From: an uncultured Anaerolineae bacterium
GTDB lineage: Bacteria; Chloroflexota; Anaerolineae; CG2-30-64-16
DNA: 64,000 nt
Assembly (NCBI GenBank): GCA_937124585.1
Contig: CAKZKT010000096.1
Location: 1-64,000, forward strand
Reading direction: 5' to 3'
Position numbers and translations under genes: made by a program. The notes under the pieces are model-generated. The model was not told the DNA's origin and searched no databases. It saw nothing but the letters and a program-made list of their open reading frames with translations. Numbering within the stretch: the stretch's first letter is position 1; the number at the start of each line of letters is the position of its first letter. Positions 1-64,000 of this stretch are shown piece by piece.

Positions 1-90
1 CGAAGCAAAGCCGTCGCGCGCCTGCTCACAGCAGGAGATTGCTTCGGGGCAAACGACGCCCCTCGCAATGACCGACATTTTTGCGGTATA
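1..90. repeat. Dispersed-repeat-like intergenic sequence at the window edge
   Basis: This non-coding edge holds a short hairpin (CCTGC/GCAGG around position 30) and the motif GGAGATTGCTTCGGGG with GCCCCTCGCAATGACC downstream. Together these form an imperfect inverted repeat. Similar GAGATTGCTTCG...CGCAATGAC sequences are scattered through many bacterial genomes, which is why I call it a repeat. I see no second copy in this window, so the call rests on recognition alone. Confidence 0.35.
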
Positions 91-104
91 TCCGCTTCAT
101 GGCT

Positions 105-2018
105 TCACGGCGGTGACTCCCAATCATACCAAAACACCTTCGCCAGATACGCGTACGCTTCATCCGAGCCCACCAGCAGCGCCAGCTCCCGATTGAGCTT
201 GGCCGACACCTCGCTGCCGTTCATGCTGCCGACGAGGACCCAGCCACGGCCCTCGATCTGTGCCAGGATCATCTTATTGTGAAGCCCCTGGCCGGTCGGG
301 TTGCGCCGCCGTGCCTGCAGGTCGAGGCCTTCGTAAGCCGCAAGCGCGTTCAGGTATTCGACGGTGCGCAGGTTGCTGCGCGGGCTGGACAGATCGTCGA
401 AGTAGGGATCGAGCAACACGCGCACACGCGCGCCGCGACGAGCGGCGGCAAGATAGGCCGCCAGTCGCCGATTGGGGGCGCTTTCGACATCGCTATTCTC
501 CGCACCCCACCAGGTCTGCTCGTATAGCTGTTCGACCAGCACCGTATCACCGGGGCCGGCCTGGGCGATGAGGCCCAGCAAGCCGTCGCGCGTGCGCAGG
601 CTCTGCTCGGGCGCGCTGATGACCTGGAAGGTGAAGACGCCCGTGATCTGCAGCGGCTGCGGCTTCAGGATCGGGTACGAGGAGCCGCCCGACTGATAGG
701 AGGGGGTGAATCCGACCGACGGCGCACCGAGCTTCAAATCTGTCGCATCCCACGCCCACAAGTCCTCATGGCGGTCGGGTGCAATGTCGGCCTCCAGGTA
801 GGCCCGCACGGCCGCTACGACCGCCGGCGCGTCGGTTGCCAGGTAGACGCCGCGCCGGCCGCGCGTGCCGTCGGCCTTGTCATCATTCGGGAAGGATTCG
901 GCGCTCGGATTTTCGCTGCCGATCAGCGCCAGCCGGCCATCGAGCACCCAGAATTTGCCGTGCTGATAGCTGTAGCGCTTGCTGACGCCCGTGGATTTGT
1001 TGGCTCGAAAGTAGTAGACGCGACCTCCTGCCTGGACAATCTGCTGCACGATCCAGCGCTGTTGATCGGTCACGCCGCCAGGCGGCGCGCTCTCCAGGGC
1101 CAGCGTCACCCGAACGCCCGCGCGCGCCCGGCTCGCCAGGATCTCGCCCAGAGCGGCACTGTCAAACGTGTAGCCCTCGAACCAGATGCTCTCCTGCGCA
1201 GACTCCAGCAACGCTTGCAATGCTGCATATGAATGATCGGGCGCAACGATCACCTGCAGGTGGGCGGGTTCGGTCACGATCTGAGGCTGAAAGAAGCGCT
1301 CCAACTCCCAGCCGGGGAACTGCGTCCGCCGACCGTTGATGAGATCGGCCGGGTCCTGCGCCCAGTCGCCACGCGTGTCCGTATCCGGCAGGGGCAGGCC
1401 CGTGTCCTGATCCAGCTTGCGGTAGAGGATCTGGCCGGCCTCGCTGAAGCTGGACGAGGGACGATAGGGGTAGACGGCAGCCCCCTGCCAGCCCGGCCCG
1501 CTCACGTCGCCCGCCTCATAGACGAGGGTGTCCGAGTAGCGGCCCGCCGGATGGATCAGCGTGACCCGGCCGCCAGTGTTGGCGAACTGAAGGGCCGATC
1601 CGGCCAGGTTGGGGACGGTCGGGTCGGTGTTGCCGTCGTATTCGCAGTCGGGCTTGAAGCCGAAGCTCAGGGTAAAGCTGACGGCCCGCCGGGCACACCA
1701 TAATTTGCGCTTCGCGGGCAGCATCAGCTCCAGACCGAAACGGACCGTGCGTCGGCCATCGCTGACCTGCCAGCCCTCCAGGCTGACCGGCCAGGGCAGC
1801 GGATTGTAGATCTGAAAGGCCTCGTCCGGCTCGCCGACGCGATAGGTGTCGTAGTAGAGCGCGCTGATCAGGAGCGGGGCAGGTTCCTCGTGGGCGAAAT
1901 GGGCGATGAGCGGCAGATAGCAACGCAGCGTCGGCGGTTCGTCCTGGGCCAAAACGGCCACCGGAACGATGGCCCCGATCAGGACGACCCTCACAAGAAA
2001 CATCAGACGCAGGTACAT
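105..2018 (-). CDS. Secreted lamin-tail-domain / phospholipase D-like protein
   Basis: The 637-residue product starts at an ATG preceded by GGGAGG. The longer open frame upstream would run into the divergent LysR gene. Residues 1-23 form a signal peptide ending near VAVLAQ. Residues about 50-150 look like a lamin-tail domain (FQIYNPLPWPVSLEGW). Two PLD HKD motifs follow: HGKFWVLD...GSEN near residue 350-372 and HNKMILAQ...GSMNGSE near 580-602. PLD-superfamily enzymes with two HKD motifs hydrolyse or transfer phosphodiester bonds (phospholipids or nucleic acids). The lamin-tail plus secretion signal suggests an extracellular nuclease or phospholipase. The substrate cannot be told from sequence. 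It is divergent from the LysR gene. Confidence 0.85.
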   Translation of the reverse strand: MYLRLMFLVRVVLIGAIVPVAVLAQDEPPTLRCYLPLIAHFAHEEPAPLLISALYYDTYRVGEPDEAFQIYNPLPWPVSLEGWQVSDGRRTVRFGLELMLPAKRKLWCARRAVSFTLSFGFKPDCEYDGNTDPTVPNLAGSALQFANTGGRVTLIHPAGRYSDTLVYEAGDVSGPGWQGAAVYPYRPSSSFSEAGQILYRKLDQDTGLPLPDTDTRGDWAQDPADLINGRRTQFPGWELERFFQPQIVTEPAHLQVIVAPDHSYAALQALLESAQESIWFEGYTFDSAALGEILASRARAGVRVTLALESAPPGGVTDQQRWIVQQIVQAGGRVYYFRANKSTGVSKRYSYQHGKFWVLDGRLALIGSENPSAESFPNDDKADGTRGRRGVYLATDAPAVVAAVRAYLEADIAPDRHEDLWAWDATDLKLGAPSVGFTPSYQSGGSSYPILKPQPLQITGVFTFQVISAPEQSLRTRDGLLGLIAQAGPGDTVLVEQLYEQTWWGAENSDVESAPNRRLAAYLAAARRGARVRVLLDPYFDDLSSPRSNLRTVEYLNALAAYEGLDLQARRRNPTGQGLHNKMILAQIEGRGWVLVGSMNGSEVSAKLNRELALLVGSDEAYAYLAKVFWYDWESPP

Positions 2019-2050
2019 GGTCCCTCCCGTATTGTCCTGAAAAGCTCGGA

Positions 2051-2082
2051 CATGCCGGGCATCTTCCGGCATGCCCGACATG
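2051..2082. repeat. Imperfect inverted repeat in the divergent PLD/LysR spacer
   Basis: CATGCCGGGCAT and ATGCCCGACATG form a 12-bp stem with one mismatch around an 8-nt loop. It lies in the leader of the PLD-like gene and could be a structured 5' UTR or a degenerate palindromic repeat. Nothing else clear is visible in the roughly 250-bp spacer. I could not find a convincing LysR T-N11-A operator with confidence. Confidence 0.45.
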
Positions 2083-2265
2083 CAGACGCGGCCCGGAGAG
2101 GACCGCGCCGGACACCGACTGACCCATGAATAGCCACGGAGTATAGCGCAACCGGGCACAGCATTCAAAAAGCGGACATGCGGGTTCGGCCCGTGATTCG
2201 GCGCGCCATATTTGTACCTGACTTCTATCATTGCCTGTTGCGACCTGCAGCGAGAAAATAGGCAC

Positions 2266-3189
2266 ATGTTGAATTTACATGAGCTCAATGTTTTCGTGGA
2301 AGCAGCGCAAGTCGAGAATTTCTCCGTCGCCGCGCGGCGTCTCTATCTGAGCCAGCCGGCCGTCAGCCTGCACGTGCGCAATCTGGAGCAGCAATTCGGA
2401 GTGGAGCTGTTTCAGCGCAATGGCCGCAACATCACGCTCAGCGAGGCGGGAAAGGTCTTACTGCCGCTGGCGCAGCAGGTTCTTTACAATGCCAAACGAC
2501 TGGAAGAGACGATGATGGGGCTGCGCGGCCGGGTCATCGGTCGGCTTTCGATCGCTTGCAGCACAACGGTCGGCAAGTATGTGCTGCCGCGGCTGGTGGC
2601 GGGCTTTCGCAGCTGCTATCCCGATGTCGCGGTCGAGATCAACGTGATGAGCCGCCGGGCCGCGCTGGATTGGCTGCTGGAAGGCCGCGCCGAGATCGCG
2701 GTCGTCTCTACGCACCTCAGCCATCACGACCTGGAATTTGCGCCGTTCTTGACCGATCAGGTGATTCTGATCGTGCCGCCGGGCCATTCGTGGGCTGGCG
2801 GCCAGACGGTGACGCCGCAAGACCTGCGGACTGTGCCGTTCATCCTGCGCGAGGTGACCGCCGGCACCTATGAGGTGCTGGCCGAGGGACTGGCTGCCCA
2901 CGGCATGAGCATCGGGGAGCTACAGGTCGTCTTGACTTTGGCGAATGCCGAGGCGATCGAGATGTCGGTCGAGGCGGGGATCGGCGTGGCGTTCGTTTCA
3001 CGGCTGGCAGCCGCCCGCGGGCTTGCCCTGGGCAAGGTGATCGAGGTGCCCGTGGCAGGCATGCAGCTTTCGCGCGAAATCTACATGGTGCGCCATCGGC
3101 GTCGGCCCAGCACGCCCTTGCAGCAGACCTTCTGGGACTTCGCATTCGCTCCGATCAATGAGCCGATCCGCAAGATGCCGATGGCATGA
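2266..3189 (+). CDS. LysR-family transcriptional regulator
   Basis: The 307-residue product starts at the ATG of MLNLHELNVF, which matches the normal LysR N-terminus. The upstream in-frame extension is not conserved-looking. Residues 1-60 hold the winged HTH (LSQPAVSLHVRNLEQQFG), and residues about 90-295 the periplasmic-binding-like effector domain. The length fits the family (about 300). LysR proteins bind DNA as tetramers and respond to a small co-inducer. Target candidates by position are the divergent PLD-like gene and the convergent cytochrome/rhodanese module, but nothing in the sequence fixes the effector. Confidence 0.9.
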   Translation: MLNLHELNVFVEAAQVENFSVAARRLYLSQPAVSLHVRNLEQQFGVELFQRNGRNITLSEAGKVLLPLAQQVLYNAKRLEETMMGLRGRVIGRLSIACSTTVGKYVLPRLVAGFRSCYPDVAVEINVMSRRAALDWLLEGRAEIAVVSTHLSHHDLEFAPFLTDQVILIVPPGHSWAGGQTVTPQDLRTVPFILREVTAGTYEVLAEGLAAHGMSIGELQVVLTLANAEAIEMSVEAGIGVAFVSRLAAARGLALGKVIEVPVAGMQLSREIYMVRHRRRPSTPLQQTFWDFAFAPINEPIRKMPMA

Positions 3190-3191
3190 CG

Positions 3192-3237
3192 ATATGACGA
3201 GGCGATGGGCTGTCACCGACCCATCGCCTCGTCATAT
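3192..3237. terminator. Bidirectional terminator-like hairpin between convergent genes
   Basis: A perfect 18-bp inverted repeat (ATATGACGAGGCGATGGG and its complement) with a 10-nt loop sits directly between the stop of the LysR gene and the stop of the multiheme cytochrome. There is no long T-tract, but the stem ends in AT-rich sequence on both sides. A role in ending both transcripts is likely. Confidence 0.7.
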
Positions 3238-3252
3238 TGTCACCCTGTCCCC

Positions 3253-4713
3253 TCACTGTCCCACTTTCGGCGGTATGCGAGTCGGGATGACGCTCTGATT
3301 GGCCTTTACCTCGTAGGGCTTCAGGTCTTTCTCGCTTAAGAAGAGCTGCTCGTTGCCGTGGCATGCGTCGCAGGTCTTGTTCTGCGGCGTGATGCGCTGG
3401 ATGTTGTGCGGCGTGGCATACTTCCACGTCGGCAGCGCGTCGAACTTCGCCAGGACATCCTTGCCGTAGAAGTCGAAGTTGGTCGGGTCAATCGGCACGT
3501 GGCGCAGCACCACATAGTTCCAGGGCCGGTCGGCGCTCTTCTTCGGGTTCAGGCCGATCTTGAATGTTATCACGCTCGGCTCGATCTTGTAGAACGGCTG
3601 CCCCTTCTCGTTGGTCTGGACATGGCAGCTGTAGCAGCTCTTGTTGGCCACGCTATGGCACACCTGGCAGGCCAGCTTGTCGCCGTGGATGTTGTGCTGC
3701 ATGATCTGCCCCTGGCCGGGCGCCGCGTTGGGATGGCAGTCGAGACAGGCCGGCGCGGGCTTGCCGTCATAGCGTTCTGTCTGGTTCCCGGCTTCGCCCA
3801 TGCCGTGCAATTCCTGGCCGGTGTGGCATTTGAAGCAGGCCATGCCCGCCTTCGTCCAGTGGACATCGGCCGGGATGCCCTCGTTGCGCCCCGTGTATTC
3901 ATCGTTGACGCGCGAGCCGTGACAGCCGGTGCACGTCCGCGTGAAGGCCTGCACCTTCTTGAACTGATGGCCGCTGATCAGGCCGCCGCCCACGCTGGTG
4001 GGCTGGCTGACGTGACACTGGCCGCAGCTGGTGTGGCACGATGAACAGTGGTTGGCTTTGGCTTGCTCCCATGCGGCATGGCTGGCCGGTGCATCGCCCA
4101 GCCGCTGGCTGATGATGGTGTCGTAGCCGTGGGAGTCGAAGTGCAGGCTTTTCACCTGCGCTTTGGTGATGTCGGCGTGGCAGGTGCCGCATAGTTTGGT
4201 GGCCGATTCGGCGTTCGCAGTGGGATCGGTTACGACCCCTTTGTGGGCCACAGCCATGTCATCGGAGCCGCCCTGGCCACCGTGACACTGGATGCAGTTG
4301 GCAACTTTGGCATGTGGATCGTTCTGGACGAACTTCTCAGGATCTACGTAGACTTTTTCCCATGCCTCCACCGGAGGCACTTCTCCTCCTCAGCCTTCAC
4401 CTTCGGAGAGCTTCTCCGTTGGTTCTTCGGCTTTGGCGAGCTGCTGCAGGGTCTCCTGATCGGTGTGGCACTTGACGCAGTTGTCGGCGCTGGACAACGG
4501 CGCGGTCGTCGGCGCCAGCGTGGCCGTGGGCGGCGCCTGAGTCGGCGCCTGCGTGGCGGTCGGCGCCGCCGTGGGTGGAGGCTGTGTGGGCGCTTCTGCG
4601 ACTGGCACAGTGGTCGGCGCAGGCGCCGGTTGCCCGGCGCACGCCGCCAGCAGTCCGATCAGCAGCAGGGCGCCGAACAGCCAGGCGGTGCGCGATATGG
4701 CGTGTTTCAGCAT
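3253..4713 (-). CDS. Selenocysteine-containing 11-heme cytochrome c lipoprotein (read through in-frame UGA)
   Basis: The frame runs from an ATG with an AGGAGGAGG Shine-Dalgarno through a lipoprotein signal (LLIGLLAAC), a Thr/Pro/Ala linker and one CVKCH heme site. It meets a UGA at position 4390-4392 and continues in the same frame to ten more CxxCH sites (CIQCH, CGTCH, CSSCH, CGQCH, CTGCH, CFKCH, CLDCH, CQVCH, CYSCH, CDACH). The downstream half alone could start only at a GTG and would have no export signal, yet c-type hemes are attached outside the cytoplasm. So a single 486-residue product with Sec at residue 108 is the most economical reading. A hairpin matching bacterial SECIS rules follows the UGA. 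The likely role is extracytoplasmic electron transfer. A nonsense mutation or sequencing error remains possible. Confidence 0.75.
4362..4380 (-). promoter_or_regulatory. Candidate bacterial SECIS hairpin downstream of the in-frame UGA
   Basis: In the mRNA, GUGCCUCC pairs with GGAGGCAU (8 bp, one G-U) around the three-base loop GGU. The loop begins 17 nt after the UGA. Published bacterial SECIS rules ask for a G in the first two loop positions and a loop 16-37 nt from the UGA. Both are met. SelB would bind this element to insert selenocysteine. The same hairpin partly masks the alternative GTG start at 4378-4380. Confidence 0.65.
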
Positions 4714-4800
4714 GATCCCTCCTCCTGTGGAATATTCTGTATGCGGTCGGTTCGCTCTGCGCGCGGGCCAGAAAGGCCGGCCCAAGCCGAAAAACGATAT

Positions 4801-4863
4801 GGAGTCGGCTCCTCAATCCGATTCGGTCATGCAGGACCGGGATCGGTTTGAGAAGCCGACTCC
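4801..4863 (-). terminator. Long hairpin with T-run between rhodanese gene and cytochrome gene
   Basis: GGAGTCGGCT pairs with AGCCGACTCC, then CTCAATCCGAT with ATCGGTTTGAG (one mismatch), then CGGTC with GACCG around a small loop. It is a nearly continuous 26-bp stem. On the minus strand it is followed within about six bases by TTTTT. It probably ends or attenuates transcription from the rhodanese gene before the cytochrome gene, leaving the latter with reduced read-through or its own promoter. Confidence 0.6.
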
Positions 4864-4902
4864 AGACTCGATGATCGTTCGCCTACCCGACGATTTGACG
4901 CC

Positions 4903-5994
4903 CTATTGCCTGCGCAGCGCCAGGCCGGCGCCGGCCAGGCCCAGGCCCACCAAAAGGAGGGCGATCAACGGCGCGCCCGTTTTCGGGACGGTTACCGGAG
5001 CAGGCGCCGCGGCCGGAGCCGCCGCAGCAGGCGCTGCGGCCGGCTGCGGCGAGACCTCCAGCGCATATTTGCCGCTGTTCTTTTCCATGTTCCACACCCC
5101 GATCGAGACACCCTCGACGATCGCCCACGACGGCATGCCGAATTGCAGGTTCCACGCATCATAGCCCAACATGCGCAGTGCGGCGGTCGCCTGGCTAGCC
5201 GACTGTCCGGAGTAGCAGTAGACCACGATCTGTTTGCTCTTAGGGAGTTTGGCCAGTGTCTCGACCTTGAACAGGTTGGCGAGCGTCACATTGGCCGCGC
5301 CCGGGATATGGCCCAGAGCATAGTCCTCGGCCTTGCGCACGTCAATGATCAGCGGATCATTGCCCTTGTCGCCGTCGTTCAGGTTGGCGAAGACATCCGC
5401 GGCTTTAATGTTCTTGAACCCACCGGGGAAATAGGCGATAGCCGCGTCCTGCACGGTTGCACCGAGTGGTTTGGGCGCCTCGCCCTTCTCGGGCAGCTGC
5501 GCGACATCCTTCGAGACCGGGTATTTGCCGCTCTGCTCGGCCTTGAAGGGATAGGTCACCTTGTCGTTGTAGCCCCAGCTGGGGATGCCGTAGGTGAGGT
5601 TGTAGGCATCGAAGCCCAACATGCGCAGGCCGGCCACGGTCTGGCTAGCCGTCTGGCCGCTGTAGCAGTTGACGACGATTTGCTTGTTCTTGGGCAGCTT
5701 GGCCAGCCCCTCGGCGCTGAAGATATCTTTGGCCGTCATGTTGACCGCACCCGGGATGTGGCCGTTGGCGAAATCGGCCGCAGCACGAATGTCAATGATG
5801 TACGGGTCGTTTGATTTGTCGCCGTCGTTGAGGTTGGCGTACAGGTCTTTCGCCGTGATGGTCTTGATGCCGCCGGCGAAATACTTCTCGGCCGCAGCCT
5901 GGATGGGGTCGCCGGCCTGCGCCAGCGCGGTGGTGGCAGTCAGACTCAACAGCAGCAGGACTGCCAGCAAGGTGAATAGAACTTTACGGGACAT
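4903..5994 (-). CDS. Exported tandem-rhodanese protein with C-terminal PKTG/TM/RR anchor
   Basis: The 363-residue product starts at an ATG with a CAGGAGG ribosome site. The signal peptide ends near ATTALAQA. Two rhodanese-homology domains follow, with active-site loops CYSGQTAS (Cys110) and CYSGQSAS (Cys260) and the typical DIR/DVRKAEDYALGHIPGA motifs. The C-terminus has an Ala/Pro linker, then PKTG, a hydrophobic helix and RRQ. That layout resembles a sortase sorting signal or a simple C-terminal membrane anchor. Rhodaneses carry sulfane sulfur, and some carry selenium, on the active cysteine. The neighbour downstream on the same strand is the UGA-containing multiheme cytochrome, suggesting an extracytoplasmic sulfur or selenium redox module. 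Confidence 0.85.
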   Translation of the reverse strand: MSRKVLFTLLAVLLLLSLTATTALAQAGDPIQAAAEKYFAGGIKTITAKDLYANLNDGDKSNDPYIIDIRAAADFANGHIPGAVNMTAKDIFSAEGLAKLPKNKQIVVNCYSGQTASQTVAGLRMLGFDAYNLTYGIPSWGYNDKVTYPFKAEQSGKYPVSKDVAQLPEKGEAPKPLGATVQDAAIAYFPGGFKNIKAADVFANLNDGDKGNDPLIIDVRKAEDYALGHIPGAANVTLANLFKVETLAKLPKSKQIVVYCYSGQSASQATAALRMLGYDAWNLQFGMPSWAIVEGVSIGVWNMEKNSGKYALEVSPQPAAAPAAAAPAAAPAPVTVPKTGAPLIALLLVGLGLAGAGLALRRQ

Positions 5995-6114
5995 CTGATC
6001 CTCCTGGTTGATGGTGAAATCGCCGGATACGCGAATAGTCGCACGTTGGTGCAAATTATCTCAGATATCCCCAGTGAGATTTATGATTTTGGTCAGCCTG
6101 TATTATTTGGACTA

Positions 6115-6143
6115 ATTATAAGAAGTCTCGTTTACGTTTATAA
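6115..6143 (-). promoter_or_regulatory. Possible promoter of the rhodanese gene
   Basis: On the minus strand a consensus TATAAT stands 17 nt after a weak TTATAA, in an unusually AT-rich patch upstream of the rhodanese gene. The leader would be about 110 nt. The -35 match is poor, so only the -10 is convincing. Confidence 0.4.
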
Positions 6144-6153
6144 GCCAGGCGCG

Positions 6154-6375
6154 TTAGCGCGGCAGGAGCGGCTGCAGAGCGCGTTCAGTCTTTTGGACGG
6201 CGCCATACGGACAGGCCGAGATGCAGATCATGCAGCCACGGCAGCGGCCCATGTCAATGGCGGGCAGGTCGCCGCGCTCATATTGGACGATGGCGCGTAT
6301 TTTGCACACCAACCGTGCCTGACAGGTGGCGCAGGTCTGACAGGTGTGCACGTCAATCTGCAGGGCGGGTCTCAT
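6154..6375 (-). CDS. Small ferredoxin-like 4Fe-4S protein
   Basis: The 73-residue product is read from the ATG of MRPALQID. An upstream TTG in frame has no ribosome site. The C-terminal half has a standard 4Fe-4S motif, CRGCMICISACPYGA. The N-terminal half has CQTCATCQARLVC, which could supply the remaining ligands of a second cluster in a pseudo-symmetric ferredoxin fold. It is a likely soluble electron carrier. It lies upstream of the rhodanese/cytochrome module on the same strand, but a roughly 160-bp spacer with its own promoter candidate lies between, so co-function is only a guess. Confidence 0.7.
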   Translation of the reverse strand: MRPALQIDVHTCQTCATCQARLVCKIRAIVQYERGDLPAIDMGRCRGCMICISACPYGAVQKTERALQPLLPR

Positions 6376-6416
6376 GAACAATAGGATACCACAATCGGGC
6401 AGACCAGGCAAAAGTA

Positions 6417-6452
6417 CAGGCGCCGGACACGTTTCGGTGTGTCCGACGCCTG
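6417..6452 (-). terminator. Rho-independent terminator after the DUF4956 gene
   Basis: CAGGCGCCGGACAC and GTGTCCGACGCCTG form a 14-bp stem with one mismatch. On the minus strand it is followed by TACTTTTG. It sits just past the stop of the DUF4956 gene. Confidence 0.7.
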
Positions 6453-6460
6453 GGGGCCGC

Positions 6461-7099
6461 TCAGTCGTCTGCTGTCGGCTCGGCCTCGTCTGTCAGGCCG
6501 GTATCGTTGTAGCGCCGCGGGCGATGATTGCGCGGCTCGTCATAGAAGACGCGCAGCTCGGCCGTATCGTTGAGGAAGTTGAGCCGGCCGATGACCACGC
6601 CTTTGATCGGCAGGCCGGTGCGCTGTCGCAGGTCAGCGAGGAGCTCGTCGCAACGCTCCGGCGTGATCAGGTCAATGCGATCGTAGCGAATGCGTTGACT
6701 GCTTTCGAAATGAAATCCCCATTCCCGTTCGAGCACGAAGAGCACGCCGGCCATGGTCGCGTTCACGGCCAGCAACACGGTCCAGGCCTGGTCGCGCATC
6801 AGCACCGAGTTGATCACCGGCAGCGCGATGACGATGAAGAGATAGGTCATCTCGCGCGTCGACATCGTGCTGGTGCGATAGCGCAGCACCGAAAAGATGG
6901 CGAACAGGCCCAGTCCCACTCCCAGGCTCAGTTCCGCGCTGGCCAGAAAGCTCACCACGAAATAGATGACGCTATTGATGGCGAGATAGGTGAAGACGTA
7001 ATTTTTGCTCGGATTGGCCGGGTAGTAGATGAAGCGCACGATGGTGAAGGCGATCAGCAGATTGATGGCAAACCCGGCGAACAGGCTGACGAAGTCCAT
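6461..7099 (-). CDS. DUF4956 family membrane protein
   Basis: The product has about 212 residues. It is read from the second ATG (MDFVSLF), because GAGAGG lies six bases before it and abuts the first ATG. Four hydrophobic segments span residues about 8-120, with the conserved GLFAIFSVLRYRTSTMSTREMTY region (positions 6840-6910) typical of DUF4956. A soluble tail follows. The family is uncharacterised, but it is very often encoded next to a VTC-domain protein, as here (10-bp spacing). That suggests a shared role at the membrane, perhaps in polyphosphate or surface polymer metabolism. Confidence 0.85.
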   Translation of the reverse strand: MDFVSLFAGFAINLLIAFTIVRFIYYPANPSKNYVFTYLAINSVIYFVVSFLASAELSLGVGLGLFAIFSVLRYRTSTMSTREMTYLFIVIALPVINSVLMRDQAWTVLLAVNATMAGVLFVLEREWGFHFESSQRIRYDRIDLITPERCDELLADLRQRTGLPIKGVVIGRLNFLNDTAELRVFYDEPRNHRPRRYNDTGLTDEAEPTADD

Positions 7100-7109
7100 G
7101 GACATCCTC

Positions 7110-7943
7110 TCAAGCGAGCGTGGTTTGATCGTTTTCGTGTGTCAGACGGGCCAATAATCGGTGTTTGGCTTTGAAGCGGTTGTATTTGATATCGGAGCGG
7201 AGCAGGCTGATGCCGACGCAATACTTGCTGAATCCGGTCTCGCGCACGTGATACCGGTGCATCAGTCGGACAAACTCCGAAGCAGAGCGGCTGCCCGCGT
7301 ATTTCACTTCGGCGATGACGATGTCGGGCAGCGCGATCTGGCCCGTGTCACGAGCAAATTTCACGTCGAAATCCACCGTAACGCGTTCGGCCTGCCGGGC
7401 GCTGACCAGGGTGATGCGGGTGTAGTGATTCCAGAGGCACGGGATCAATGTGTCGGCCGGATAGGGGCAGGCTTGCGCCAGAAAAGCCTCGGCCTGGGCC
7501 GGCAGCATTGTTACCGGCGCCTCGGTTGGGATGCGTCGCTTCACCGTGCGCCGGCCGCCTGTCCGGTGTTTCACCTCCAGGAAGGCGGTGGCCGAGTCCA
7601 CGTACTCACGCGTGCGCACCTTGTAGCGATCCGGCGCGCCGGCATGGTGGCGACGATACATGGCCAGATCTGAGGTGTCGAAGTAGAGCGTGCGATAGTG
7701 ACTGAGAGGCTGGCCGGCGATCATCAGCACGGCATAGGCATCGCGCAGCTCGCTCAGCACCGGCAAGAGCAGGTGCTGCGGCAACAGGTACTTGATCTCT
7801 GACCGATCGAGCAGCGCTGCGCCTTCCAGCTGCGCCAGAGTGATCGGTTCAAATGTCGCCAGCAGATTCGTCAGGGCTCTGGAGAAAGTCGCTGCGTCTG
7901 CATCCTGGATCATCTGCTCAGTCGTTTCCGTCAGGGTGAACAT
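7110..7943 (-). CDS. VTC-domain (polyphosphate polymerase-like) protein
   Basis: The 277-residue product starts at the ATG of MFTLTETTEQ, preceded by GGAG eight bases upstream. The longer open frame upstream looks non-coding. The body has the VTC tunnel-fold pattern: RSEIKYLLP, SHYRTLYFDT, RYKVRTREY, FLEVKHRTGGRRTVKRR, DFDVKFAR and IVIAEVKY. These are basic residues and acidic metal ligands lining the tunnel. Eukaryotic Vtc4 makes polyphosphate from ATP with this domain. Bacterial versions are mostly untested. It is coupled to the DUF4956 gene downstream. Confidence 0.85.
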   Translation of the reverse strand: MFTLTETTEQMIQDADAATFSRALTNLLATFEPITLAQLEGAALLDRSEIKYLLPQHLLLPVLSELRDAYAVLMIAGQPLSHYRTLYFDTSDLAMYRRHHAGAPDRYKVRTREYVDSATAFLEVKHRTGGRRTVKRRIPTEAPVTMLPAQAEAFLAQACPYPADTLIPCLWNHYTRITLVSARQAERVTVDFDVKFARDTGQIALPDIVIAEVKYAGSRSASEFVRLMHRYHVRETGFSKYCVGISLLRSDIKYNRFKAKHRLLARLTHENDQTTLA

Positions 7944-8291
7944 TTTTCGGCTCCGCACCGCCGCCAGGTGTCTGCCTGGTTCGGCATCAGGTCGGCGGTC
8001 AAGGTATCCGACGCGTTTTTTTACGCGCGTCGTATCTACGGGCATGATGAGGCCGTGCACTGAGGCAAGACTAAGTTGTTGCTGAGTGTTTGCTGAGAAA
8101 GATCAGGGGCACTGCCGTCGGGCCGCGCGCACCTGCGACATATGGCCGCGGGCCGGACTTATGATGAAAGTCGCCGCGTGCCCGGCACGCAGGGTAATTT
8201 TCAGGACAACAAAGGCCGCCGATTATCGGAAAACGCAATGACAACGGTACAATAGTGTCCATAGTTGTCAGGATCCATGCACAGGAGCGAC
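7944..8291. other. Gene-free spacer
   Basis: About 350 bases separate the VTC gene from the decayed plus-strand gene. I find no conserved coding frame and no strong hairpin. A TACAAT hexamer at 8248-8253, about 40 bases before the remnant start codon, could be the relic -10 of that gene. Confidence 0.4.
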
Positions 8292-8556
8292 ATGATGCCA
8301 CTGATCATCACCCGTATCGAAATCTACAGAATCAACATCTCATCGAGCCGCTGCGCCTTGCCATCGGCGTGCTGGATGGCTCGAATAGCATCCTGATCCG
8401 CTGGATACACCGCTCTTTTACAAAGAGACGCCGTTCACAGGAGGTGTGGTTTACGACGGCCCGCGCGCCCATTTGTGCGCCGATGCGCTTGGCCTCGGTG
8501 TGGAGGTGGACCCGGCTTATCTGGCGCGACTGGAACCGGCCGTGTTCGGTGAATAA
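8292..8556 (+). pseudogene. Remnant of a mandelate racemase/muconate lactonizing (enolase-superfamily) gene
   Basis: An ATG with GGAG upstream opens the frame PLIITRIEIYRIN. After a frame change near 8337 the text continues as LIEPLRLAIGVLDGSNSILIR, positions 8339-8400. This is the N-terminal capping-domain signature of dipeptide-epimerase-like enolase-superfamily enzymes. At about 8400 it jumps, again out of frame, to the family's C-terminal end (TPLFYKETPFTGGVVYDG, then LGLGVEVDPAYLARL) and a TAA. The entire TIM-barrel core with the catalytic Lys and metal ligands is missing, so the gene is dead. Confidence 0.7.
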
Positions 8557-8609
8557 CTTTCATGGTCGCGAGTTCAGCGGCCGATGGGGCGGTCACCGGA
8601 CAGTCGGGA

Positions 8610-9698
8610 TCAAGGTGGTGAGCCTCTGTGCCATGACCGATACGCCAGCACTGCCAGCGTGATGCCCGTCAGCGGCGCAACGAACCCGAACAGGACGGTG
8701 TTGTAGGCCATCAGCACATCGTGTTTGACGGCATCGAGGATCAGATACATGGTGTAGGCGATGTAGTAGGCCAGGAAGAGCGTGCCTTCCCAGCGCGCGA
8801 TGCGGTAGCCCGTGAAGAAGATCGGCAGGCACGCCAGCGCGACTGCGATCATGAAGGGGAGGTCGAAGCGTTGCGCTCCTGGCGGAACCGCCACGCCTTC
8901 TGGCGCTACGGCAGCCGCCAGCCCCAGCACCGAGAGGATGTTGAAGAGGTTGCTGCCCACCACGTTGCCCACCGCGATGTCGCACTCGCCGCGCAGGCTG
9001 GCCATGACCGAGGTGGCGATCTCGGGGAGCGAGGTGCCCACCGCGACGACGGTCAGGCCGATGACCAACTCGCTCAGCCCCAGGAGGCGCGCCAGGCTCA
9101 CCGCGCCGGTGATCAGCCAGCGCGCGCCGAGCGCCAGCAATGCCAGCCCGGCGATCACGAAGCCGATCTGGCGCCAGGTCTGGCCAGACTCTTGCCGGTC
9201 GGCGCGTCCTAGCGGCAACTCGGGCCCGGCGGCGGCCTCAGCCGTCTCCTGACGGCTTTGGTGGATGGCGAAGAATGTGTAGGCCATGATGCCTGCGAAC
9301 AGCAGCAGGCCGTCCAGCCGGCCGATCGCTCCGTCCAGCCCCAGCAGCAACAACAGCACCGACACACCGATCATCAGCGGCACCTCGCGGCGCACCAGCT
9401 TCTGGGTCACGACCAGCGGGGTGATGAGCGCCGAAAGGCCGAGGATGAGCAGCACATTGGCGATGTTGCTGCCGATCACGTTGCCCAGCGCGATATCGGC
9501 CTGGCCGGCAAGCGCGGCGCCGATGCTGACCGCCAGCTCCGGCGAGCTGGTGCCGAATGCGACCACCGTCAGCCCCACCACCAGCGGCGAGATGCCGACT
9601 CCCATCGCCAGCCGCGAGGCCCCGCGCACCAGGAGGTCAGCGCCGACGATCAGGAGAATCAGTCCGGCCGCAAATTGAGCCAATGTCGTCCCATTCAT
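8610..9698 (-). CDS. CaCA-family calcium/sodium antiporter
   Basis: The 362-residue, roughly 10-TM product carries both inverted alpha-repeats of the Ca2+/cation antiporter family. The first repeat has GTSSPELAVS with GNVIGSNIANVLLILG. The second has GTSLPEIATS with GNVVGSNLFNILSVLG. The conserved acidic residues in GTSSPE and GTSLPE bind Ca2+. A charged cytoplasmic loop (AAEAAAGPELPLGRADRQES) separates the halves, as in YrbG-like exchangers. It exports Ca2+ in exchange for Na+ or H+. It lies just downstream of the Mrp operons, which set the Na+ gradient it would use. Confidence 0.9.
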   Translation of the reverse strand: MNGTTLAQFAAGLILLIVGADLLVRGASRLAMGVGISPLVVGLTVVAFGTSSPELAVSIGAALAGQADIALGNVIGSNIANVLLILGLSALITPLVVTQKLVRREVPLMIGVSVLLLLLGLDGAIGRLDGLLLFAGIMAYTFFAIHQSRQETAEAAAGPELPLGRADRQESGQTWRQIGFVIAGLALLALGARWLITGAVSLARLLGLSELVIGLTVVAVGTSLPEIATSVMASLRGECDIAVGNVVGSNLFNILSVLGLAAAVAPEGVAVPPGAQRFDLPFMIAVALACLPIFFTGYRIARWEGTLFLAYYIAYTMYLILDAVKHDVLMAYNTVLFGFVAPLTGITLAVLAYRSWHRGSPP

Positions 9699-9720
9699 GG
9701 TTGCTGTCCCGGGCTTACGG

Positions 9721-10347
9721 TCACCTGGCCAGGCCCCGCAGAATGGAGACGACCTCGTCGAGTTTCGCGCTCTTCCCGATGAGGATCAGTTCATCGGCCG
9801 GCTGGATCTGCGCGTCGCCTCCGGGGTTCGTGATCATGCGATCGCCGCGCCGGATCGCCAGCACGGTCACGTCATAGCGTCGGCGCATGTTGATCTGCGC
9901 CAGCGTCTGCCCGGCCAGGGGCGATGTAGCGGGCAGCAGCACCTTGAGCACCTGGACGTCGGGCAGATGCTCTTCGAGCTCGGGCAGGGGCACCGACTCC
10001 AGTTGATGCGTGCGGAGGTCGTAATGGCCGCGCAGCTCATCCACGATGGTGCCTTCCCACAGCGGCACGCCGGTGAAATAGGCAGCACGGCCGATCACGT
10101 GGGCCGCCACGGGCGCGCTGATGAAGACGAAGAGGATGATGGCGATCGCGTGGAAGGTGGCGACCAGGTCGTCGAAGTAGATGACCACCGCCAGCATGAC
10201 GGCGCCCATCCCCAGGGTTGAGACCTTGGTGGTGGCAGACATGCGCAGGAACAGGTCGGGCATGCGCGTGATGCCCAGGCCGGCCACGAACATCAGGAAC
10301 GTGCCCACCAGGATCAAGACAATGGTAGCGATCTCTACCATGCTCAT
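9721..10347 (-). CDS. mrpG: MrpG/MnhG antiporter subunit fused to a TrkA_C (RCK_C) domain
   Basis: The 208-residue product is nearly twice the normal MrpG length. Residues 1-110 have the three-helix MnhG pattern (ITRMPDLFLRMSATTKVSTLG, positions about 10230-10290). Residues about 120-205 form an RCK_C/TrkA_C domain (LLPATSPLAGQTLAQINMR, then ADELILIGKSAKLDEVVSIL), which usually binds nucleotides or ions and gates K+ transporters. The start overlaps the end of mrpF by four bases. The fusion suggests ligand-dependent regulation of this Mrp complex. It is the last gene of the second Mrp set. Confidence 0.9.
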   Translation of the reverse strand: MSMVEIATIVLILVGTFLMFVAGLGITRMPDLFLRMSATTKVSTLGMGAVMLAVVIYFDDLVATFHAIAIILFVFISAPVAAHVIGRAAYFTGVPLWEGTIVDELRGHYDLRTHQLESVPLPELEEHLPDVQVLKVLLPATSPLAGQTLAQINMRRRYDVTVLAIRRGDRMITNPGGDAQIQPADELILIGKSAKLDEVVSILRGLAR

Positions 10348-10613
10348 ACCCTTCTCTCGAGGTAATGCGCGAACGCCACCGTCCCCAGGAAGGAGATCAG
10401 TGCCAGCACGATGGCCAGGTCGAGCAGCACCGGCTCATCGGTAGCGATGGCGTAGACCGCGATGATCCCGATCATCAGCGTGGAGATCAGGTCCAGCGCC
10501 ACCACGCGGTCGGGCAGCGAAGGCCCGCGCACCAGGCGCACGAAGGCCAGGATCACCGCGATGGTCAGTAACGGGAAAGCCACGAATACCACCAGCCCCT
10601 GCACCGGCGTCAT
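10344..10613 (-). CDS. mrpF: MrpF/MnhF antiporter subunit
   Basis: The 89-residue product has three TM helices. The signature [19 protein letters not shown] between the first two helices is the family's conserved stretch. MrpF is one of the small essential subunits of the seven-part Na+/H+ antiporter. The ATG overlaps the mrpE stop region and its end overlaps mrpG, so translation is coupled. Confidence 0.92.
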
Positions 10614-11080
10614 CGCAACACCTCCAACACACGGCGCTCGAAGCCCTCTTTGATCTGACGCCGAAACTTGTCGGTCTCATCCCCCAGCGTTATGGAGTGG
10701 ATGTAGATCACGCGGCGGTCGGCCGAGACGTCCAGGCTGAGGGTGCCCGGCGTGAGGGTGATCAAGTTGGCCAGCAACGCGATCTCCACATCGGTGCGCA
10801 CGTCCAGCGGCACCGCAATGACGGCCGGCCGCATCTTACCTCGCGGGGCCAGGATGTGATAGGTGACCTGCAGGTTGGCCTTGACCATCTCCCACAAGAA
10901 GAAGGCGATGAAGCCCAGCACCTGCCACACTTTCGTAAAGTAACCATGTGGTTTCCCGCTGCGCTGCGCGATCCACAACATCACATAGCCCAGCGCAAAA
11001 CCGAAGGCCAGGTTGAGCGGCGTGAATTGCCCGGTTAGAGCGACCCAGGCCAGCGCCAGCAAGATGTTCAGCAGCAGCAC
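10610..11080 (-). CDS. mrpE: MrpE/MnhE antiporter subunit
   Basis: The 156-residue product has N-terminal TM helices ([20 protein letters not shown]), a central [22 protein letters not shown] (about 10855-10930), and a soluble C-terminal half with the MnhE motif [12 protein letters not shown]. It sits two bases downstream of mrpD and overlaps mrpF. MrpE supports assembly and stability of the antiporter. Confidence 0.92.
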
Positions 11081-11082
11081 GG

Positions 11083-12573
11083 TTACCGCCCTCCCAACAC
11101 GGTTTGGATGTACGCGGCCGGGTTCAGCAACTGCTCGGCAGCTGCGGTGGACAGGGCTAGCAGCGGTTCGGCCAGCAACCCGATGCTGAGCGTCAGCAGT
11201 GCCAGCACGGCGATGGGCAGGATCATGCCGGCCAGCCCGACCTGGGAGGCCGGCAGGGCGGCCCTAGCCGGCGCCGGCTTCCAGAAGACCTCACCCCAGA
11301 TCTTGGTCATCGAGAAGAGGGTCAGCAGGCTGACCCCCAGCGCGACCGCCACGATGGCATATTGCCCCGTATCCAGCCCGGCCACGATCAGGGTCAGCTT
11401 GGCCCAGAAGCCGGAGAGGGGCGGGATGCCCGCCAGCGAAAGGGCCGGGATCAGGAACAGCACGCCCAGGCCCGGATAAGCCGCGTAGAAGCCGCCCAGC
11501 TTCTTGAGATAGTCGCTGCCTCCCAGGCGTTGGGTCACGCCGCTGATCAGGAACAGGTTGGTTTTGACGATGATATGGTGGGCGATGTAGAAGACCGAGC
11601 CGGCCAGCGCCAGCGGCGTGAACAGGCCCAGCCCCATGATCATGTAGCCGATCTGGCTGACGATGTGGAACGACAGGATGCGCCGGAAGCTGTTCTGCGC
11701 CACCGCGCCCAGCACCCCCGTGACCATGGTCAGGCCGGCCAGGATCAGGATCAGGGTGTGGGTGAAGGCGACATCCTGGACGAAGAGCAGGGTGAAGACG
11801 CGGATCAGCGCGTAGACCCCCACTTTGGTCAGCAACCCGGCGAAGATGGCCGACACGGCCACCGGCGGCGTGTGATACGAGGCCGGCAGCCAGAAGAAGA
11901 GCGGGAAGATGGCCGACTTGATGCCGAAGGCCACCAGGAACAAGATGCTCAGCGTGGTCACCAATCCGGGTTGAGCGACCTGATGGAGTTGCACCGCAAG
12001 GTCGGCCATGTTCAGGGTGCCGGCCACGCCGTAGAGCGAGCCCACCGCGGCCAGGAAGAGCGCCGAGGACATCAGGTTCAGCGTGACGTATTTGATCGCG
12101 CCCTCCAGCTGCGCGCGCTCGCCGCCCAGCGCCACCAGCACGAACGAGGAGACCAGCATCACCTCGAACCAGACGTACAGGTTGAAGATGTCGCCGGTCA
12201 GGAACGCGCCGCAGACTCCCATCAGCAGGATGTGCAGCAGCGGGTAGTAGCCGAAGCGCTCGCGGGCGGGGTCCATGCTGGCCAGCGAGTAGACCGCCAC
12301 GGCCAGGCCCATCAGCCCGGCCAGCACCAGCATGATGGCGCTGAACAGATCTGCTGCCAGCGTGATGCCGTAGGGCGCAGGCCAGTTGCCGATGTACGCC
12401 ACCTGGATGCCCTCTCGCCGGACGAACTCCAGCAGGGCCAGCGCGGCCGCCAGCAACGCGGCCGCGCCCAGCGCACTGAGCCACCGCTGTGCCCATCGCC
12501 ACCGGCCGGCCAGCACCGTCAGGATCGCCGTCGCCAGCGGCACAATCAAAGGCAACACCAGGATCAAATTCAT
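11083..12573 (-). CDS. mrpD: MrpD/MnhD proton-translocating subunit
   Basis: The 496-residue, roughly 14-TM protein belongs to the NuoM/N-like proton-translocating family. Typical landmarks are [18 protein letters not shown] with the key acidic residue, [33 protein letters not shown], and [15 protein letters not shown] with the conserved Lys. MrpD carries one of the antiporter's ion pathways. It follows mrpC after a 55-bp microsatellite spacer. Confidence 0.93.
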
Positions 12574-12577
12574 CCTC

Positions 12578-12626
12578 CCCCCATCTCCTTGTTTCCTTGC
12601 CTCCTTGTCTACCTGTCTATCCGTTT
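12578..12626. repeat. Polypyrimidine microsatellite in the mrpC-mrpD spacer
   Basis: The spacer is a degenerate run of CTCCTTGTTTCCTTG / GTCTACCTGTCTATC units. Read on the coding strand it is a purine-rich GGAGACAAGGAAACAAGG tract right before the mrpD start. The same two unit types recur at 16127-16225 and 19058-19107. It may stand in for, or hide, the Shine-Dalgarno. Confidence 0.7.
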
Positions 12627-12628
12627 CC

Positions 12629-12979
12629 TCAACCCGTATCCGTGCTCTTCATATCATCCAAATCATCGGTGCCCACGGTTTGATAAGCCCGCTTGATGAG
12701 CACCACAGCAAAGGCCTGGACGCCGAAGCCGATGACGATGGCGGTGAGAATGAGCGCTTGAGGCAGCGGGTCGGCGATGGGCCTCTCCGGCCGGATTCCA
12801 CCCGGCGGGATCAGCGCCGGTTCCCCGCGCGTGAGACGACCCAGGGTAAAGATGAGGAGATTGGCCGCATGCGCCAGCAGCGAGAGCCCGATGATCAGCT
12901 TGACGATGCTACGCCGCATCATCATGTACAGGCCGGCCGCGTACAGCCCCCCGATCACGAAGGCCAGGAACGTCTCCAT
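12629..12979 (-). CDS. mrpC: MrpC/MnhC (NuoK-like) subunit
   Basis: The 116-residue product has three TM helices homologous to NuoK ([57 protein letters not shown]). The conserved DPLPQALVLTAIVI stretch is diagnostic of MrpC. It directly follows mrpB by one base. Confidence 0.93.
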
Positions 12980-12980
12980 G

Positions 12981-13388
12981 TCATGCCTCCGCCAGCGCGA
13001 AGATGATGGTCAGCGTCACCCCGATCACCACCAGATAGACGCCGATGTCGAACAGGAGCGGCGTGCCCACCTTGCCCAGAATCGGCCAGGCGTATTCGCT
13101 CCAGAGCCCGGTCATAAAGGGCAGGCCCTGGGCCAGGCTGACCACGCCGCTGCCCAGCGCGACCAGCAGCCCAAGGCCGATCAAGAAGCGCGGGTCAATC
13201 CCCAGCACGCGGCGGGCAGTCGCCACATCGTAGGCGATGGCGTACAGGCTGAAAGCAGCCGCCGCCACCAACCCGCCCACGAACCCGCCGCCGGGCTCGT
13301 TGTGGCCGCGCAACAGCAAGAAGACCGAAAAGAGCAGCAGCAACGGCAACATGTAGCGCGCGGCAGTGGAAAGGATCAGGGATGTCAT
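12981..13388 (-). CDS. mrpB: MrpB/MnhB subunit
   Basis: The 135-residue, four-TM protein has the family signature [20 protein letters not shown]. The start overlaps the end of mrpA by four bases. In this second Mrp set MrpB is separate, unlike the fused copy upstream. Confidence 0.93.
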
Positions 13389-15775
13389 TTGTTCTTCTCG
13401 TCCAGACGCAATTTCAACAGTGCATACACCCCGATGCCCGCGACGGCCAGCACCGTGATCTCGCCCAGGGTGTCCAGCCCGCGAAAATCCACCAGGATCA
13501 CGTTGTCAATGTTGCGGCCGCGCGCCAGCGGCACCGCGTTGGCCACGAAGTAGGGGGTCAGGCGTGACTGCAGCGGCGCGGAGGTGACCACCAACACCAG
13601 TGCGGTCATCAGCGCGCCGGCGGCCAGCGCCACCACCGCATCGCGTATCCGGTCACGCCGGCTGGAGTAATAGGCGAACCGCGGCAGCCGGTAGAGTACC
13701 AGCACGAACAGGAAGACGGTGAGCGTCTCGATGGCGAACTGGGTCATGGCCAGGTCGGGCGCGCCGAACAGGGTGAAGATCAGCGCCACGCCGTAGCCCA
13801 CCACCCCCAGCGCCGCTACCACGGTCAGCCGCGAGGTGGAGAGCAGCGCCAGCAGGGTTGCCGCCAGGATCAGCAGGCCGATCAAGATCTCGTACAACCG
13901 CACGTCGGACGACCGGCCGGCGGGCCACGTCAGCCCGGTGCGGCTGAGCAGCGTGTAACCGCCCAGCCCGACGGTGGTGAGCATAACGATGATCAAATAG
14001 AAGCGCAGATAGCCGCTCTGGAGCAGGCGGGTTTGGGTCGTCGCCAGGCTGTTGAGGCCGCGCAACGCCAGGTCATACCCGCCCTCCGGCCCCCAGTGGC
14101 CCACGACCCGCAGGCCGGTGATTAACCAGGGCACGAACCGTTGCGCGGCCCGGTACAGCGGATCGCGTCCCACATAGATGGCCGCGCCCACGATCACGGT
14201 CAGCACGCTCAGCGCAAAGATCGGGCTGATGCCGTGCCACAGCGCCAGCTCGACCACCGTAGGCTTCCCGCGCACGGCGCTGGCCGCGGCCGACACCAGC
14301 GCGCTGGGCAGCGCGTCGGGGAAGAGACCGTTGATCAGCCCCAGCCCGGCCAGCGCCGCCGGCCCCAGCCACATGGCCAACGGCGCCTCGTGCGGTTCTT
14401 TGTGGACCGCCTCGGACGTGCCAGGCACTTCCGAAGTGCCTGGCACGTGGGGCCGCGCGTCCGGCGCATTGCTCCTGCTCCAAAACGGCCGAATGCCCAC
14501 GAGGCCGGCCACCGCCACCAGCAGCATGTTGGCCGCCACGCCGGTCGCAGTGATCAGGCCTGCAGCGCGCGGGGCCTGCAACTTGGCCTCGTACAGCAGC
14601 TCTTTGTTGATGAAGCCGAGCATCGGCGGCAGCCCGGCCATGGAGAGCGCGGCCAAGCCAGCCGCCGCCGCGGTGATGGGCATGGCCCGCGCCAGCCCGC
14701 CCAGCCGCCGGATGTCGCGCGTGCCGGCCTCATGATCTACCGCGCCGGCGACCAGGAACAGCGCGCCCTTGTACAGCGCATGCACCAGCAGGAAGAGCAT
14801 GGCCGCCTTGGCCGACAGGGTCGTGTCCAGCCCCAGCAGCAGGGTCAGCGCGCCCAACGTGCTGACGGTGGAATAGGCCAGGATACGTTTGAGGTCGGTC
14901 TGCCCCAGCGCCAGCAGCGCGGCCAGCAGCATGGTCGCCATCCCCGCGCCGGTCACCAGGTAGTGCCACGCCTCGGTATCGCCCAGCACCGGGCTGAGCC
15001 GGGCCAGCAGGTAGACGCCCGCCTTGACCATGGTCGCCGAGTGCAGATATGCGCTGACCGGGGTGGGCGCCTCCATGGCATTGGGCAGCCAGAAGTGGAA
15101 GGGCACCTGGGCCGATTTGGTGAACGCGCCCAGCAGGATCAGCAGCAGGATCGGCAGGTAGAGCGCGTGCTCTCGGATCGCGGCGCCGTTGCTCAGCAGC
15201 GCGGCCAGCTCCAGGCTGCCTGTCACCTGCCCCATCAAGACCAGCCCGGCCAGCAGCGCCAGTCCGCCGCCGCCCGTCACCAGCAGCGCCTGCAGCGCGG
15301 CCGCGCGCGCCTTTTCCCGCTCATGATCCAGCCCGATGAGCAGGTAGGAGGTCAGGCTGGTGAGCTCCCAGAAGACGAACAGGGTGATCGCGTTGCCGGC
15401 CAGCACCAGCCCCAGCATCGAAGCCATGAACATCAGCACCAGCGCGTAGAAGCGGCCCAGCTGCGGCTTGCCGGCCAGGTAGCCGCCGGCGTAGATCACC
15501 ACCAGCGTGCCGATGCCGCTGATGAGCAGCGCGAAGAGCAGGCTCAGCCCGTCCAGATAGAACGACAGGCTGACCCCCAGGCCGGGGACCCACGGATAGG
15601 ACGTGATGACAACGAAATCGGGCCTCAGCTCGCGCAGGTAGGCGGCAAAGTAGAACGTCAGCCCGGCCGGCAGCAGGGCCAGGAGCCAGCCGGCCGATCT
15701 GCGGCCGACGCGGTGCACCCACGGCGCGATCACGGCCAGCAGGAAACCCGACAAGACTGCGATGACGATGTCCAT
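13385..15775 (-). CDS. mrpA: MrpA/MnhA large subunit
   Basis: The 796-residue product holds a NuoL-like core (residues about 60-430: [54 protein letters not shown]) plus the C-terminal DUF4040/MbhD-like helices ([19 protein letters not shown]). MrpA provides the Na+/H+ translocation path. Around residues 440-455 the text [12 protein letters not shown] comes from an in-frame palindromic repeat in a cytoplasmic loop. The start follows the previous MrpG stop by three bases, so the two Mrp sets are probably co-transcribed. Confidence 0.93.
14416..14448. repeat. 33-bp perfect palindromic repeat inside mrpA
   Basis: ACGTGCCAGGCACTTC, one central base, and its exact complement give a 16-bp perfect stem. 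The copy lies in frame within mrpA and encodes [11 protein letters not shown]. Related copies are at 17021-17170, 25193-25274, 27868-27901 and 53636-53662, so it is a dispersed family in this genome. Confidence 0.9.
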
Positions 15776-15778
15776 GCG

Positions 15779-16120
15779 CTACTCACCTGCCTGGTTCTGT
15801 TCCAGCGCGCCGAGATCATCCCGGATCGCCCGTTTCATAGGGATGCCGATGCGGTGCGCGGCCGAGCCGATGGCGTGCGACGTGGCCGGTCCGCCGATCA
15901 CCAGCAGGGCGATAAGCACCAGCCCTTTGCCGAAGCCCAGCGGCGTCAGCATCACCGTCGCCAGCAACAGCAGCACCACACCGAAGATGCTCACCTTGCC
16001 CGTGGCATGCAGCCGCGTGTACACATCAGGCAGCCGGATAAACCCCAGCACACCCAGCACCGAAAATACCGTACCAAGAATCACGGCAAGGATGGCGATA
16101 AGTTGAAGAAGTGTCTGCAT
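15779..16120 (-). CDS. mrpG: MrpG/MnhG subunit (first Mrp set)
   Basis: The 113-residue product starts at the ATG of MQTLLQLIAI. The 14-residue in-frame extension upstream would be encoded by microsatellite DNA and is not MrpG-like. The signature LGFIRLPDVYTRLHATGKVS and a GGPATSHAIGSAAHRIG tail are typical. It closes the first Mrp set and is followed after three bases by the next mrpA. There is no clear Shine-Dalgarno; the start follows the repeat tract. Confidence 0.9.
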   Translation of the reverse strand: MQTLLQLIAILAVILGTVFSVLGVLGFIRLPDVYTRLHATGKVSIFGVVLLLLATVMLTPLGFGKGLVLIALLVIGGPATSHAIGSAAHRIGIPMKRAIRDDLGALEQNQAGE

Positions 16121-16126
16121 AGGCGG

Positions 16127-16225
16127 TAAAGTAGACAGGTAGACAAGTAGACAGGTAGACAAGGATAGCCCCCTTGTCTCTTTGTTTCCTTAGTCTACTT
16201 CTTACTTGTCTACTTGTTTCCCTTC
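16127..16225. repeat. Microsatellite tract in the mrpF-mrpG spacer
   Basis: It consists of GTAGACAGGTAGACAAGTAGACAG units followed by the opposite orientation (CTTGTCTCTTTGTTTCC, CTTACTTGTCTACTTG). The two halves can pair into a long imperfect hairpin. It fills almost the whole spacer between the two genes. Confidence 0.75.
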
Positions 16226-16230
16226 CCTCC

Positions 16231-16506
16231 TCAAAACATCTGCTGGTCCGCGATGTACTTCGCCAGCGCGATGGTGCTGACGAAGCCCAGGGCGGCCAGG
16301 CCGGTAGCCACGTCAATGTAGGTGGCGTTGACCAGGATCAGGGCGAGCAGCACGAGCACGGCCAGCATCAGCGTACCCACCAGGTCAGCGCCGATCAGCC
16401 GGTCAATGACATTTTCGCCCCGCCACACGCGCCAGACGCACACCGCGATCAGCGCGACGTGAACCGCCAGGGCGATGTTCAGGACAACGGACAGGATTTG
16501 ACTCAT
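16231..16506 (-). CDS. mrpF: MrpF/MnhF subunit (first Mrp set)
   Basis: The product of about 91 residues is read from the ATG of MSQILSVVL. A GTG three codons upstream is possible but has no ribosome site. It has three TM helices with the MrpF core VWRGENVIDRLIGADLVGTL between helices 1 and 2. It lies between mrpE and mrpG of the same set. Confidence 0.9.
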   Translation of the reverse strand: MSQILSVVLNIALAVHVALIAVCVWRVWRGENVIDRLIGADLVGTLMLAVLVLLALILVNATYIDVATGLAALGFVSTIALAKYIADQQMF

Positions 16507-16520
16507 GCTCTCCACTCAAA

Positions 16521-17000
16521 TCACACGAATATCTTGCTCAACAGGTCCCGCCGCATGGCCTGCGCCTGGGCTGCGTACTCCGCCGAATGGGTCGCGTCCA
16601 GGCAGTGCGTGTACAGGACGCCATAATCATCAATGCCGATCACCAGCTCGCCCGGCGTGACGGAGAGCGCATGCGCGCTGAGCGCCGTGCCCAGCTCGCT
16701 GCTGCAGCCGGACGGGATGGCCACGATGCCGGGCCGAATCGGCAGCTTCGGGTCGAGCACGATGCGCGCCACGGTGATGCCGCTCTCGATCACGTCGACG
16801 GCCAGGATGGCGATGTAGCGGATCAGCGCCCAGGTCGCGGCCGGCAGCCGGCGCCAATCCAGGCGGCTGGGTTGCGGCCGCAGCAAAAGGGTCGCCACAG
16901 CCGCGACCAGTGCGCCCAGCACGATGTTGCTCGGCTGCAGGTTGCCGGTCAGCGCCAGGTAGATGACCAGCAGGATGAGAATGGTCCGGATATAGTGCAT
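16521..17000 (-). CDS. mrpE: MrpE/MnhE subunit (first Mrp set)
   Basis: The 159-residue product has N-terminal TM helices (LVIYLALTGNLQPSNIVLGA) and the soluble C-terminal domain with ALSVTPGELVIGIDDYG, the MnhE hallmark. The gene is separated from mrpD by about 160 bp carrying three 50-bp tandem palindromic repeats. Translation coupling with mrpD, normal for mrp operons, is therefore broken here. Confidence 0.92.
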   Translation of the reverse strand: MHYIRTILILLVIYLALTGNLQPSNIVLGALVAAVATLLLRPQPSRLDWRRLPAATWALIRYIAILAVDVIESGITVARIVLDPKLPIRPGIVAIPSGCSSELGTALSAHALSVTPGELVIGIDDYGVLYTHCLDATHSAEYAAQAQAMRRDLLSKIFV

Positions 17001-17020
17001 ACTCGTGCCCCATTGTCCCC

Positions 17021-17170
17021 CACGTGCCAGGCACTCTGCAAGATGCCCGGCACGTCATCAGCTCATCCCCCACGTGCCAGGCACTCTGCAAGATGCCTGG
17101 CACGTCATCAGCTCATCCCTCACGTGCCAGGCACTCTGCAAGATGCCTGGCACGTCATCAGCTCATCCCC
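17021..17170. repeat. Three exact 50-bp tandem copies of a palindromic repeat
   Basis: Units begin at 17021, 17071 and 17121 with CACGTGCCAGGCACTCTG, continue AAGATGCCTGGCACGTC, and end in ATCAGCTCATCCC. Each unit carries an imperfect GTGCCAGGCA(C)/(A)TGCCTGGCAC stem. Unit 1 differs by one base in the right arm. The last unit includes the final codons of mrpD, so the unit was copied from the gene end outward by tandem duplication. Confidence 0.92.
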
Positions 17171-18647
17171 CCAACACCGCCGCGATATACAACCCCGGAT
17201 CGCCCAGCCACACAGCCACGTCGCTTGCCAGGCGCAGCAGTGGCTCGGCCCACAGGCCCAGCAGCAGGCACAGGCCGATCAGCAGCGCCGGCGCCAGCAG
17301 GCGGTCGCCGCCCGGCTTGGCCTTGACACCTTCGGCCGGCGGGACCCACCAGATGCGCTCGAACGCGGCCACCACATAGACGACCGTGATGATGCTGGCC
17401 ACCCCGATCGCGGCCAGCGCCGGGTACTCGGCGGCCAGCACGCCCCCGCGGAAGAGGGCCAGCTTGCCGATGAAGCCGTTGGTGGGCGGGATGCCGGCCA
17501 GCGCCAGCCCGCCAAGGAGGAAGAGCGCGCCCATCCCCGGCAGCGACTTGCCCAGGCCCGTGATGTTGGCGAACGCGGCCGACTTGATGGGCGCACGGCT
17601 GGCCACCGCGCCGGCCAGCATCAGCATGGCCGCCTTGATCAGGCTGTGGTTGACCGTGAGCACGATGGCCGCGGCCAGCGCGATCGGCGTGCCCCAGCCG
17701 ATACCCACCAGGATGAAGCCGATCTGCGCCAGGGTGGAGTAGGCCAGCATCCGTTTGGCGTTGTGCGTGCCCAGCGCAGCCAGCCCGCCGAAGAGCACGC
17801 CGACGACCCCCAGCACCACCAGCAGCCCGCGGAGCGTGGCCGCCTGCGGCACGAAGAGCAGCGTGGTCATGCGCAGGAAGCCGTACACCCCCAGCTTCAC
17901 CACCACCGATGACAGCATGGCGCTGACCGGCGTCGGCGCGGCCGCGTGAAAATCGGGCTGCCAGAAGTGGAACGGCACCACTGCGCTCTTGACCATGAAG
18001 AAGACGAACATCAGCATCATGGCCATCGCGAGGAGCGGCGGCGAGGGATCGGCCGCAATGCGCACCGCCAGGTCGGCCATGTTCAGTGTGCCGTAGGAGA
18101 CGTACAACCCGCCGACCGCGCTCAACAGGAAGATGGCGGCGAACAGGCTGATGAAGAAATATTTGTACGCGGCCTCTGCGCCGGCGCGATCGTCGGCGAT
18201 GGCCGTCAGGATTGCGCCCGATGAGACCAGCAGCTCGGCGAAGACGAACAGGTTGAACACGTCGCCGGTGAGGAAAGTGCCCGTCAGCCCGGCCGTGAGG
18301 GTCAGGAAAAGCGGGAAGAACGCCGGATAGGTGATGGCCTTGTCGCGGCAGCCCAGCGCGTAGATCATCCCCGTCACCAACACGCCTTGTGCCATGAGCG
18401 CCATCGTCGCGCCCAGCAGGTCGCCCACCAGGCTGATGCCGAACGGCGCAGCCCAGCCGCCGAGCTGGAACACCACCGGCCCCCTGGTCCACGCAGCCCA
18501 CAGCAGCGCGATGGCCGCAGCGAACGAGGTGAGCAGCGCGCCGAACGACCATGCGCGCTGGACGCGCGGCCACCGCCAGACCAGCAGCCCCACGGCCGCG
18601 CCCGTCAGCGGGATGAGTACCGGAAGAAGGACAACGTGTGCGTTCAC
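17163..18647 (-). CDS. mrpD: MrpD/MnhD subunit (first Mrp set)
   Basis: The 494-residue NuoM/N-like protein has FAELLVSSGAILTAIADD, KSAVVPFHFWQPDFHAAAPT, TLAQIGFILVGIGWG and LTVNHSLIKAAMLMLAG with the conserved Lys. Its sequence is clearly different from the other MrpD in the window, so the two Mrp sets are paralogous rather than a recent duplication. Confidence 0.93.
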   Translation of the reverse strand: MNAHVVLLPVLIPLTGAAVGLLVWRWPRVQRAWSFGALLTSFAAAIALLWAAWTRGPVVFQLGGWAAPFGISLVGDLLGATMALMAQGVLVTGMIYALGCRDKAITYPAFFPLFLTLTAGLTGTFLTGDVFNLFVFAELLVSSGAILTAIADDRAGAEAAYKYFFISLFAAIFLLSAVGGLYVSYGTLNMADLAVRIAADPSPPLLAMAMMLMFVFFMVKSAVVPFHFWQPDFHAAAPTPVSAMLSSVVVKLGVYGFLRMTTLLFVPQAATLRGLLVVLGVVGVLFGGLAALGTHNAKRMLAYSTLAQIGFILVGIGWGTPIALAAAIVLTVNHSLIKAAMLMLAGAVASRAPIKSAAFANITGLGKSLPGMGALFLLGGLALAGIPPTNGFIGKLALFRGGVLAAEYPALAAIGVASIITVVYVVAAFERIWWVPPAEGVKAKPGGDRLLAPALLIGLCLLLGLWAEPLLRLASDVAVWLGDPGLYIAAVLGG

Positions 18648-18671
18648 AGGCTCAAAGCCTCAACGTACTGC

Positions 18672-18718
18672 GCCATTCGCCCCTTCGCTGATTCGCCGAT
18701 TCGCCCCTTCGCCCCTCG
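18672..18718. repeat. GATTCGC microsatellite in the mrpC-mrpD spacer
   Basis: Degenerate units CATTCGCCCCTTCGCTGATTCGC fill the spacer between mrpC and mrpD of the first set. The same unit family forms the linker inside the mrpA-mrpB fusion at 19622-19755. Confidence 0.7.
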
Positions 18719-19051
18719 TCAATTCTTCAACTCCGCGATCTCATCCGAATCCGATGTGTGATAGCGCGTCGAGAGCATGTAGAGCAGCGCCAGCACCAGC
18801 GAGAAGCCGGCCATGCTGATCACGATGGCCGTCAGCACCAGCGCCTGGGGCAGCGCGTCGCTGCGCTGGCCGGCCTCGTTGACATACGCGGCAGCCACAC
18901 CCTGATACGCGCCGGTGGCCAGCAGGAACAGGTTCACCGCGTTGGAAATAATGATCAGCCCGATGGTCGAACGGATCACATTCCGGCGCAGCATCTGAAA
19001 CACGCCGACCCCAAACATCGCGCCGATAGCAAGTGCCTTCAATAAATCCAT
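18719..19051 (-). CDS. mrpC: MrpC/MnhC subunit (first Mrp set)
   Basis: The 110-residue NuoK-like product is read from the ATG of MDLLKALAIGAMFG. The 40-residue in-frame extension upstream is microsatellite-encoded (KETRRKGDEEGR) and not MrpC-like. GGAAGGG lies before the start. The hallmark DALPQALVLTAIVISMAGFS is present. Confidence 0.92.
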   Translation of the reverse strand: MDLLKALAIGAMFGVGVFQMLRRNVIRSTIGLIIISNAVNLFLLATGAYQGVAAAYVNEAGQRSDALPQALVLTAIVISMAGFSLVLALLYMLSTRYHTSDSDEIAELKN

Positions 19052-19057
19052 GCGCCC

Positions 19058-19107
19058 TTCCTCGTCTCCCTTTCTCCTTGTTTCCTTGTCTCCTTGTTTC
19101 CTCGTTA
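19058..19107. repeat. Polypyrimidine microsatellite upstream of mrpC
   Basis: Runs of CTCCCTTTCTCCTTGTTTCC and CTTGTCTCCTTGTTTCC occupy the spacer between the AB fusion gene and mrpC. The coding-strand sense is GGAAACAAGGAGACAAGG. It is the same family as the tracts at 12578 and 16127. Confidence 0.75.
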
Positions 19108-19112
19108 TCCCT

Positions 19113-22103
19113 TTACCGTTCCACCTGCACATCTTGCGGATGCCCCAGCGCGGCCAGCACCATGGACGCACCGCCCAGCACCGTCAGGCAGATGGCGACC
19201 TCGAAGATAAACGACGTCGTCAGGCCGAAGCCTCTGGGCAGCGAGAGGCCCAACATCTTGCCGTAGTCCAGATGGGCGAAAAACGCACCCTTCACTGCCG
19301 CAGAGATGACAGCATCTGCGATCACCAGCAGCAGACCTGCGCCGACCAGGCTGAACGGCCGCAGCCAGGGCAACTGGCGCCGTGTCTCTTCGTAGCCGAA
19401 CACCACATACCAAAACGCGATGGCCAGGCTGATGATGACCCCCGCAGTGAACCCGTCGCCGGCTTGATCGTGGCCGTACATCATCTGCACCGCGGCCAGG
19501 ATCAGCGTCACCGGCAACAGGACACGCGCCAGCGCGCGCACGAACGGCGAAGCCTGCGTCCCACCGATGCCCATAATGCTCCGGTCGTGCGACTCATCGC
19601 CCAGGCCGTATTCGTGAGGCGAATGGCGAATGAGTGAACGAGCGAATGGCGAATGGCGTGGTTCGCCCATTCGCTGACTCGCTGATTCGCTGATTCGCCC
19701 TTCGCTGATTCGCCCTTGGCCCATTCGCTGACTCGCTGATTCGCTGATTCGCCACTCCCTCCTCGTCGCATACCGCAACAACGTATACACCCCGATCCCG
19801 GCCAGGCCGAAGACGGCGATTTCGATCAAGGTGTCGAAGCCGCGGAAGTCCACCACGATGGCACCCACGATGTCGGCCGCGCCGGTCAGGGTCTTGGCGT
19901 TGGCCTCGTAGAACGGCGTGACGATGCTTGGCCGCGGCCGCGAAGTCAGCGCCACCAACGTGAGGATGGTGATCGCCGCGCCGGCCGCAACGGCAATCAG
20001 GCCGTCCCGGATCAAGCCCCAGCGGCTCTGCAGAAAGGTCAGCTCCCAGGCCCGGCGGCGCTGTGCGCGCGGCAGGGCGCTCAGCGCCAGGACGAGGATG
20101 ACCACGCTGAGGATGTCCACCACCACCTGCACCAGCGCGACGTCGGGCGCCGGCTCCAGCACCATGATCACGGCCACGCTCAGGCCCGACGCGCCCAGCG
20201 CCAGGATCGCGTTGAAATCGCGGCGCAAGAAGATGCTGAGGGCTGCGGCCGCGGTTGCCAGGACGAGGGTGAAGATGCGCAGGATGCTTAGTTCATCCAG
20301 TGTAAATGGCGGCACCGTTGTGGGCAGCGGCACACGGCCGAACAGGAGCATCAGGGCCGTCACGCTGACTAGCATGGCCGCCAGGTAGCGCCGGAGCTGG
20401 CCCGCCTGGGTGCGGGTTGCCAGGTACGCGCCGCGATCCAGCAGCCCCAGCGCGGCGGTGTGCAGCGCGTTAAAGCTGATGGACTCCGGCAGGCGCTGCT
20501 GCAGGGCCCGCACACGGCCGCGCGATGCCCACAGCGCCAGCCCCAGCGACACCGCCACGATGCTCAGGATCAGCGGCGGAGTGATGCCGGCCCACAGCGC
20601 CAGCGACACCTTGACCTTGTCGCCGTAGGCGGCCGCGGCGGCATTGGCGAAGAACACGGCCATCCCCTCCGGCTCGGGCAGCAGGCCGAAAGCCAGCGAT
20701 AGCAGCGCCGGGATCGCCGGCATGGCGATCATCCAGCGCGGGGCCTCGTGCGCGTGAACATGCGGATCACGCGGCCGGCCGAAGAAGGTGTCCCAGATCA
20801 GCGTGCCGGCCTGGGCCAGGATCAGCGCGCCCGCGAGCACGGTCGCCGCTGCCAGGAGCGCGATGCCTGCCGGTGAGATGGTGGGATGCATCACTGCGGC
20901 CAGCAGGGTCTCCTTGGCCAGGAAGCCGAACATGGGCGGCAGGCCGGCCATGGAGAGCGCGGCGACCATCGCCACCCGGCACGTCCACGGCATGGCGCGG
21001 CGCAGACCGCCCAGCCGCCGCAGGTCGCGCGTCCCCGCCTCGTGATCCACGATGCCCACGGTCAGGAACAGCGCCGACTTGTACAGCGCGTGCGCCACCA
21101 CGCTGATCACCAGCGCTTTGAAGGCCGCTGAGGTATCGTTGCCGATAAGCATCACCAACACGCCAAGCTGGCTGACGGTGGAGTAGGCCAGCAGCGCCTT
21201 GAGGTCGTGCTGTTTCAGCCCCAGGTACGCGCCGGTCAGCATGGTGACCAGCCCGAAGCCGGTGAGCAACCAGAACCACGTCTCGGTGAGGCCCAGCGCG
21301 GGGTTCAGCCGCGCCAGCAGATAGACGCCGGCCTTGACCATGGTGGCCGAGTGCAGGTACGCGCTGGCCGGGGTCGGCGCGCTCATGGCATCGGGCAGCC
21401 AGATGTGCGCGGGCGCCTGCGCGCTCTTGGTGAAGGCGCCGAACGCGATCAGCCCCAGCATCACACTGTACAGGGGGCTGGCGCGCAGCAGGTCGCCGCT
21501 GCGCAGAATCGTGACGTAATCGGTGCCACCGGCGACCGAGCCGACGAACAGCAGCCCGGCCAGCAGCGCGATCCCGCCGCCGCCGGTGATGAAAAGCGAC
21601 TTGAACGCGCCCCGCCGCGCTGCCTCGTCTTTGTACTTGTACGCGATCAGCAGGAACGAGGTGAGGCTGGTGCCCTCCCAGAAGACGAACAGCGTAATGA
21701 CGTCGCCGGCCAGCAGCACGCCGAGCATCATGGCCATGAAGAGGAGCAGGTAGGCCAGGAACCGCCACGCGCTGTTGTCCCCCTTGAAGTAGTAGCCGGT
21801 GTAGATCACCACGATCGTGCCGATGCCCGACACCAGCAGCAGGAAGAGCGCGCTGAGGTTATCCAGGTACAGGCTGGCGCCCATCCCCAGCGACGGCATC
21901 CAATCCACCGTAAAGACCAGCGCGCCGCCATCCGCGATGGCCGGCAGGCGGCTGAGGAAGAAGACGAACGCGGCCAGCGGCAGCACCGCCAACAGCCAGG
22001 CGGCCTGGGTGATGGTCAGCCGGCGGTTGAGGCTGGGATGGCCGTATAGGGCGGCCAACGCTGCGCCGACCAGGGTGAGCAAGAGGGGCAGGATCAGCAG
22101 CAT
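19113..22103 (-). CDS. mrpA: MrpA-MrpB fusion subunit with a repeat-encoded linker
   Basis: The 996-residue product has MrpA in residues 1-782: NuoL-like FVFWEGTSLTSFLLIAYKYK, HIWLPDAMSAPTPASAYLHS and the DUF4040 helices. An MrpB domain follows from about residue 829 (MMYGHDQAGDGFTAGVIIS). AB fusions are known (PhaAB, MbhE-like proteins). What is odd is the linker: ISESASQRMG-type text translated from GATTCGC microsatellite repeats. The ATG has no Shine-Dalgarno and lies about ten bases after an extended -10, suggesting a very short leader. It is the first gene of the 12-kb double Mrp operon. Confidence 0.9.
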   Translation of the reverse strand: MLLILPLLLTLVGAALAALYGHPSLNRRLTITQAAWLLAVLPLAAFVFFLSRLPAIADGGALVFTVDWMPSLGMGASLYLDNLSALFLLLVSGIGTIVVIYTGYYFKGDNSAWRFLAYLLLFMAMMLGVLLAGDVITLFVFWEGTSLTSFLLIAYKYKDEAARRGAFKSLFITGGGGIALLAGLLFVGSVAGGTDYVTILRSGDLLRASPLYSVMLGLIAFGAFTKSAQAPAHIWLPDAMSAPTPASAYLHSATMVKAGVYLLARLNPALGLTETWFWLLTGFGLVTMLTGAYLGLKQHDLKALLAYSTVSQLGVLVMLIGNDTSAAFKALVISVVAHALYKSALFLTVGIVDHEAGTRDLRRLGGLRRAMPWTCRVAMVAALSMAGLPPMFGFLAKETLLAAVMHPTISPAGIALLAAATVLAGALILAQAGTLIWDTFFGRPRDPHVHAHEAPRWMIAMPAIPALLSLAFGLLPEPEGMAVFFANAAAAAYGDKVKVSLALWAGITPPLILSIVAVSLGLALWASRGRVRALQQRLPESISFNALHTAALGLLDRGAYLATRTQAGQLRRYLAAMLVSVTALMLLFGRVPLPTTVPPFTLDELSILRIFTLVLATAAAALSIFLRRDFNAILALGASGLSVAVIMVLEPAPDVALVQVVVDILSVVILVLALSALPRAQRRRAWELTFLQSRWGLIRDGLIAVAAGAAITILTLVALTSRPRPSIVTPFYEANAKTLTGAADIVGAIVVDFRGFDTLIEIAVFGLAGIGVYTLLRYATRREWRISESASQRMGQGRISEGRISESASQRMGEPRHSPFARSLIRHSPHEYGLGDESHDRSIMGIGGTQASPFVRALARVLLPVTLILAAVQMMYGHDQAGDGFTAGVIISLAIAFWYVVFGYEETRRQLPWLRPFSLVGAGLLLVIADAVISAAVKGAFFAHLDYGKMLGLSLPRGFGLTTSFIFEVAICLTVLGGASMVLAALGHPQDVQVER
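19622..19755. repeat. GATTCGC microsatellite within the mrpAB gene
   Basis: About 130 bp of imperfect CGCTGATTCGC / CGCTGACTCGC / GAATGGCGAA units lie in frame between the MrpA and MrpB parts and encode Arg-Ile-Ser-Glu-Ser-rich linker text. The first arm (GAATGGCGAATGAG) is in the opposite orientation to the rest. Confidence 0.85.
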
Positions 22104-22120
22104 GTTTCGAATAATACAAT

Positions 22121-22129
22121 AGGATACCA
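22121..22129 (-). promoter_or_regulatory. Extended -10 promoter candidate for the Mrp operon
   Basis: On the minus strand TGGTATCCT is an extended -10 (TGn plus TATCCT) placed so that transcription would begin about ten bases before the mrpAB ATG. A TTGACC lies just upstream but too close to serve as its -35. The short AT-rich leader has no ribosome site. Confidence 0.4.
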
Positions 22130-22191
22130 GGTCAACGCAAGAAGGAAGTCTCGCTTGTGCCGCTGAAAACGGCGGATTCGTCCGGCCCGCG

Positions 22192-23661
22192 CTATGCCCT
22201 CTTGGGCCTCCGCATGAAGACCTGCCGCGTCATTTCCAGCGCGTCCTGATCTGCCAGGATCAGCAAGTGGTCGCCGGGCGCCAGCACGGTGTTGCCGTCC
22301 GGCACGATGTGTTCGCTGCCCCGGCCGATCAGCACGATCAGCGCGCCGCGGGGCAGGCCGAGCTCCAGGATCTGGCGGCCGATTGCGGCCGAGCCGGGCG
22401 GCACCACCAGTTCCAACAACTCGCCTTTGAGATCGCCGGCTGTCACCTCCAGGGGCGGCCGCGCCGGTGGCTCTGGCCGGGCCGTGACACGCAGCCAGCG
22501 GGCTATCGGCGTGATCGTCGTGCCCTGGATCAGCACCGAGGCGAGGACCACGAAGAATACGATGTTGAAGATCAGATTGGCCTGGGGCAGGCTGGCCAGC
22601 CGGGGGAAGGTCGCCAGGATGATCGGCACGGCCCCGCGCAGCCCGACCCAGGCCACCATGGCCTGATCGCGCAGGGGCAGCCTGAACGGCAGCAGGGTCA
22701 GCGCGATGCCGATGGGTCGGGCGACGAAGATCAGGAACAAGGCGGCCAACAGCGCCACCCCGGCAACGGCGGGCAGCTGCGAAGGGAAAACCAGCAGGCC
22801 CAGGACCAGGAACATGGCGATCTGCATCAGCCATGCCAGGCCATCATGGAAGCGCAGCAGGCTGCGTTTGTGGATGAAATCGCTGCGGCCCATGATCAGC
22901 CCGGCCAGATAGACCGCCAGGAAGCCGTTGCCGCCCAAGGTCGCCGTGCCCGCATAAGTGAGCAGCGCCAGCGCCACCGTCAGCACAGGATACAGCCCCT
23001 CGACGTGCAGCCGCACGCGGTTAACGATCCACGCCATGGCCCGGCCCATGCCGTAGCCGAGCGCCGCGCCTAACAGCATCTGTCGGAAGAACAGGGGCAC
23101 AAGGCCGAGGACGCGGGCCTCAGGGGCCGTGAGCAGGCCGGTGAGCGCCACGGTGAGGAAAACGGCCATCGGGTCGTTGCTGCCCGACTCCAGCTCCAGC
23201 AGCGGCTCCAGCGGCTCGCGCAGGCGCACGCTGCGCGCGCGCAGCACGGTGAAAACCGCGGCCGCGTCGGTGGACGAGACGATGGCGCCCAGCAACAGCC
23301 CTTGCAGCAGGGTGAACCCGAGCACGCCCACCGCAAATAACCCCATCAGGGCCGCGGTCAGCAGCACGCCCAACGTGGAGAGCGCCAGGCCCGGCGCCAA
23401 CACCGGCCGGATGCGCGCCCAATCGGTGTCCAGCCCGCCGGCGTAGAGGATGAAGACCAGCGCGATCACGCCCAGCCATTGCGCCAGCCGCGGGTCATCA
23501 AAATAGATGCCGCCCGGTCCGTCGGAGCCGGCCAGCATCCCGATGAAGAGGAACAGCGCCAGCGCGGGCACGCCGAGCCGACCCGAGGCTTTGCTGGCCA
23601 GGATGCTGACCAGCAAGAGCACGGCCGCGGCGAGCAACAGGTACTCCAGAGACGGCTGCAA
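22192..23661 (-). CDS. CPA-type K+(Na+)/H+ antiporter with C-terminal RCK_C domain
   Basis: The 489-residue product starts at TTG with GAGG six bases upstream. Residues about 10-385 form a 12-13 TM cation/proton exchanger with the NhaP-type signature [13 protein letters not shown] and [20 protein letters not shown] (positions about 23150-23210, essential Asp pair region). Residues about 400-485 form an RCK_C/TrkA_C domain ([40 protein letters not shown]). This matches NhaP2/CvrA-like antiporters, which export K+ or Na+. It lies directly upstream of the double Mrp operon on the same strand, reinforcing an ion-homeostasis island. Confidence 0.9.
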
Positions 23662-23708
23662 GATTATCCTCTACGCGTTTGGCCTCACTTCACGTGGGAC
23701 GACCAGGT

Positions 23709-23810
23709 TCACTTCACGAAGAAGAACGCGACCGCCGGCGCCGGCACGATGGTCGCAATGCCGATCAGCGTCAGGCTGGACAGGTCCACGATGTGGGAGA
23801 ATTGGGCCAT
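23709..23810 (-). CDS. Possible 33-residue membrane peptide
   Basis: A short frame (MAQFSHIVDLSSLTLIGIAT, then a second hydrophobic stretch VPAPAVAFFFVK) starts at an ATG with GAGG about six bases upstream. One hydrophobic helix is apparent. I do not recognise it. It lies downstream of the ferric-reductase fragment and could be a real small membrane protein or the last piece of decayed sequence. Confidence 0.35.
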   Translation of the reverse strand: MAQFSHIVDLSSLTLIGIATIVPAPAVAFFFVK

Positions 23811-23824
23811 GGCGGACCTCGTTC

Positions 23825-24199
23825 CTAGCGCGTTTGTAGCAGGGCAAAGATCGCCGATAGGGCCACAATCAAGCCGCCGATGCCGATGGTCAATGCAGTC
23901 GAGGTCGCCACCAGCGCGGTCAGCGCCAGCACAGCCGTGACCACGAAACGGGCGCGCCAGGGCGCGGCGACCAGGTTCAGCAGGCCCAGCCGCGCCGGGT
24001 CCTCGACGAACAGGATCAGCGGGTGGGCCAGCACGACGGCGAACGCCACCAGGGAGATCTGTCGGTGGAAGTAGTAGACGATGTCGCTGCCATAACGGGC
24101 TTTCAGCCAGCGGAAGCGCGCGGTCAGCACGAACTGCAGGCACATCATCGCCAGGCCGGCGAACCCCAGGGCCACCGAGAATTCGCGCCAGAAGCCCCG
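23825..24199 (-). pseudogene. Fragment of a ferric-reductase-like transmembrane protein
   Basis: The frame contains RGFWREFSVALGFAGLAMMC, YYFHRQISLVAFAVVLAHPL and RARFVVTAVLALTALVATS. These match the first half of ferric-reductase/NADPH-oxidase-like membrane domains, including a heme-ligand-type His region (FHRQ...AHPL). The N-terminal helix and the second half, with the remaining heme ligands and the FAD/NAD domains, are missing. After VATS the text becomes a different hydrophobic stretch and stops. The upstream end abuts a truncated HepT, so this is a deletion junction. Confidence 0.65.
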
Positions 24200-24201
24200 G
24201 C

Positions 24202-24375
24202 CCGAAGGATCCTCTGCAACGCTGCTACAAGTGACGGCAGGTCGTACTCGACGATATCCCAGAGGATATCCAGGTCCACTGCGTCATAGCCGTGGATCAA
24301 CCGATGGCGCGGACCGACTATTTATCGCCAGGGTATTTCCGGATACTGCTGGCGTAACCGGATCAGGTCCTCATG
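24202..24375 (-). pseudogene. hepT: Truncated HepT/HEPN toxin with a nonsense codon
   Basis: Fifty-eight codons show the C-terminal half of a HepT (DUF86) RNase toxin: QQYPEIPWR, a TAA at 24322-24324, then IVGPRHRLIHGYDAVDLDI and DLPSLVAALQRIL. The HEPN catalytic motif Rx4-6H is kept (RHRLIH), followed by GY, the tyrosine that MNT antitoxins AMPylate. The first roughly 50 residues are missing, and the internal stop makes the toxin non-functional. It directly follows the intact nucleotidyltransferase gene. Confidence 0.75.
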
Positions 24376-24670
24376 CTGCGACATAGAGCGGATCCGCCTC
24401 GGCGATCACCTGGTCCCGAAAGTGTTTGCTTAGAAAGCCGGGGGTGTTGAGATCCACCTTGCGTCCGAGCAACGCACTCAGTTCTTGCTCCAGGGCAAAG
24501 AAACGCAACCCCACCCGCGTCCCTGGCTCGAACTCCACCAGCACATCCACGTCGCTTTCGGGGGTGAAGTCGTCGCGCAGCACCGAGCCAAACAACGCCA
24601 GCTTCCGAACGCGATGTCGCCGGCTTAACGCCTCGATTTCTGCCTGTGGGACATGGATTTTTGCACGCAT
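24371..24670 (-). CDS. mntA: MNT-type nucleotidyltransferase (antitoxin of a MntA-HepT pair)
   Basis: The 99-residue product has the minimal nucleotidyltransferase signature LFGSVLRDDFTPESDVDVLV. GS and the two Asp residues bind metal and ATP. In HepT-MntA systems this protein poly-AMPylates the toxin tyrosine and neutralises it. The length is normal. The toxin gene next to it is broken, so this is an orphan antitoxin. A palindromic sequence and an extended -10 precede it. Confidence 0.85.
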   Translation of the reverse strand: MRAKIHVPQAEIEALSRRHRVRKLALFGSVLRDDFTPESDVDVLVEFEPGTRVGLRFFALEQELSALLGRKVDLNTPGFLSKHFRDQVIAEADPLYVAA

Positions 24671-24741
24671 GGGATGACTTTTCCCGTTTTGTCGAAGATC
24701 CCTGGTGCCGATTCTGCCGGGTACCGTTGATTTTGGGATTC

Positions 24742-24764
24742 ATTATACCACGTCGTCAAACGAC
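24742..24764 (-). promoter_or_regulatory. Extended -10 promoter with inverted-repeat operator for the MNT gene
   Basis: The minus strand reads TGGTATAAT, a full extended -10, about 70 bases before the start codon. Immediately upstream GTCGT-TTG-ACGAC is a perfect 5-bp inverted repeat at the place of the spacer and -35. Autoregulation by the toxin-antitoxin pair would fit, but this is inference. Confidence 0.55.
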
Positions 24765-24869
24765 AGAGCAACAGGCCGAGATGGCGGCTCCGCTCGGGCT
24801 TCCCCCCGCCGATGCACCGGTGCCCGGCTCCCTCGCACCACAAATAATGTCGCTGCGCGGCGAGCGGCT

Positions 24870-26390
24870 TCACTTAGGGCCCTTTGCTCTCAACACCGCC
24901 TGTGCTGCGTGGTAGCCGCACATGCCGTGGACGCCGCCGCCGGGCGGGGTGGATGCGGAACAGAGGTAGAGGCCCCGGGCAGGGGTGCTGTAGGGGGTCC
25001 GGCTGAGCACGGGCCGGGCGAAGAACTGTGGGAGGTCCTGCACGCCGCCGATGATGTCGCCGCCGACGTAGTTGGGGTTATACGTCTCGAAGTCGGCCGG
25101 GGTCATGACGTGCCGCGCCAGGATGCGGGCCCGGAAGCCGGGCGCGAAGCGCTCCACCTGCGCCTCGATCCGTTCGATCATCTCGTCTGTTGACGTGCCA
25201 GGCACTTCGGAAGTGCCTGGCACGTGTGAGTTGTCGGTTGGCGTGCCAGGCGCGTTCGAAGTGCCCGGCACGTGATGCAGGTTCGGCACGTGGCAATAGG
25301 CCCAGGCGGTGTGTTTGCCCGCAGGCGCGCGGGTCGGGTCGAAGAGGCTGGGTTGCGCCAGGATGATGTACGGGTTCTCCGGATGCGTGCCCTGCCAGGC
25401 TGCGCGCTCGGAGCGCGCCATCTCGGCCAGGGTGCCGCCCAGGTGGATCGTGCCCGCCCGGCGACACTCGGCCGCACGCCACGGGATCGGGCCGTCCAGC
25501 GCCCAGTCGAGCTTGAACGCGGCCGGGCCGTGGCGGTAGCGCGCCAGCCGGCGCCGGTACCCCTCCGGCAGCCGGTCGCCCGCGATGCGGAGCAGGTTGA
25601 CCGGGCTGACGTCCAGCAACACCGCGCGGGCGGGCGGCAGCGCGTCCAGCGAGGTCACCAGCTGGCCGGTGACGATCTCGCCGCCCAGGTCGCGCAACCA
25701 GGCGGCCAGCGCGTCGGCGATGGCCTGCGAGCCGCCCTGCGCGATGGGCCAGCCCACCGCGTGCCCGGCCATGCCCAGGATCAGGCCGTAAGCCGCGCTG
25801 CCGGGCCGCTCCAGCGGCAGCACCGAGTGCGCAGCCATGCCGCCGAACAGCGCTCGTGCCCGCTCCCCCCGGAACCAGAGCTGGGCCAACAGCGTCGCCG
25901 GCAGTAGCGCCTCGATGCCAAACCAGGCCAGCGCCAGGGGATGGTGCGGCGGCAGCGGCAGCGGGCCCAGCAGGTCCTCGGTCACCGCGGCCCAACGCTT
26001 CACCAGCGGCCCCATCAGCCGGCGATAAGCCCCCGCGTCCCGGCCCAGCCCCGCGGCCGTGGCGTCTACCGGGCGCTCCAGCATGACCGCGGTGCCGTCG
26101 TCCAGCGGGTGGGCCAGCGGCAGCGGCGGCTGGATCCAGCGCAGGCCGTAGCGGTCCAGGGGCAGGTCACGGAAGAAGGCCGATGAGAGGGCCAGCGGAT
26201 GCACCGCGGAGCAGATGTCGTGGCGGAAGCCGGGCAGCGTCAGCTCGGCCGTGCGCGTCCCCCCGCCCACGGTGGCCGCGGCCTCAATGACGAGCACCGA
26301 ACGGCCTGCCCGCGCCAGCGTCACGGCCGCGGCCAGCCCGTTCGGCCCCGCGCCGACGACGATGGCGTCGTAGGGATGGGTGTGTGGCAC
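24870..26390 (-). CDS. Phytoene-desaturase-like FAD-dependent oxidoreductase
   Basis: The 506-residue product opens with a Rossmann FAD motif (AIVVGAGPNGLAAAVTLARA...VIEA). It has GGSQAIADALAAWLRDLGGE in the middle and the C-terminal FAD-contact stretch YLCSASTPPGGGVHGMCGYH, as in CrtI/phytoene dehydrogenase-related proteins that act on hydrophobic isoprenoids or unknown substrates. Between the conserved WAYCHVP and ERIEAQVERFAPGFRARIL, where family members are contiguous or nearly so, two palindromic repeats insert about 30 residues rich in VPGTS. The frame stays open, so the protein may tolerate a longer surface loop. Confidence 0.85.
   Translation of the reverse strand: MPHTHPYDAIVVGAGPNGLAAAVTLARAGRSVLVIEAAATVGGGTRTAELTLPGFRHDICSAVHPLALSSAFFRDLPLDRYGLRWIQPPLPLAHPLDDGTAVMLERPVDATAAGLGRDAGAYRRLMGPLVKRWAAVTEDLLGPLPLPPHHPLALAWFGIEALLPATLLAQLWFRGERARALFGGMAAHSVLPLERPGSAAYGLILGMAGHAVGWPIAQGGSQAIADALAAWLRDLGGEIVTGQLVTSLDALPPARAVLLDVSPVNLLRIAGDRLPEGYRRRLARYRHGPAAFKLDWALDGPIPWRAAECRRAGTIHLGGTLAEMARSERAAWQGTHPENPYIILAQPSLFDPTRAPAGKHTAWAYCHVPNLHHVPGTSNAPGTPTDNSHVPGTSEVPGTSTDEMIERIEAQVERFAPGFRARILARHVMTPADFETYNPNYVGGDIIGGVQDLPQFFARPVLSRTPYSTPARGLYLCSASTPPGGGVHGMCGYHAAQAVLRAKGPK
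25193..25274. repeat. Two palindromic repeats inside the FAD oxidoreductase gene
   Basis: The first copy (ACGTGCCAGGCACTTC, its complement, odd centre base) at 25193-25225 is a perfect 16-bp stem. The second, at 25241-25274, is degenerate (GCGTGCCAGGCGCGTTC...GTGCCCGGCACGT). A 15-bp spacer lies between. They keep the reading frame and translate to [11 protein letters not shown] and VPGTSNAPGTP. Confidence 0.9.
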
Positions 26391-26427
26391 GTGATGTCCG
26401 TCCTCTTGGGTTAGATTACCACCCTAT

Positions 26428-27024
26428 TCATAGACTTCCGGTTGTGACTGCACCTGCCCGCTCGTAGTTCACGACAATGACGCCTGTCGGGGTGACGGCG
26501 CTTTCCGTCACCTTGAAGGCCGCCGGGAGCGTGCCATCAGCAAACAACCGCTTGCCGCTGCCCAACGTGAGCGGGTAGATCATCAGCCAGAACGCATCTA
26601 TCAGATCGTGCTTGAGCAGCGTTTGAACGAGATTGCCACTGCCCCACACGTGCAAATCCGGCCCTGGCTGTTGCTTGATTTCGGCGACCTTCTCCGCAAT
26701 GTCTCGGCTCAAGAACACGGCTGGCTGCCATGCGCCGGACGTCAGGGTGCGCGAGGCGACGTACTTGGTGGCCGCGTTGACGCCCGGCCATATCTCTCCA
26801 TGGTGCGGCCAGTACGGCGCCCAGATCTCATAGGTTTTGCGCCCCAACAACAGGTCAAACGGCAGGTTCATCTGTCTGCGCAGGAGCGTGCCGAGCATCG
26901 GGTCGGAATAAGCCGCAATCCACCCGCCATGCGCGAAGCCGCCGCTGGTATCTTCCTCTGGCCCGCCTGGGGCCTGGATGACGCCATCCAGAGAGATGTG
27001 TTCGAGCACAACTACTTTTCTCAT
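26428..27024 (-). CDS. Dihydrofolate reductase-family (RibD_C-like) protein
   Basis: The 198-residue product starts at the ATG of MRKVVVLEHISLDGV, preceded by GGGGGAG eight bases upstream. It has the RibD C-terminal-like fold: DGVIQAPGGPEED, DLLLGRKTYEIWAPYW, HVWGSGNLVQTLLKHDLIDA, YPLTLGSGKRLFADG. Proteins of this YwjB/YyaP-like group are NAD(P)H-dependent reductases of unknown substrate, not the housekeeping DHFR. A gap of about 85 bases separates it from the DUF1990-like gene upstream on the same strand. Confidence 0.85.
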   Translation of the reverse strand: MRKVVVLEHISLDGVIQAPGGPEEDTSGGFAHGGWIAAYSDPMLGTLLRRQMNLPFDLLLGRKTYEIWAPYWPHHGEIWPGVNAATKYVASRTLTSGAWQPAVFLSRDIAEKVAEIKQQPGPDLHVWGSGNLVQTLLKHDLIDAFWLMIYPLTLGSGKRLFADGTLPAAFKVTESAVTPTGVIVVNYERAGAVTTGSL

Positions 27025-27110
27025 GAGTGAGTCTCCCCCAACATATGGATGAGGCAGGCTTTGCTGCGCCTCTGCGCCTCGGGTGCATTTCAACTTCGGG
27101 GCGGTCATTA

Positions 27111-27926
27111 TTAATCCCGCCGCAACACCCGCCTCACCCACCTGATCGGCGCCGCAAGCTGATACAGGATCGTCCGGATCTGCGCGTTGTGCCAGATGTT
27201 GCCCGCGCGGCGCCACTGCACCTTCGGGTCCAACAGCCAGCGGTCCACCTCCACCGGCTGGCCTTTGACCCCGAAATGCGCGGCCAGCTCGGTCAACACG
27301 TGCTCCCAGATGGTGTCCTGCAGCCTGGAGCCCATGGCCCGAAACGCCAGCTCGTAGATGGGGTCGCTGGCGCGCGCCAGCCCCTGCACCTGCGCCACGG
27401 TGACGCCGTCCTCGACGTACGCGCTCATGGTGACCCAGCCTGACTCCGGGTGGCCCTCCGGCGTCATCAGGGTGAACGACTCGTCGTCGGCGTAGAGCAC
27501 CACCACCCCGGTGGCGATGGGCCCGCCCGGCGTCCATGCGTTGATCAGCACCTCCTCGCCCCGCGCGATGCCGCCCGGTGACGGATAGAAGCGGCTCTCG
27601 GCCGGCTTGAAGCGCGGCAGCTCGGCCTTCCACTCGGCGATCACCTCGGCCGGAGTGACGGAGGCGCCCACCAGCCGGATGCAGAAGGTCTTCTGCCACA
27701 GCTGGCCGAAGCCCTGCAGCGGCCCCACCGCGCGACGGCCGGCCACGTTCAAGTTCAGCGCTTCCGGCGGCGCGTCCGGCGCTTTGAGCCGGTCCACACG
27801 CTGCGCCCAGTAGGGGTGAGAGGTTTTGGATTGCGGGTTGGGTGTCAGGCATAGATGGTTCTCCGGGACGTGCCAGGCACTTCCAAAAGTGCCTGGCACG
27901 TGAATGGCGTCTGTTGCGGGCCTCAC
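27111..27926 (-). CDS. DUF1990-like (START-superfamily) protein with repeat-derived N-terminus
   Basis: The 271-residue product is read from a GTG that overlaps the STAS stop (GTGA) and has GGGAGG upstream, so translational coupling is likely. The pattern SRFYPSPGGIARGEE, LMTPEGHPESGWVTM, VEDGVTVAQVQGLARASDP and MGSRLQDTIWEHVLTELA resembles DUF1990, a lipid-binding-like fold of unknown function. Residues about 8-20 (HVPGTFGSAWHVP) are translated from a palindromic repeat. The conserved part begins near residue 35. If the repeat is a late insertion the N-terminus has been replaced. Confidence 0.6.
   Translation of the reverse strand: MRPATDAIHVPGTFGSAWHVPENHLCLTPNPQSKTSHPYWAQRVDRLKAPDAPPEALNLNVAGRRAVGPLQGFGQLWQKTFCIRLVGASVTPAEVIAEWKAELPRFKPAESRFYPSPGGIARGEEVLINAWTPGGPIATGVVVLYADDESFTLMTPEGHPESGWVTMSAYVEDGVTVAQVQGLARASDPIYELAFRAMGSRLQDTIWEHVLTELAAHFGVKGQPVEVDRWLLDPKVQWRRAGNIWHNAQIRTILYQLAAPIRWVRRVLRRD
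27868..27901. repeat. Palindromic repeat at the 5' end of the DUF1990-like gene
   Basis: ACGTGCCAGGCACTTCC and AAAAGTGCCTGGCACGT form a 15-bp stem with a short AT centre. It lies in frame at codons 8-20 of the gene, in the first fifty bases of coding sequence. Confidence 0.88.
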
Positions 27927-28283
27927 GCGCCTCCCTGCAACGCCTCGACTGCCTCCGCCTCGGTCTCGTAGATCCGAATGCCCTCGTCCAGGCCGGTGGC
28001 GCGGAAGACGCGGCGGTGGTGATCGTTGAGGCCGGTGATGGCCAGGCGCCGGCCCTGGCTGCGCAGAAGCGCCTCCAGCCGCACCAGCAGGCCGGCGCCC
28101 TTGTTATCCCATGTACTTCAGCCCGCTGCAATCGAGGATGATCCCCCGTGCGCCCCCGGCGACCGCCTCCGCCACAGCCGCGTCCAGCGGCTTCTCGGCC
28201 AGGCGGGTCAGCTCGCCGTGCACCGCCAGCACGGCGAGCCCTGCGGCCGGCCGGCGGACGTTCACTGTGAGTTTTGGTTCCAT
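27923..28283 (-). pseudogene. STAS-domain anti-sigma-factor-antagonist-like gene with a 1-bp frameshift
   Basis: The gene starts at an ATG with GAGG upstream and reads MEPKLTVNVRRPAAGLAVLA ... GIILDCSGLKYM. The next bases GGATAACAAG put a TAA in frame. One fewer G gives DNKGAGLLVRLEALLRSQGR ... VEALQGGA and a normal stop. SpoIIAA-like STAS proteins have exactly this DCSGLxYMxSxGxGLL loop, where the Ser is the phosphorylation site (here Asn). So the gene is either truncated or carries an assembly error near 28113. It lies four bases downstream of the P-ATPase gene. Confidence 0.7.
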
Positions 28284-28287
28284 GGTT

Positions 28288-31050
28288 CTACCTCGACGCG
28301 CTGCCGGCAGCCTGCGCCCGGCGCAGCCACTTCTCCAGTTCCACGAGCAGATAGCCGACAAACCCGACCCCCACCACCCGCGCCCACGCGCCCGCGCCGA
28401 TCGGCGCGCTTTCGAGGGCCGCGTTCATGAAAGGCGCATAGGTGAACAGCAGTTGCAGCAGCACCATGGCCGCGATCCCTACCAGGACCCAGCGGTTCGA
28501 GAAGACGCCGAGCCGGAACATGGAGTAGGTCAGCGAACGACAATTGAGCAGGTAGAAGATCTCCACCATGATCACCGTGTTGACCGCCACCGTGCGCGCG
28601 GCAGCCACGTTCGCCCCGGCCAGCAGTTCCAGCTCGAACAGGCCGAACGCGCCGATGAGGATCACCACGCCGACTAGGGCGACCCGCCAGATCAGCGTGC
28701 GGGTCAGGATCGGCGCGTCGGGATGGCGCGGGGGCCGATTCATGATGCCCGGTTCGCGGCGCTCCACCGCCAGCACGATGCCCAGGGCCGCCACGGTGGT
28801 CATGTTGATCCACAACACATGGACGGGGAGGATCGGCAGCGTGATGCCCAGAAAGATCGCCAGCAGGACGATCAGCCCCTCGCCCAGGTTGGTGGGCAGC
28901 GTCCAGGCGATGATCTTGGTCAGGTTGTCGAAGACCCCGCGGCCCTCCTCGACCGCGGCCTCAATGGTCGCAAAGTTGTCGTCGGTGAGCACCATGTCCG
29001 CGGCCTCTTTGGCCACGTCGGTGCCGGTGATACCCATGGCGATGCCCACATCCGCCTGTTTCAATGCCGGCCCGTCGTTGACGCCGTCCCCTGTCATGGC
29101 GACGACGTGCCCGCGGCTCTGGAACACGTCCACCAGGCGCAGCTTCTGCTCCGGCGAGACGCGGGCGAACACATCGGTCTGCTCAACCCGGGCGATCAGG
29201 TCCTCGTCGCAGCAAGCGGCCAGGTCGGCGCCGGTCATCACCTCGGGCAAGCCGTCCGGGCCATGGGTATCGCGGCCCAGGCCGAGTTCGCGGGCGATGG
29301 CCGCGGCGGTGAGCGCGTGGTCGCCGGTGATCATCTTGACCTGGATGCCGGCCTCCTGGCACGCCCGTACGGCCGCAATCGCCTCGGGCCGGGGCGGGTC
29401 AATCATCCCCTGCAGCCCCAGGAAGGTCAGGCCGGACGCAATGTCCTCGTGATCAATGTGGGCGGTGGTCGGCGGGAACTCGCGGCGGGCGAACGCCAGC
29501 ACGCGCAACCCCTCGCCCGCCATGACGTCCACCTGGCGCTGCACTGCCTCCATGTCCGGCGGGATCTGGCTGCCCTCTGCGTCCAGGGCCGACGTGCAAC
29601 GGGCCAGGATGGCCTCGGCCGCGCCCTTGATGTAGGCGACCCGCGGCCGATCCGGGCCGGCGTCGTGCAGCGTCGCCATGTACTGGTGCTGCGACTCAAA
29701 CGGGATGGCGTCCAGCCGGGGGAGGTGGAGCGCTTCGGCGGAGGCCAGGCCGACCTTGCGCCCAGCTACGATCAGCGCGACCTCGGTCGGGTCCCCTTCG
29801 GCGCGCCAGCCCGCCTCGGCTCCGCCGTGCGGGCCGGGGGTGCCGTCCGCCTGGGCCAGGGCGCTGTCGTTGCACAGCAGCCCGGCGACCAGCGTCTCCC
29901 GCAGCGCCACGTTCTCCGCGCCGGGATCTACGGCTATGCCGTCGCGCTGGATCTCGCCGGTCGGCGCGTAGCCCGTGCCCGTGACCCGATACGTGGCGCC
30001 AGCGGCGTAGACCTCCTGCACGGTCATCTGGTTTTGGGTCAACGTGCCGGTCTTGTCGGAGCAGATGATGGTGACGCTGCCCAGCGTTTCCACTGCGGGC
30101 AGCTTACGGATGATGGCGCGGCGTTGCGCCATGCGCGAGACGCCGATGGCCAGGGTGACGGTGAGCGCGGCGGGCAGCCCTTCGGGGATCATGGCGACCG
30201 CCAGCGCGATGGCCGCGGTGAAGGTGTCCACGGCCGGCTGCCTGCGCAGCACGCCGATGGCGAAGGTGACGGCCGCCAGCGCCAGGATCGCGTAGAGCAC
30301 CAGCCGGCTGAACTGCGCGATCTTGCGGGTCAGGGGGGTCTGCAGCTCCTCGGCCGACGAGATGAGCTGGGAGATGCGGCCGACCTCGGTGTGGTCACCG
30401 ATGGCCGTCACCACGCCGACCCCAGTCCCATAGGTGACCAGCGTGGAGGCGTAGGCCATGTTCCGTCGGTCGGCCAGCACCATCTCCGGGGCCAGCACCA
30501 GGCTGGCGTCCTTCGCCACGGGCACCGACTCGCCGGTCAGCGCGGCCTCGGCGATCTGGAGGTCGCGCGAGCGGATCAGCCGCAGGTCGGCCGGCACTTT
30601 GTCCCCTGCTTTGAGCGCCACCAGGTCCCCCAGGGTCAGCTCGGCTGCGGGGATACGTTGCGTCTTGCCGCCGCGGATCACCGTGGCCTCGGTGGTCATG
30701 GCCTGCGCCAGCGCCTCGATGGCCCGCTCCGCGCGCGATTCCTGGATGTAGCCGATGATCGCGTTCACCAGCACGGCCGCGAAGATGATGGCCGCGTCCA
30801 CGATGTCTTTGACGAACGCGGTGACAACCGTCGCCACCAGCAAAATGTAGATCAGCGGGTTGTTGAACTGGAGCAGGAAGCGCATCAACGGGCTTTTCCC
30901 GCGTCTCGGGGTCAGCACGTTGCGGCCGAGCTCTTCCTGACGGTGCTTGACCGCAAAGATGTCCAGGCCGGTCTGGGGATGGGTCTCCAGGAGCTGGAGC
31001 ACTTCGTCGGTCGGGAGGTGGTGCCAGTGTCTGCTGAGTAGTGTTTGCAT
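28288..31050 (-). CDS. P2-type cation-transporting ATPase (Ca2+-type)
   Basis: The 920-residue product has the N-terminal cation-ATPase domain, the dephosphorylation motif TGES near residue 170, the TM4 ion site VAMIPEGLPAALTV, the phosphorylated Asp in CSDKTGTLT near residue 331, TGDGVNDGPALKQADVG near 653, and six C-terminal TM-associated stretches. PEGLP in TM4 is typical of P2A/P2B and bacterial PacL-like pumps, which export Ca2+ (some act on Na+ or Mn2+). An STAS gene and a DUF1990-like gene follow closely. A full ATP-driven pump complements the gradient-driven CaCA exchanger near 9 kb. Confidence 0.92.
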   Translation of the reverse strand: MQTLLSRHWHHLPTDEVLQLLETHPQTGLDIFAVKHRQEELGRNVLTPRRGKSPLMRFLLQFNNPLIYILLVATVVTAFVKDIVDAAIIFAAVLVNAIIGYIQESRAERAIEALAQAMTTEATVIRGGKTQRIPAAELTLGDLVALKAGDKVPADLRLIRSRDLQIAEAALTGESVPVAKDASLVLAPEMVLADRRNMAYASTLVTYGTGVGVVTAIGDHTEVGRISQLISSAEELQTPLTRKIAQFSRLVLYAILALAAVTFAIGVLRRQPAVDTFTAAIALAVAMIPEGLPAALTVTLAIGVSRMAQRRAIIRKLPAVETLGSVTIICSDKTGTLTQNQMTVQEVYAAGATYRVTGTGYAPTGEIQRDGIAVDPGAENVALRETLVAGLLCNDSALAQADGTPGPHGGAEAGWRAEGDPTEVALIVAGRKVGLASAEALHLPRLDAIPFESQHQYMATLHDAGPDRPRVAYIKGAAEAILARCTSALDAEGSQIPPDMEAVQRQVDVMAGEGLRVLAFARREFPPTTAHIDHEDIASGLTFLGLQGMIDPPRPEAIAAVRACQEAGIQVKMITGDHALTAAAIARELGLGRDTHGPDGLPEVMTGADLAACCDEDLIARVEQTDVFARVSPEQKLRLVDVFQSRGHVVAMTGDGVNDGPALKQADVGIAMGITGTDVAKEAADMVLTDDNFATIEAAVEEGRGVFDNLTKIIAWTLPTNLGEGLIVLLAIFLGITLPILPVHVLWINMTTVAALGIVLAVERREPGIMNRPPRHPDAPILTRTLIWRVALVGVVILIGAFGLFELELLAGANVAAARTVAVNTVIMVEIFYLLNCRSLTYSMFRLGVFSNRWVLVGIAAMVLLQLLFTYAPFMNAALESAPIGAGAWARVVGVGFVGYLLVELEKWLRRAQAAGSASR

Positions 31051-31172
31051 AGCTCCGACTCGTTGGCTCAGTGAAGAATATCAAATGTGCGCATCTGAGG
31101 GATGCCTGTCTCGCCATGCGGCTTTGTCGTCAACGATGAGGAGGCAGCTCAGGCTCGCGGCGGACCGGCTTT

Positions 31173-31181
31173 ATTGTACCA
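31173..31181 (-). promoter_or_regulatory. Possible extended -10 for the P-type ATPase operon
   Basis: The minus strand reads TGGTACAAT (TGn plus TACAAT), which would give a leader of about 115 bases. No -35 is evident. Confidence 0.3.
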
Positions 31182-31230
31182 TGAGCCGACACAAAAGCGC
31201 CAGGAACCTGCCCCCGAGAATGCCCGAACC

Positions 31231-31320
31231 GGTCTCACACGGAGACGCAAAGACGCCAGGACGCCACGTTGACCGACAGAAGGGGCCCGCTCTTTGTGGT
31301 TTTGCGTCTTTGTGTGAGCC
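31231..31320. repeat. Imperfect inverted repeat of ACGCAAAGACGC type
   Basis: GGTCTCACACGGAGACGC and GCGTCTTTGTGTGAGCC form an imperfect 15-17 bp stem around about 55 bases. Short direct ACGCAAAGACGCCAGGACGC units lie at its left side. It fills the spacer between the divergent P-ATPase and hibernation-factor genes and resembles degenerate microsatellite repeats seen in many environmental bacteria. Confidence 0.5.
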
Positions 31321-31339
31321 TCCCATCGGGGGGATGTCA

Positions 31340-31368
31340 TTTGCCGTATCGGCACGGAGCGACTACAA
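31340..31368 (+). promoter_or_regulatory. Promoter of the Balon-like gene
   Basis: TTGCCG, a 17-base spacer and TACAAT give a good sigma-70-type promoter. Transcription would start about ten bases before the first ATG (31386) and about fifty before the second (31425). Confidence 0.6.
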
Positions 31369-31424
31369 TCAAGCTACAAGAGTCCATGTCTGACTCTATC
31401 AGCCTGCCCGGGAGCAAAACCAAC

Positions 31425-32510
31425 ATGAACCGACACGACATCAGCTTGCTGCAGCAAATCCGCAGCTATCCCAGCCTGACCATTACCCTGCCCACCCATC
31501 GCACGTCGCCGGACAACAAGCAGGACCCCATCCGCGTGCGCAACCTGGTGGCCCAGGCCACCGACCGTCTGCTGGCCGAGTTCAAGCGGCGGGAGGTCGA
31601 ATCGCTCCTGGCCCGGCTGGAGCGCGTGGTGGACGAGATTGACTATCGCTATACGCTGGACGGGCTGGCGGTCTTCGTCAACCAGGACTTCGGCCGGGCC
31701 TTCCCCGTGCCCTTCACGCTGAAGGAGCGCGTGGTCATAGACGAGACCTTCGCCACGCGCGACCTGGTGTTCGCGCTCAACCGCTCGCCCCGCTACTGGA
31801 CGCTGGTGCTGGGCGAAAAGCCGACACGACTGCTGGAGGGGACGCGCGATACCCTGGTCGAGGTGACCGACCGCGGCTTCCCGATGATCCACGAGGGGCC
31901 GGGTGGCCTGGCGCCGCTGCCCGGCGGCCTGCGCGTCAACAAATCCGCCTATCGCGACGAGCAGCATCGCCAGTTTTTCCGCCGGGTGGACGCTGCGCTC
32001 AAGCCGATCCTGGCCGAGGACCCGCTGCCGCTGGCCGTGGTGGGCGTGGATCGCTTCCTGGCGTTCTTCAACGAGGTGACGGCCCACCGCGACGCCATTC
32101 TGACCACTGTGACCGGCAGCCATCCCCGGACATCGCCGCACAACCTGGCCAAACTGGTGTGGCCGCTGGTGGAGGTTAACCTGGCCAGTCGGCGCCAGGA
32201 GGTGCTCGCCGAGCTGGAACGCGCCACAGGCGAGCGCAAGGTGGCCTCTACGGTGGGCGAGGTGTGGCGCTTCGCGCACGAGGGACGCGGGGCACTGCTG
32301 CTGGTGGAGGAGGATTTCCACTACCCCGCCACAGTTGATGCGTCCGGCATGCACCTCACGCCCGCCGCCGATCCGACTGCACCCGGCGTGATGGAAGATG
32401 CCGTGGACGAGATCATCGAGGCGGTGCTGAGCAAGCAGGGCCGGGTGGTCTTCCTGGCCGATGGCCAGCTGGCCGACCACGGCCGGATTGCCATGATCCT
32501 GCGCTACTGA
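31425..32510 (+). CDS. Balon-like (archaeo-eukaryotic release factor family) ribosome hibernation factor
   Basis: The 361-residue product has the pattern of the bacterial aeRF1-related family (BaeRF, named after AOC03_06830/Balon). It shows YPSLTITLPTHRTSPDNKQD at the N-terminus, a middle domain with RSPRYWTLVLGEKPTRLLEG, and the C-terminal GRVVFLADGQLADHGRIAMI. Balon binds the ribosomal A site in cold-shocked or resting cells. I chose the second ATG because GGGAG precedes it by about ten bases. The first ATG (31386) would add 13 residues and could be used from a nearly leaderless transcript. The GGQ motif of true release factors is not seen. Confidence 0.75.
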   Translation: MNRHDISLLQQIRSYPSLTITLPTHRTSPDNKQDPIRVRNLVAQATDRLLAEFKRREVESLLARLERVVDEIDYRYTLDGLAVFVNQDFGRAFPVPFTLKERVVIDETFATRDLVFALNRSPRYWTLVLGEKPTRLLEGTRDTLVEVTDRGFPMIHEGPGGLAPLPGGLRVNKSAYRDEQHRQFFRRVDAALKPILAEDPLPLAVVGVDRFLAFFNEVTAHRDAILTTVTGSHPRTSPHNLAKLVWPLVEVNLASRRQEVLAELERATGERKVASTVGEVWRFAHEGRGALLLVEEDFHYPATVDASGMHLTPAADPTAPGVMEDAVDEIIEAVLSKQGRVVFLADGQLADHGRIAMILRY

Positions 32511-32526
32511 CCGAGACCTATCACCT

Positions 32527-34251
<1,725 letters not shown>

Positions 34252-34278
34252 ACCAGGCTTGTCACGCAGGGGTTTCCG

Positions 34279-35580
34279 ATGAGCACACAGAACGGAAAAT
34301 TGCTGGAATTGCGCCAGGTCACCCAGGCCTATGGTCGGGGCGAGCGGCGTTTCATCGCAGTGGACAAGGTGACCCTCACCTTGAGCGCCGGCGAGTTCGT
34401 CGCGTTGTTGGGGCCGTCGGGCTGCGGCAAGAGCACCCTGTTGCGCATCATCGCCGGCCTGCAGGCGCCCACCAGTGGCCAGGTGCTCTATCGCGGCCAG
34501 CCGCTGCGCGGGGTCAATCCGCACGCGGCCATCGTCTTCCAAACCTTCGCGCTTTTTCCATGGCTCACTGTGCAGGAGAATGTGGAGGTGGCATTGAAGG
34601 CGCGCGGTATCCCGGCCAGCCTGCGCGGGCCGCGTGCGGTGGACCTGCTCGACCGGGTAGGGCTGGACGGCTTCGAATCGGCCTATCCCCGCGAGCTGTC
34701 CGGCGGCATGCGGCAGAAAGTGGGCTTCGCCCGCGCCATGGCCGTCGAACCGGAGCTGCTCTGCCTAGACGAGCCGTTCTCCGCGCTGGATGTGCTGAGC
34801 GCCGAGGCGCTGCGCGGGGAGCTGTTGGAGCTGTGGACCGGCGGCAGCATCCCCACGCAGGCGATCCTGATGGTGACGCACAACATAGAAGAGGCGGTCT
34901 TCATGGCCGATCGCATCGTGGTAATGGACAAGGGACCTGGTCGCGTGGTGTCAGAGGTGAAGGTAGAGTTGCCTCATCCGCGCGATCGCAAGAGCGCGGT
35001 CTTCCTGGCGACCATTGACCGGGTCTATGCCACGTTGGCCGGCCAGACCGAGCCCGAAAGCGTGGAGTTGGGCAGCGCGCCCGGCGAGCCGGGCCGCACC
35101 CGACCGCTGCCCGAGGTCAGCGTGGCCGACCTGGCCGGCCTGTTGGAACGGCTGAACGAGATGCCGGGCAACCGCGCCGACATCTACCGGCTGACCGAAG
35201 ACCTGCAGGTGGACTCCAGCGTCTTGTTGACCCTGATCGAGGCCGCGGAGTTGCTGGGGTTCGCATCGGTCGCGCAGGGCGACATCACCCTGACGCCGTT
35301 GGGCGAGACATTCGCCGAGGCCAGCATTCTGGGCCGCAAAGCGATCTTTGCGGCGCGACTGCGTCGGGTGCCCCTTTTCCGCTGGCTGCTCACCTTGCTG
35401 AAGGCGGCTCAGGGAGGTCGCCTGGATCGTGAGGTGGTGCACACCGCATTGGAACTGGAGTTTCCGCGCGACATGGCTGCCCGGCAAGCCGAGACCGCCA
35501 TCGAGTGGGGCCGCTACGCCGAGCTGCTGGCCTATGATGACGCGGACGAGGTTTTCTACATCGAGCCGGCCGCAGCGTGA
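34279..35580 (+). CDS. ABC transporter ATPase with C-terminal AAA-associated domain
   Basis: The 433-residue product begins with a NitT/TauT-type ATPase: Walker A GPSGCGKST near residue 44, Q-loop VFQTFALFPWLTVQENV, signature LSGGMRQKVGFARAM, Walker B LLCLDEPFSALD. From about residue 280 a second, winged-helix-like region (LLERLNEMPGNRADIYRLTE, LLIEAAELLGFASV) matches the AAA-associated C-terminal domain of such ATPases. It follows the fused permease by 27 bases and overlaps the next frame by four, forming one transport unit. Confidence 0.88.
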   Translation: MSTQNGKLLELRQVTQAYGRGERRFIAVDKVTLTLSAGEFVALLGPSGCGKSTLLRIIAGLQAPTSGQVLYRGQPLRGVNPHAAIVFQTFALFPWLTVQENVEVALKARGIPASLRGPRAVDLLDRVGLDGFESAYPRELSGGMRQKVGFARAMAVEPELLCLDEPFSALDVLSAEALRGELLELWTGGSIPTQAILMVTHNIEEAVFMADRIVVMDKGPGRVVSEVKVELPHPRDRKSAVFLATIDRVYATLAGQTEPESVELGSAPGEPGRTRPLPEVSVADLAGLLERLNEMPGNRADIYRLTEDLQVDSSVLLTLIEAAELLGFASVAQGDITLTPLGETFAEASILGRKAIFAARLRRVPLFRWLLTLLKAAQGGRLDREVVHTALELEFPRDMAARQAETAIEWGRYAELLAYDDADEVFYIEPAAA

Positions 35581-35666
35581 GCCAGCCGGACCGGGCGGCC
35601 ATGTCGGCGCAGCGCAGCCTGTCGGCGCTGATGTGGCCTCGCCGACCGGAGCGAGGAGCGCTCAGC

Positions 35667-36788
35667 ATGATCCCGCAAACCGATCCGCGGGCCAACTACT
35701 TGGCCCACAAGACGGAGATTGATGAGGCCATCGCGCAGACGTTGATGGCGGGCCGTTATATTCTGGGCGAGACCGTGGCCGCGTTCGAGCGCGAATTCGC
35801 CGCTTACCTAGGCGTGGGGCATGTCATCGGCGTGGGCAGCGGCACCGACGCGCTGCATCTGGCGCTGCGCGGCTGTGACATCGGGCCGGGCAGCCGCGTC
35901 TTCACGGTCTCTCACACCGCGGTCGCCACGGTAGCGGCCATCGAGCTGGCCGGCGCGCAGCCCGTGTTGGTGGAGATTGACCCGGTGACCTTCACGCTCG
36001 ATCCGCAGCACCTGGAGGATGCGGTCAAGACGTTGCGCCGGAGGGCAGGAGGGGCTGGCCGCGACGCGGTGTTGCCCGTGCATCTTTACGGCCATCCCGC
36101 CAACATGCCCGCCATCCTGGAGATCGCGCGGCGCTACGAGCTGACGGTGATCGAGGACTGCGCCCAGTCGCACGGCGCGACCATCGCCGGCCGCCGCACC
36201 GGCGCGCTGGGCGCTATCGCGGCGTTCAGCTTCTATCCGACCAAGAATCTGGCCGCGCTGGGAGACGGCGGCGCGGTCGCGACGGACGATCCGGCACTGG
36301 CCGAGCGCGTGCGGCTGCTGCGTGAGTACGGCTGGCGTGAACGCTACGTCAGCGCTATCTCCGGCCTGAACAGCCGCCTGGATGCGCTGCAGGCCGCCAT
36401 CCTGCGGGTCAAGCTGCGCTATCTGGACGCGGAGAACGCACGACGTCGCGAGCTGGCCCGCCTCTATTCGGAGTTGCTGGCCGGGAGCAGCCTGCGTCTG
36501 CCGGTCGAGCGCGGGGAGGTGCGCCATGTCTACCACCAGTACGTCGTGCGCTCCTCGCGCCGGGCTGCGTTGCAGGCGCACCTGGCCGCGACCGGCATCG
36601 GCACGCTCATCCACTATCCCGTCCCCGTGCACCTGCAGCCGGCCTATGCCGGGCGATTGCCCCTCCCTGCGCCCCTGCCGCACACCGAGGCGGTCGCGCG
36701 CGAGATCCTGAGCCTGCCCATGTTCCCCGAGTTGAGCGAAGCACAGGCGCGCCAGGTGGCCGCAGCCTGCCTGGATGGCGGTTTCTAG
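35667..36788 (+). CDS. DegT/DnrJ/EryC1/StrS-family PLP aminotransferase
   Basis: The 373-residue product is read from the ATG of MIPQTDPRANYLAHK, with GAGGAG about eight bases upstream. This matches the family N-terminus. A GTG at 35577 overlapping the preceding stop is possible, but its 30-residue extension is not family-like. Motifs are GVGSGTDALHLALR, the PLP-pocket EDCAQSHGA, and FYPTKNLAALGDGGAV with the Schiff-base Lys near residue 192. These enzymes install amino groups on nucleotide-linked keto sugars, for surface glycans or natural products. The polysaccharide genes at 46-57 kb may use its product. Confidence 0.9.
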   Translation: MIPQTDPRANYLAHKTEIDEAIAQTLMAGRYILGETVAAFEREFAAYLGVGHVIGVGSGTDALHLALRGCDIGPGSRVFTVSHTAVATVAAIELAGAQPVLVEIDPVTFTLDPQHLEDAVKTLRRRAGGAGRDAVLPVHLYGHPANMPAILEIARRYELTVIEDCAQSHGATIAGRRTGALGAIAAFSFYPTKNLAALGDGGAVATDDPALAERVRLLREYGWRERYVSAISGLNSRLDALQAAILRVKLRYLDAENARRRELARLYSELLAGSSLRLPVERGEVRHVYHQYVVRSSRRAALQAHLAATGIGTLIHYPVPVHLQPAYAGRLPLPAPLPHTEAVAREILSLPMFPELSEAQARQVAAACLDGGF

Positions 36789-36933
36789 CAAAACCCGCAG
36801 GAGATCAGCCGATTCACAACGCAAATACTCCTCAAACAAAAACGGGACAGAATCTTACAGTGCACATATCTTTTCGTCGGAATAATGACGGAAGACGGAA
36901 GGTGACAGCAGTGCTGTGTTTGAGGAGGTGAAC

Positions 36934-37632
36934 ATGTTCGAGGGTTGGGGACTTTACCTGTTGTTCAGCCTGCCGGCCCTGATCCTGGGCCTGTGGGCGC
37001 AGTGGAAGACGCAATCGGCGTTCCGCCGCTATGCCCAGGTCCGCACTGTGCGCGGGCTGACCGGCGCGCAGGTGGCGCGTCTGGTGTTGGACGGCAACGG
37101 CCTGTACGATGTGCAGGTCGAGCGCGTCGAAGGCTTCCTGAGCGATCACTACGATCCGACCAAACGTGTGCTCCGGCTGAGCCCGGAGGTTTATGACGGC
37201 CAGAGCCTGTCGGCGGCCGGGGTGGCTGCGCACGAGGCCGGCCACGCGATCCAGCACAAGCTGGCCTACGCGCCGCTGCAACTGCGCAGCATGATGGTGC
37301 CCACCGTGCAGATCGGGAGCTGGATCGGGCCGATCATCTTCATCGTGGGCTTCTTGATGGCCGGCGCACTGGGCACGACGTTGGCCTGGGTGGGTGTGGG
37401 CCTGTTTGCGGCCGTAGCCCTCTTCGCGCTGGTGACGCTGCCGGTGGAGTTCGACGCCAGCCGGCGGGCGAAGCAGCAGCTCGTCGCCAGCGGGGCCGTG
37501 ATCGGCAATGAGATGCGTGGGGTGAATGCCGTGCTCGATGCCGCGGCCATGACTTACGTGGCTGGCGCGGTGCAGGCGATCTCCACGCTGCTGTACTACG
37601 TGTTCTTGTTGATGGGGCGAGGAGAAGAATAG
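36934..37632 (+). CDS. YugP-type membrane zinc metallopeptidase
   Basis: The 232-residue product starts at an ATG with GAGGAGG and a six-base gap. It has an N-terminal TM helix, the catalytic HEAGH motif at residue 100 (VAAHEAGHAIQHK), two more TM helices (IIFIVGFLMAGALG, VGLFAAVALFALVTLPVEFD) and the downstream EFDASRRAKQQL that carries the third zinc ligand. YugP-like proteins are a conserved family of unknown substrate, possibly in membrane protein quality control. A strong terminator follows. Confidence 0.92.
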   Translation: MFEGWGLYLLFSLPALILGLWAQWKTQSAFRRYAQVRTVRGLTGAQVARLVLDGNGLYDVQVERVEGFLSDHYDPTKRVLRLSPEVYDGQSLSAAGVAAHEAGHAIQHKLAYAPLQLRSMMVPTVQIGSWIGPIIFIVGFLMAGALGTTLAWVGVGLFAAVALFALVTLPVEFDASRRAKQQLVASGAVIGNEMRGVNAVLDAAAMTYVAGAVQAISTLLYYVFLLMGRGEE

Positions 37633-37661
37633 CCTGCACAGCGGGCTCAGGGGCGGTTCGG

Positions 37662-37696
37662 GGGCAGCGCGCCGTGAGGGAGCGCTGCCCTTTTTT
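37662..37696 (+). terminator. Rho-independent terminator after the metallopeptidase gene
   Basis: GGGCAGCGC and GCGCTGCCC form a 9-bp GC stem with an 11-base loop, followed by TTTTTTATTT. Confidence 0.92.
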
Positions 37697-37828
37697 ATTT
37701 ATCGGGGATGCTGTGCTTGGGTGGATGAAGGCGATCCGGCCGGCGATTTGTTCGATGGCGCAGTTGGCCGAAAGCCGCCAAACGTGCTATCCTTGTGGCG
37801 CGAGCAACTGACATCGAAGGTAACTCCC

Positions 37829-39607
37829 ATGTCCATCCAGCAAGCCGTCATCTTCGCCACCTTGCTGCTGACCCTGGTCCTCTTCGTCGCCGGCCGCTGG
37901 CGCTACGACGTGGTGGCGCTGTTGGCGCTGATGATCGTGACGTTGACCGGCCTCGTCCCGCCGGAACGCGCGTTCAGCGGCTTCGGCAACCCGGCCGTGA
38001 TCACCGTGGCGGCGGTGCTGGTGCTGAGCCGGGCCCTGCAGAACTCCGGCATCGTGGACCTGATCGGCGAGCGGTTGCTGCAGCTGCGCGGCGGGGTGAC
38101 CGTGCAACTGGCTGCGTTGACCGGCATCGTGGCTGCGCTCTCCGCGTTCATGAACAACATCGGCGCGCTGGCCTTGATGATGCCGGTGGCGCTCCAGGTG
38201 GCGCGGCGGCGGGAGCTCCCGGCCTCGGTCTTCCTGATGCCGCTGGCCTTCGCCTCGCTCCTGGGCGGCATGACGACCCTCATCGGCACCCCGCCCAACA
38301 TCATCGCCGCGTCATTTCGGGCGCAGGCCGGCGCGCCGCCCTTCGCCATGTTCGACTTCACGCCCGTGGGCCTGGGCGTGGCGCTGGCCGGGCTGCTCTT
38401 CATCTCGATCGTGGGCTGGCGGTTGATCCCGCGGCGCCGCGGCCAGACCTCCGCCGACCTGTTTGAGGTCGAAAAGTACATCACCGAGGTGCGGCTGCCG
38501 GAGGACTCGCGCCTGGTGGGGAAGCGCCTGCCGCAGATCAACGCGTTTGTCGAGAACGGCGTCAACATCCTGGGGCTGGTGCGCGACGGCGTGCGCCGCA
38601 TGGCGCCTTCGCCCAAGACGATCTTCACCGCGGGCGACATCCTGATCCTGCAAATCGACGCTGCGGCCCTGGAGAGCCTGGTGGCCAAAGCGCGGCTGGA
38701 GCTGGTGGGCAGCGAGCGGATCGTGCGCGAGGACCTGCAATCGGACGAGATCACGCTGTTGGAGGCTGTGGTCATGCCCGATTCGCTGCTGGCCGGTGAG
38801 ACCGCCTTCAGCCTCGACCTGCGCCGGCAGCACGGCATCAACCTGCTGGCGATCGCGCGGGGAGGCAGCCGTCTGCGCGCCCGGCTGGACCGCATCCGCC
38901 TGCGGCCGGGCGACGTGTTGCTGCTGCAGTGCCACGCCCAGACCGCGCGGGACATCCTGGCCACGCTGGGCTGCCTGCCGCTGGCCCAGCGCGAGCTGCG
39001 CATCGGTCAGCCCCAGCGCCTCATCCCACCTATCGCCATCTTCGCTGCCGCGCTGCTCCTGGCTGCGGTCGGCCTGGTTCCGGTGCAGATCGCGTTTGTC
39101 GCGGCCGTGGTCATCATGGTGATGGGCGGCTTCGTGTCGCTGCGCGAGGCCTACGACAGCATTGACTGGCCCATCATCATCCTGCTGGGCGCGATGATCC
39201 CCGTGGGCGAGGCGCTGGAGACCACCGGCGCCGCGCAGTTGATCGCCGGCACCTTGCTGCAGCTCGGCGACCGGGTTTCACCCGCCGCGATGTTGATCAT
39301 CGTGCTGGTGTTTACCATGTTCCTGTCCGACATCATCAATAACGCCGCTGCTGTCGTGCTGACCGCGCCGATCGCCATCAGTGTGGCGCAGGGGCTAGGC
39401 GCTTCGACCGATCCCTTCCTGATCGCCGTTGCCATCGGCGCCTCGTGCGCCTTTCTCACGCCCATCGGCCATCAGTCGAACACCCTGGTGATGGGGCCGG
39501 GCGGCTACAAGTTCGGCGACTACTGGCGCATGGGGTTGTTTCTGGAAGTAATCGTGGTGCTGGTGGCCGTGCCGTTGATCATGATCTTCTGGCCGCTGGG
39601 CCGGTGA
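37829..39607 (+). CDS. SLC13/DASS-type permease with two RCK_C domains
   Basis: The 592-residue product is read from the ATG of MSIQQAVIF, with GAAGG eight bases upstream. The longer frame upstream is not conserved-looking. Two halves of an ArsB/NhaD-like transporter (SAFMNNIGALALMMPVALQV, GGMTTLIGTPPNIIAASF, then MFLSDIINNAAAVVLTAPIA, FLTPIGHQSNTLVMGPGGY) flank two TrkA_C/RCK_C domains at residues about 210-390 (GDILILQIDAAALESLVAKA, GDVLLLQCHAQTARDIL). This is the usual architecture of SLC13-family anion or dicarboxylate/sulfate carriers with regulatory domains. The substrate is unknown. Confidence 0.9.
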   Translation: MSIQQAVIFATLLLTLVLFVAGRWRYDVVALLALMIVTLTGLVPPERAFSGFGNPAVITVAAVLVLSRALQNSGIVDLIGERLLQLRGGVTVQLAALTGIVAALSAFMNNIGALALMMPVALQVARRRELPASVFLMPLAFASLLGGMTTLIGTPPNIIAASFRAQAGAPPFAMFDFTPVGLGVALAGLLFISIVGWRLIPRRRGQTSADLFEVEKYITEVRLPEDSRLVGKRLPQINAFVENGVNILGLVRDGVRRMAPSPKTIFTAGDILILQIDAAALESLVAKARLELVGSERIVREDLQSDEITLLEAVVMPDSLLAGETAFSLDLRRQHGINLLAIARGGSRLRARLDRIRLRPGDVLLLQCHAQTARDILATLGCLPLAQRELRIGQPQRLIPPIAIFAAALLLAAVGLVPVQIAFVAAVVIMVMGGFVSLREAYDSIDWPIIILLGAMIPVGEALETTGAAQLIAGTLLQLGDRVSPAAMLIIVLVFTMFLSDIINNAAAVVLTAPIAISVAQGLGASTDPFLIAVAIGASCAFLTPIGHQSNTLVMGPGGYKFGDYWRMGLFLEVIVVLVAVPLIMIFWPLGR

Positions 39608-39695
39608 ATGCCGCGTCGGGCGTTGACGCGCTCCTGTTGACGCGCGCCTTCCACGGCCACTTTGGTAGTGACCTGATGAAGCGTGGAGATATCGG

Positions 39696-40931
39696 ATGTG
39701 CCCACCCATGAGCGAACCTATCCGGCCGAGCCGCCGACAAGATAGGAGGCACGGCCTGGGTATGGTGCTTTGTGTGCTGATCGTTTTGCCGCTGCTCATT
39801 GTGGCCTGCGCGCGAGGAACACCACCGGCGGTGACCGCATCGCCGACACCGCCGGTGGCAAGCGCCACAACGCGTCCGACCGCGACCCTGACCCCGGACC
39901 CTTTGCCCCGCCGGCGGCCAGCGCCGCGCACAGCACGCAGAGCCATCCCGACCGCGGCCTCGCTGGGCCTGATGCCGACGGTGAGCCGGCCTGCCACAGC
40001 CACTCCATCGCCCACACAGACGGCGACGGCGTCTCCTGATCTGACGTCGTTGGCGCCGGCGACGCCGATGACGGAGATGACACCGGATGCGACGGCCGAG
40101 GAGGAGGCTGCCGTTCCTGCGAGCTATGTGGCGGTGCGGGTGGTACCGGCCGCTGAATTGCCCCAGGCACATTTTTGGCTGCGGCGTCCCTTCAGCCCCG
40201 ACTACTCGATGTCGGCCGTCCAGAGCTTCCCGTATGGCAGCACCGGCGGCGGACAATATGTGCTTCATACCGGCGCCGATATCATGAACCCGTGGGGCAC
40301 GCCGATCCTGGCTGCCGGGGACGGCATTGTGGTCTGGGCGGGGGATGACATCAACCAGGTGTTCGGCCCGTGGCCAGACTATTACGGCCGTCTGGTCATT
40401 CTGAAGTTGGCGCTCGACTACGAGGGCCGGCCGATCTTCGTGCTGTACGGCCACGTGAGCGAATCTTATGTGCAGATCGGCCAGCATGTGCGCGCCGGCG
40501 ATGTGATCGCCGCAGTGGGAATGACCGGCATCGCCATCGGACCGCACCTCCATACCGAGGTGCGCGTCGGTGAGAACAGCTACCTGGCGACGCGCAACCC
40601 CGAATTCTGGCTGGAACATCTGCCCGGGCACGGCGCGTTAGCCGGTCGGCTGTTGGACGAGGCCGGCCAGCCCATTCCCGATCAAATGATCCTGGTGTAT
40701 CGCCAGGAGCAACCGGATGAGGTCTGGCAGATCGCGCCCACCTATCTGGCCGCGCCCGAGATCAACAGCGACGAGCTTTGGGCAGAAAACTTCGTCCTGG
40801 CAGATGTACCGGCCGGCGACTACTGGGTCGAGTCTGCCTGCGGCGATATGTTGGCAGCGGGCGCTGTGCACATAGAGGCCGGCCAGGTGACGTTTGTAGA
40901 GATACGCTTCCCGATCAGCCCACCGCACTGA
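39696..40931 (+). CDS. M23-family (LytM-like) peptidoglycan endopeptidase, secreted
   Basis: The 411-residue product starts at an ATG with GGAG seven bases upstream. It has an N-terminal membrane or lipoprotein signal (VLIVLPLLIVACARG), then about 100 residues of Thr/Ala/Pro linker. The LytM zinc site is HTGADI at residue 191 and GPHLHTEV at residue 282. After the catalytic domain a roughly 100-residue beta-rich tail (LAGRLLDEAGQPIPDQMILV, FVLADVPAGDYWVESACG) looks like a carboxypeptidase-regulatory-type domain. It probably acts on cell-wall peptide cross-links outside the membrane. Confidence 0.9.
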   Translation: MCPPMSEPIRPSRRQDRRHGLGMVLCVLIVLPLLIVACARGTPPAVTASPTPPVASATTRPTATLTPDPLPRRRPAPRTARRAIPTAASLGLMPTVSRPATATPSPTQTATASPDLTSLAPATPMTEMTPDATAEEEAAVPASYVAVRVVPAAELPQAHFWLRRPFSPDYSMSAVQSFPYGSTGGGQYVLHTGADIMNPWGTPILAAGDGIVVWAGDDINQVFGPWPDYYGRLVILKLALDYEGRPIFVLYGHVSESYVQIGQHVRAGDVIAAVGMTGIAIGPHLHTEVRVGENSYLATRNPEFWLEHLPGHGALAGRLLDEAGQPIPDQMILVYRQEQPDEVWQIAPTYLAAPEINSDELWAENFVLADVPAGDYWVESACGDMLAAGAVHIEAGQVTFVEIRFPISPPH

Positions 40932-41058
40932 GCCGACACCAGGCTCCTGACAGAAGCTTGCTGGAAAGGCTCCCCACCTCCCTGTGGCTGCTAACTGGCT
41001 GCTCGGGGTGCTGACCGGTGTCCTGCAGAAGTCACCGGGCCAAGATGGCTCTCAGCGC

Positions 41059-41658
41059 CTAGAAGTCCTCTGCTTTCACATACGGATGGCTCCACAACGT
41101 CACCTGCAACAGGCAAGACTTCACCCACGCCAGATACATCTTCTCCACCTCCTCGGCCGAGTGGCCGCCGCGGGCCAGAAACGGCTTGAGGGTGAAGGTC
41201 ACCGGGAACACCAGCAGAAACAGGTAGCGAAACGGCACGATCCCCGCGGCGGTCGCGGCATCGGTGCGGTTCTTCTTGGTGCGGTGGTGGCGCAGGCCGA
41301 TCTCGTGCTGATAGTTCAGCCAATGCTGGTCATATTCGGCGCGCGCGGTGTCCAGTATCCATTGACCGAAGCGTCGCCGCACCGCTGCCAGGTAGTCGCC
41401 CAGCGGCTGGCCGCTGGTGGGATCGGCAAAGGTCGCCAGGAGCTGTGGCTGCGATCCGACGAAGCCGTACCAGACATCGAGAATCTCTTCTACGTGATTT
41501 TTGACGATGTCGTACGAGAGGCGCAGGTAGTGCACGTCCTCGTCGCCGAACAAAACGCTCCGTTGCATCGCCTCGAATTCCGCAAGGGTGACCGGGGAGG
41601 TCGCCACTGCGTCAGTGCCATACGTATAGCCGGGGATAGCGGTTGCTATGGTCATCAT
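41059..41658 (-). CDS. Protoglobin-domain protein
   Basis: The product of about 199 residues is read from the second in-frame ATG, because AGAAGG lies six bases before it and abuts the first. The pattern YGTDAVATSPVTLAEFEAMQ, DVWYGFVGSQPQLLATF, WLNYQHEIGLRHH with the proximal-His region, and IVPFRYLFLLVFPVTFTLKP matches single-domain protoglobins. Protoglobins bind heme and sense or bind O2, CO or NO. It is divergent from an HxlR regulator that may respond to redox or aldehyde stress. Confidence 0.85.
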   Translation of the reverse strand: MMTIATAIPGYTYGTDAVATSPVTLAEFEAMQRSVLFGDEDVHYLRLSYDIVKNHVEEILDVWYGFVGSQPQLLATFADPTSGQPLGDYLAAVRRRFGQWILDTARAEYDQHWLNYQHEIGLRHHRTKKNRTDAATAAGIVPFRYLFLLVFPVTFTLKPFLARGGHSAEEVEKMYLAWVKSCLLQVTLWSHPYVKAEDF

Positions 41659-41786
41659 GCCCATCCTTCTGTCTGTGGCTGGCGTTTAGGTTATGTTTGG
41701 TTTTTGCGGGATGCTTGTGCTATATTTGATTATACAAAGTAGCGGCCGAACATCAAGATGGCACTTTTCGGTAAGGTGGTGACAAA

Positions 41787-42155
41787 ATGGTAAGCGAAGG
41801 CTACGCGACAAATCGGTTGCGCTCCGAGATGAACGGCAAAGGCGTGCCGGTTGCGGCGATGGTCGAGGAGATTGTGGGGTGCAAGTGGTCCGTGCAGTTG
41901 CTATGGTTGATCCTGGACGGCCGCTATCGCCCTAGCGAGCTATTGCGGGAGCTGCCTGGGCTGTCGCCAAAGGTGATGCACGAGCGCCTGCGCAAAATGG
42001 TGGGCTTCGGCATCCTGCTGCGCCATGTGCGAGGCGAAAAGCCTCCCGTCGAAGTCGAGTATCGCCTCACACCGTTCGGCTATCGCTTCATGCGCATTCT
42101 GGACGAAGTGCGTCGGCTGCAGGAAGATGTGGACGGCGAACTCGCCAAGGGCTGA
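41787..42155 (+). CDS. HxlR-family transcriptional regulator
   Basis: The 122-residue winged-helix protein has the HxlR core GCKWSVQLLWLILDGRYRPS, ELLRELPGLSPKVMHERLRK, MVGFGILLRHV and VEVEYRLTPFGYRFMRILDE. HxlR proteins are small dimeric repressors or activators, often cysteine-redox or ligand controlled; here a single Cys sits in the GCKWS segment. The 130-bp divergent spacer to the protoglobin gene is AT-rich and includes TTTGATTATACAAA, a small palindrome that could be its operator. Mutual regulation is likely by arrangement but unproven. Confidence 0.88.
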   Translation: MVSEGYATNRLRSEMNGKGVPVAAMVEEIVGCKWSVQLLWLILDGRYRPSELLRELPGLSPKVMHERLRKMVGFGILLRHVRGEKPPVEVEYRLTPFGYRFMRILDEVRRLQEDVDGELAKG

Positions 42156-42391
42156 CCCGAAAAGAGCGCCAGACGTGGCAGGCGCCCGCTGGGTCCGCTC
42201 CGGTTCGGCCGCCGACCTGGCCAGGGGCGCCTGCGCAATCCCGCGACGGGGGGCACGTAGACACGGCCTGTGTTTGTAGCCTGGTGTGTGCCAGCACGCT
42301 GAGGCGCGGCCGTGATCTCGGAACGAATGCTTGACGTTCATCAGCGGGCTTCCGTGACATTGCCGAAGGGCTTTCGCCTCTGGCAGCCCTG

Positions 42392-43207
42392 TCACCCCAG
42401 CCGATACGCCGCCACGACCCACAGCCCGCTGGCGATCGTCGCGATCCCCTCGCCCAGACCGATCGCCAGCACGGTGCGGTCGGGCCGGGCGGCAGGCCGC
42501 GTGCCCCAGGCCACGCGTAGGAGCAGCAGCAGATAGAGCGGTGTCACTGCCCAGGGCGCCCAGCCGAATAGGGCCAGCAGCAGCGCCAGCGCCAGCCCGC
42601 CGCCGTAGTGCGTGAGCACCGAGACGCGTGGAGGCGCGGCGATGACGCCCTCGCCGTTGGCCGCCATCCGCAGCGCCAGCCGCCTGCGCCGCAGCCGCCA
42701 GCGCGAATAGAGCACCCCGCCCACACCCACGACCGCCATCAACAGCCACAGCACCGGTGCAGTGACCGTCCAGGCGCCGGTCGCCGCGTAGTGCGCGCCA
42801 GCGGCCGCCAGCGCCAGGCCGGCCGTGCCGATCACCTCGCTCCACAGCGTGCGCGCCAGCCGCGCGCGGGCAGCCCACAGCTGCAGCGCCAGCAATCCTG
42901 CTCCGGCCAGCCCCAGCGGCAGCAGTCCCCACAGCCTGGCTACCGGCAACAGATAGATGCCGGCGCCGACCACCAGCAGCGCACAAACGATCAGCCAGAT
43001 CAGTGCCGGGGGCATGTCGGCGCGCGTGTGCCCGGCGCGCCAGACGACGTCCAGCGGCTGCCGCGCAAAGAACAGGCCCAGCGCCGCGATGACGAACGCG
43101 CCGGCACGGGCATTGACTCCTCCCGCCACCCCCAGGCCAACTGCCAGCGGCACGAGGAAGAGGAACCAGCTGCCGTGTTCTTTGGGTAAAAGCGTCTTGA
43201 TCTGCAT
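42392..43207 (-). CDS. YwiC-like family membrane protein
   Basis: The 271-residue product is read from the ATG of MQIKTLLPKEHGSW. The motif LPKEHGSWFLFLVPLAVGLG defines the YwiC-like family. About eight TM helices follow, with an Arg-rich cytoplasmic loop (YSRWRLRRRRLALRM). The function is unknown; in Bacillus the gene lies near respiratory nitrate genes. Here a molybdate transporter is the upstream neighbour on the same strand, which fits a molybdoenzyme-related context but is weak evidence. Confidence 0.8.
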   Translation of the reverse strand: MQIKTLLPKEHGSWFLFLVPLAVGLGVAGGVNARAGAFVIAALGLFFARQPLDVVWRAGHTRADMPPALIWLIVCALLVVGAGIYLLPVARLWGLLPLGLAGAGLLALQLWAARARLARTLWSEVIGTAGLALAAAGAHYAATGAWTVTAPVLWLLMAVVGVGGVLYSRWRLRRRRLALRMAANGEGVIAAPPRVSVLTHYGGGLALALLLALFGWAPWAVTPLYLLLLLRVAWGTRPAARPDRTVLAIGLGEGIATIASGLWVVAAYRLG

Positions 43208-43384
43208 GGTTGCGTTTTGATCCGGGGCAGAGTATACCATTCCACCGCCGCGCCCGAAAAGAGACTTTTGTCGTAGTTTGATTCGTGAATCGGTTGTGTG
43301 CTGATCGCGTTCGCGCCATGATCGAGGTCGGGTCCTGTTCAGCACCCATCGGCCCCGACCTGGCGAAGATGAGCGAAACCGTGT

Positions 43385-44500
43385 CTACTTCAGCAACACC
43401 AGCGCCTCGCGGCGCAAGGCCAGTCGCACCTCCTGGCCGACCTGCAGGTTGAGCGGTGCATAGGTGGAGGGCGGGTGGCGCACCTCGATCTCGTGGCCGT
43501 TGGGGAGCGCCACGAGCAGATGGCGCGCGCCGGGCCGGAAGCTGTTTTCGATGATCCGGCCTGTGGTCTGGTTGTGCTGCACGGCCTCGGTGAGCGGCCG
43601 ATCCGGATAGATGATCTTGACATCCTCCGGCCGGATGTAGGCCGTCGCCATCCCGCCGACCTCCACCGCCTGCGGCGGCGCGACGAGTTGCAGGCCGTCC
43701 CAGTCGAGCGTCACCCCGCCGACGTCGGCAGCGATGACTCGGCTGCGGAACAGATTGGCGATGCCTATGATCCCGGCCACATGCGCGTCGGCCGGATGGC
43801 GGAACACATCCTCGATGGGGCCGATTTGTGCCACTTCGCCGTCCCGCATCACGGCCAGGCGTTGGCCCACCGCGAACGCGTCCTCCAGCCGATGCGTCAC
43901 ATAGATCACCGGCAGTCCCAGCTCGCGTTGCAGCGCGGCCAGATCGCGCTGCAGATGCTGTCGCACGGCCAGATCGAGGGCCGAAAACGGCTCGTCCAGC
44001 AGCAGGAGGCGCGGCGCGGCGGCCAGCGCGCGGGCAATGGCGACCCGTTGCTGCTGGCCGCCGGAGAGCTCGTGGGGATAGCGGTCGGCCAGCCGTGTCA
44101 GGTTGAGGCGTTCCAGCAGCGCCATCGCCTGCCGGTGTCGCGCCGGCCCGCGCAGCGGGTAGGCCACGTTCTCGAGCGCGGTCAGATGCGGGAAGAGCGC
44201 GTAATGCTGAAACACGTAGCCCACGCGGCGCTGCCGGGCAGGCAGGTTGACCGGCCGGGTTCCCTCCTGGCGGCGGAAGAGCACCTGACCGGCGAGGGTG
44301 ATACAGCCGCGTTCGGGTGTCACGATCCCGGCGATAGCGTTCAACGTGGTGGTCTTGCCCGATCCCGAAGGCCCGAACAGCACCAGGATCTCGGCGCCGA
44401 TCTCCAGGCGCACGTGCAGCCGGAAAGCCTGCCGATTCACCGTGAAGTCGGCGCTCAGGCCGACCTGGGCCGGGCCACACTCTGTGCTGGTGTATGTCAT
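43385..44500 (-). CDS. modC: Molybdate/tungstate ABC transporter ATPase
   Basis: The 371-residue product has Walker A FGPSGSGKTT, Q-loop VGYVFQHYALFPHLTALENV, LSGGQQQRVAIARAL, Walker B LLLLDEPFSALD and a C-terminal MOP/TOBE region (IGIANLFRSRVIA, YIRPEDVKIIYPD). It follows modB by one base and is the last gene of modABC. It energises uptake of molybdate for molybdoenzymes. Confidence 0.88.
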   Translation of the reverse strand: MTYTSTECGPAQVGLSADFTVNRQAFRLHVRLEIGAEILVLFGPSGSGKTTTLNAIAGIVTPERGCITLAGQVLFRRQEGTRPVNLPARQRRVGYVFQHYALFPHLTALENVAYPLRGPARHRQAMALLERLNLTRLADRYPHELSGGQQQRVAIARALAAAPRLLLLDEPFSALDLAVRQHLQRDLAALQRELGLPVIYVTHRLEDAFAVGQRLAVMRDGEVAQIGPIEDVFRHPADAHVAGIIGIANLFRSRVIAADVGGVTLDWDGLQLVAPPQAVEVGGMATAYIRPEDVKIIYPDRPLTEAVQHNQTTGRIIENSFRPGARHLLVALPNGHEIEVRHPPSTYAPLNLQVGQEVRLALRREALVLLK

Positions 44501-44501
44501 C

Positions 44502-45179
44502 TCAGCTCGATTCGGAGGCGGCTGCGGCCGGACGCGTCGGCCTGGGCTGCTCGAAGCGGCGCACCGCCCACAGGCTCAGAAAGGCCAGGGCCGTCATCAG
44601 GAGCACCAGCGCGTTGGCCTGGTCGTACTGGCGGTTCTGCACCGCATCGTAGATCGCCAGCGGCAGCGTCTGCGTGCGGCCGGGGATGTTGCCGGCCACC
44701 ATCAGCGTCGCGCCGAACTCGCCCAGCGCGCGCGTGGCGGCCAACACCAGGCCGGCCAGGATACCCCGCCGAGCCAGGGGCAGCGTGACCCGCCACAGCA
44801 CCTCGAGCTCGGAGGAGCCCAGGGTGCGCGCGGCGTGTTCCAGCGCCGGATCCACGCCCGCGATGGCCGCACGCGCGGCCTGCACCAGCAGCGGCAGGCC
44901 GACCACGGCCGAAGCGATGGCCGCTGCGCCCCACGTGAAGAGGATGCGCCAGCCAAACCACGTCACGATCGGGCTGCCCCGGCCCAGCGCCAGCAGCAAG
45001 TAGTAGCCGACCACCGTGGGCGGCAGCACCAGCGGCAGCATGAGCAGCGTCTCCAGCAGGGTGGCGCCGCGAAACCGTCGTCGCGCCAGCAGCCAGGCGA
45101 GCGGCAGCCCTGCAGCAACCATAAGCGCCGTGGCGACGGCCGTCACCTGCAACGAGAGCCAAAGCGGATGCCAGTTCAT
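44502..45179 (-). CDS. modB: Molybdate ABC transporter permease
   Basis: The 225-residue permease has five TM helices. The EAA loop is DPALEHAARTLGSSELEVLW with LPLARRGILAGLVLAATRAL, and GATLMVAGNIPGRTQTLPLA is typical of ModB. The start overlaps the modA stop by four bases. Confidence 0.92.
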   Translation of the reverse strand: MNWHPLWLSLQVTAVATALMVAAGLPLAWLLARRRFRGATLLETLLMLPLVLPPTVVGYYLLLALGRGSPIVTWFGWRILFTWGAAAIASAVVGLPLLVQAARAAIAGVDPALEHAARTLGSSELEVLWRVTLPLARRGILAGLVLAATRALGEFGATLMVAGNIPGRTQTLPLAIYDAVQNRQYDQANALVLLMTALAFLSLWAVRRFEQPRPTRPAAAASESS

Positions 45180-46021
45180 CGGATCGGTTCCTCGCCGGGC
45201 AGGATGAAGCCATATTTGCGCATGATGGGCCGGCCCTGAGGGCCGTTCACGAATGCGGCGAAGGCACGCGCCGCGGCCTCGTGCGGCGTCCCACGGACGA
45301 CCGCCAGTGCCTGGTCAATCGGCGGGTGCAACGTCTCCGGGATCAACGTCCACCGGCCCGGCACGTCCCCGGCCGCGGCCGGCACGCTGAGCGACAGCGC
45401 CACAATGGCCACGTCCACGTTGCCCGTCTCCGCGTACTGAAGCACCTGGCGCACATTCTCGCCAAACACCAGTCGGGGCCGCACCGTTTCCCAAATGCCA
45501 GCCGTCTCCAGCGCCTGCTGCGCGGCCAGGCCGTAGGGCGCGTGATCGGGATTGGCGATGGCGATGCGACGCACCTCGGGCTGTACCAGATCCTCGACGA
45601 CCGTGACCTGCAGCGGGCTGTCGGCGCGCATCCAGAGCACGATGCGGCCACGGGCGTACACCTGCTTCGTGTCAGGCACGATCAGCCCGCGCTGCTCGAG
45701 CTCTTCGACGAAGCTGATGTTGGCGGACGCAAACACGTCCACGGGCGCGCCCTGTTCGATCTGTTGTGCCAGCTGGCCGGTCGAGCCGAAGTTGAAGACG
45801 ACCCGGTGGCCGGTCTCCGCCTCGAAGCGCTTGCCGATCTCGCTGAACGCGTAGATCAGATCGGCTGCGGCCGAAACCGTGAGCGTGACCGGCCTCGACT
45901 GCTGCACAGGTGCTGCGGGCTGGCAGCCGGCCAGGAACAGAACGGGGACAAGCCAGAACGCCAAACACATACGCACCAGCGCATAACGCTGCCGTCCTCT
46001 GCCGTGAAACAAATCGGTCAT
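45176..46021 (-). CDS. modA: Molybdate-binding lipoprotein
   Basis: The 281-residue product is read from the ATG of MTDLFHGRG. A second ATG (45970) would shorten the signal. The lipobox is LFLAGC. The mature part shows the ModA pattern LTVSAAADLIYAFSEIGKRF, FNFGSTGQLAQQIEQGAPVD, VFASAN, and VIVA-like VDVAIVALS. ModA binds molybdate or tungstate and hands it to ModBC. No Mop-type regulator or ModE is encoded nearby. Confidence 0.9.
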   Translation of the reverse strand: MTDLFHGRGRQRYALVRMCLAFWLVPVLFLAGCQPAAPVQQSRPVTLTVSAAADLIYAFSEIGKRFEAETGHRVVFNFGSTGQLAQQIEQGAPVDVFASANISFVEELEQRGLIVPDTKQVYARGRIVLWMRADSPLQVTVVEDLVQPEVRRIAIANPDHAPYGLAAQQALETAGIWETVRPRLVFGENVRQVLQYAETGNVDVAIVALSLSVPAAAGDVPGRWTLIPETLHPPIDQALAVVRGTPHEAAARAFAAFVNGPQGRPIMRKYGFILPGEEPIR

Positions 46022-46088
46022 TTGGCTTTTCGGCAAGATGACCGGCCGTTGCGGCAGATGCTCCCCATGGCCTGTCGGCCTCCATGCG

Positions 46089-47084
46089 TTACACATAGCG
46101 CGGCAGATGCTCCCGATAGTACGCCAGCGTGCGCGCCAGGCCCTCGCACAGCGGCACGGACGGCTGCCAGCCCAGCGTGGCGCGGATCAGTCGGTCGTCG
46201 GCGTAGTAGTCACCGATGTCAATGCGCTTGCGCTCGGCCGGAAATTCGCGCACGACGAAGCTGCCGCCGCCGTTGACCTCGACCAGGAGCCGGGCAAGCG
46301 CCTCCAGGCTGATCACTTCGAGGCCGCCCAGGTTGAAGACCTGGCCGTCGGCGCGCGGATCGGCGGCCGCCAGCAACAGCGCGGTGACTGCGTCGTCCAC
46401 ATAGGTGAAATCGCGGCGTTGCCCCCCGTCCCACACCTCGAATGGCCGGCCCTCGATCAGCAGCCGCAGCCAGATGCCCAGGAAGGTCTGCCGCGCATCC
46501 TTCACGCGCATGCGCGGGCCGTAGGTGTTGGTCAGGCGCAGCGCCACTGCGCGCAGGCCGTACACGTTGTTGTACAGGATGTGATACCATTCGCCGGCCA
46601 TCTTGTTGATCCCGTTCACATCCACCGGCCGCAGCAGATGCTTCTCGTCCACCGGCAGGGTCTGCGGCTTGCCGTAGATCTGCCGCGTGCTGGCGAAGAC
46701 GATCTTGATGCCCGGATTGTGCTTGCGGCATGATTCCAGGATCGAGAGCTGTGCCCGGCAGTTGATCTCCAGGTCGGTGTACGGATCGCGCATCGAGTCC
46801 AGATGGCTGGTCTGCCCGGCCAGATTGAACAGGTAATCCTGTCCCTGCACCAGGTAGGTCATGCTGTGCTCATCGCGCACGTCGGAGATGTTGACGCGCA
46901 CGCGATTTTCGATGCCGGCGATGTTAAACAGATTGCCGCCGTACTGGGGGATGAGGCTGTCCACCAGCGTGATCTCTGCGTCCAGCGCCACGAGGCGCCG
47001 GGCCAGGTTCGAGCCGATGAAGCCGAGCCCGCCGGTGATCAGGACGCGGCGGCCCGCGAAGATAGAGGCCAGGTCATCGGGCAT
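46089..47084 (-). CDS. NAD-dependent SDR epimerase/dehydratase (nucleotide-sugar type)
   Basis: The 331-residue extended SDR has the NAD motif ITGGLGFIGSNLARRL, LFNLAGQTSHLDSM, KIVFASTRQIYGKP and RLTNTYGPRMRV. In place of the canonical YxxxK, the text is VNGINKMAGEWYH: the Lys is kept but the Tyr position is Asn. A related subfamily shares NGINK-type motifs, so the enzyme may use another base or a different Tyr. The product is probably a modified nucleotide sugar for surface glycans. The adjacent upstream gene is a broken methyltransferase. Confidence 0.85.
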   Translation of the reverse strand: MPDDLASIFAGRRVLITGGLGFIGSNLARRLVALDAEITLVDSLIPQYGGNLFNIAGIENRVRVNISDVRDEHSMTYLVQGQDYLFNLAGQTSHLDSMRDPYTDLEINCRAQLSILESCRKHNPGIKIVFASTRQIYGKPQTLPVDEKHLLRPVDVNGINKMAGEWYHILYNNVYGLRAVALRLTNTYGPRMRVKDARQTFLGIWLRLLIEGRPFEVWDGGQRRDFTYVDDAVTALLLAAADPRADGQVFNLGGLEVISLEALARLLVEVNGGGSFVVREFPAERKRIDIGDYYADDRLIRATLGWQPSVPLCEGLARTLAYYREHLPRYV

Positions 47085-47126
47085 AATCGTTCTACCCCGT
47101 GAAAGCGTCTTGGCTGCTTGTCTGCA

Positions 47127-47901
47127 TCAGGGCTTGACCAGGATCCAGAGGTGAGTCGGCAGGATCGGCTTGACCAGCGGCAGGATCGGCCCGAGCCAGC
47201 GCATCAGTGTGCGCGCGGCCGGCCCAGACAGGTAGAACGGGGCCAGAGTCGGCGAGGTCAGCACGCGCACGGTGAAGTCGAGCACCTCGAAATGCTGTGC
47301 GGCCAGCGCGCGCAGCTGGTGATACGGCCGTAGCTGGCCAGCCGTGAAGCGCCAGTCGCCGCGCACAATCCCCACCTGTTCCAACCAGCACACCATCCTC
47401 GGTGACAGCGTGGCCAGCCAGGGCAGGCAGTTCTCCCGGGCCGCTAGGCCCCACAGGTTGCGCGCGCTGAAGAAACAGAGGCCCCGCGGCTTCAGCACGC
47501 GCGCAATCTCCGCGAAGAGGCCAGCCACATCGCCGACGTACTGGTAGACCTGATTGCAGATGACCAGGTCGAACGCCACATCTCGACACGGCAGCGCCAG
47601 TGCAGAGCCAGCCACCGGATGGGCTCGTTCTGCAGCGGCCCGCTGCCCGGCAAACCGGCCGAGCGCCTCTCGATCTACATCAATGCCGACGACCAGGGCA
47701 TGGCGCTCGGCCAGCGCGCGCCATGACGCCGGTAGAGCAGCCGATATCCAGACAATGCCAGGCGGCAGACTCTTGAAGAGTGATGCCGCCCGCAGCGGTG
47801 ACCTGCGCCAGCAATGCCAGGATCTTCTCGGCGTGCGTCCGGCGGCCGGCCAGATCATACATGGCCGGGTCGTGCGCGGCATAGTTACGGCTTCCGATCA
47901 T
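47127..47901 (-). pseudogene. Class I SAM-dependent methyltransferase with a +1 frameshift
   Basis: The start reads MIGSRNYAAHDPAMYDLAGR ... CLDIGCSTGVMA (SAM motif I). After a GCGCGCGC run at about 47714-47721 the coding frame moves by one. It then continues as LAERHALVVGIDVDREALGR, FDLVICNQVYQYVGDVAGLF and EIARVLKPRGLCFFSARN to the normal end with a hydrophobic tail. Both halves are needed for SAM binding. One extra base in the GC run explains the shift. It could be a real mutation or an assembly error. The intact protein would be about 257 residues, a UbiE-like methyltransferase. Confidence 0.75.
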
Positions 47902-47990
47902 TTTTCAATTATACCAGAGGTCGAACGATGGCCGAAAGTCGGCCGCATCGGGCTGCGGCAGCGGCTTTTTTTCGCCGCCTGTTTCACCTG

Positions 47991-47999
47991 TGATACAAT
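47991..47999 (+). promoter_or_regulatory. Extended -10 promoter giving a leaderless transcript
   Basis: TGATACAAT (TGn plus TACAAT) ends eight bases before the ATG of the flippase-like gene. Transcription would start at or within a base or two of that ATG. No Shine-Dalgarno is present, consistent with leaderless translation. Confidence 0.5.
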
Positions 48000-48006
48000 C
48001 GTCTGC

Positions 48007-48921
48007 ATGCGAATCCCGTGGACACGGCTGATCAAAGGAGCGGTTCTGCTGGCAGCCCTGGGTTTCCTGGCGGCTCTGGTGCATAGCCAGTGGACGGTTT
48101 TGCAGCAATATGAGTGGCGGCTGGCCCCAGGGTGGGCGCTGGCGGCCCTGATCGGCATCGAGCTGGCCTGGCTCTTCGAGGCAGCCACCTGGCGCATGAT
48201 TCTGACCGGCCTCGGCGGCGTTCTGCCCATCCGACAGAGCTATCTCGCCTGGTTTCTGAGCAACATTTTGCGCTATATCCCCGGCAACATCTGGCAATTT
48301 CTGGGCATGGCCGAGCTGGCGCACGAGGACGGGGTGCCGCGTCTAGTGACCCTGACGAGCATTGTATTGCACCAGGTGATCTCCACGGCGGCTGGTGTTG
48401 TGCTGGCGGCGTGTTTCTTCGCGCTGTTCGGCAACGGCGATTGGCTGAGTTACTTCCGACCGTTGCTCCTGATGGCGCCTCTCGGCCTGTTCCTGTTGCA
48501 GCCGCAGATGCTGGAGCGGGCGCTCAACTGGCTGTTGGGCAAAATGGGACGGCCTTCGATCCGCGTGTCCCTTTCCTGGCGGCAGATCTGGGCGCTGGTG
48601 GTCCGCTACCTCGTGGTCTGGCTCCTCATGGGGCTGAGCTTCGCCGCGCTGGTGCGCGCGGTCACGCCGGTGGATTGGCCCGCCGTCGCGTATCTCGTTG
48701 CTTCTTGGGCGGCCGCGTATGCCATCGGCTATCTGACCCTGTTGACGCCGGCCGGGCTGGGCGTGCGTGAGGGCGCGCTGACCCTCCTCCTCTTTCCGAT
48801 CGCGCCGCCGGGCGTGGCAGCCGTGATCGCGCTCGTCGCCCGGCTGTGGATGGTGCTGGGCGAGGTGCTTGCCGCGGCCGTGGTGCTGGCCGTGCGCGCA
48901 ACGGGACGGCGGAGGCGATGA
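48007..48921 (+). CDS. Lysylphosphatidylglycerol synthase TM-region-like (UPF0104) membrane protein
   Basis: The 304-residue, roughly 8-TM protein is read from the ATG after the extended -10. The pattern FLSNILRYIPGNIWQFLGMA, ARLWMVLGEVLAAAVVLAVR and LTPAGLGVREGALTLLLFPI matches the LPG-synthase TM region / AglD-like family. It has no catalytic lysyltransferase domain. Members act in lipid flipping or glycolipid transfer. It leads a plus-strand run of glycosyltransferase genes and overlaps the next start. Confidence 0.85.
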   Translation: MRIPWTRLIKGAVLLAALGFLAALVHSQWTVLQQYEWRLAPGWALAALIGIELAWLFEAATWRMILTGLGGVLPIRQSYLAWFLSNILRYIPGNIWQFLGMAELAHEDGVPRLVTLTSIVLHQVISTAAGVVLAACFFALFGNGDWLSYFRPLLLMAPLGLFLLQPQMLERALNWLLGKMGRPSIRVSLSWRQIWALVVRYLVVWLLMGLSFAALVRAVTPVDWPAVAYLVASWAAAYAIGYLTLLTPAGLGVREGALTLLLFPIAPPGVAAVIALVARLWMVLGEVLAAAVVLAVRATGRRRR

Positions 48922-51524
48922 TGGCCGGTCGGGGACGCACATGGTCGGGCCTCGATCGGCATGCGCGCCGGCTGGTGTCCGGCCTGCAGCCGGCGACCCT
49001 GGTCGTCCTGGTCGCCATGCTGCTTTTCACTGTCTGGTTCTCGGCCTACAGCATCCGCCTGCACGAAGCGCACCGCACGCATAAGGCCGACCTGGGCCAG
49101 ATTGACCTGGCGATCTGGAACACCGCACACGGCCGCTTTGTCCAGGAGATCAAGGACGATCGGGTGAGCACCCGGCTGACCGATCACGTCGAGCCGATCT
49201 TCCTGCCGGTGTCGCTGATCTTCTGGCTGTGGGATGATGTGCGCGCGTTGCTGATCCTGCAGGCGGCGTTGCTGGCGGCTGGCGCCTGGCCGATTTATCG
49301 GATCGCCTTGCAACGTTTTGGCCGCGTGGCCGACGATGCGCTGTCTGTTTCGGCTGCGTCATGGCCGGCCGCGATCTTCGCGTTGGCCTATCTGCTGATG
49401 CCCGCGTTGCAGGCGGCGGCCGTCGCCGAGTTTCATGCCCTGGCGCTGGCCCCGGCGTTCATCGCCTGGGCGCTGTGGGCGGCCGAAGCCCGGCGCTGGG
49501 CCCGGTTCGTCGCGGCCTCGGTGGTGCTGATGAGCGTGCAAGAGGGGATGGCGCTGCTGGCGGCCGGATTGGGCGTCTATGCATTGGCGCTGGGCGCACG
49601 CCTCGCGGCCGACGGCCGCTCGCCGCAGCAACATCGCGGCGGCGACAGGACAGGGGGGACCGCCTTCGTCAATCCGGCGCTCCTGGCCGGCGCAGCGGTC
49701 CTGGTTTTGGGCCTGGCCTGGTTTTACGTCGCCACCTTCATCATCATCCCGCATCATGCTGCACAGGTCTACGGCGTGGCACAGACCCCCTACGTGGCGC
49801 GCTACGGCGAGCTGGGCGAGAGTTTCGGCGATGTGCTCAAATCGCTCGTCACGCGGCCGCATGTGGCGCTGCGCATCGCGCTGGAGCCGCCCCGGGCCGG
49901 CTATCTGATCCGTTTACTGGCCGGGACGGGCTTCCTGGCTGTGCTCGGCCCGGAGATCCTTCTGCTGAGCGCGCCGTTGTTGCTTGCCAACCTCTTCAGC
50001 TCCTTTCCGATGCAGTATTTCGGCGAACTGCACTACTCAGCCCCGCTGGCGCCCTACCTGATCGTGGCGGCGATGACGGGGTTGCGCCGTTTCCGCAGCC
50101 AGGCCCGGCCGCTGACCGGTCCGCGCGCTGCCCTCATCGTGGGGCTGGCGCTGCTCGCCGTCGGCGCGCTGAGCCGTCAGGTGCAGGCCGGGTACACGCC
50201 CATCGGCAGCGAATTCCAGCGCCTCGGCCCCGGCTGGCCGGCGGTCACCGCGCATGAGCGCCTGCTCTCCCGATTTGCCCGGCAGATCCCGGCCGACGCG
50301 GCGCTCAGCACAACGACCAATCTCTACCCGCATCTCAGCCACCGGCCGCTCATCTATCAGTTCCCGTGGCTGGGCCAGGCCGAATGGGCGCTGATAGACG
50401 TGACGGTCTCCGGCGACGCCCACCCGGCCGATGTCCGTCGCGAGGCGCTGCGCCTGCTGGAGACCGGCTGGGGCGTGGTGGATGCGGCGGACGGCTATCT
50501 GCTGCTGGCGCGCGGCCGCGGCGAGGTGACGATCCCGGACGCGTTTTACGATTTCGCACGCGCCTCGCTGGGCACAGCACCGCAATTTGAGCTCGACATA
50601 ACATACGGCGGCCGGCTCAAGCTCATCGGCTACGATCTGGCCGACAACCCGAAATGGCGTCGCACCGTGCTCCGGCTCTACTGGCAGCCGGTCGCGCCGC
50701 TGCCGGCCGACACGCGCCTCGTCTGGTGGATCGTTGGGCCGGATGGCGAGACCGCGGCCGACGGTGCCGTGGAGCCGATGCCGGCGCTCTTTTGGTATCC
50801 GCCGGCGAGCTGGCAGGTCGGGGAGACGGTGGTGGTGAGCACGCTACCGATGTTGCTGCCGCGTGCCTGGGCGCCCGTCGTGGCCGTGGAGGCAGAGGGC
50901 CGGCGCTGGCTGCCCGCAGTCGGCCAACGCCCTGCGGCCGAGCCGGTGCAGGCGACGTCGGCGGGCGAGGCCGTCCTGCCGGCGTGGGAGCGCCAGGCCG
51001 GCTGGCTGGCGCCTGCAGGCGAGCCGCGCGAAAAATATCCGGTGCAGGCGCGTTTTACAGGTGAAGGCTGGAGCGTGCGCCTGACCGACATGGCATGGCG
51101 GTCGGCGATCGCGCCCGGCCATCGCTTCGCGCTGGCATTGCGCTGGGCCGCAGATGAGGGCCCGGCCCCGCGCAACTATCGCGTCTTCGTCCACCTGCGC
51201 AACGCGCAGGGCCAGACGATCGGCCATGGCGATGCCACCCCGACCTGGTTCAGCCCGTTGCCGGTGAGCCGCTGGCCGCGACCGTTCGCAACCTGGTCGG
51301 CCTACGGTGTGCCCGTGCCGTCTGACGCCGCGGCGGGGGAATACACGCTCGTAATCGGCTGGTACGATTATGAGACCGGCAAGCGCCTGAACGCCGACAG
51401 CGCCGCGGGGAACAGCCCGACCACGGAATTCGTCTTGGGGAAGGTCGTGATAGATCCGCTGGCCGGCCCGCGACCCGACCTGTGCTGCCTGATGGCGACG
51501 GCGTGTTGCGGTTCGCAGGAGTAG
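48921..51524 (+). CDS. DUF2079 membrane protein
   Basis: The 867-residue product is read from the second ATG of ATGATG, with GGAGG five bases upstream. The N-terminal half has about ten TM helices and the DUF2079 pattern FDLAIWN-like LGQIDLAIWNTAHGRFVQEI, LTDHVEPIFLPVSLIFWLWD and MPALQAAAVAEFHALALAPA. DUF2079 is related to GT-C glycosyltransferases. The C-terminal third is a soluble beta-rich region resembling the tail of the next gene's product (LTDMAWRSAIAPGHRFALAL, VFVHLRNAQGQTIGHGDATP). It probably transfers sugars from lipid carriers outside the membrane. Confidence 0.85.
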   Translation: MAGRGRTWSGLDRHARRLVSGLQPATLVVLVAMLLFTVWFSAYSIRLHEAHRTHKADLGQIDLAIWNTAHGRFVQEIKDDRVSTRLTDHVEPIFLPVSLIFWLWDDVRALLILQAALLAAGAWPIYRIALQRFGRVADDALSVSAASWPAAIFALAYLLMPALQAAAVAEFHALALAPAFIAWALWAAEARRWARFVAASVVLMSVQEGMALLAAGLGVYALALGARLAADGRSPQQHRGGDRTGGTAFVNPALLAGAAVLVLGLAWFYVATFIIIPHHAAQVYGVAQTPYVARYGELGESFGDVLKSLVTRPHVALRIALEPPRAGYLIRLLAGTGFLAVLGPEILLLSAPLLLANLFSSFPMQYFGELHYSAPLAPYLIVAAMTGLRRFRSQARPLTGPRAALIVGLALLAVGALSRQVQAGYTPIGSEFQRLGPGWPAVTAHERLLSRFARQIPADAALSTTTNLYPHLSHRPLIYQFPWLGQAEWALIDVTVSGDAHPADVRREALRLLETGWGVVDAADGYLLLARGRGEVTIPDAFYDFARASLGTAPQFELDITYGGRLKLIGYDLADNPKWRRTVLRLYWQPVAPLPADTRLVWWIVGPDGETAADGAVEPMPALFWYPPASWQVGETVVVSTLPMLLPRAWAPVVAVEAEGRRWLPAVGQRPAAEPVQATSAGEAVLPAWERQAGWLAPAGEPREKYPVQARFTGEGWSVRLTDMAWRSAIAPGHRFALALRWAADEGPAPRNYRVFVHLRNAQGQTIGHGDATPTWFSPLPVSRWPRPFATWSAYGVPVPSDAAAGEYTLVIGWYDYETGKRLNADSAAGNSPTTEFVLGKVVIDPLAGPRPDLCCLMATACCGSQE

Positions 51525-51537
51525 GGGAAATCGGCAG

Positions 51538-53592
51538 ATGAGGCTGGACGCATCACGTTTGACGCCCGACGTTGCGCGTTGCGCGTTGCGCGTTTCACGC
51601 TTGCTGCTGCTCGTGCTCGTGGCAGCCTTCGCGCTGCGCGTCCATCGCCTAGCCGCGCAAAGCCTTTGGTACGACGAGGCGGTCACCGCGTATGTGGCCG
51701 GCCAGGATCTCGCCGGGCTGACGCGTTGGACGGCCGAGGACATCCAGCCACCGTTGTACTACTATGTGGTGGCCGGCTGGATGGCAGTGGCCGGTCGAAG
51801 CGAGTGGGCGCTGCGTTTTCCCTCGGTTGTCTGGAGCGTGTTGACGGTCGCGCTGGCCTGGACGTTGGCGCGGCGATTGCTGGCCTCTCGAACGGCCGCG
51901 TTGCTGGCGGCGCTGCTGTGTGCGTGCTCGCCCCTTCATGTGTATTACGCCCAGGAAGCCCGCATGTACACGCAGTTGACCTTCCTGGGCATGCTGGCCG
52001 GCTATGCGCTGCTGCGGGCGTGGACGGCTGGCCGTCGCGCGCGCGGCTGGTGGGCGCTGTTCGTCATCGCGGCGGTTGCAGCGCTCTACACGCATTATTT
52101 CGCCGCGTTTTTGCTGCTGGCCTATGGGCTGTGCGTGCTGGTTGCGCTGATCGTCGGGCTGGTACAAGCGCGCCGCACCGCGCAGTGGCGCATCGTGACG
52201 GTGGCGCGGCGCGGCGTGACGGCCATCCTGTCCGCCCTGGCGATCATCGTGTTTTATCTGCCCTGGCTGCCCGCCATGCTCACGCGCTATCGGGTGGATC
52301 GCTCCTACTGGCACGGCGCGCTGAAGCTCGGCGAGGCGTTGCGCCACGTGGCCATCAGCTTCACCGCCGGCGCGCCGGAGATGATGCTCGAACCGAACGC
52401 GGTGCGCCTGCTGCCGTGGTTCGGCCTGGCGCTGGTCGCGGCGCTGAGCGGGCTGATCGGGCAGGGCTGGCCGCGTCGGGGGCCAGATGACCGGCGTGGG
52501 CATGCCGACGCCGGCCGGAAGCACATGGCCGTGATGTCGCTCGTTCTGCTCACCTGCCTGCTCGTGCCGATCCTCGGCATCCTGGCGCTGGCCTCGCGCA
52601 CGCCCAAGTTCAACGCGCGCTACCTGATGCTGGCGTCGCCGGCCTATCTGGTGCTACTGGCCGGCGGCATGGCGGCGTGGCTGCGATGGCCAGGCCGGCG
52701 TCTGTGGCACCTCATGGGCCGGGCGGGAACTGTCGTCGTCTTGGGCTTCTTGCTCTGGGTCTCGTTCGCCTCGCTGCGGAACTGGTTCGGCGACTGGGCT
52801 TTCGCCAAGGCGCAGTGGCGCGATCTGACCGCGTTCGTGCGGTCGCAGATCGCGGCCGACGAGATGGTGGTGCTGGTGTCGGGCCATGCCTGGCCGGCGT
52901 GGGACTATTACGCTCCCGACCTGCCGCGGCTTCGCCTGCCCGAGCTGGACATCCTGGATGTGGAGGCTGTGCTCGGCTTCGATGACGGGCCGGCGCTGGG
53001 CCGGGCGTTGGCCGGCAGGCGAGGGGTGTGGCTGGTGCGTTGGCAGGCAGAGGCAGTGGATCCGGTCGGCTTCGCGGCCTATTTTTTGGACCGCATCGGC
53101 GTTGAACAGCCGCAGCCGCGACATTTCTGGCACCTCGAGCTGCGCCATTGGCGCCTGAACGAAGACACGACCATTGCCCCGGCGCCTGCTCCGATGCACG
53201 CTGACGGCGCCAACTACGCGCACAAGCTGGCGCTCATCGGCTGGGACGATCCGCGGGATCGCGTGCTCACCGTCTACTGGCAGCCGCTCAACCGGATGAC
53301 CGCCGACTATCGGGTCTCGTTGATCCTGATGGATGAAGCAGGCCGGGAAGTGGGGCGCTGGGACGGCCGGCCGGCGGGCTACGACTACCCGACCACCCGC
53401 TGGCAGCCCGGCCGGCCAGTCTTTGGCCGCTATCCGCTGCCCCTGCCCGAAGCGGCAGCCGCCGGAAACTACTACGTCTCTCTGGCCGTCTACGATGACG
53501 CCGACCCTGCGGGCCTGGATATCCGGGACGTGGCCGACAACCCTGCGGGCAAGCGTGTGCGGCTGGGGCCGCTGCGCCTCGGTGACCGCTGA
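51538..53592 (+). CDS. Glycosyltransferase family 39 (ArnT/PMT-like) membrane protein
   Basis: The 684-residue GT-C enzyme has the PMT/ArnT entrance motif SLWYDEAVTAYVAG, DIQPPLYYYVVAGWM and ARMYTQLTFLGMLAGYALLR, about ten TM helices, and a C-terminal soluble beta-domain. It transfers a sugar from a polyprenyl carrier to a lipid or protein. The first twenty residues are encoded partly by GTTGCGC heptamer-like repeats (DVARCALRVSR), so the exact start is uncertain. Its C-terminal domain resembles that of the DUF2079 protein before it. Confidence 0.88.
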   Translation: MRLDASRLTPDVARCALRVSRLLLLVLVAAFALRVHRLAAQSLWYDEAVTAYVAGQDLAGLTRWTAEDIQPPLYYYVVAGWMAVAGRSEWALRFPSVVWSVLTVALAWTLARRLLASRTAALLAALLCACSPLHVYYAQEARMYTQLTFLGMLAGYALLRAWTAGRRARGWWALFVIAAVAALYTHYFAAFLLLAYGLCVLVALIVGLVQARRTAQWRIVTVARRGVTAILSALAIIVFYLPWLPAMLTRYRVDRSYWHGALKLGEALRHVAISFTAGAPEMMLEPNAVRLLPWFGLALVAALSGLIGQGWPRRGPDDRRGHADAGRKHMAVMSLVLLTCLLVPILGILALASRTPKFNARYLMLASPAYLVLLAGGMAAWLRWPGRRLWHLMGRAGTVVVLGFLLWVSFASLRNWFGDWAFAKAQWRDLTAFVRSQIAADEMVVLVSGHAWPAWDYYAPDLPRLRLPELDILDVEAVLGFDDGPALGRALAGRRGVWLVRWQAEAVDPVGFAAYFLDRIGVEQPQPRHFWHLELRHWRLNEDTTIAPAPAPMHADGANYAHKLALIGWDDPRDRVLTVYWQPLNRMTADYRVSLILMDEAGREVGRWDGRPAGYDYPTTRWQPGRPVFGRYPLPLPEAAAAGNYYVSLAVYDDADPAGLDIRDVADNPAGKRVRLGPLRLGDR

Positions 53593-53599
53593 GGGCGTT

Positions 53600-53628
53600 T
53601 TGACGGACGACTCGTCGTCTGATAGACT
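53600..53628 (+). promoter_or_regulatory. Promoter with inverted-repeat spacer for the secreted lipoprotein
   Basis: TTGACG and TAGACT are separated by exactly 17 bases. The spacer contains the inverted repeat GACGACTCGTCGTC, a plausible operator. The transcript would have about 95 bases of leader, which contains the degenerate palindromic repeat. Confidence 0.6.
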
Positions 53629-53635
53629 TAATCAC

Positions 53636-53662
53636 CCGTGCCAGGCACTCTGGGAGATGCCT
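53636..53662. repeat. Degenerate copy of the GTGCCAGGCAC palindrome
   Basis: CGTGCCAGGCACTCTGG is followed by a decayed right arm (AGATGCCTGCG). It is closest to the units at 17021-17170. It lies in the untranslated leader of the lipoprotein gene. Confidence 0.75.
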
Positions 53663-53727
53663 GCGAAGTCCTGCGAGAGCAGGGGCACGGAGACGCAGCC
53701 AACTGGATCATCTTCTGGAGGTCACCT

Positions 53728-55044
53728 GTGCGGGTTAATGCCCGGTTTCTTTGCTTTCTCTTTGCTGCCGTCGCGACCTTCGCGCTGACCGGCTGCGGCC
53801 TGGCGCCCATCCTCTCGGATGTGCGGGTGGCGCCGGCGGTGATCTCGCCGAACGCTGACGGGACCGATGATGTGGCCCACATCAACTATCGGATCAATCG
53901 GCTGGCCACTGTCTCCATCTATTTCGTGGATGCTGAGGGCGGTCGCCACTATTTCCGCCGCGAACAGCGCCGGTCGCCGGGGAAATACGACGTGTACTGG
54001 GGCGGCGTGATCAACGATCCGCGCGTGCGCGTGGTGGATGGCAAGCCGATGCTGGTGGAGAGCCAGGTTCTGCCCGACGGCCTCTACACATGGGTCATCG
54101 AGGCGGTGGATGATGCCGGCCGCAGCCAGGCAGTCCAGGGGCAGATCACCATTCGCGACGCGGATACGACGTTGCCCGAGCTCCACAACTTCACGGTCAT
54201 TCCGGCGGTCTTCCGGCCCAACCAGGACGGCCTGCGCGACGATCGGGTGGCTGTGTCGTACTATTTGACGAAGAAGGCCGAACGGGCGCAAGTCTATCTG
54301 GTGCCGGCCAACCCACAGCCGGGGCAGCCGCTCTTGAAGTACCCGGTAGCCGAGAAGCCGTCGGCGTCTACGGTCGAGCCGGGCGCGGCGGGCTATCATG
54401 GCTACGACTACGATGGCGGCGTGGATCTGAACGCGGAGCCGCCGCCCGACGGCGACTACATCGTCTACGGCGAGGCCGAGGATCGGGTGGGCAATCGGGT
54501 GGTCGTCAGCGCCACGTTGACGATCCAGGAAGGGGGCAAGCCGCGCGCCGAGGTGGCCGGCGGCGAGATAGATTGGCAGGGCGAGATGAACCGCGTGGTC
54601 GGTGTGCCCCTGGGCCAGAGCCTTTGTTTCACCGCCACAATCGTCAACATCGGGCCGGTGCCGATTCGCACCGCCGGGCCATGGCCGGGCCAGAAGTACA
54701 AATTCAGCCAGAATTATAACGCGCTGGCCGCAGCGCAGGGCGAAGAGTCCTGGTATCAGCAGGCGGGCATCTGGCGCTTCGGCGTGAACTTCGATACCAC
54801 CGGTGTGGATTTCCCGTTCCGTTGGGCCATCGGCCGCAAAGAGGATTTGGAGGAGCGCATCATTGACGGCCGGCCGCAATATTATCTGCTGCCCGGCAAG
54901 CGCGGTCAGGTGAGCGGCTGCATCGAGTTCGACCAGAAGCCGCCGGTCGGCACGAACTTCTGGTGGGGCGGGCTGATCCACGAGTTCGTGCAGGTGGTGA
55001 ACAACGACATTGACCGCATTAGCGTGGCCGTGGGGGCGCCGTGA
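53728..55044 (+). CDS. Secreted beta-rich lipoprotein with FlgD-Ig-like repeats
   Basis: The 438-residue product starts at GTG with GGAGG six bases upstream. A 30-residue in-frame extension upstream would be repeat-encoded. The signal peptide ends in the lipobox ALTGC. Two FlgD/CHU-C-like Ig units are visible by the PNADGTDD (ISPNADGTDDVAHINYRIN) and RPNQDGLRDDRVAVSYYLTK motifs, each followed by a DGLYTWVIEAVDDAG / DGDYIVYGEAEDRVG strand pair. The C-terminal 150 residues (IVNIGPVPIRTAGPWPGQ, IGRKEDLEERII) are unrecognised. It is probably a surface protein and is coupled by GTGA overlap to the next glycosyltransferase. Confidence 0.75.
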   Translation: MRVNARFLCFLFAAVATFALTGCGLAPILSDVRVAPAVISPNADGTDDVAHINYRINRLATVSIYFVDAEGGRHYFRREQRRSPGKYDVYWGGVINDPRVRVVDGKPMLVESQVLPDGLYTWVIEAVDDAGRSQAVQGQITIRDADTTLPELHNFTVIPAVFRPNQDGLRDDRVAVSYYLTKKAERAQVYLVPANPQPGQPLLKYPVAEKPSASTVEPGAAGYHGYDYDGGVDLNAEPPPDGDYIVYGEAEDRVGNRVVVSATLTIQEGGKPRAEVAGGEIDWQGEMNRVVGVPLGQSLCFTATIVNIGPVPIRTAGPWPGQKYKFSQNYNALAAAQGEESWYQQAGIWRFGVNFDTTGVDFPFRWAIGRKEDLEERIIDGRPQYYLLPGKRGQVSGCIEFDQKPPVGTNFWWGGLIHEFVQVVNNDIDRISVAVGAP

Positions 55045-56096
55045 AGCAGGAGCAAGCCGCGATCCCGCCGACGCCGCGCGCGATGACTGCGTCGCTGGCC
55101 GTCATCATCGTCAGCTACAACGTGCGCGAGCTATTGGCTGCCTGTCTGACGGCCACGTTCGCCAGCCTGGCGCGCAGTTCCTGGCTGCGCTCAACCGTGT
55201 GGGTGGTGGATAATGCTTCGGCCGACGGCAGCGCCGACATGGTGGCGGCCGCGTTTCCGCAGGCGCAGCTGATCGCCAGCCCTCATAATCTGGGCTTTGC
55301 GGCCGGCAACAACCTGGTGTTGCGCCGGCTCGGCTTCGGCGGGGAGGCGCCGCAGCGTGCGAGTGTGCCTGCAGCGGCTGGGGGGGGAGAGCCGGTCACG
55401 TCGCCGCAATTCGTGCTCCTCTTGAATCCGGATGCCGAGCCGATGGACGATGCCATCGGCCAGATGGCGGTTTTTCTGGCCGATTATCCTGCGATCGGCG
55501 GAGTCGGCGCACAGCTTCAGTATGGCGATGGCCGGTTTCAGCATGCTGCGTTTCGCTTTCCCGACCTGTGGCAACTCTGGTTCGACTTCTTTCCGCCCCG
55601 GCCGCGGCGGCTGCTGGAATCGCGGCTGAACGGCCGTTATCCGCGCCGCCTGTACGCGGCCGGACAGCCCTTCCCGATAGATTTCGCGCTCGGCGCGGCG
55701 CTCATGGTGCGCGGGGAGGCGATCATGGCAGCCGGTCTGCTCGACGAGGGGTATTTCATGTACGCCGAGGAGGTGGACTGGTGCTGGCGAATGCAGCGGG
55801 CGGGTTGGCCGTTCTACTGCGTCCCTGCCGCGCGGGTGATCCATCATGGCGGCGCCAGCGCACAGCAGTTTCGGGCGCAGTCGTTTCTCAATCTGTGGCG
55901 CAGCCGCAAACGCCTGTATGATCGCTTTTATCCGCCGACGCAGCGCCGACTGGCCGGCCTGATCGTGCGGCTGGGCATGTGGGCCGAGGCGCGACGGGCG
56001 CGGGCCGCGGCCGCGCGTGGGGCGATCACCGCGGGGGAGCTTGGTGTCCGCCTGGCAGCGATCGCCGAAGTGCAGGCATTATTCGCAGTGATTTAG
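55041..56096 (+). CDS. Glycosyltransferase family 2 (rhamnosyltransferase-like)
   Basis: The 351-residue GT-A enzyme has VIIVSYNVRELLAACL, WVVDNASADGSADMVAAAFP, PHNLGFAAGNN, LLLNPDAEPMDDAI (acidic metal-binding region) and IDFALGAALMVRGEAIMAAG. The architecture matches WbbL-like rhamnosyltransferases of surface polysaccharide pathways. A roughly 25-residue Gly/Ala insertion (QRASVPAAAGGGEPVTS) lies just before the acidic motif. Confidence 0.9.
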   Translation: MKQEQAAIPPTPRAMTASLAVIIVSYNVRELLAACLTATFASLARSSWLRSTVWVVDNASADGSADMVAAAFPQAQLIASPHNLGFAAGNNLVLRRLGFGGEAPQRASVPAAAGGGEPVTSPQFVLLLNPDAEPMDDAIGQMAVFLADYPAIGGVGAQLQYGDGRFQHAAFRFPDLWQLWFDFFPPRPRRLLESRLNGRYPRRLYAAGQPFPIDFALGAALMVRGEAIMAAGLLDEGYFMYAEEVDWCWRMQRAGWPFYCVPAARVIHHGGASAQQFRAQSFLNLWRSRKRLYDRFYPPTQRRLAGLIVRLGMWAEARRARAAAARGAITAGELGVRLAAIAEVQALFAVI

Positions 56097-56109
56097 TTTT
56101 GGGGGGAAG

Positions 56110-56880
56110 GTGCAATCCCATTTCGTTTCACCGATGGTTTCTTTGGCCGCGGTCGTGCTGGCGAAGGACGCCGAGCGTCACATCGGGCCGTGCCTGGAGA
56201 CGCTGCGTTTTGCGGACGTGATGGTGGTCGTCGTGGATCCGGTCAATACGGACCGAACGGCCGAGCTGGCCGAGGCTGCCGGCGCGCAGGTGTTTCGCCG
56301 CGCCTTCGACAATTTTGCCGGCCAGCGCAATGCCGCGTTGGATGCTGTCCCGGCGGAGTGGGTCTTCTTCGTGGACGCCGACGAGCGCATCCCGCCGGAT
56401 CTGGCCGCAGAGGTGCGTCGCGTGATCGCCGGCCGCGCTGAGGTCGGCTGGTGGGTGCCGCGGCACAATTTCATTGTCGGCCAGCCGGTGCGCCACGGCG
56501 GCTTCTATCCCGACTATCAGCTGCGGCTGCTGAAGCGCGGCCGGGCGCGCTATGATCCGACGCGGCCCGTCCACGAGGTCGTGCTGCTCGACGGCCCGGC
56601 CGGCTATTTGCAGCACGAGATGATCCACTACAACTATGACGATTGGGGCCAGTTTCATGCCAAGCAGCGCCGCTACGCGCGCATGGAGGGGCGCATCCTG
56701 CGCGAGCGAGGGGTGCGGCCGTGGCCGCATAAGTTCGTGCGCCAGCCGCTGCGGGAGTTCTGGCGGCGCTATGTCACGCTGCAGGGGTATCGGGACGGTT
56801 GGATTGGCCTGAAGCTTGGGGTGTTGTTGGCCTTCTACTACGGCTTCATGCCGCATTGGTATTTGCTGCGCGGCATATGA
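56110..56880 (+). CDS. Glycosyltransferase family 2 (WaaE/KdtX-like)
   Basis: The 256-residue product is read from GTG with GGGGGGAAG next to it; an ATG eight codons later is possible. Motifs are VVLAKDAERHIGPCLETLRF, VVDPVNTDRTAELAEAAGAQ, NFAGQRNAALDAVPAEWVFF and DADERIPPDLA. This is the small GT-A type with DADE as the metal site, as in lipopolysaccharide core beta-glucosyltransferases. The C-terminal helix (LGVLLAFYYGFMPHWYLLRG) is probably membrane-associated. Confidence 0.88.
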   Translation: MQSHFVSPMVSLAAVVLAKDAERHIGPCLETLRFADVMVVVVDPVNTDRTAELAEAAGAQVFRRAFDNFAGQRNAALDAVPAEWVFFVDADERIPPDLAAEVRRVIAGRAEVGWWVPRHNFIVGQPVRHGGFYPDYQLRLLKRGRARYDPTRPVHEVVLLDGPAGYLQHEMIHYNYDDWGQFHAKQRRYARMEGRILRERGVRPWPHKFVRQPLREFWRRYVTLQGYRDGWIGLKLGVLLAFYYGFMPHWYLLRGI

Positions 56881-56915
56881 GCCGCCCTGACCCGATCGTG
56901 GCCGGCCAGGGCGGC
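56881..56915. terminator. Hairpin between convergent GT2 and tyrosine phosphatase genes
   Basis: GCCGCCCTG and CAGGGCGGC form a 9-bp GC stem with a 17-base loop exactly between the two stops. There is no T-run, so termination may be weak or Rho-assisted. Confidence 0.6.
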
Positions 56916-56918
56916 TGA

Positions 56919-57395
56919 TCACCGCGGCATGGGCACGCCGATGCGCTTCAGGATGCGCGGCAAGGCCGCGGTGATCAGGCGATCCAGCTTGTCGGCAGTG
57001 GCGGCATATTCTTCGGGCGAGCCTCCATACGGGTCGGCGATCTCCTCGCTGCGGCCCATCATCTCCGTCAATAAAAACACCTTGTTCAGGTGTTTGGGGT
57101 CGAGATGGAAGAGAAAGCGTCGGTGGGTCTCTTCCATCACCAAGACGATGCTCGCGCGTTCCAGCAACGCGGCGCTCATCGCGGTGGAGCGATGCTCAGC
57201 CAGCGAGATGCCGCGCTGCTCGAGCGCGAGTGCAGCCCCCTGGCTGGCCGGTTCCCCCTCCCTGGCCCAAATCCCCGCCGATTGCACTTCCACCTGGCCG
57301 TTCAGGCCCAGTTCGGCAATGCGTTGTCGCATCAGCGCGGCTGCCATCGGTGAGCGACAGATGTTGGCCGTGCACACGAAGAGGATGGTTTTCAT
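56919..57395 (-). CDS. Low-molecular-weight protein-tyrosine phosphatase
   Basis: The 158-residue product has the P-loop CTANICRSP (Cys8, Arg14) near the start and the acid Asp in ADPYGGSPEEY near residue 120. It dephosphorylates tyrosine kinases that control capsule or exopolysaccharide export. The location right after glycosyltransferase genes fits such a role. Confidence 0.93.
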   Translation of the reverse strand: MKTILFVCTANICRSPMAAALMRQRIAELGLNGQVEVQSAGIWAREGEPASQGAALALEQRGISLAEHRSTAMSAALLERASIVLVMEETHRRFLFHLDPKHLNKVFLLTEMMGRSEEIADPYGGSPEEYAATADKLDRLITAALPRILKRIGVPMPR

Positions 57396-57408
57396 TTGGT
57401 TACGATTT

Positions 57409-57957
57409 TCAGGACATCTCGGGCTGGATCAGCGCGTAGTCGCCGCTGCGCCGCTTGTAGACCACGTTGATCTGGTTCTGATTCATGTTGAAGAAGACGA
57501 AGAAGTCATGGCCGAGCAGCTCCATCTGGTCAATGGCCTCCTCTTCGTCCATCGGCACCATCTGAAAACGCTTGACGCGCGTGATGCGCGAGGGCTGTTC
57601 CTCGACTACCGCCTCTTCGGCCGCTGCGGCGATCGGTTCCTCGGCTTCTTCGCCGCGTTTCGCCCAGCGCCTTCCTTTGTAGCGATCCGCCTGCCGCTGC
57701 ATCTTCTCGAAGACGGCATCTACCGATGCAAACATGTCGGCCGAGGCCTCTTCGGCGCGTAGGATGGCGTGTTTGGTGCGCAGGGTCACCTGCGCGATCT
57801 GGCTGTCTTTCGCCGCGCGCGTGTTCTCGACGGCGAGCTCGACGCGTGCCTCAATGATGTTGGGCAGGTACCGATCCAACCGGCCGATCTTCTTCTCGAC
57901 GTAAGCCCGCAACGAGTCGGTGATTTCGAGATTTTTTCCGGAGATGGCGAGTTGCAT
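57409..57957 (-). CDS. hpf: Long-form ribosome hibernation promoting factor
   Basis: The 182-residue product starts at an ATG with AGGAGC nine bases upstream. Residues 1-100 are the S30AE/YfiA domain (ISGKNLEITDSLRAYVEKKI, ELAVENTRAAKDSQIAQVTL). An acidic linker and the C-terminal dimerisation domain (VVEEQPSRITRVKRFQMVPM, DFFVFFNMNQNQINVVYKRR) follow. Long HPF dimerises 70S ribosomes to 100S in stationary phase. It has an almost ideal promoter at 58054-58082. Confidence 0.95.
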   Translation of the reverse strand: MQLAISGKNLEITDSLRAYVEKKIGRLDRYLPNIIEARVELAVENTRAAKDSQIAQVTLRTKHAILRAEEASADMFASVDAVFEKMQRQADRYKGRRWAKRGEEAEEPIAAAAEEAVVEEQPSRITRVKRFQMVPMDEEEAIDQMELLGHDFFVFFNMNQNQINVVYKRRSGDYALIQPEMS

Positions 57958-58053
57958 GAGGTACGCTCCTTTCCGAATAGAATAGGGCGCCGCCAGCCAT
58001 ACGCCTAGAGGACTGGCAGGCCAGGCCATGCGGTCGCCCGTGTGAGTAGGCAT

Positions 58054-58082
58054 ATTATAGTGCGCTTTGGCGAAAAAGTCAA
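58054..58082 (-). promoter_or_regulatory. Strong promoter of hpf
   Basis: The minus strand has TTGACT, a 17-base spacer and a perfect TATAAT. The leader to the hpf ATG is about 90 bases. Confidence 0.85.
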
Positions 58083-58086
58083 TGCT

Positions 58087-58121
58087 CGCCGAAGCGGTCG
58101 AACAGGTCGGCCGCTTCGGCG
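58087..58121 (-). terminator. Terminator of the Ig-like protein gene
   Basis: CGCCGAAGCGG and its complement form an 11-bp stem with a 13-base loop. On the minus strand it lies 16 bases past the stop of the Ig-like gene and is followed shortly by TTTTT, which also belongs to the hpf promoter region. The terminator and promoter are back to back. Confidence 0.7.
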
Positions 58122-58136
58122 CACTACCCGAACGCG

Positions 58137-60404
58137 TCATGCCGCTGTGGTTTGGCCGGTGTGTTGGTGCCAGCCCTCCCCTCCTGCCGACGCGAGACCG
58201 GTCGGCCAGACACCGGTGACGGGCGGCAGCACAGGCGGCCCCAGGCTGACCGTGACGGCAATGATCTCCGACTGGTAAAGGGTCACGCCGTCGCGCGTGC
58301 TGACGACGATGCGATAGGTGTGCCGGCCTTTGGGTGTGCGGGCAGGCAGCGGATACTGCCACTGGCCTCGCGCGTCGGCCAGCACTTTGGCTAATAACGT
58401 ATTGCCCTCATAGACGTTGACCAGGGTGTCCGGCGGCACGACGCCTTGCAGGATGCCGATCGGCGAAGGCGCCTTGCCGGTCGAGGGCGTGAAGGTCAAC
58501 GGCTTGAGACCGGTCGCGCCGGCGGCGATCACCACTTCATAGATGCTGCTTGCCGTATCCTTGCCGTCTGGGCCGACGCTGGCGACGCGCAGGATATGTT
58601 TGCCGACCGCCAGAGCGATCGGCGGCACGAAGTACCAGCGGCCGCGAGCATCTGCCTGCGCCTCGCCGAGCAAGACATCGCCGACGTAGATGCGCACGGT
58701 GCTGCGCGGGGCGGCCATGCCCGAAAGCACCGGCTGGCTGGATTGAATGGGACCGGCCGGCAACGAGAGCGTCGGCGCGCCGGCTACGGGTGTTTGGGGC
58801 GCGGCCAGGGCAGCCGGACCGGGGACCACGGTCACGGTGAGCACGGCCGCGTCGAGTTGCTCCGTGCCATCCGGCAGGATGCTGCGCGCGGTGAGAGTCT
58901 GTTTGCCTTCGGTCAGCACGGGCAGCAGCACGCGCCACACGCCATCTGCGTCGGCCACGATCTCTGCAATCAGCTTGTCGCCGAGATAAACGCGAACCGT
59001 GGCGCCCGGCTCGGCCTTGCCTTCCAGCAGCCCCGGTGCGGTGGCCGGCAGCTGGGCGTCCGGTTCGGGGGCGGTGATCTCGGCGGGCGCCGCAGTGGCG
59101 GCCGGTTGCACCGTGGTTACAGCCATGGGCGAGGGGACAGCAACCGGTGTGCCGGGCGCTGCCCTGGGCTCGATGGTCAGGTAGAGCGGGGTGGACATGC
59201 TGACCAGCCGGCCGGCTTCGTCGTAGATGCGCGCGGTCAGGATGTGCAGGCCAGGGGCCAGCGACGGCAAAGTCAGCCGCCAGACGCCATCGGCGTCTGT
59301 GACGACTTCTCCGATCAGGGTTTCGCCGTCGTAGATGCGCAGCTTCGTGTTCGGCCCGGCCGTGCCCGACAGCGAGATGGGCATACCCTCTGGTAACGTG
59401 ATGGCCTCGGCACCGGGGACCAGCGTCGCGGTCGGCACCGGGGTGACGGTCGGCGTGGGCGTGATCGTCGGGCTGGGCGTTGCCGTCGCTGTCGCCGTGG
59501 GCGAGAGGGTGGCCGTTGCGGTGGGCGTCGGCGTGGGCGACACGGTGGCGGTCGCAGTGGCCGTGACCGTCGGCTGCGGGGTCGCGGTGGCCGAGACTGC
59601 CATCACGGTGACCGGGACCGATGCTGCCAGGACGGTGCCATCCGGCGCCACGATGCGCGCGCTCAGGGAGTGCGGGCCAGCTGTCAGGCCGGGCAATACC
59701 AGCCGCCATTTGCCGTCTGGGCCGGCGGTGGTTTCGCCGAGCAGTTTGTCGCCGTCGTAGATTTGGATCTTCGCGCCAGGGAGGGCGATGCCGGTCCACT
59801 CGCTGGGCAGGCCGGCCGGCAACTGGCTGCCTTCGGTCAGGCCGGGCAGGGTGAGCGGCACCACTGTCGGAGTCGGGGTGGCGGTCGGGGGCGGCGGGGT
59901 GGGCGTCGGTACGGTCGCGGTCGGCGACGGCGCGACAACGGTGACGCGCACGGGCGCGGATTCGGCCAGCTGGGTGCCGTCCGCAGCGAAGGCGCGCAGT
60001 TTCAGCGTGTAATCGCCGGCCGTGAGGGGCGGCAGCGGCAGACTCCACTTGCCGTCAGGCTCCGCAACGGTTTCGGAGAGCTGTTTGTCGTTGGCGAAAA
60101 GCCGCACGGTGGCGCCAGGCTCGGCTGTACCCGTCAGCGTCATGGCCGTGCCCGCGACGATCTGCGCGCCGTCGGCCAGGCCAGTGATGGTCGGCGGCTG
60201 CGCGGTCGGCTTGGGCTGGGTCGGCGCCGGCGCAGGCGTGGCAGGAACCAATGTCGGCGTGAGCATGGCAGGCGTCGGCGCCGGCACCGGCGCGCTGCCG
60301 CCCGTGGCCGCAGTGACGACCACCGCGATGAGCAGCAGCGCAGCCACCAGCAGGTTCCAGCGGTCGAACTGCCAGTACCAGTAGGGTGGGCGATCTAGGC
60401 GCAT
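58137..60404 (-). CDS. Membrane-anchored protein with six Ig-like repeats and a Thr/Pro linker
   Basis: The 755-residue product is read from the ATG of MRLDRPPYWYW, with GGGAGG upstream. One N-terminal TM helix (LLVAALLLIAVVVTAATGG) is followed by about six Ig-like repeats of roughly 75 residues. Each has a G.A.PG..V.IY.GD.LLGE...D..G.W...LP.L..G.H.L.A..V..DG pattern (for example AEPGATVRLFANDKQLSETV and GTAGPNTKLRIYDGETLIGE). Between units 2 and 3 a Thr/Pro/Ala-rich linker of about 60 residues lies. It probably forms an extracellular rod, perhaps an adhesin. It lies two bases after the helix-hairpin-helix gene. Confidence 0.8.
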   Translation of the reverse strand: MRLDRPPYWYWQFDRWNLLVAALLLIAVVVTAATGGSAPVPAPTPAMLTPTLVPATPAPAPTQPKPTAQPPTITGLADGAQIVAGTAMTLTGTAEPGATVRLFANDKQLSETVAEPDGKWSLPLPPLTAGDYTLKLRAFAADGTQLAESAPVRVTVVAPSPTATVPTPTPPPPTATPTPTVVPLTLPGLTEGSQLPAGLPSEWTGIALPGAKIQIYDGDKLLGETTAGPDGKWRLVLPGLTAGPHSLSARIVAPDGTVLAASVPVTVMAVSATATPQPTVTATATATVSPTPTPTATATLSPTATATATPSPTITPTPTVTPVPTATLVPGAEAITLPEGMPISLSGTAGPNTKLRIYDGETLIGEVVTDADGVWRLTLPSLAPGLHILTARIYDEAGRLVSMSTPLYLTIEPRAAPGTPVAVPSPMAVTTVQPAATAAPAEITAPEPDAQLPATAPGLLEGKAEPGATVRVYLGDKLIAEIVADADGVWRVLLPVLTEGKQTLTARSILPDGTEQLDAAVLTVTVVPGPAALAAPQTPVAGAPTLSLPAGPIQSSQPVLSGMAAPRSTVRIYVGDVLLGEAQADARGRWYFVPPIALAVGKHILRVASVGPDGKDTASSIYEVVIAAGATGLKPLTFTPSTGKAPSPIGILQGVVPPDTLVNVYEGNTLLAKVLADARGQWQYPLPARTPKGRHTYRIVVSTRDGVTLYQSEIIAVTVSLGPPVLPPVTGVWPTGLASAGGEGWHQHTGQTTAA

Positions 60405-60406
60405 GG

Positions 60407-61855
60407 CTACCTCCCTCGTTGGGCAAGTAGCTCTTTGGCCTGGGCGATCCAACCAGCGTAATCGGGCATCCGCCAGGTCGGCGCCTTGCAGATCTCGGCC
60501 AGCTGTTCGACGGTGGCGTTGGCCAGGGCCTCGTAGGTGCAGATGCCCGCATCGTAGAGCCGGCCCTCAAAGACGGGGCCGATCCCCTGCAAAGGTTCAA
60601 AATCATCGGGCGGCGTGCCGCTCCAGCCGCGGCCCACGGTGCCGGTTTCCTCGGCCAGGCTACGAGCCGCAGCCTTGATGGCCGCCAGGTCTACTTTTTG
60701 GAAATCCTTGATGCCGAGGATGCGGCTGAGTTCGGCGTCATCTGTGTTTGCCAGCTCCCAGAAAGTACCGATCCCCGCTTCATACAGCCTGGTCTCGTAG
60801 GTCGAGCTGATGCCTTTGACTTTGCTCAAGTCCTGCGGGCAGGCGACCAGCTCGGCGATTCCCCGGCTGCGTTTGCCGGATAGGAGTCTGGCCTGCGCGA
60901 TCCAGGCTGCGTAATCGCCCGGACGTAAGCCAGCTTGCTTGATGACCTCATCCAATTGTTCGGGTGAAGTCTCTGCCAGTTCGTCGAACGAGGTGATCCC
61001 GGCTTTTTTCAACACGGCCGCGGTCTTGTCGCCCACGCCGACGATGAGCGTCAGGTCATCGCCGCCTTCAGCTGCTGCAGCCTGGCCGGCTTGCAAGCTG
61101 GCCAGATCTCCCGCTGCGGCCAGACGCGCCTGCTCGCGCCAGGCCTCGTAGTCCACTTTGCGCCAGCTGGGCGCCTGGATGATCGCGGCCAGGCGGGCGC
61201 TATCGGTGTCGGCCAGCTGGGCAAATGTCGTGATGCCGGCTGCGCGTAGCTTAGCGGCATAAACGGAGCCAATTCCCTGGATGAGGAGCAGATCGTCCGG
61301 CGCTTCAATCTCGACGGCGGGCAGTTCGGCCTTCACCTCGGGCGCTTCGACCTCGACGGCGGGCAGCTCGACCTCCACCTCGGGCGCGGCGACCTCGACG
61401 GCGGGCAGCTCGACCTCCACCTCGGGCGCGGCGACCTCGACGGCAGGCAGTTCGACCTTCACCTCGGGCGCTTCGAGTTCGACGGCGGGCAACTCGGCCT
61501 TCACCTCGGGCGCGACGACCTCGACGGCGGGCAGTTCGGCCTTCACCTCGGGCGCTTCGACCTCGACGGCAGGCAGCTCGGCCTTCACCTCGGGCGCGGC
61601 GACTGTGACCGCCGCAGAGGCCGCGGCGGCAGCAGCCCGACTGGTCGCAAGTTGATCCTCTAGCAAGCGCACCTTGGCTTGCTCACGGCGCAGCTCCTCG
61701 TCGCGCGCGCGCAGCTGCGCCTCGATGTTGGCCAATCTGCGCTGGCATTCAAGCCGACGGCGTCGGAAGAACCATAGTTCGAACAACCATTCCAGAACCC
61801 AGCCGATGAGGATACCGAGTAATAAGGCAAACCAAGGGTTGAGATTGAGGGACAT
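60407..61855 (-). CDS. Membrane-anchored helix-hairpin-helix (DUF4332-like) protein with 14-residue repeats
   Basis: The 482-residue product is read from the ATG of MSLNLNPWF, with AGGAGC upstream. Residues 5-28 form a TM helix. A coiled coil follows (RRLANIEAQLRARDEELRRE), then seven tandem 14-residue units of APEVKAELPAVEVE type. Four helix-hairpin-helix segments come last, with the LLIQGIGSVYAAKLRAAGIT / VGVGDKTAAVLKKAGITSFD / VKGISSTYETRLYEAGIGTF / LQGIGPVFEGRLYDAGICTY pattern. HhH domains bind DNA or proteins non-specifically. Such TM-coil-HhH proteins are common in this kind of genome, with unknown function. The repeats probably act as a spacer between membrane and HhH domains. Confidence 0.8.
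   Translation of the reverse strand: MSLNLNPWFALLLGILIGWVLEWLFELWFFRRRRLECQRRLANIEAQLRARDEELRREQAKVRLLEDQLATSRAAAAAASAAVTVAAPEVKAELPAVEVEAPEVKAELPAVEVVAPEVKAELPAVELEAPEVKVELPAVEVAAPEVEVELPAVEVAAPEVEVELPAVEVEAPEVKAELPAVEIEAPDDLLLIQGIGSVYAAKLRAAGITTFAQLADTDSARLAAIIQAPSWRKVDYEAWREQARLAAAGDLASLQAGQAAAAEGGDDLTLIVGVGDKTAAVLKKAGITSFDELAETSPEQLDEVIKQAGLRPGDYAAWIAQARLLSGKRSRGIAELVACPQDLSKVKGISSTYETRLYEAGIGTFWELANTDDAELSRILGIKDFQKVDLAAIKAAARSLAEETGTVGRGWSGTPPDDFEPLQGIGPVFEGRLYDAGICTYEALANATVEQLAEICKAPTWRMPDYAGWIAQAKELLAQRGR
61304..61597. repeat. Seven tandem 42-bp coding repeats
   Basis: Seven 42-bp units encode APEVKAELPAVEVE with changes at positions 5-6 (KA, KV, EV) and 13-14. The DNA copies are near-identical on the minus strand (GAGGTGAAGGCCGAACTGCC type). 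Such near-identity points to recent expansion by slippage or recombination, so copy number is likely to vary between strains. Confidence 0.95.
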
Positions 61856-61959
61856 GTTGGCTCCTTTCTGTCGGCGATTCCCGATAGATGACGGCAAGAG
61901 AGGATGGATCATGGCATGATGTCCTGCGTTTGGCCCATACCCCAGATGAACTTGATGTA

Positions 61960-61987
61960 ATTATACTACAGAGCATAGGACATTCAA
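61960..61987 (-). promoter_or_regulatory. Promoter of the HhH / Ig-like operon
   Basis: On the minus strand TTGAAT, a 16-base spacer and TATAAT stand about 100 bases before the HhH start. The surrounding sequence is AT-rich compared with the window. Confidence 0.7.
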
Positions 61988-62066
61988 GTTGCGTTTTATA
62001 TTACGAGTGAAGTGTAAAACGCCATTTCGCTTCAGCCGAAGGCGACAGGGGCGATCCAACCGGGCA

Positions 62067-63365
62067 TTACGCTTGTTGGGGCCGCATGGCTTTTTCGCGT
62101 TCAGCGCGTTCGTACATCTGGCCGCGCAGCACCTGCAGGTCATGGGGCACTGTGCGGGCGGCGAAGGTGAAGAAGAAGGCGCACACCAGCCACGTCGAGA
62201 CGCAGATCAGCAGAATGGCGTCGTGCAGCGAGGAGCGATCGGCGATTGCCCCGGCGATCAGAGGCGCTAGCGCTGCGCCGGCCGATTCGATCAGATACTG
62301 GATCGCGAGCGCGGTGCTGCGCACCTCGGGCAGGGTGATGTCATACACCGTTGCGACGACGTTGGGCGCGGCGAAGGGGATGAAGAGCGCCGTGAGCGCC
62401 AGCATGACCAGGAAGAGCCCCTGATTGGTTGCGGGCACGCCGAGCGTGAGGGTGAGCAGCACCGCGCCGGTCAGGACGCCGACTCCGGCGACGATCAGGC
62501 GGCCGCGTGGGGTGCGGCGGAAGAGCGCGTCGCCCAGCGCGCCGCCGAGCGGATAACCGGCCGCCAGTACCAGCACGGCCACGGCCATGGTCACGAACAA
62601 CATCGTGCCCGAGTAGCCGCGCTCCTTCTCCAGATAGGTGAAAAACCAGAAGGTGATCACGTTCCACGGAAAGACGCCGAAAAAGCCCTGCAGATACAGG
62701 GGCCGCAACGTGCGCTTCGAGAAGAGGGCGCGGGCGGTCGGCCAGCTGAAGCGATAGGTGGTGACCATCTCGATGCCGGCCATTTCCGGCTCGCTGCCTC
62801 CGCGCTTCGGCTCGCGCACGCCGAAGAAGATCACCGCAGCGAGGATGATGCCGAGGACGCCGGTGATGTAGAAGACGCCGCGCCAGCCGATGGTATCTTT
62901 GAGCCCCAGCGCCAGGATCATGCCGGCGAGGAAGCCGAGCGGCATGGCCAGCTCCAGGATGCCGTTGATCTTGCCGCGCATCTTGGGCGGGAAGTAGTCG
63001 GCGATCAGGCTGTAAATGCCCGGATAGCTGGAATCGTCAATGCCGGTGCTGGCGCGCGTGGCCAAGAAGGCGCGATAGCCCGGCGCAATGGCGTTCAGCC
63101 AGGTGGTGGCGCCCCAAATGAAAGAGGCCAGGGCCAGCAGTTTGGCGCGGCCATAGCGGTCGTACAGGTAGCCCCAAATCGGATAGAAGAGCGCCGCGAC
63201 GATCAGCGCGCCGGTGGAGACGGCACCCATCTGCGCCATCGTGATCTGAAAGGTGCGCATGATGTCGGGGGTCAGGGTGCTGATCAGCAGGCGATCCGAC
63301 TGATGCAGCAGCATGAAGGCGAAGAAGACAGCCACAACAAACCAGCGATGTCGGGTTGTGTGCAT
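62067..63365 (-). CDS. MFS transporter (spinster/OPA-like)
   Basis: The 432-residue, 12-TM protein is read from the ATG of MHTTRHRWF, with GGAG upstream. The first part shows MLLHQSDRLLISTLTPDIMR, YPIWGYLYDRYGRAKLLALA (MFS loop 2-3 motif) and STGIDDSSYPGIYSLIADYF. The pattern fits the spinster-like or ACS/OPA branch. Substrate unknown. The C-terminal tail is charged (YERAEREKAMRPQQA). Confidence 0.88.
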   Translation of the reverse strand: MHTTRHRWFVVAVFFAFMLLHQSDRLLISTLTPDIMRTFQITMAQMGAVSTGALIVAALFYPIWGYLYDRYGRAKLLALASFIWGATTWLNAIAPGYRAFLATRASTGIDDSSYPGIYSLIADYFPPKMRGKINGILELAMPLGFLAGMILALGLKDTIGWRGVFYITGVLGIILAAVIFFGVREPKRGGSEPEMAGIEMVTTYRFSWPTARALFSKRTLRPLYLQGFFGVFPWNVITFWFFTYLEKERGYSGTMLFVTMAVAVLVLAAGYPLGGALGDALFRRTPRGRLIVAGVGVLTGAVLLTLTLGVPATNQGLFLVMLALTALFIPFAAPNVVATVYDITLPEVRSTALAIQYLIESAGAALAPLIAGAIADRSSLHDAILLICVSTWLVCAFFFTFAARTVPHDLQVLRGQMYERAEREKAMRPQQA

Positions 63366-63426
63366 GGTGGCGCTCCGCTTGGCCGGAACTGGGCGACAGG
63401 CGCTCGCCTGCCGGCAGGATGATGTA

Positions 63427-63455
63427 AGGATAATGGGGAATTGGGCGCTTGTCAA
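63427..63455 (-). promoter_or_regulatory. Promoter of the MFS gene
   Basis: The minus strand has a perfect TTGACA, 17 bases and TATCCT about 65 bases before the MFS start codon. Confidence 0.7.
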
Positions 63456-63606
63456 GTGCTCGCGCGTGAGGGAGACATTTCAGAAGAATGAGCGCAAAGC
63501 TTTCGGGCCTCAGCTGCGCCGGCCGGCCCTGGTGTGCGCGCGTAAATCGGCTGCCGGTCGGGCCGGCCAGGCTCAGGGGATCATTTGAGCAGGGTCTGGC
63601 CAGAGC

Positions 63607-64000
63607 TCATCCCAGTCGGAACCAGGGCCGGTTCGCCCCTGCGGTCAGGAAAGGCCAGGGGATGGCGAGCAGGATCACGATCAGCGCCAGGCCGAAGAGC
63701 AGGGTGGCCAGCCGGAAACGCGCGGCCGCGGCGCGACGCTTCTTCAGGAGGACATTGCCGACATGGGCAAGCACCAGCGCGATGAGCATCAGGAAGAGGT
63801 GTTCGACTGCATAGAAGCGCACGACCGCATTGGACATGGCCGCACCGAAATTGCGCAGCGCGCCGGTCGTGATCGGGCTGGCGACGAAGTAGAGCAGCAG
63901 CCCAACCAGGAGCTGGACATCCAGAAGGATCGGGAAGCCGGCCGCCAGTCGGGCGTCGAGGTCGGTCCATTCGCGTCGGCCCAGCCAACCGAGCACGAAG
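63607..64000 (-). CDS. Cytochrome-b-like membrane protein (5' part beyond the window)
   Basis: The visible C-terminal part (about 131 residues) continues past the window edge, so the start is not here; a GTG at 63996 is in frame but unlikely. It reads GWLGRREWTDLDARLAAGFP, then four TM helices. LLDVQLLVGLLLYFVASPIT and AVEHLFLMLIALVLAHVGNV carry His residues that could ligate heme (EHLF, AHVG). It resembles uncharacterised cytochrome-b561-like membrane proteins found in Chloroflexota. Confidence 0.6.
   Translation of the reverse strand, partial: FVLGWLGRREWTDLDARLAAGFPILLDVQLLVGLLLYFVASPITTGALRNFGAAMSNAVVRFYAVEHLFLMLIALVLAHVGNVLLKKRRAAAARFRLATLLFGLALIVILLAIPWPFLTAGANRPWFRLG

Follow-up and report, generated by a model that had tools for sequence, protein, structure and literature searches.

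The window, that is, the whole 64,000-nucleotide stretch of Chloroflexota DNA analyzed here, carries a minus-strand gene for a multiheme cytochrome that is interrupted by an in-frame UGA and lies between genes for a rhodanese-like protein and a LysR-type regulator. The relevant features are:

2266..3189, plus strand: LysR regulator of the selenium-metabolism subfamily (NF040786), convergent with the cytochrome gene
3253..4713, minus strand: predicted selenocysteine (Sec) 11-heme c-type cytochrome lipoprotein, read as one frame across the UGA (486 residues and a terminal stop)
4362..4380, minus strand: SECIS-type hairpin, 7-8 bp stem and GGU loop, the loop 17 nt after the UGA
4390..4392, minus strand: UGA codon 108, predicted to be read as Sec, context SEGEG-U-GGEVPP, with TGA in the same column in 72 loci
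4639..4713, minus strand: lipoprotein signal peptide (MLKH...LLAAC) with lipobox LAAC and Cys25
4903..5994, minus strand: exported protein with two rhodanese domains and CYSGQ active-site loops, directly upstream of the cytochrome (Pfam Rhodanese, 9.4e-37)

The cytochrome gene starts with ATG at 4713 and contains only two in-frame stops, TGA at codons 108 (4392-4390) and 487, the latter being the terminal codon, so that, as the original prediction had it, a lipoprotein half with one CxxCH and a ten-heme half share one frame with a single UGA between them. The read-through product contains 11 CxxCH motifs, 1 before the UGA and 10 after it, in agreement with the proposed position of the selenium between the first heme and the ten-heme body, and the residues around the UGA read SEGEG-U-GGEVPPVEAWEKV. 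Because every cysteine except the lipobox Cys25 is part of a heme motif, the protein has no other free thiol. Ten histidines outside the motifs are conserved (134, 157, 191, 222, 249, 285, 303, 343, 405 and 436), and most homologues possess a lipobox or an N-terminal membrane segment equivalent to that of the window protein. The product would thus be a single selenoprotein that is exported and lipid-anchored, an 11-heme cytochrome c with one Sec on a glycine-rich loop at the junction of heme 1 and the ten-heme body. A PDB profile search with the cytochrome yielded only short, weak heme-repeat matches, and AlphaFold modeling of this protein and three close relatives gave a pLDDT of 32 and a pTM of 0.20, so the model was left unused. 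The plasmid search and the Rfam search of the window returned no match. An alternative genetic code was rejected because TGA also terminates the same gene.

The source genome (4.83 Mb, 99.8% complete) encodes the Sec machinery that the original prediction had proposed to look for: a tRNA-Sec with the anticodon UCA (74.8 bits), selA, selB, and two copies of selD. The selD copies (C137:32079-33008 and C89:3094-4026, loci L052 and L053) are probably selenoproteins themselves, because each contains one in-frame TGA. Among the 26 other genomes with a UGA-containing cytochrome, selB scores above the cut-off in 25, and a tRNA-Sec match passes stricter filters in 20. In one such genome, G129 (87% complete), neither selB nor tRNA-Sec was detected, which counts against the explanation that we favor below.

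Downstream of the UGA lies a hairpin, GTGCCTCC-GGT-GGAGGCAT, with a stem of 7 strong pairs, or 8 with a terminal G-U, as originally described (8 bp with a GGU loop). The stated distance of eighteen bases from the UGA is roughly right for the loop, which starts after 17 nt, but wrong for the stem, which starts 10 nt after the UGA. With a stability of -12.6 kcal/mol for a 27-nt stretch, the hairpin satisfies the published bacterial SECIS rules, namely, a loop of 3-9 nt with G in the first two loop positions, located 16-37 nt from the UGA, a stem of 4-16 bp and an MFE of at most -7.5 (PMC13188914), as do 61 of the 64 distinct homologous hairpins. Among synonymous recodings, 2.5% reached the stability of the window hairpin; for many homologues the share was <1%, with no or hardly any recodings as stable. 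By this measure alone, the hairpins of some other homologues are not distinctive. Pair counting, on 24 and then on 64 distinct sequences, found 90% of the stem cells paired, compared with 42-55% for slid partners, the control. Compensatory changes in the stem exceed those in any of 500 shuffles: 28 cells are changed on both sides in the 64 sequences, against a shuffled mean of 7.0. The count of stem pairs altered on both sides is unremarkable in the 64-sequence set (213 of 500 shuffles). Compensatory pairs include G15-C29, which is also found as C-G and A-U, C16-G28, also G-C, and C20-G24, also A-U. The hairpin is more than chance.

Homologue searches covered the relatives, the class and the phylum of the source genome, an evidence base that is genomic and consists mostly of metagenome assemblies. 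The cytochrome family was found in 74 of the 396 sampled genomes of the class and in a few genomes from elsewhere in the phylum, and TGA occupies the codon-108 column in 72 loci of the scanned Chloroflexota genomes. Where the original prediction expected UGA or Cys in this column, the first is common and the second was never seen in the examined loci: the exceptions carry TGG (L096), TTG (L097), GTG (L106 and L121), TTT (the second copy in L171) and CAC (L172), so that Sec is replaced by Trp, Leu, Val, Phe or His. In the family tree, the non-UGA variants fall at four separate points, in every case next to or inside a UGA-bearing group, suggesting that Sec is probably ancestral and was lost at least four times. 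The hairpin is degraded in all these variants except the TGG one, whose two sisters retain UGA. In the distant 13-heme homologues L122 and L123, the whole Sec loop is missing, as if it had been inserted into, or deleted from, a multiheme scaffold. Among the other members of the family, L173 and L174 are Sec cytochromes with long C-terminal extensions that add further heme motifs and end in a membrane helix, and L171 (genome G625) combines two paralogues on one contig, a UGA copy near a rhodanese gene and a Phe copy with none adjacent.

These patterns bear on a competing interpretation, that the UGA is a true stop, that the gene is a pseudogene, or that the UGA is misread as Trp through ordinary near-cognate readthrough. 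A close homologue, L031, indeed has TGG at this position, and the original prediction regarded such a Trp homologue as evidence against Sec; on the tree, however, the L031 branch adjoins UGA-bearing sisters and derives recently from them. Given also that the 3' part alone lacks a signal peptide and that the UGA, the frame and the hairpin, with its compensatory pairing, persist across 72 loci, we consider this interpretation highly improbable and rejected it. By contrast, the Sec reading put forward originally is strongly supported by the sel genes, the UGA in the same column in 72 loci and the covarying hairpin, and Sec is almost certainly inserted at codon 108.

The genomic neighborhood suggests a partner for this residue. 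The rhodanese protein of the window retains intact CYSGQ loops, and a rhodanese gene is located within 1.5 kb in 63 of the 64 UGA loci with sufficient flanking sequence versus none of the 5 such non-UGA loci (Fisher p = 5e-7, a value that ignores relatedness, with 2 of the 5 non-UGA loci being the distant L122 and L123). The sole evaluable UGA locus without a rhodanese gene, L125, counts against our preferred explanation. At the four independent losses of Sec, no adjacent rhodanese gene is present, as far as the contigs show. The change of UGA to UGG that separates the Trp variant L096 from its UGA sister L095 is accompanied by a clean absence of the rhodanese gene in L096. Furthermore, rhodanese and Sec cytochrome form one open frame in L124 (3-2402) and in L176 (minus strand), the latter fusion being complete, with an N-terminal membrane-type signal; as these loci are sisters on the tree, they probably reflect one fusion event. 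A functional tie between the cytochrome and the rhodanese is, in our assessment, quite likely.

On the other side of the cytochrome gene, the LysR regulator scores 253.7 bits against NF040786, the model of selenium metabolism-associated LysR proteins (cut-off 250), and seven regulators from related loci likewise have NF040786 as their best family, at scores slightly below the cut-off. The LysR_Se/HrsM subfamily, which this model represents, has been proposed as a selenium regulator and was noted beside selA, selB and selD (PMC5322559), whereas the window regulator, although above the curated cut-off, flanks a selenoprotein gene instead. Together with the signal peptide and single heme encoded upstream of the UGA, this regulator could hint at a selenium switch, in which the UGA serves as a selenium-dependent terminator, so that a one-heme lipoprotein would be made under selenium scarcity and the full protein otherwise. 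However, truncation without selenium holds for any Sec gene, and the full-length protein was retained in lineages that lost Sec, making such a switch an improbable explanation, even slightly more so than membership in the Geobacter module discussed below. In many relatives, genes for ferredoxin/NrfD or for cytochrome b561/octaheme tetrathionate reductase-like proteins are found nearby. L102, L106, L135 and others have a conserved module of a nine-heme cytochrome, a cytochrome b561-like protein and an octaheme tetrathionate reductase-like cytochrome beside the Sec cytochrome; the same module also occurs beside non-Sec copies.

The conserved UGA and hairpin, the complete Sec machinery, and the linkage to rhodanese and to the selenium-associated LysR lead us to the following explanation. 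SelB would read the hairpin and insert Sec; after export, the neighboring rhodanese would donate a sulfane sulfur (or selenium) atom from its persulfide to the selenol, forming an Se-S bond, and the heme chain would supply or remove the electrons for the cleavage of that bond. Sulfur or selenium chemistry on the outside could in this way be linked to the quinone pool, in many relatives via the co-encoded NrfD/ferredoxin or cytochrome b561 modules. We assign this mechanism as a whole a probability of about 45%, and the same holds for the broader reading, that of an undescribed, widespread, selenium-dependent respiratory system of Chloroflexota, in which a rhodanese would pass sulfane sulfur or selenium to the selenol of an 11-heme cytochrome that has no Cys counterpart, under the control of a selenium-sensing LysR and with Sec and rhodanese lost together. 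Indeed, the retention of UGA in more than 70 gene copies, nearly always beside a sulfur-transfer gene, points to an undescribed selenium-dependent electron-transfer system. The lack of any Cys homologue that would show redox use of the Sec position counts against this explanation.

The main alternative is that the protein is a genuine Sec cytochrome in which selenium is non-catalytic, acting as an axial ligand or a tuning residue of one heme. With 11 hemes and only ten conserved non-motif histidines, one heme is left without a conserved distal His, and selenium might fill that place. Nevertheless, L031, L035 and L172, whose Sec site is occupied by Trp, Leu or His, retain all ten histidines, and both the fusions and the joint loss of Sec and rhodanese point to a sulfur partner; we thus regard heme ligation as rather unlikely, albeit clearly ahead of the other alternatives.

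A further possibility is that the window cytochrome is a diverged member of the ExtKL module of Geobacter (GSU2937-2936). The comparison that the original prediction drew with Geobacter Sec cytochromes beside a rhodanese-like protein was essentially sound: ExtKL is described as a putative Sec cytochrome whose genes cluster with that of the rhodanese-like ExtH (PMC5877670, PMC6148476). The two proteins share the general plan of an exported multiheme c-type cytochrome with one predicted Sec and a rhodanese-like protein in the cluster (4903-5994 in the window), and members of the family described here weakly match other cytochromes of the ext cluster, such as ExtM. However, ExtKL, which is described together with the porin ExtI and with ExtM/N, is a pentaheme protein in which the UGA follows the heme domain and precedes a small protein (PMC5877670, PMC6148476), whereas the window protein has 11 hemes and the UGA between hemes 1 and 2. 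Our comparison relied on the NCBIfam model NF040886 and the published descriptions; this model (cut-off 250 bits) did not match the window cytochrome at E<=10, and its matches within the source genome are weak, below 32 bits, and located away from the cytochrome. The suggestion that the locus is a version of the Geobacter module therefore did not hold up, and we view such membership as improbable: the window cytochrome may work like ExtKL in outline, with membership in that family unsupported by a model match.

An inventory published in 2026, which covers 119 families of prokaryotic selenoproteins, includes two Sec multiheme cytochromes: ExtKL and a tetrathionate reductase family octaheme cytochrome (TIGR04315; PMC13188914). 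The latter resembles the window protein in being a Sec multiheme cytochrome but has eight hemes rather than 11; TIGR04315 does not match the window cytochrome, and a protein that matches it below the cut-off is encoded beside the cytochromes of many relatives. The window cytochrome is neither of the two inventoried proteins. DmsE/NrfB/MtrC-type domains (TIGR03508, TIGR03146, PF22113) show local heme-repeat similarity to it, but the NCBIfam matches fall far below the full-length cut-offs and lack the Sec loop. No description of Sec cytochromes from Chloroflexota was found in the searched non-subscription literature, to which any claim of priority is limited. To the extent covered by this literature and NCBIfam, the cytochrome represents a new selenoprotein family; its kind, the Sec multiheme cytochrome, is known, but its architecture is new.

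Searches for selenoproteins usually rely on matching a UGA to Cys in homologues, and such homologues are customary for a bacterial selenoprotein but not required. A family that lacks them is invisible to methods based on Cys/Sec pairs and could be missed, so that selenoprotein families lacking Cys counterparts may be under-counted. Moreover, Sec in a cytochrome that has no free cysteine and is genetically tied to a rhodanese offers a system in which the coupling of selenium and sulfane-sulfur chemistry to hemes can be tested and, given its occurrence in 74 of 396 genomes of the class, the family may matter for sulfur and selenium cycling by uncultured Chloroflexota.

Elsewhere in the window, two adjacent open reading frames at 6461-8060 resemble, by sequence appearance, a DUF4956-type membrane protein and a VTC-type polyphosphate polymerase, and a cluster of open reading frames at 9721-15775 similarly resembles an Mrp-type sodium/proton antiporter.
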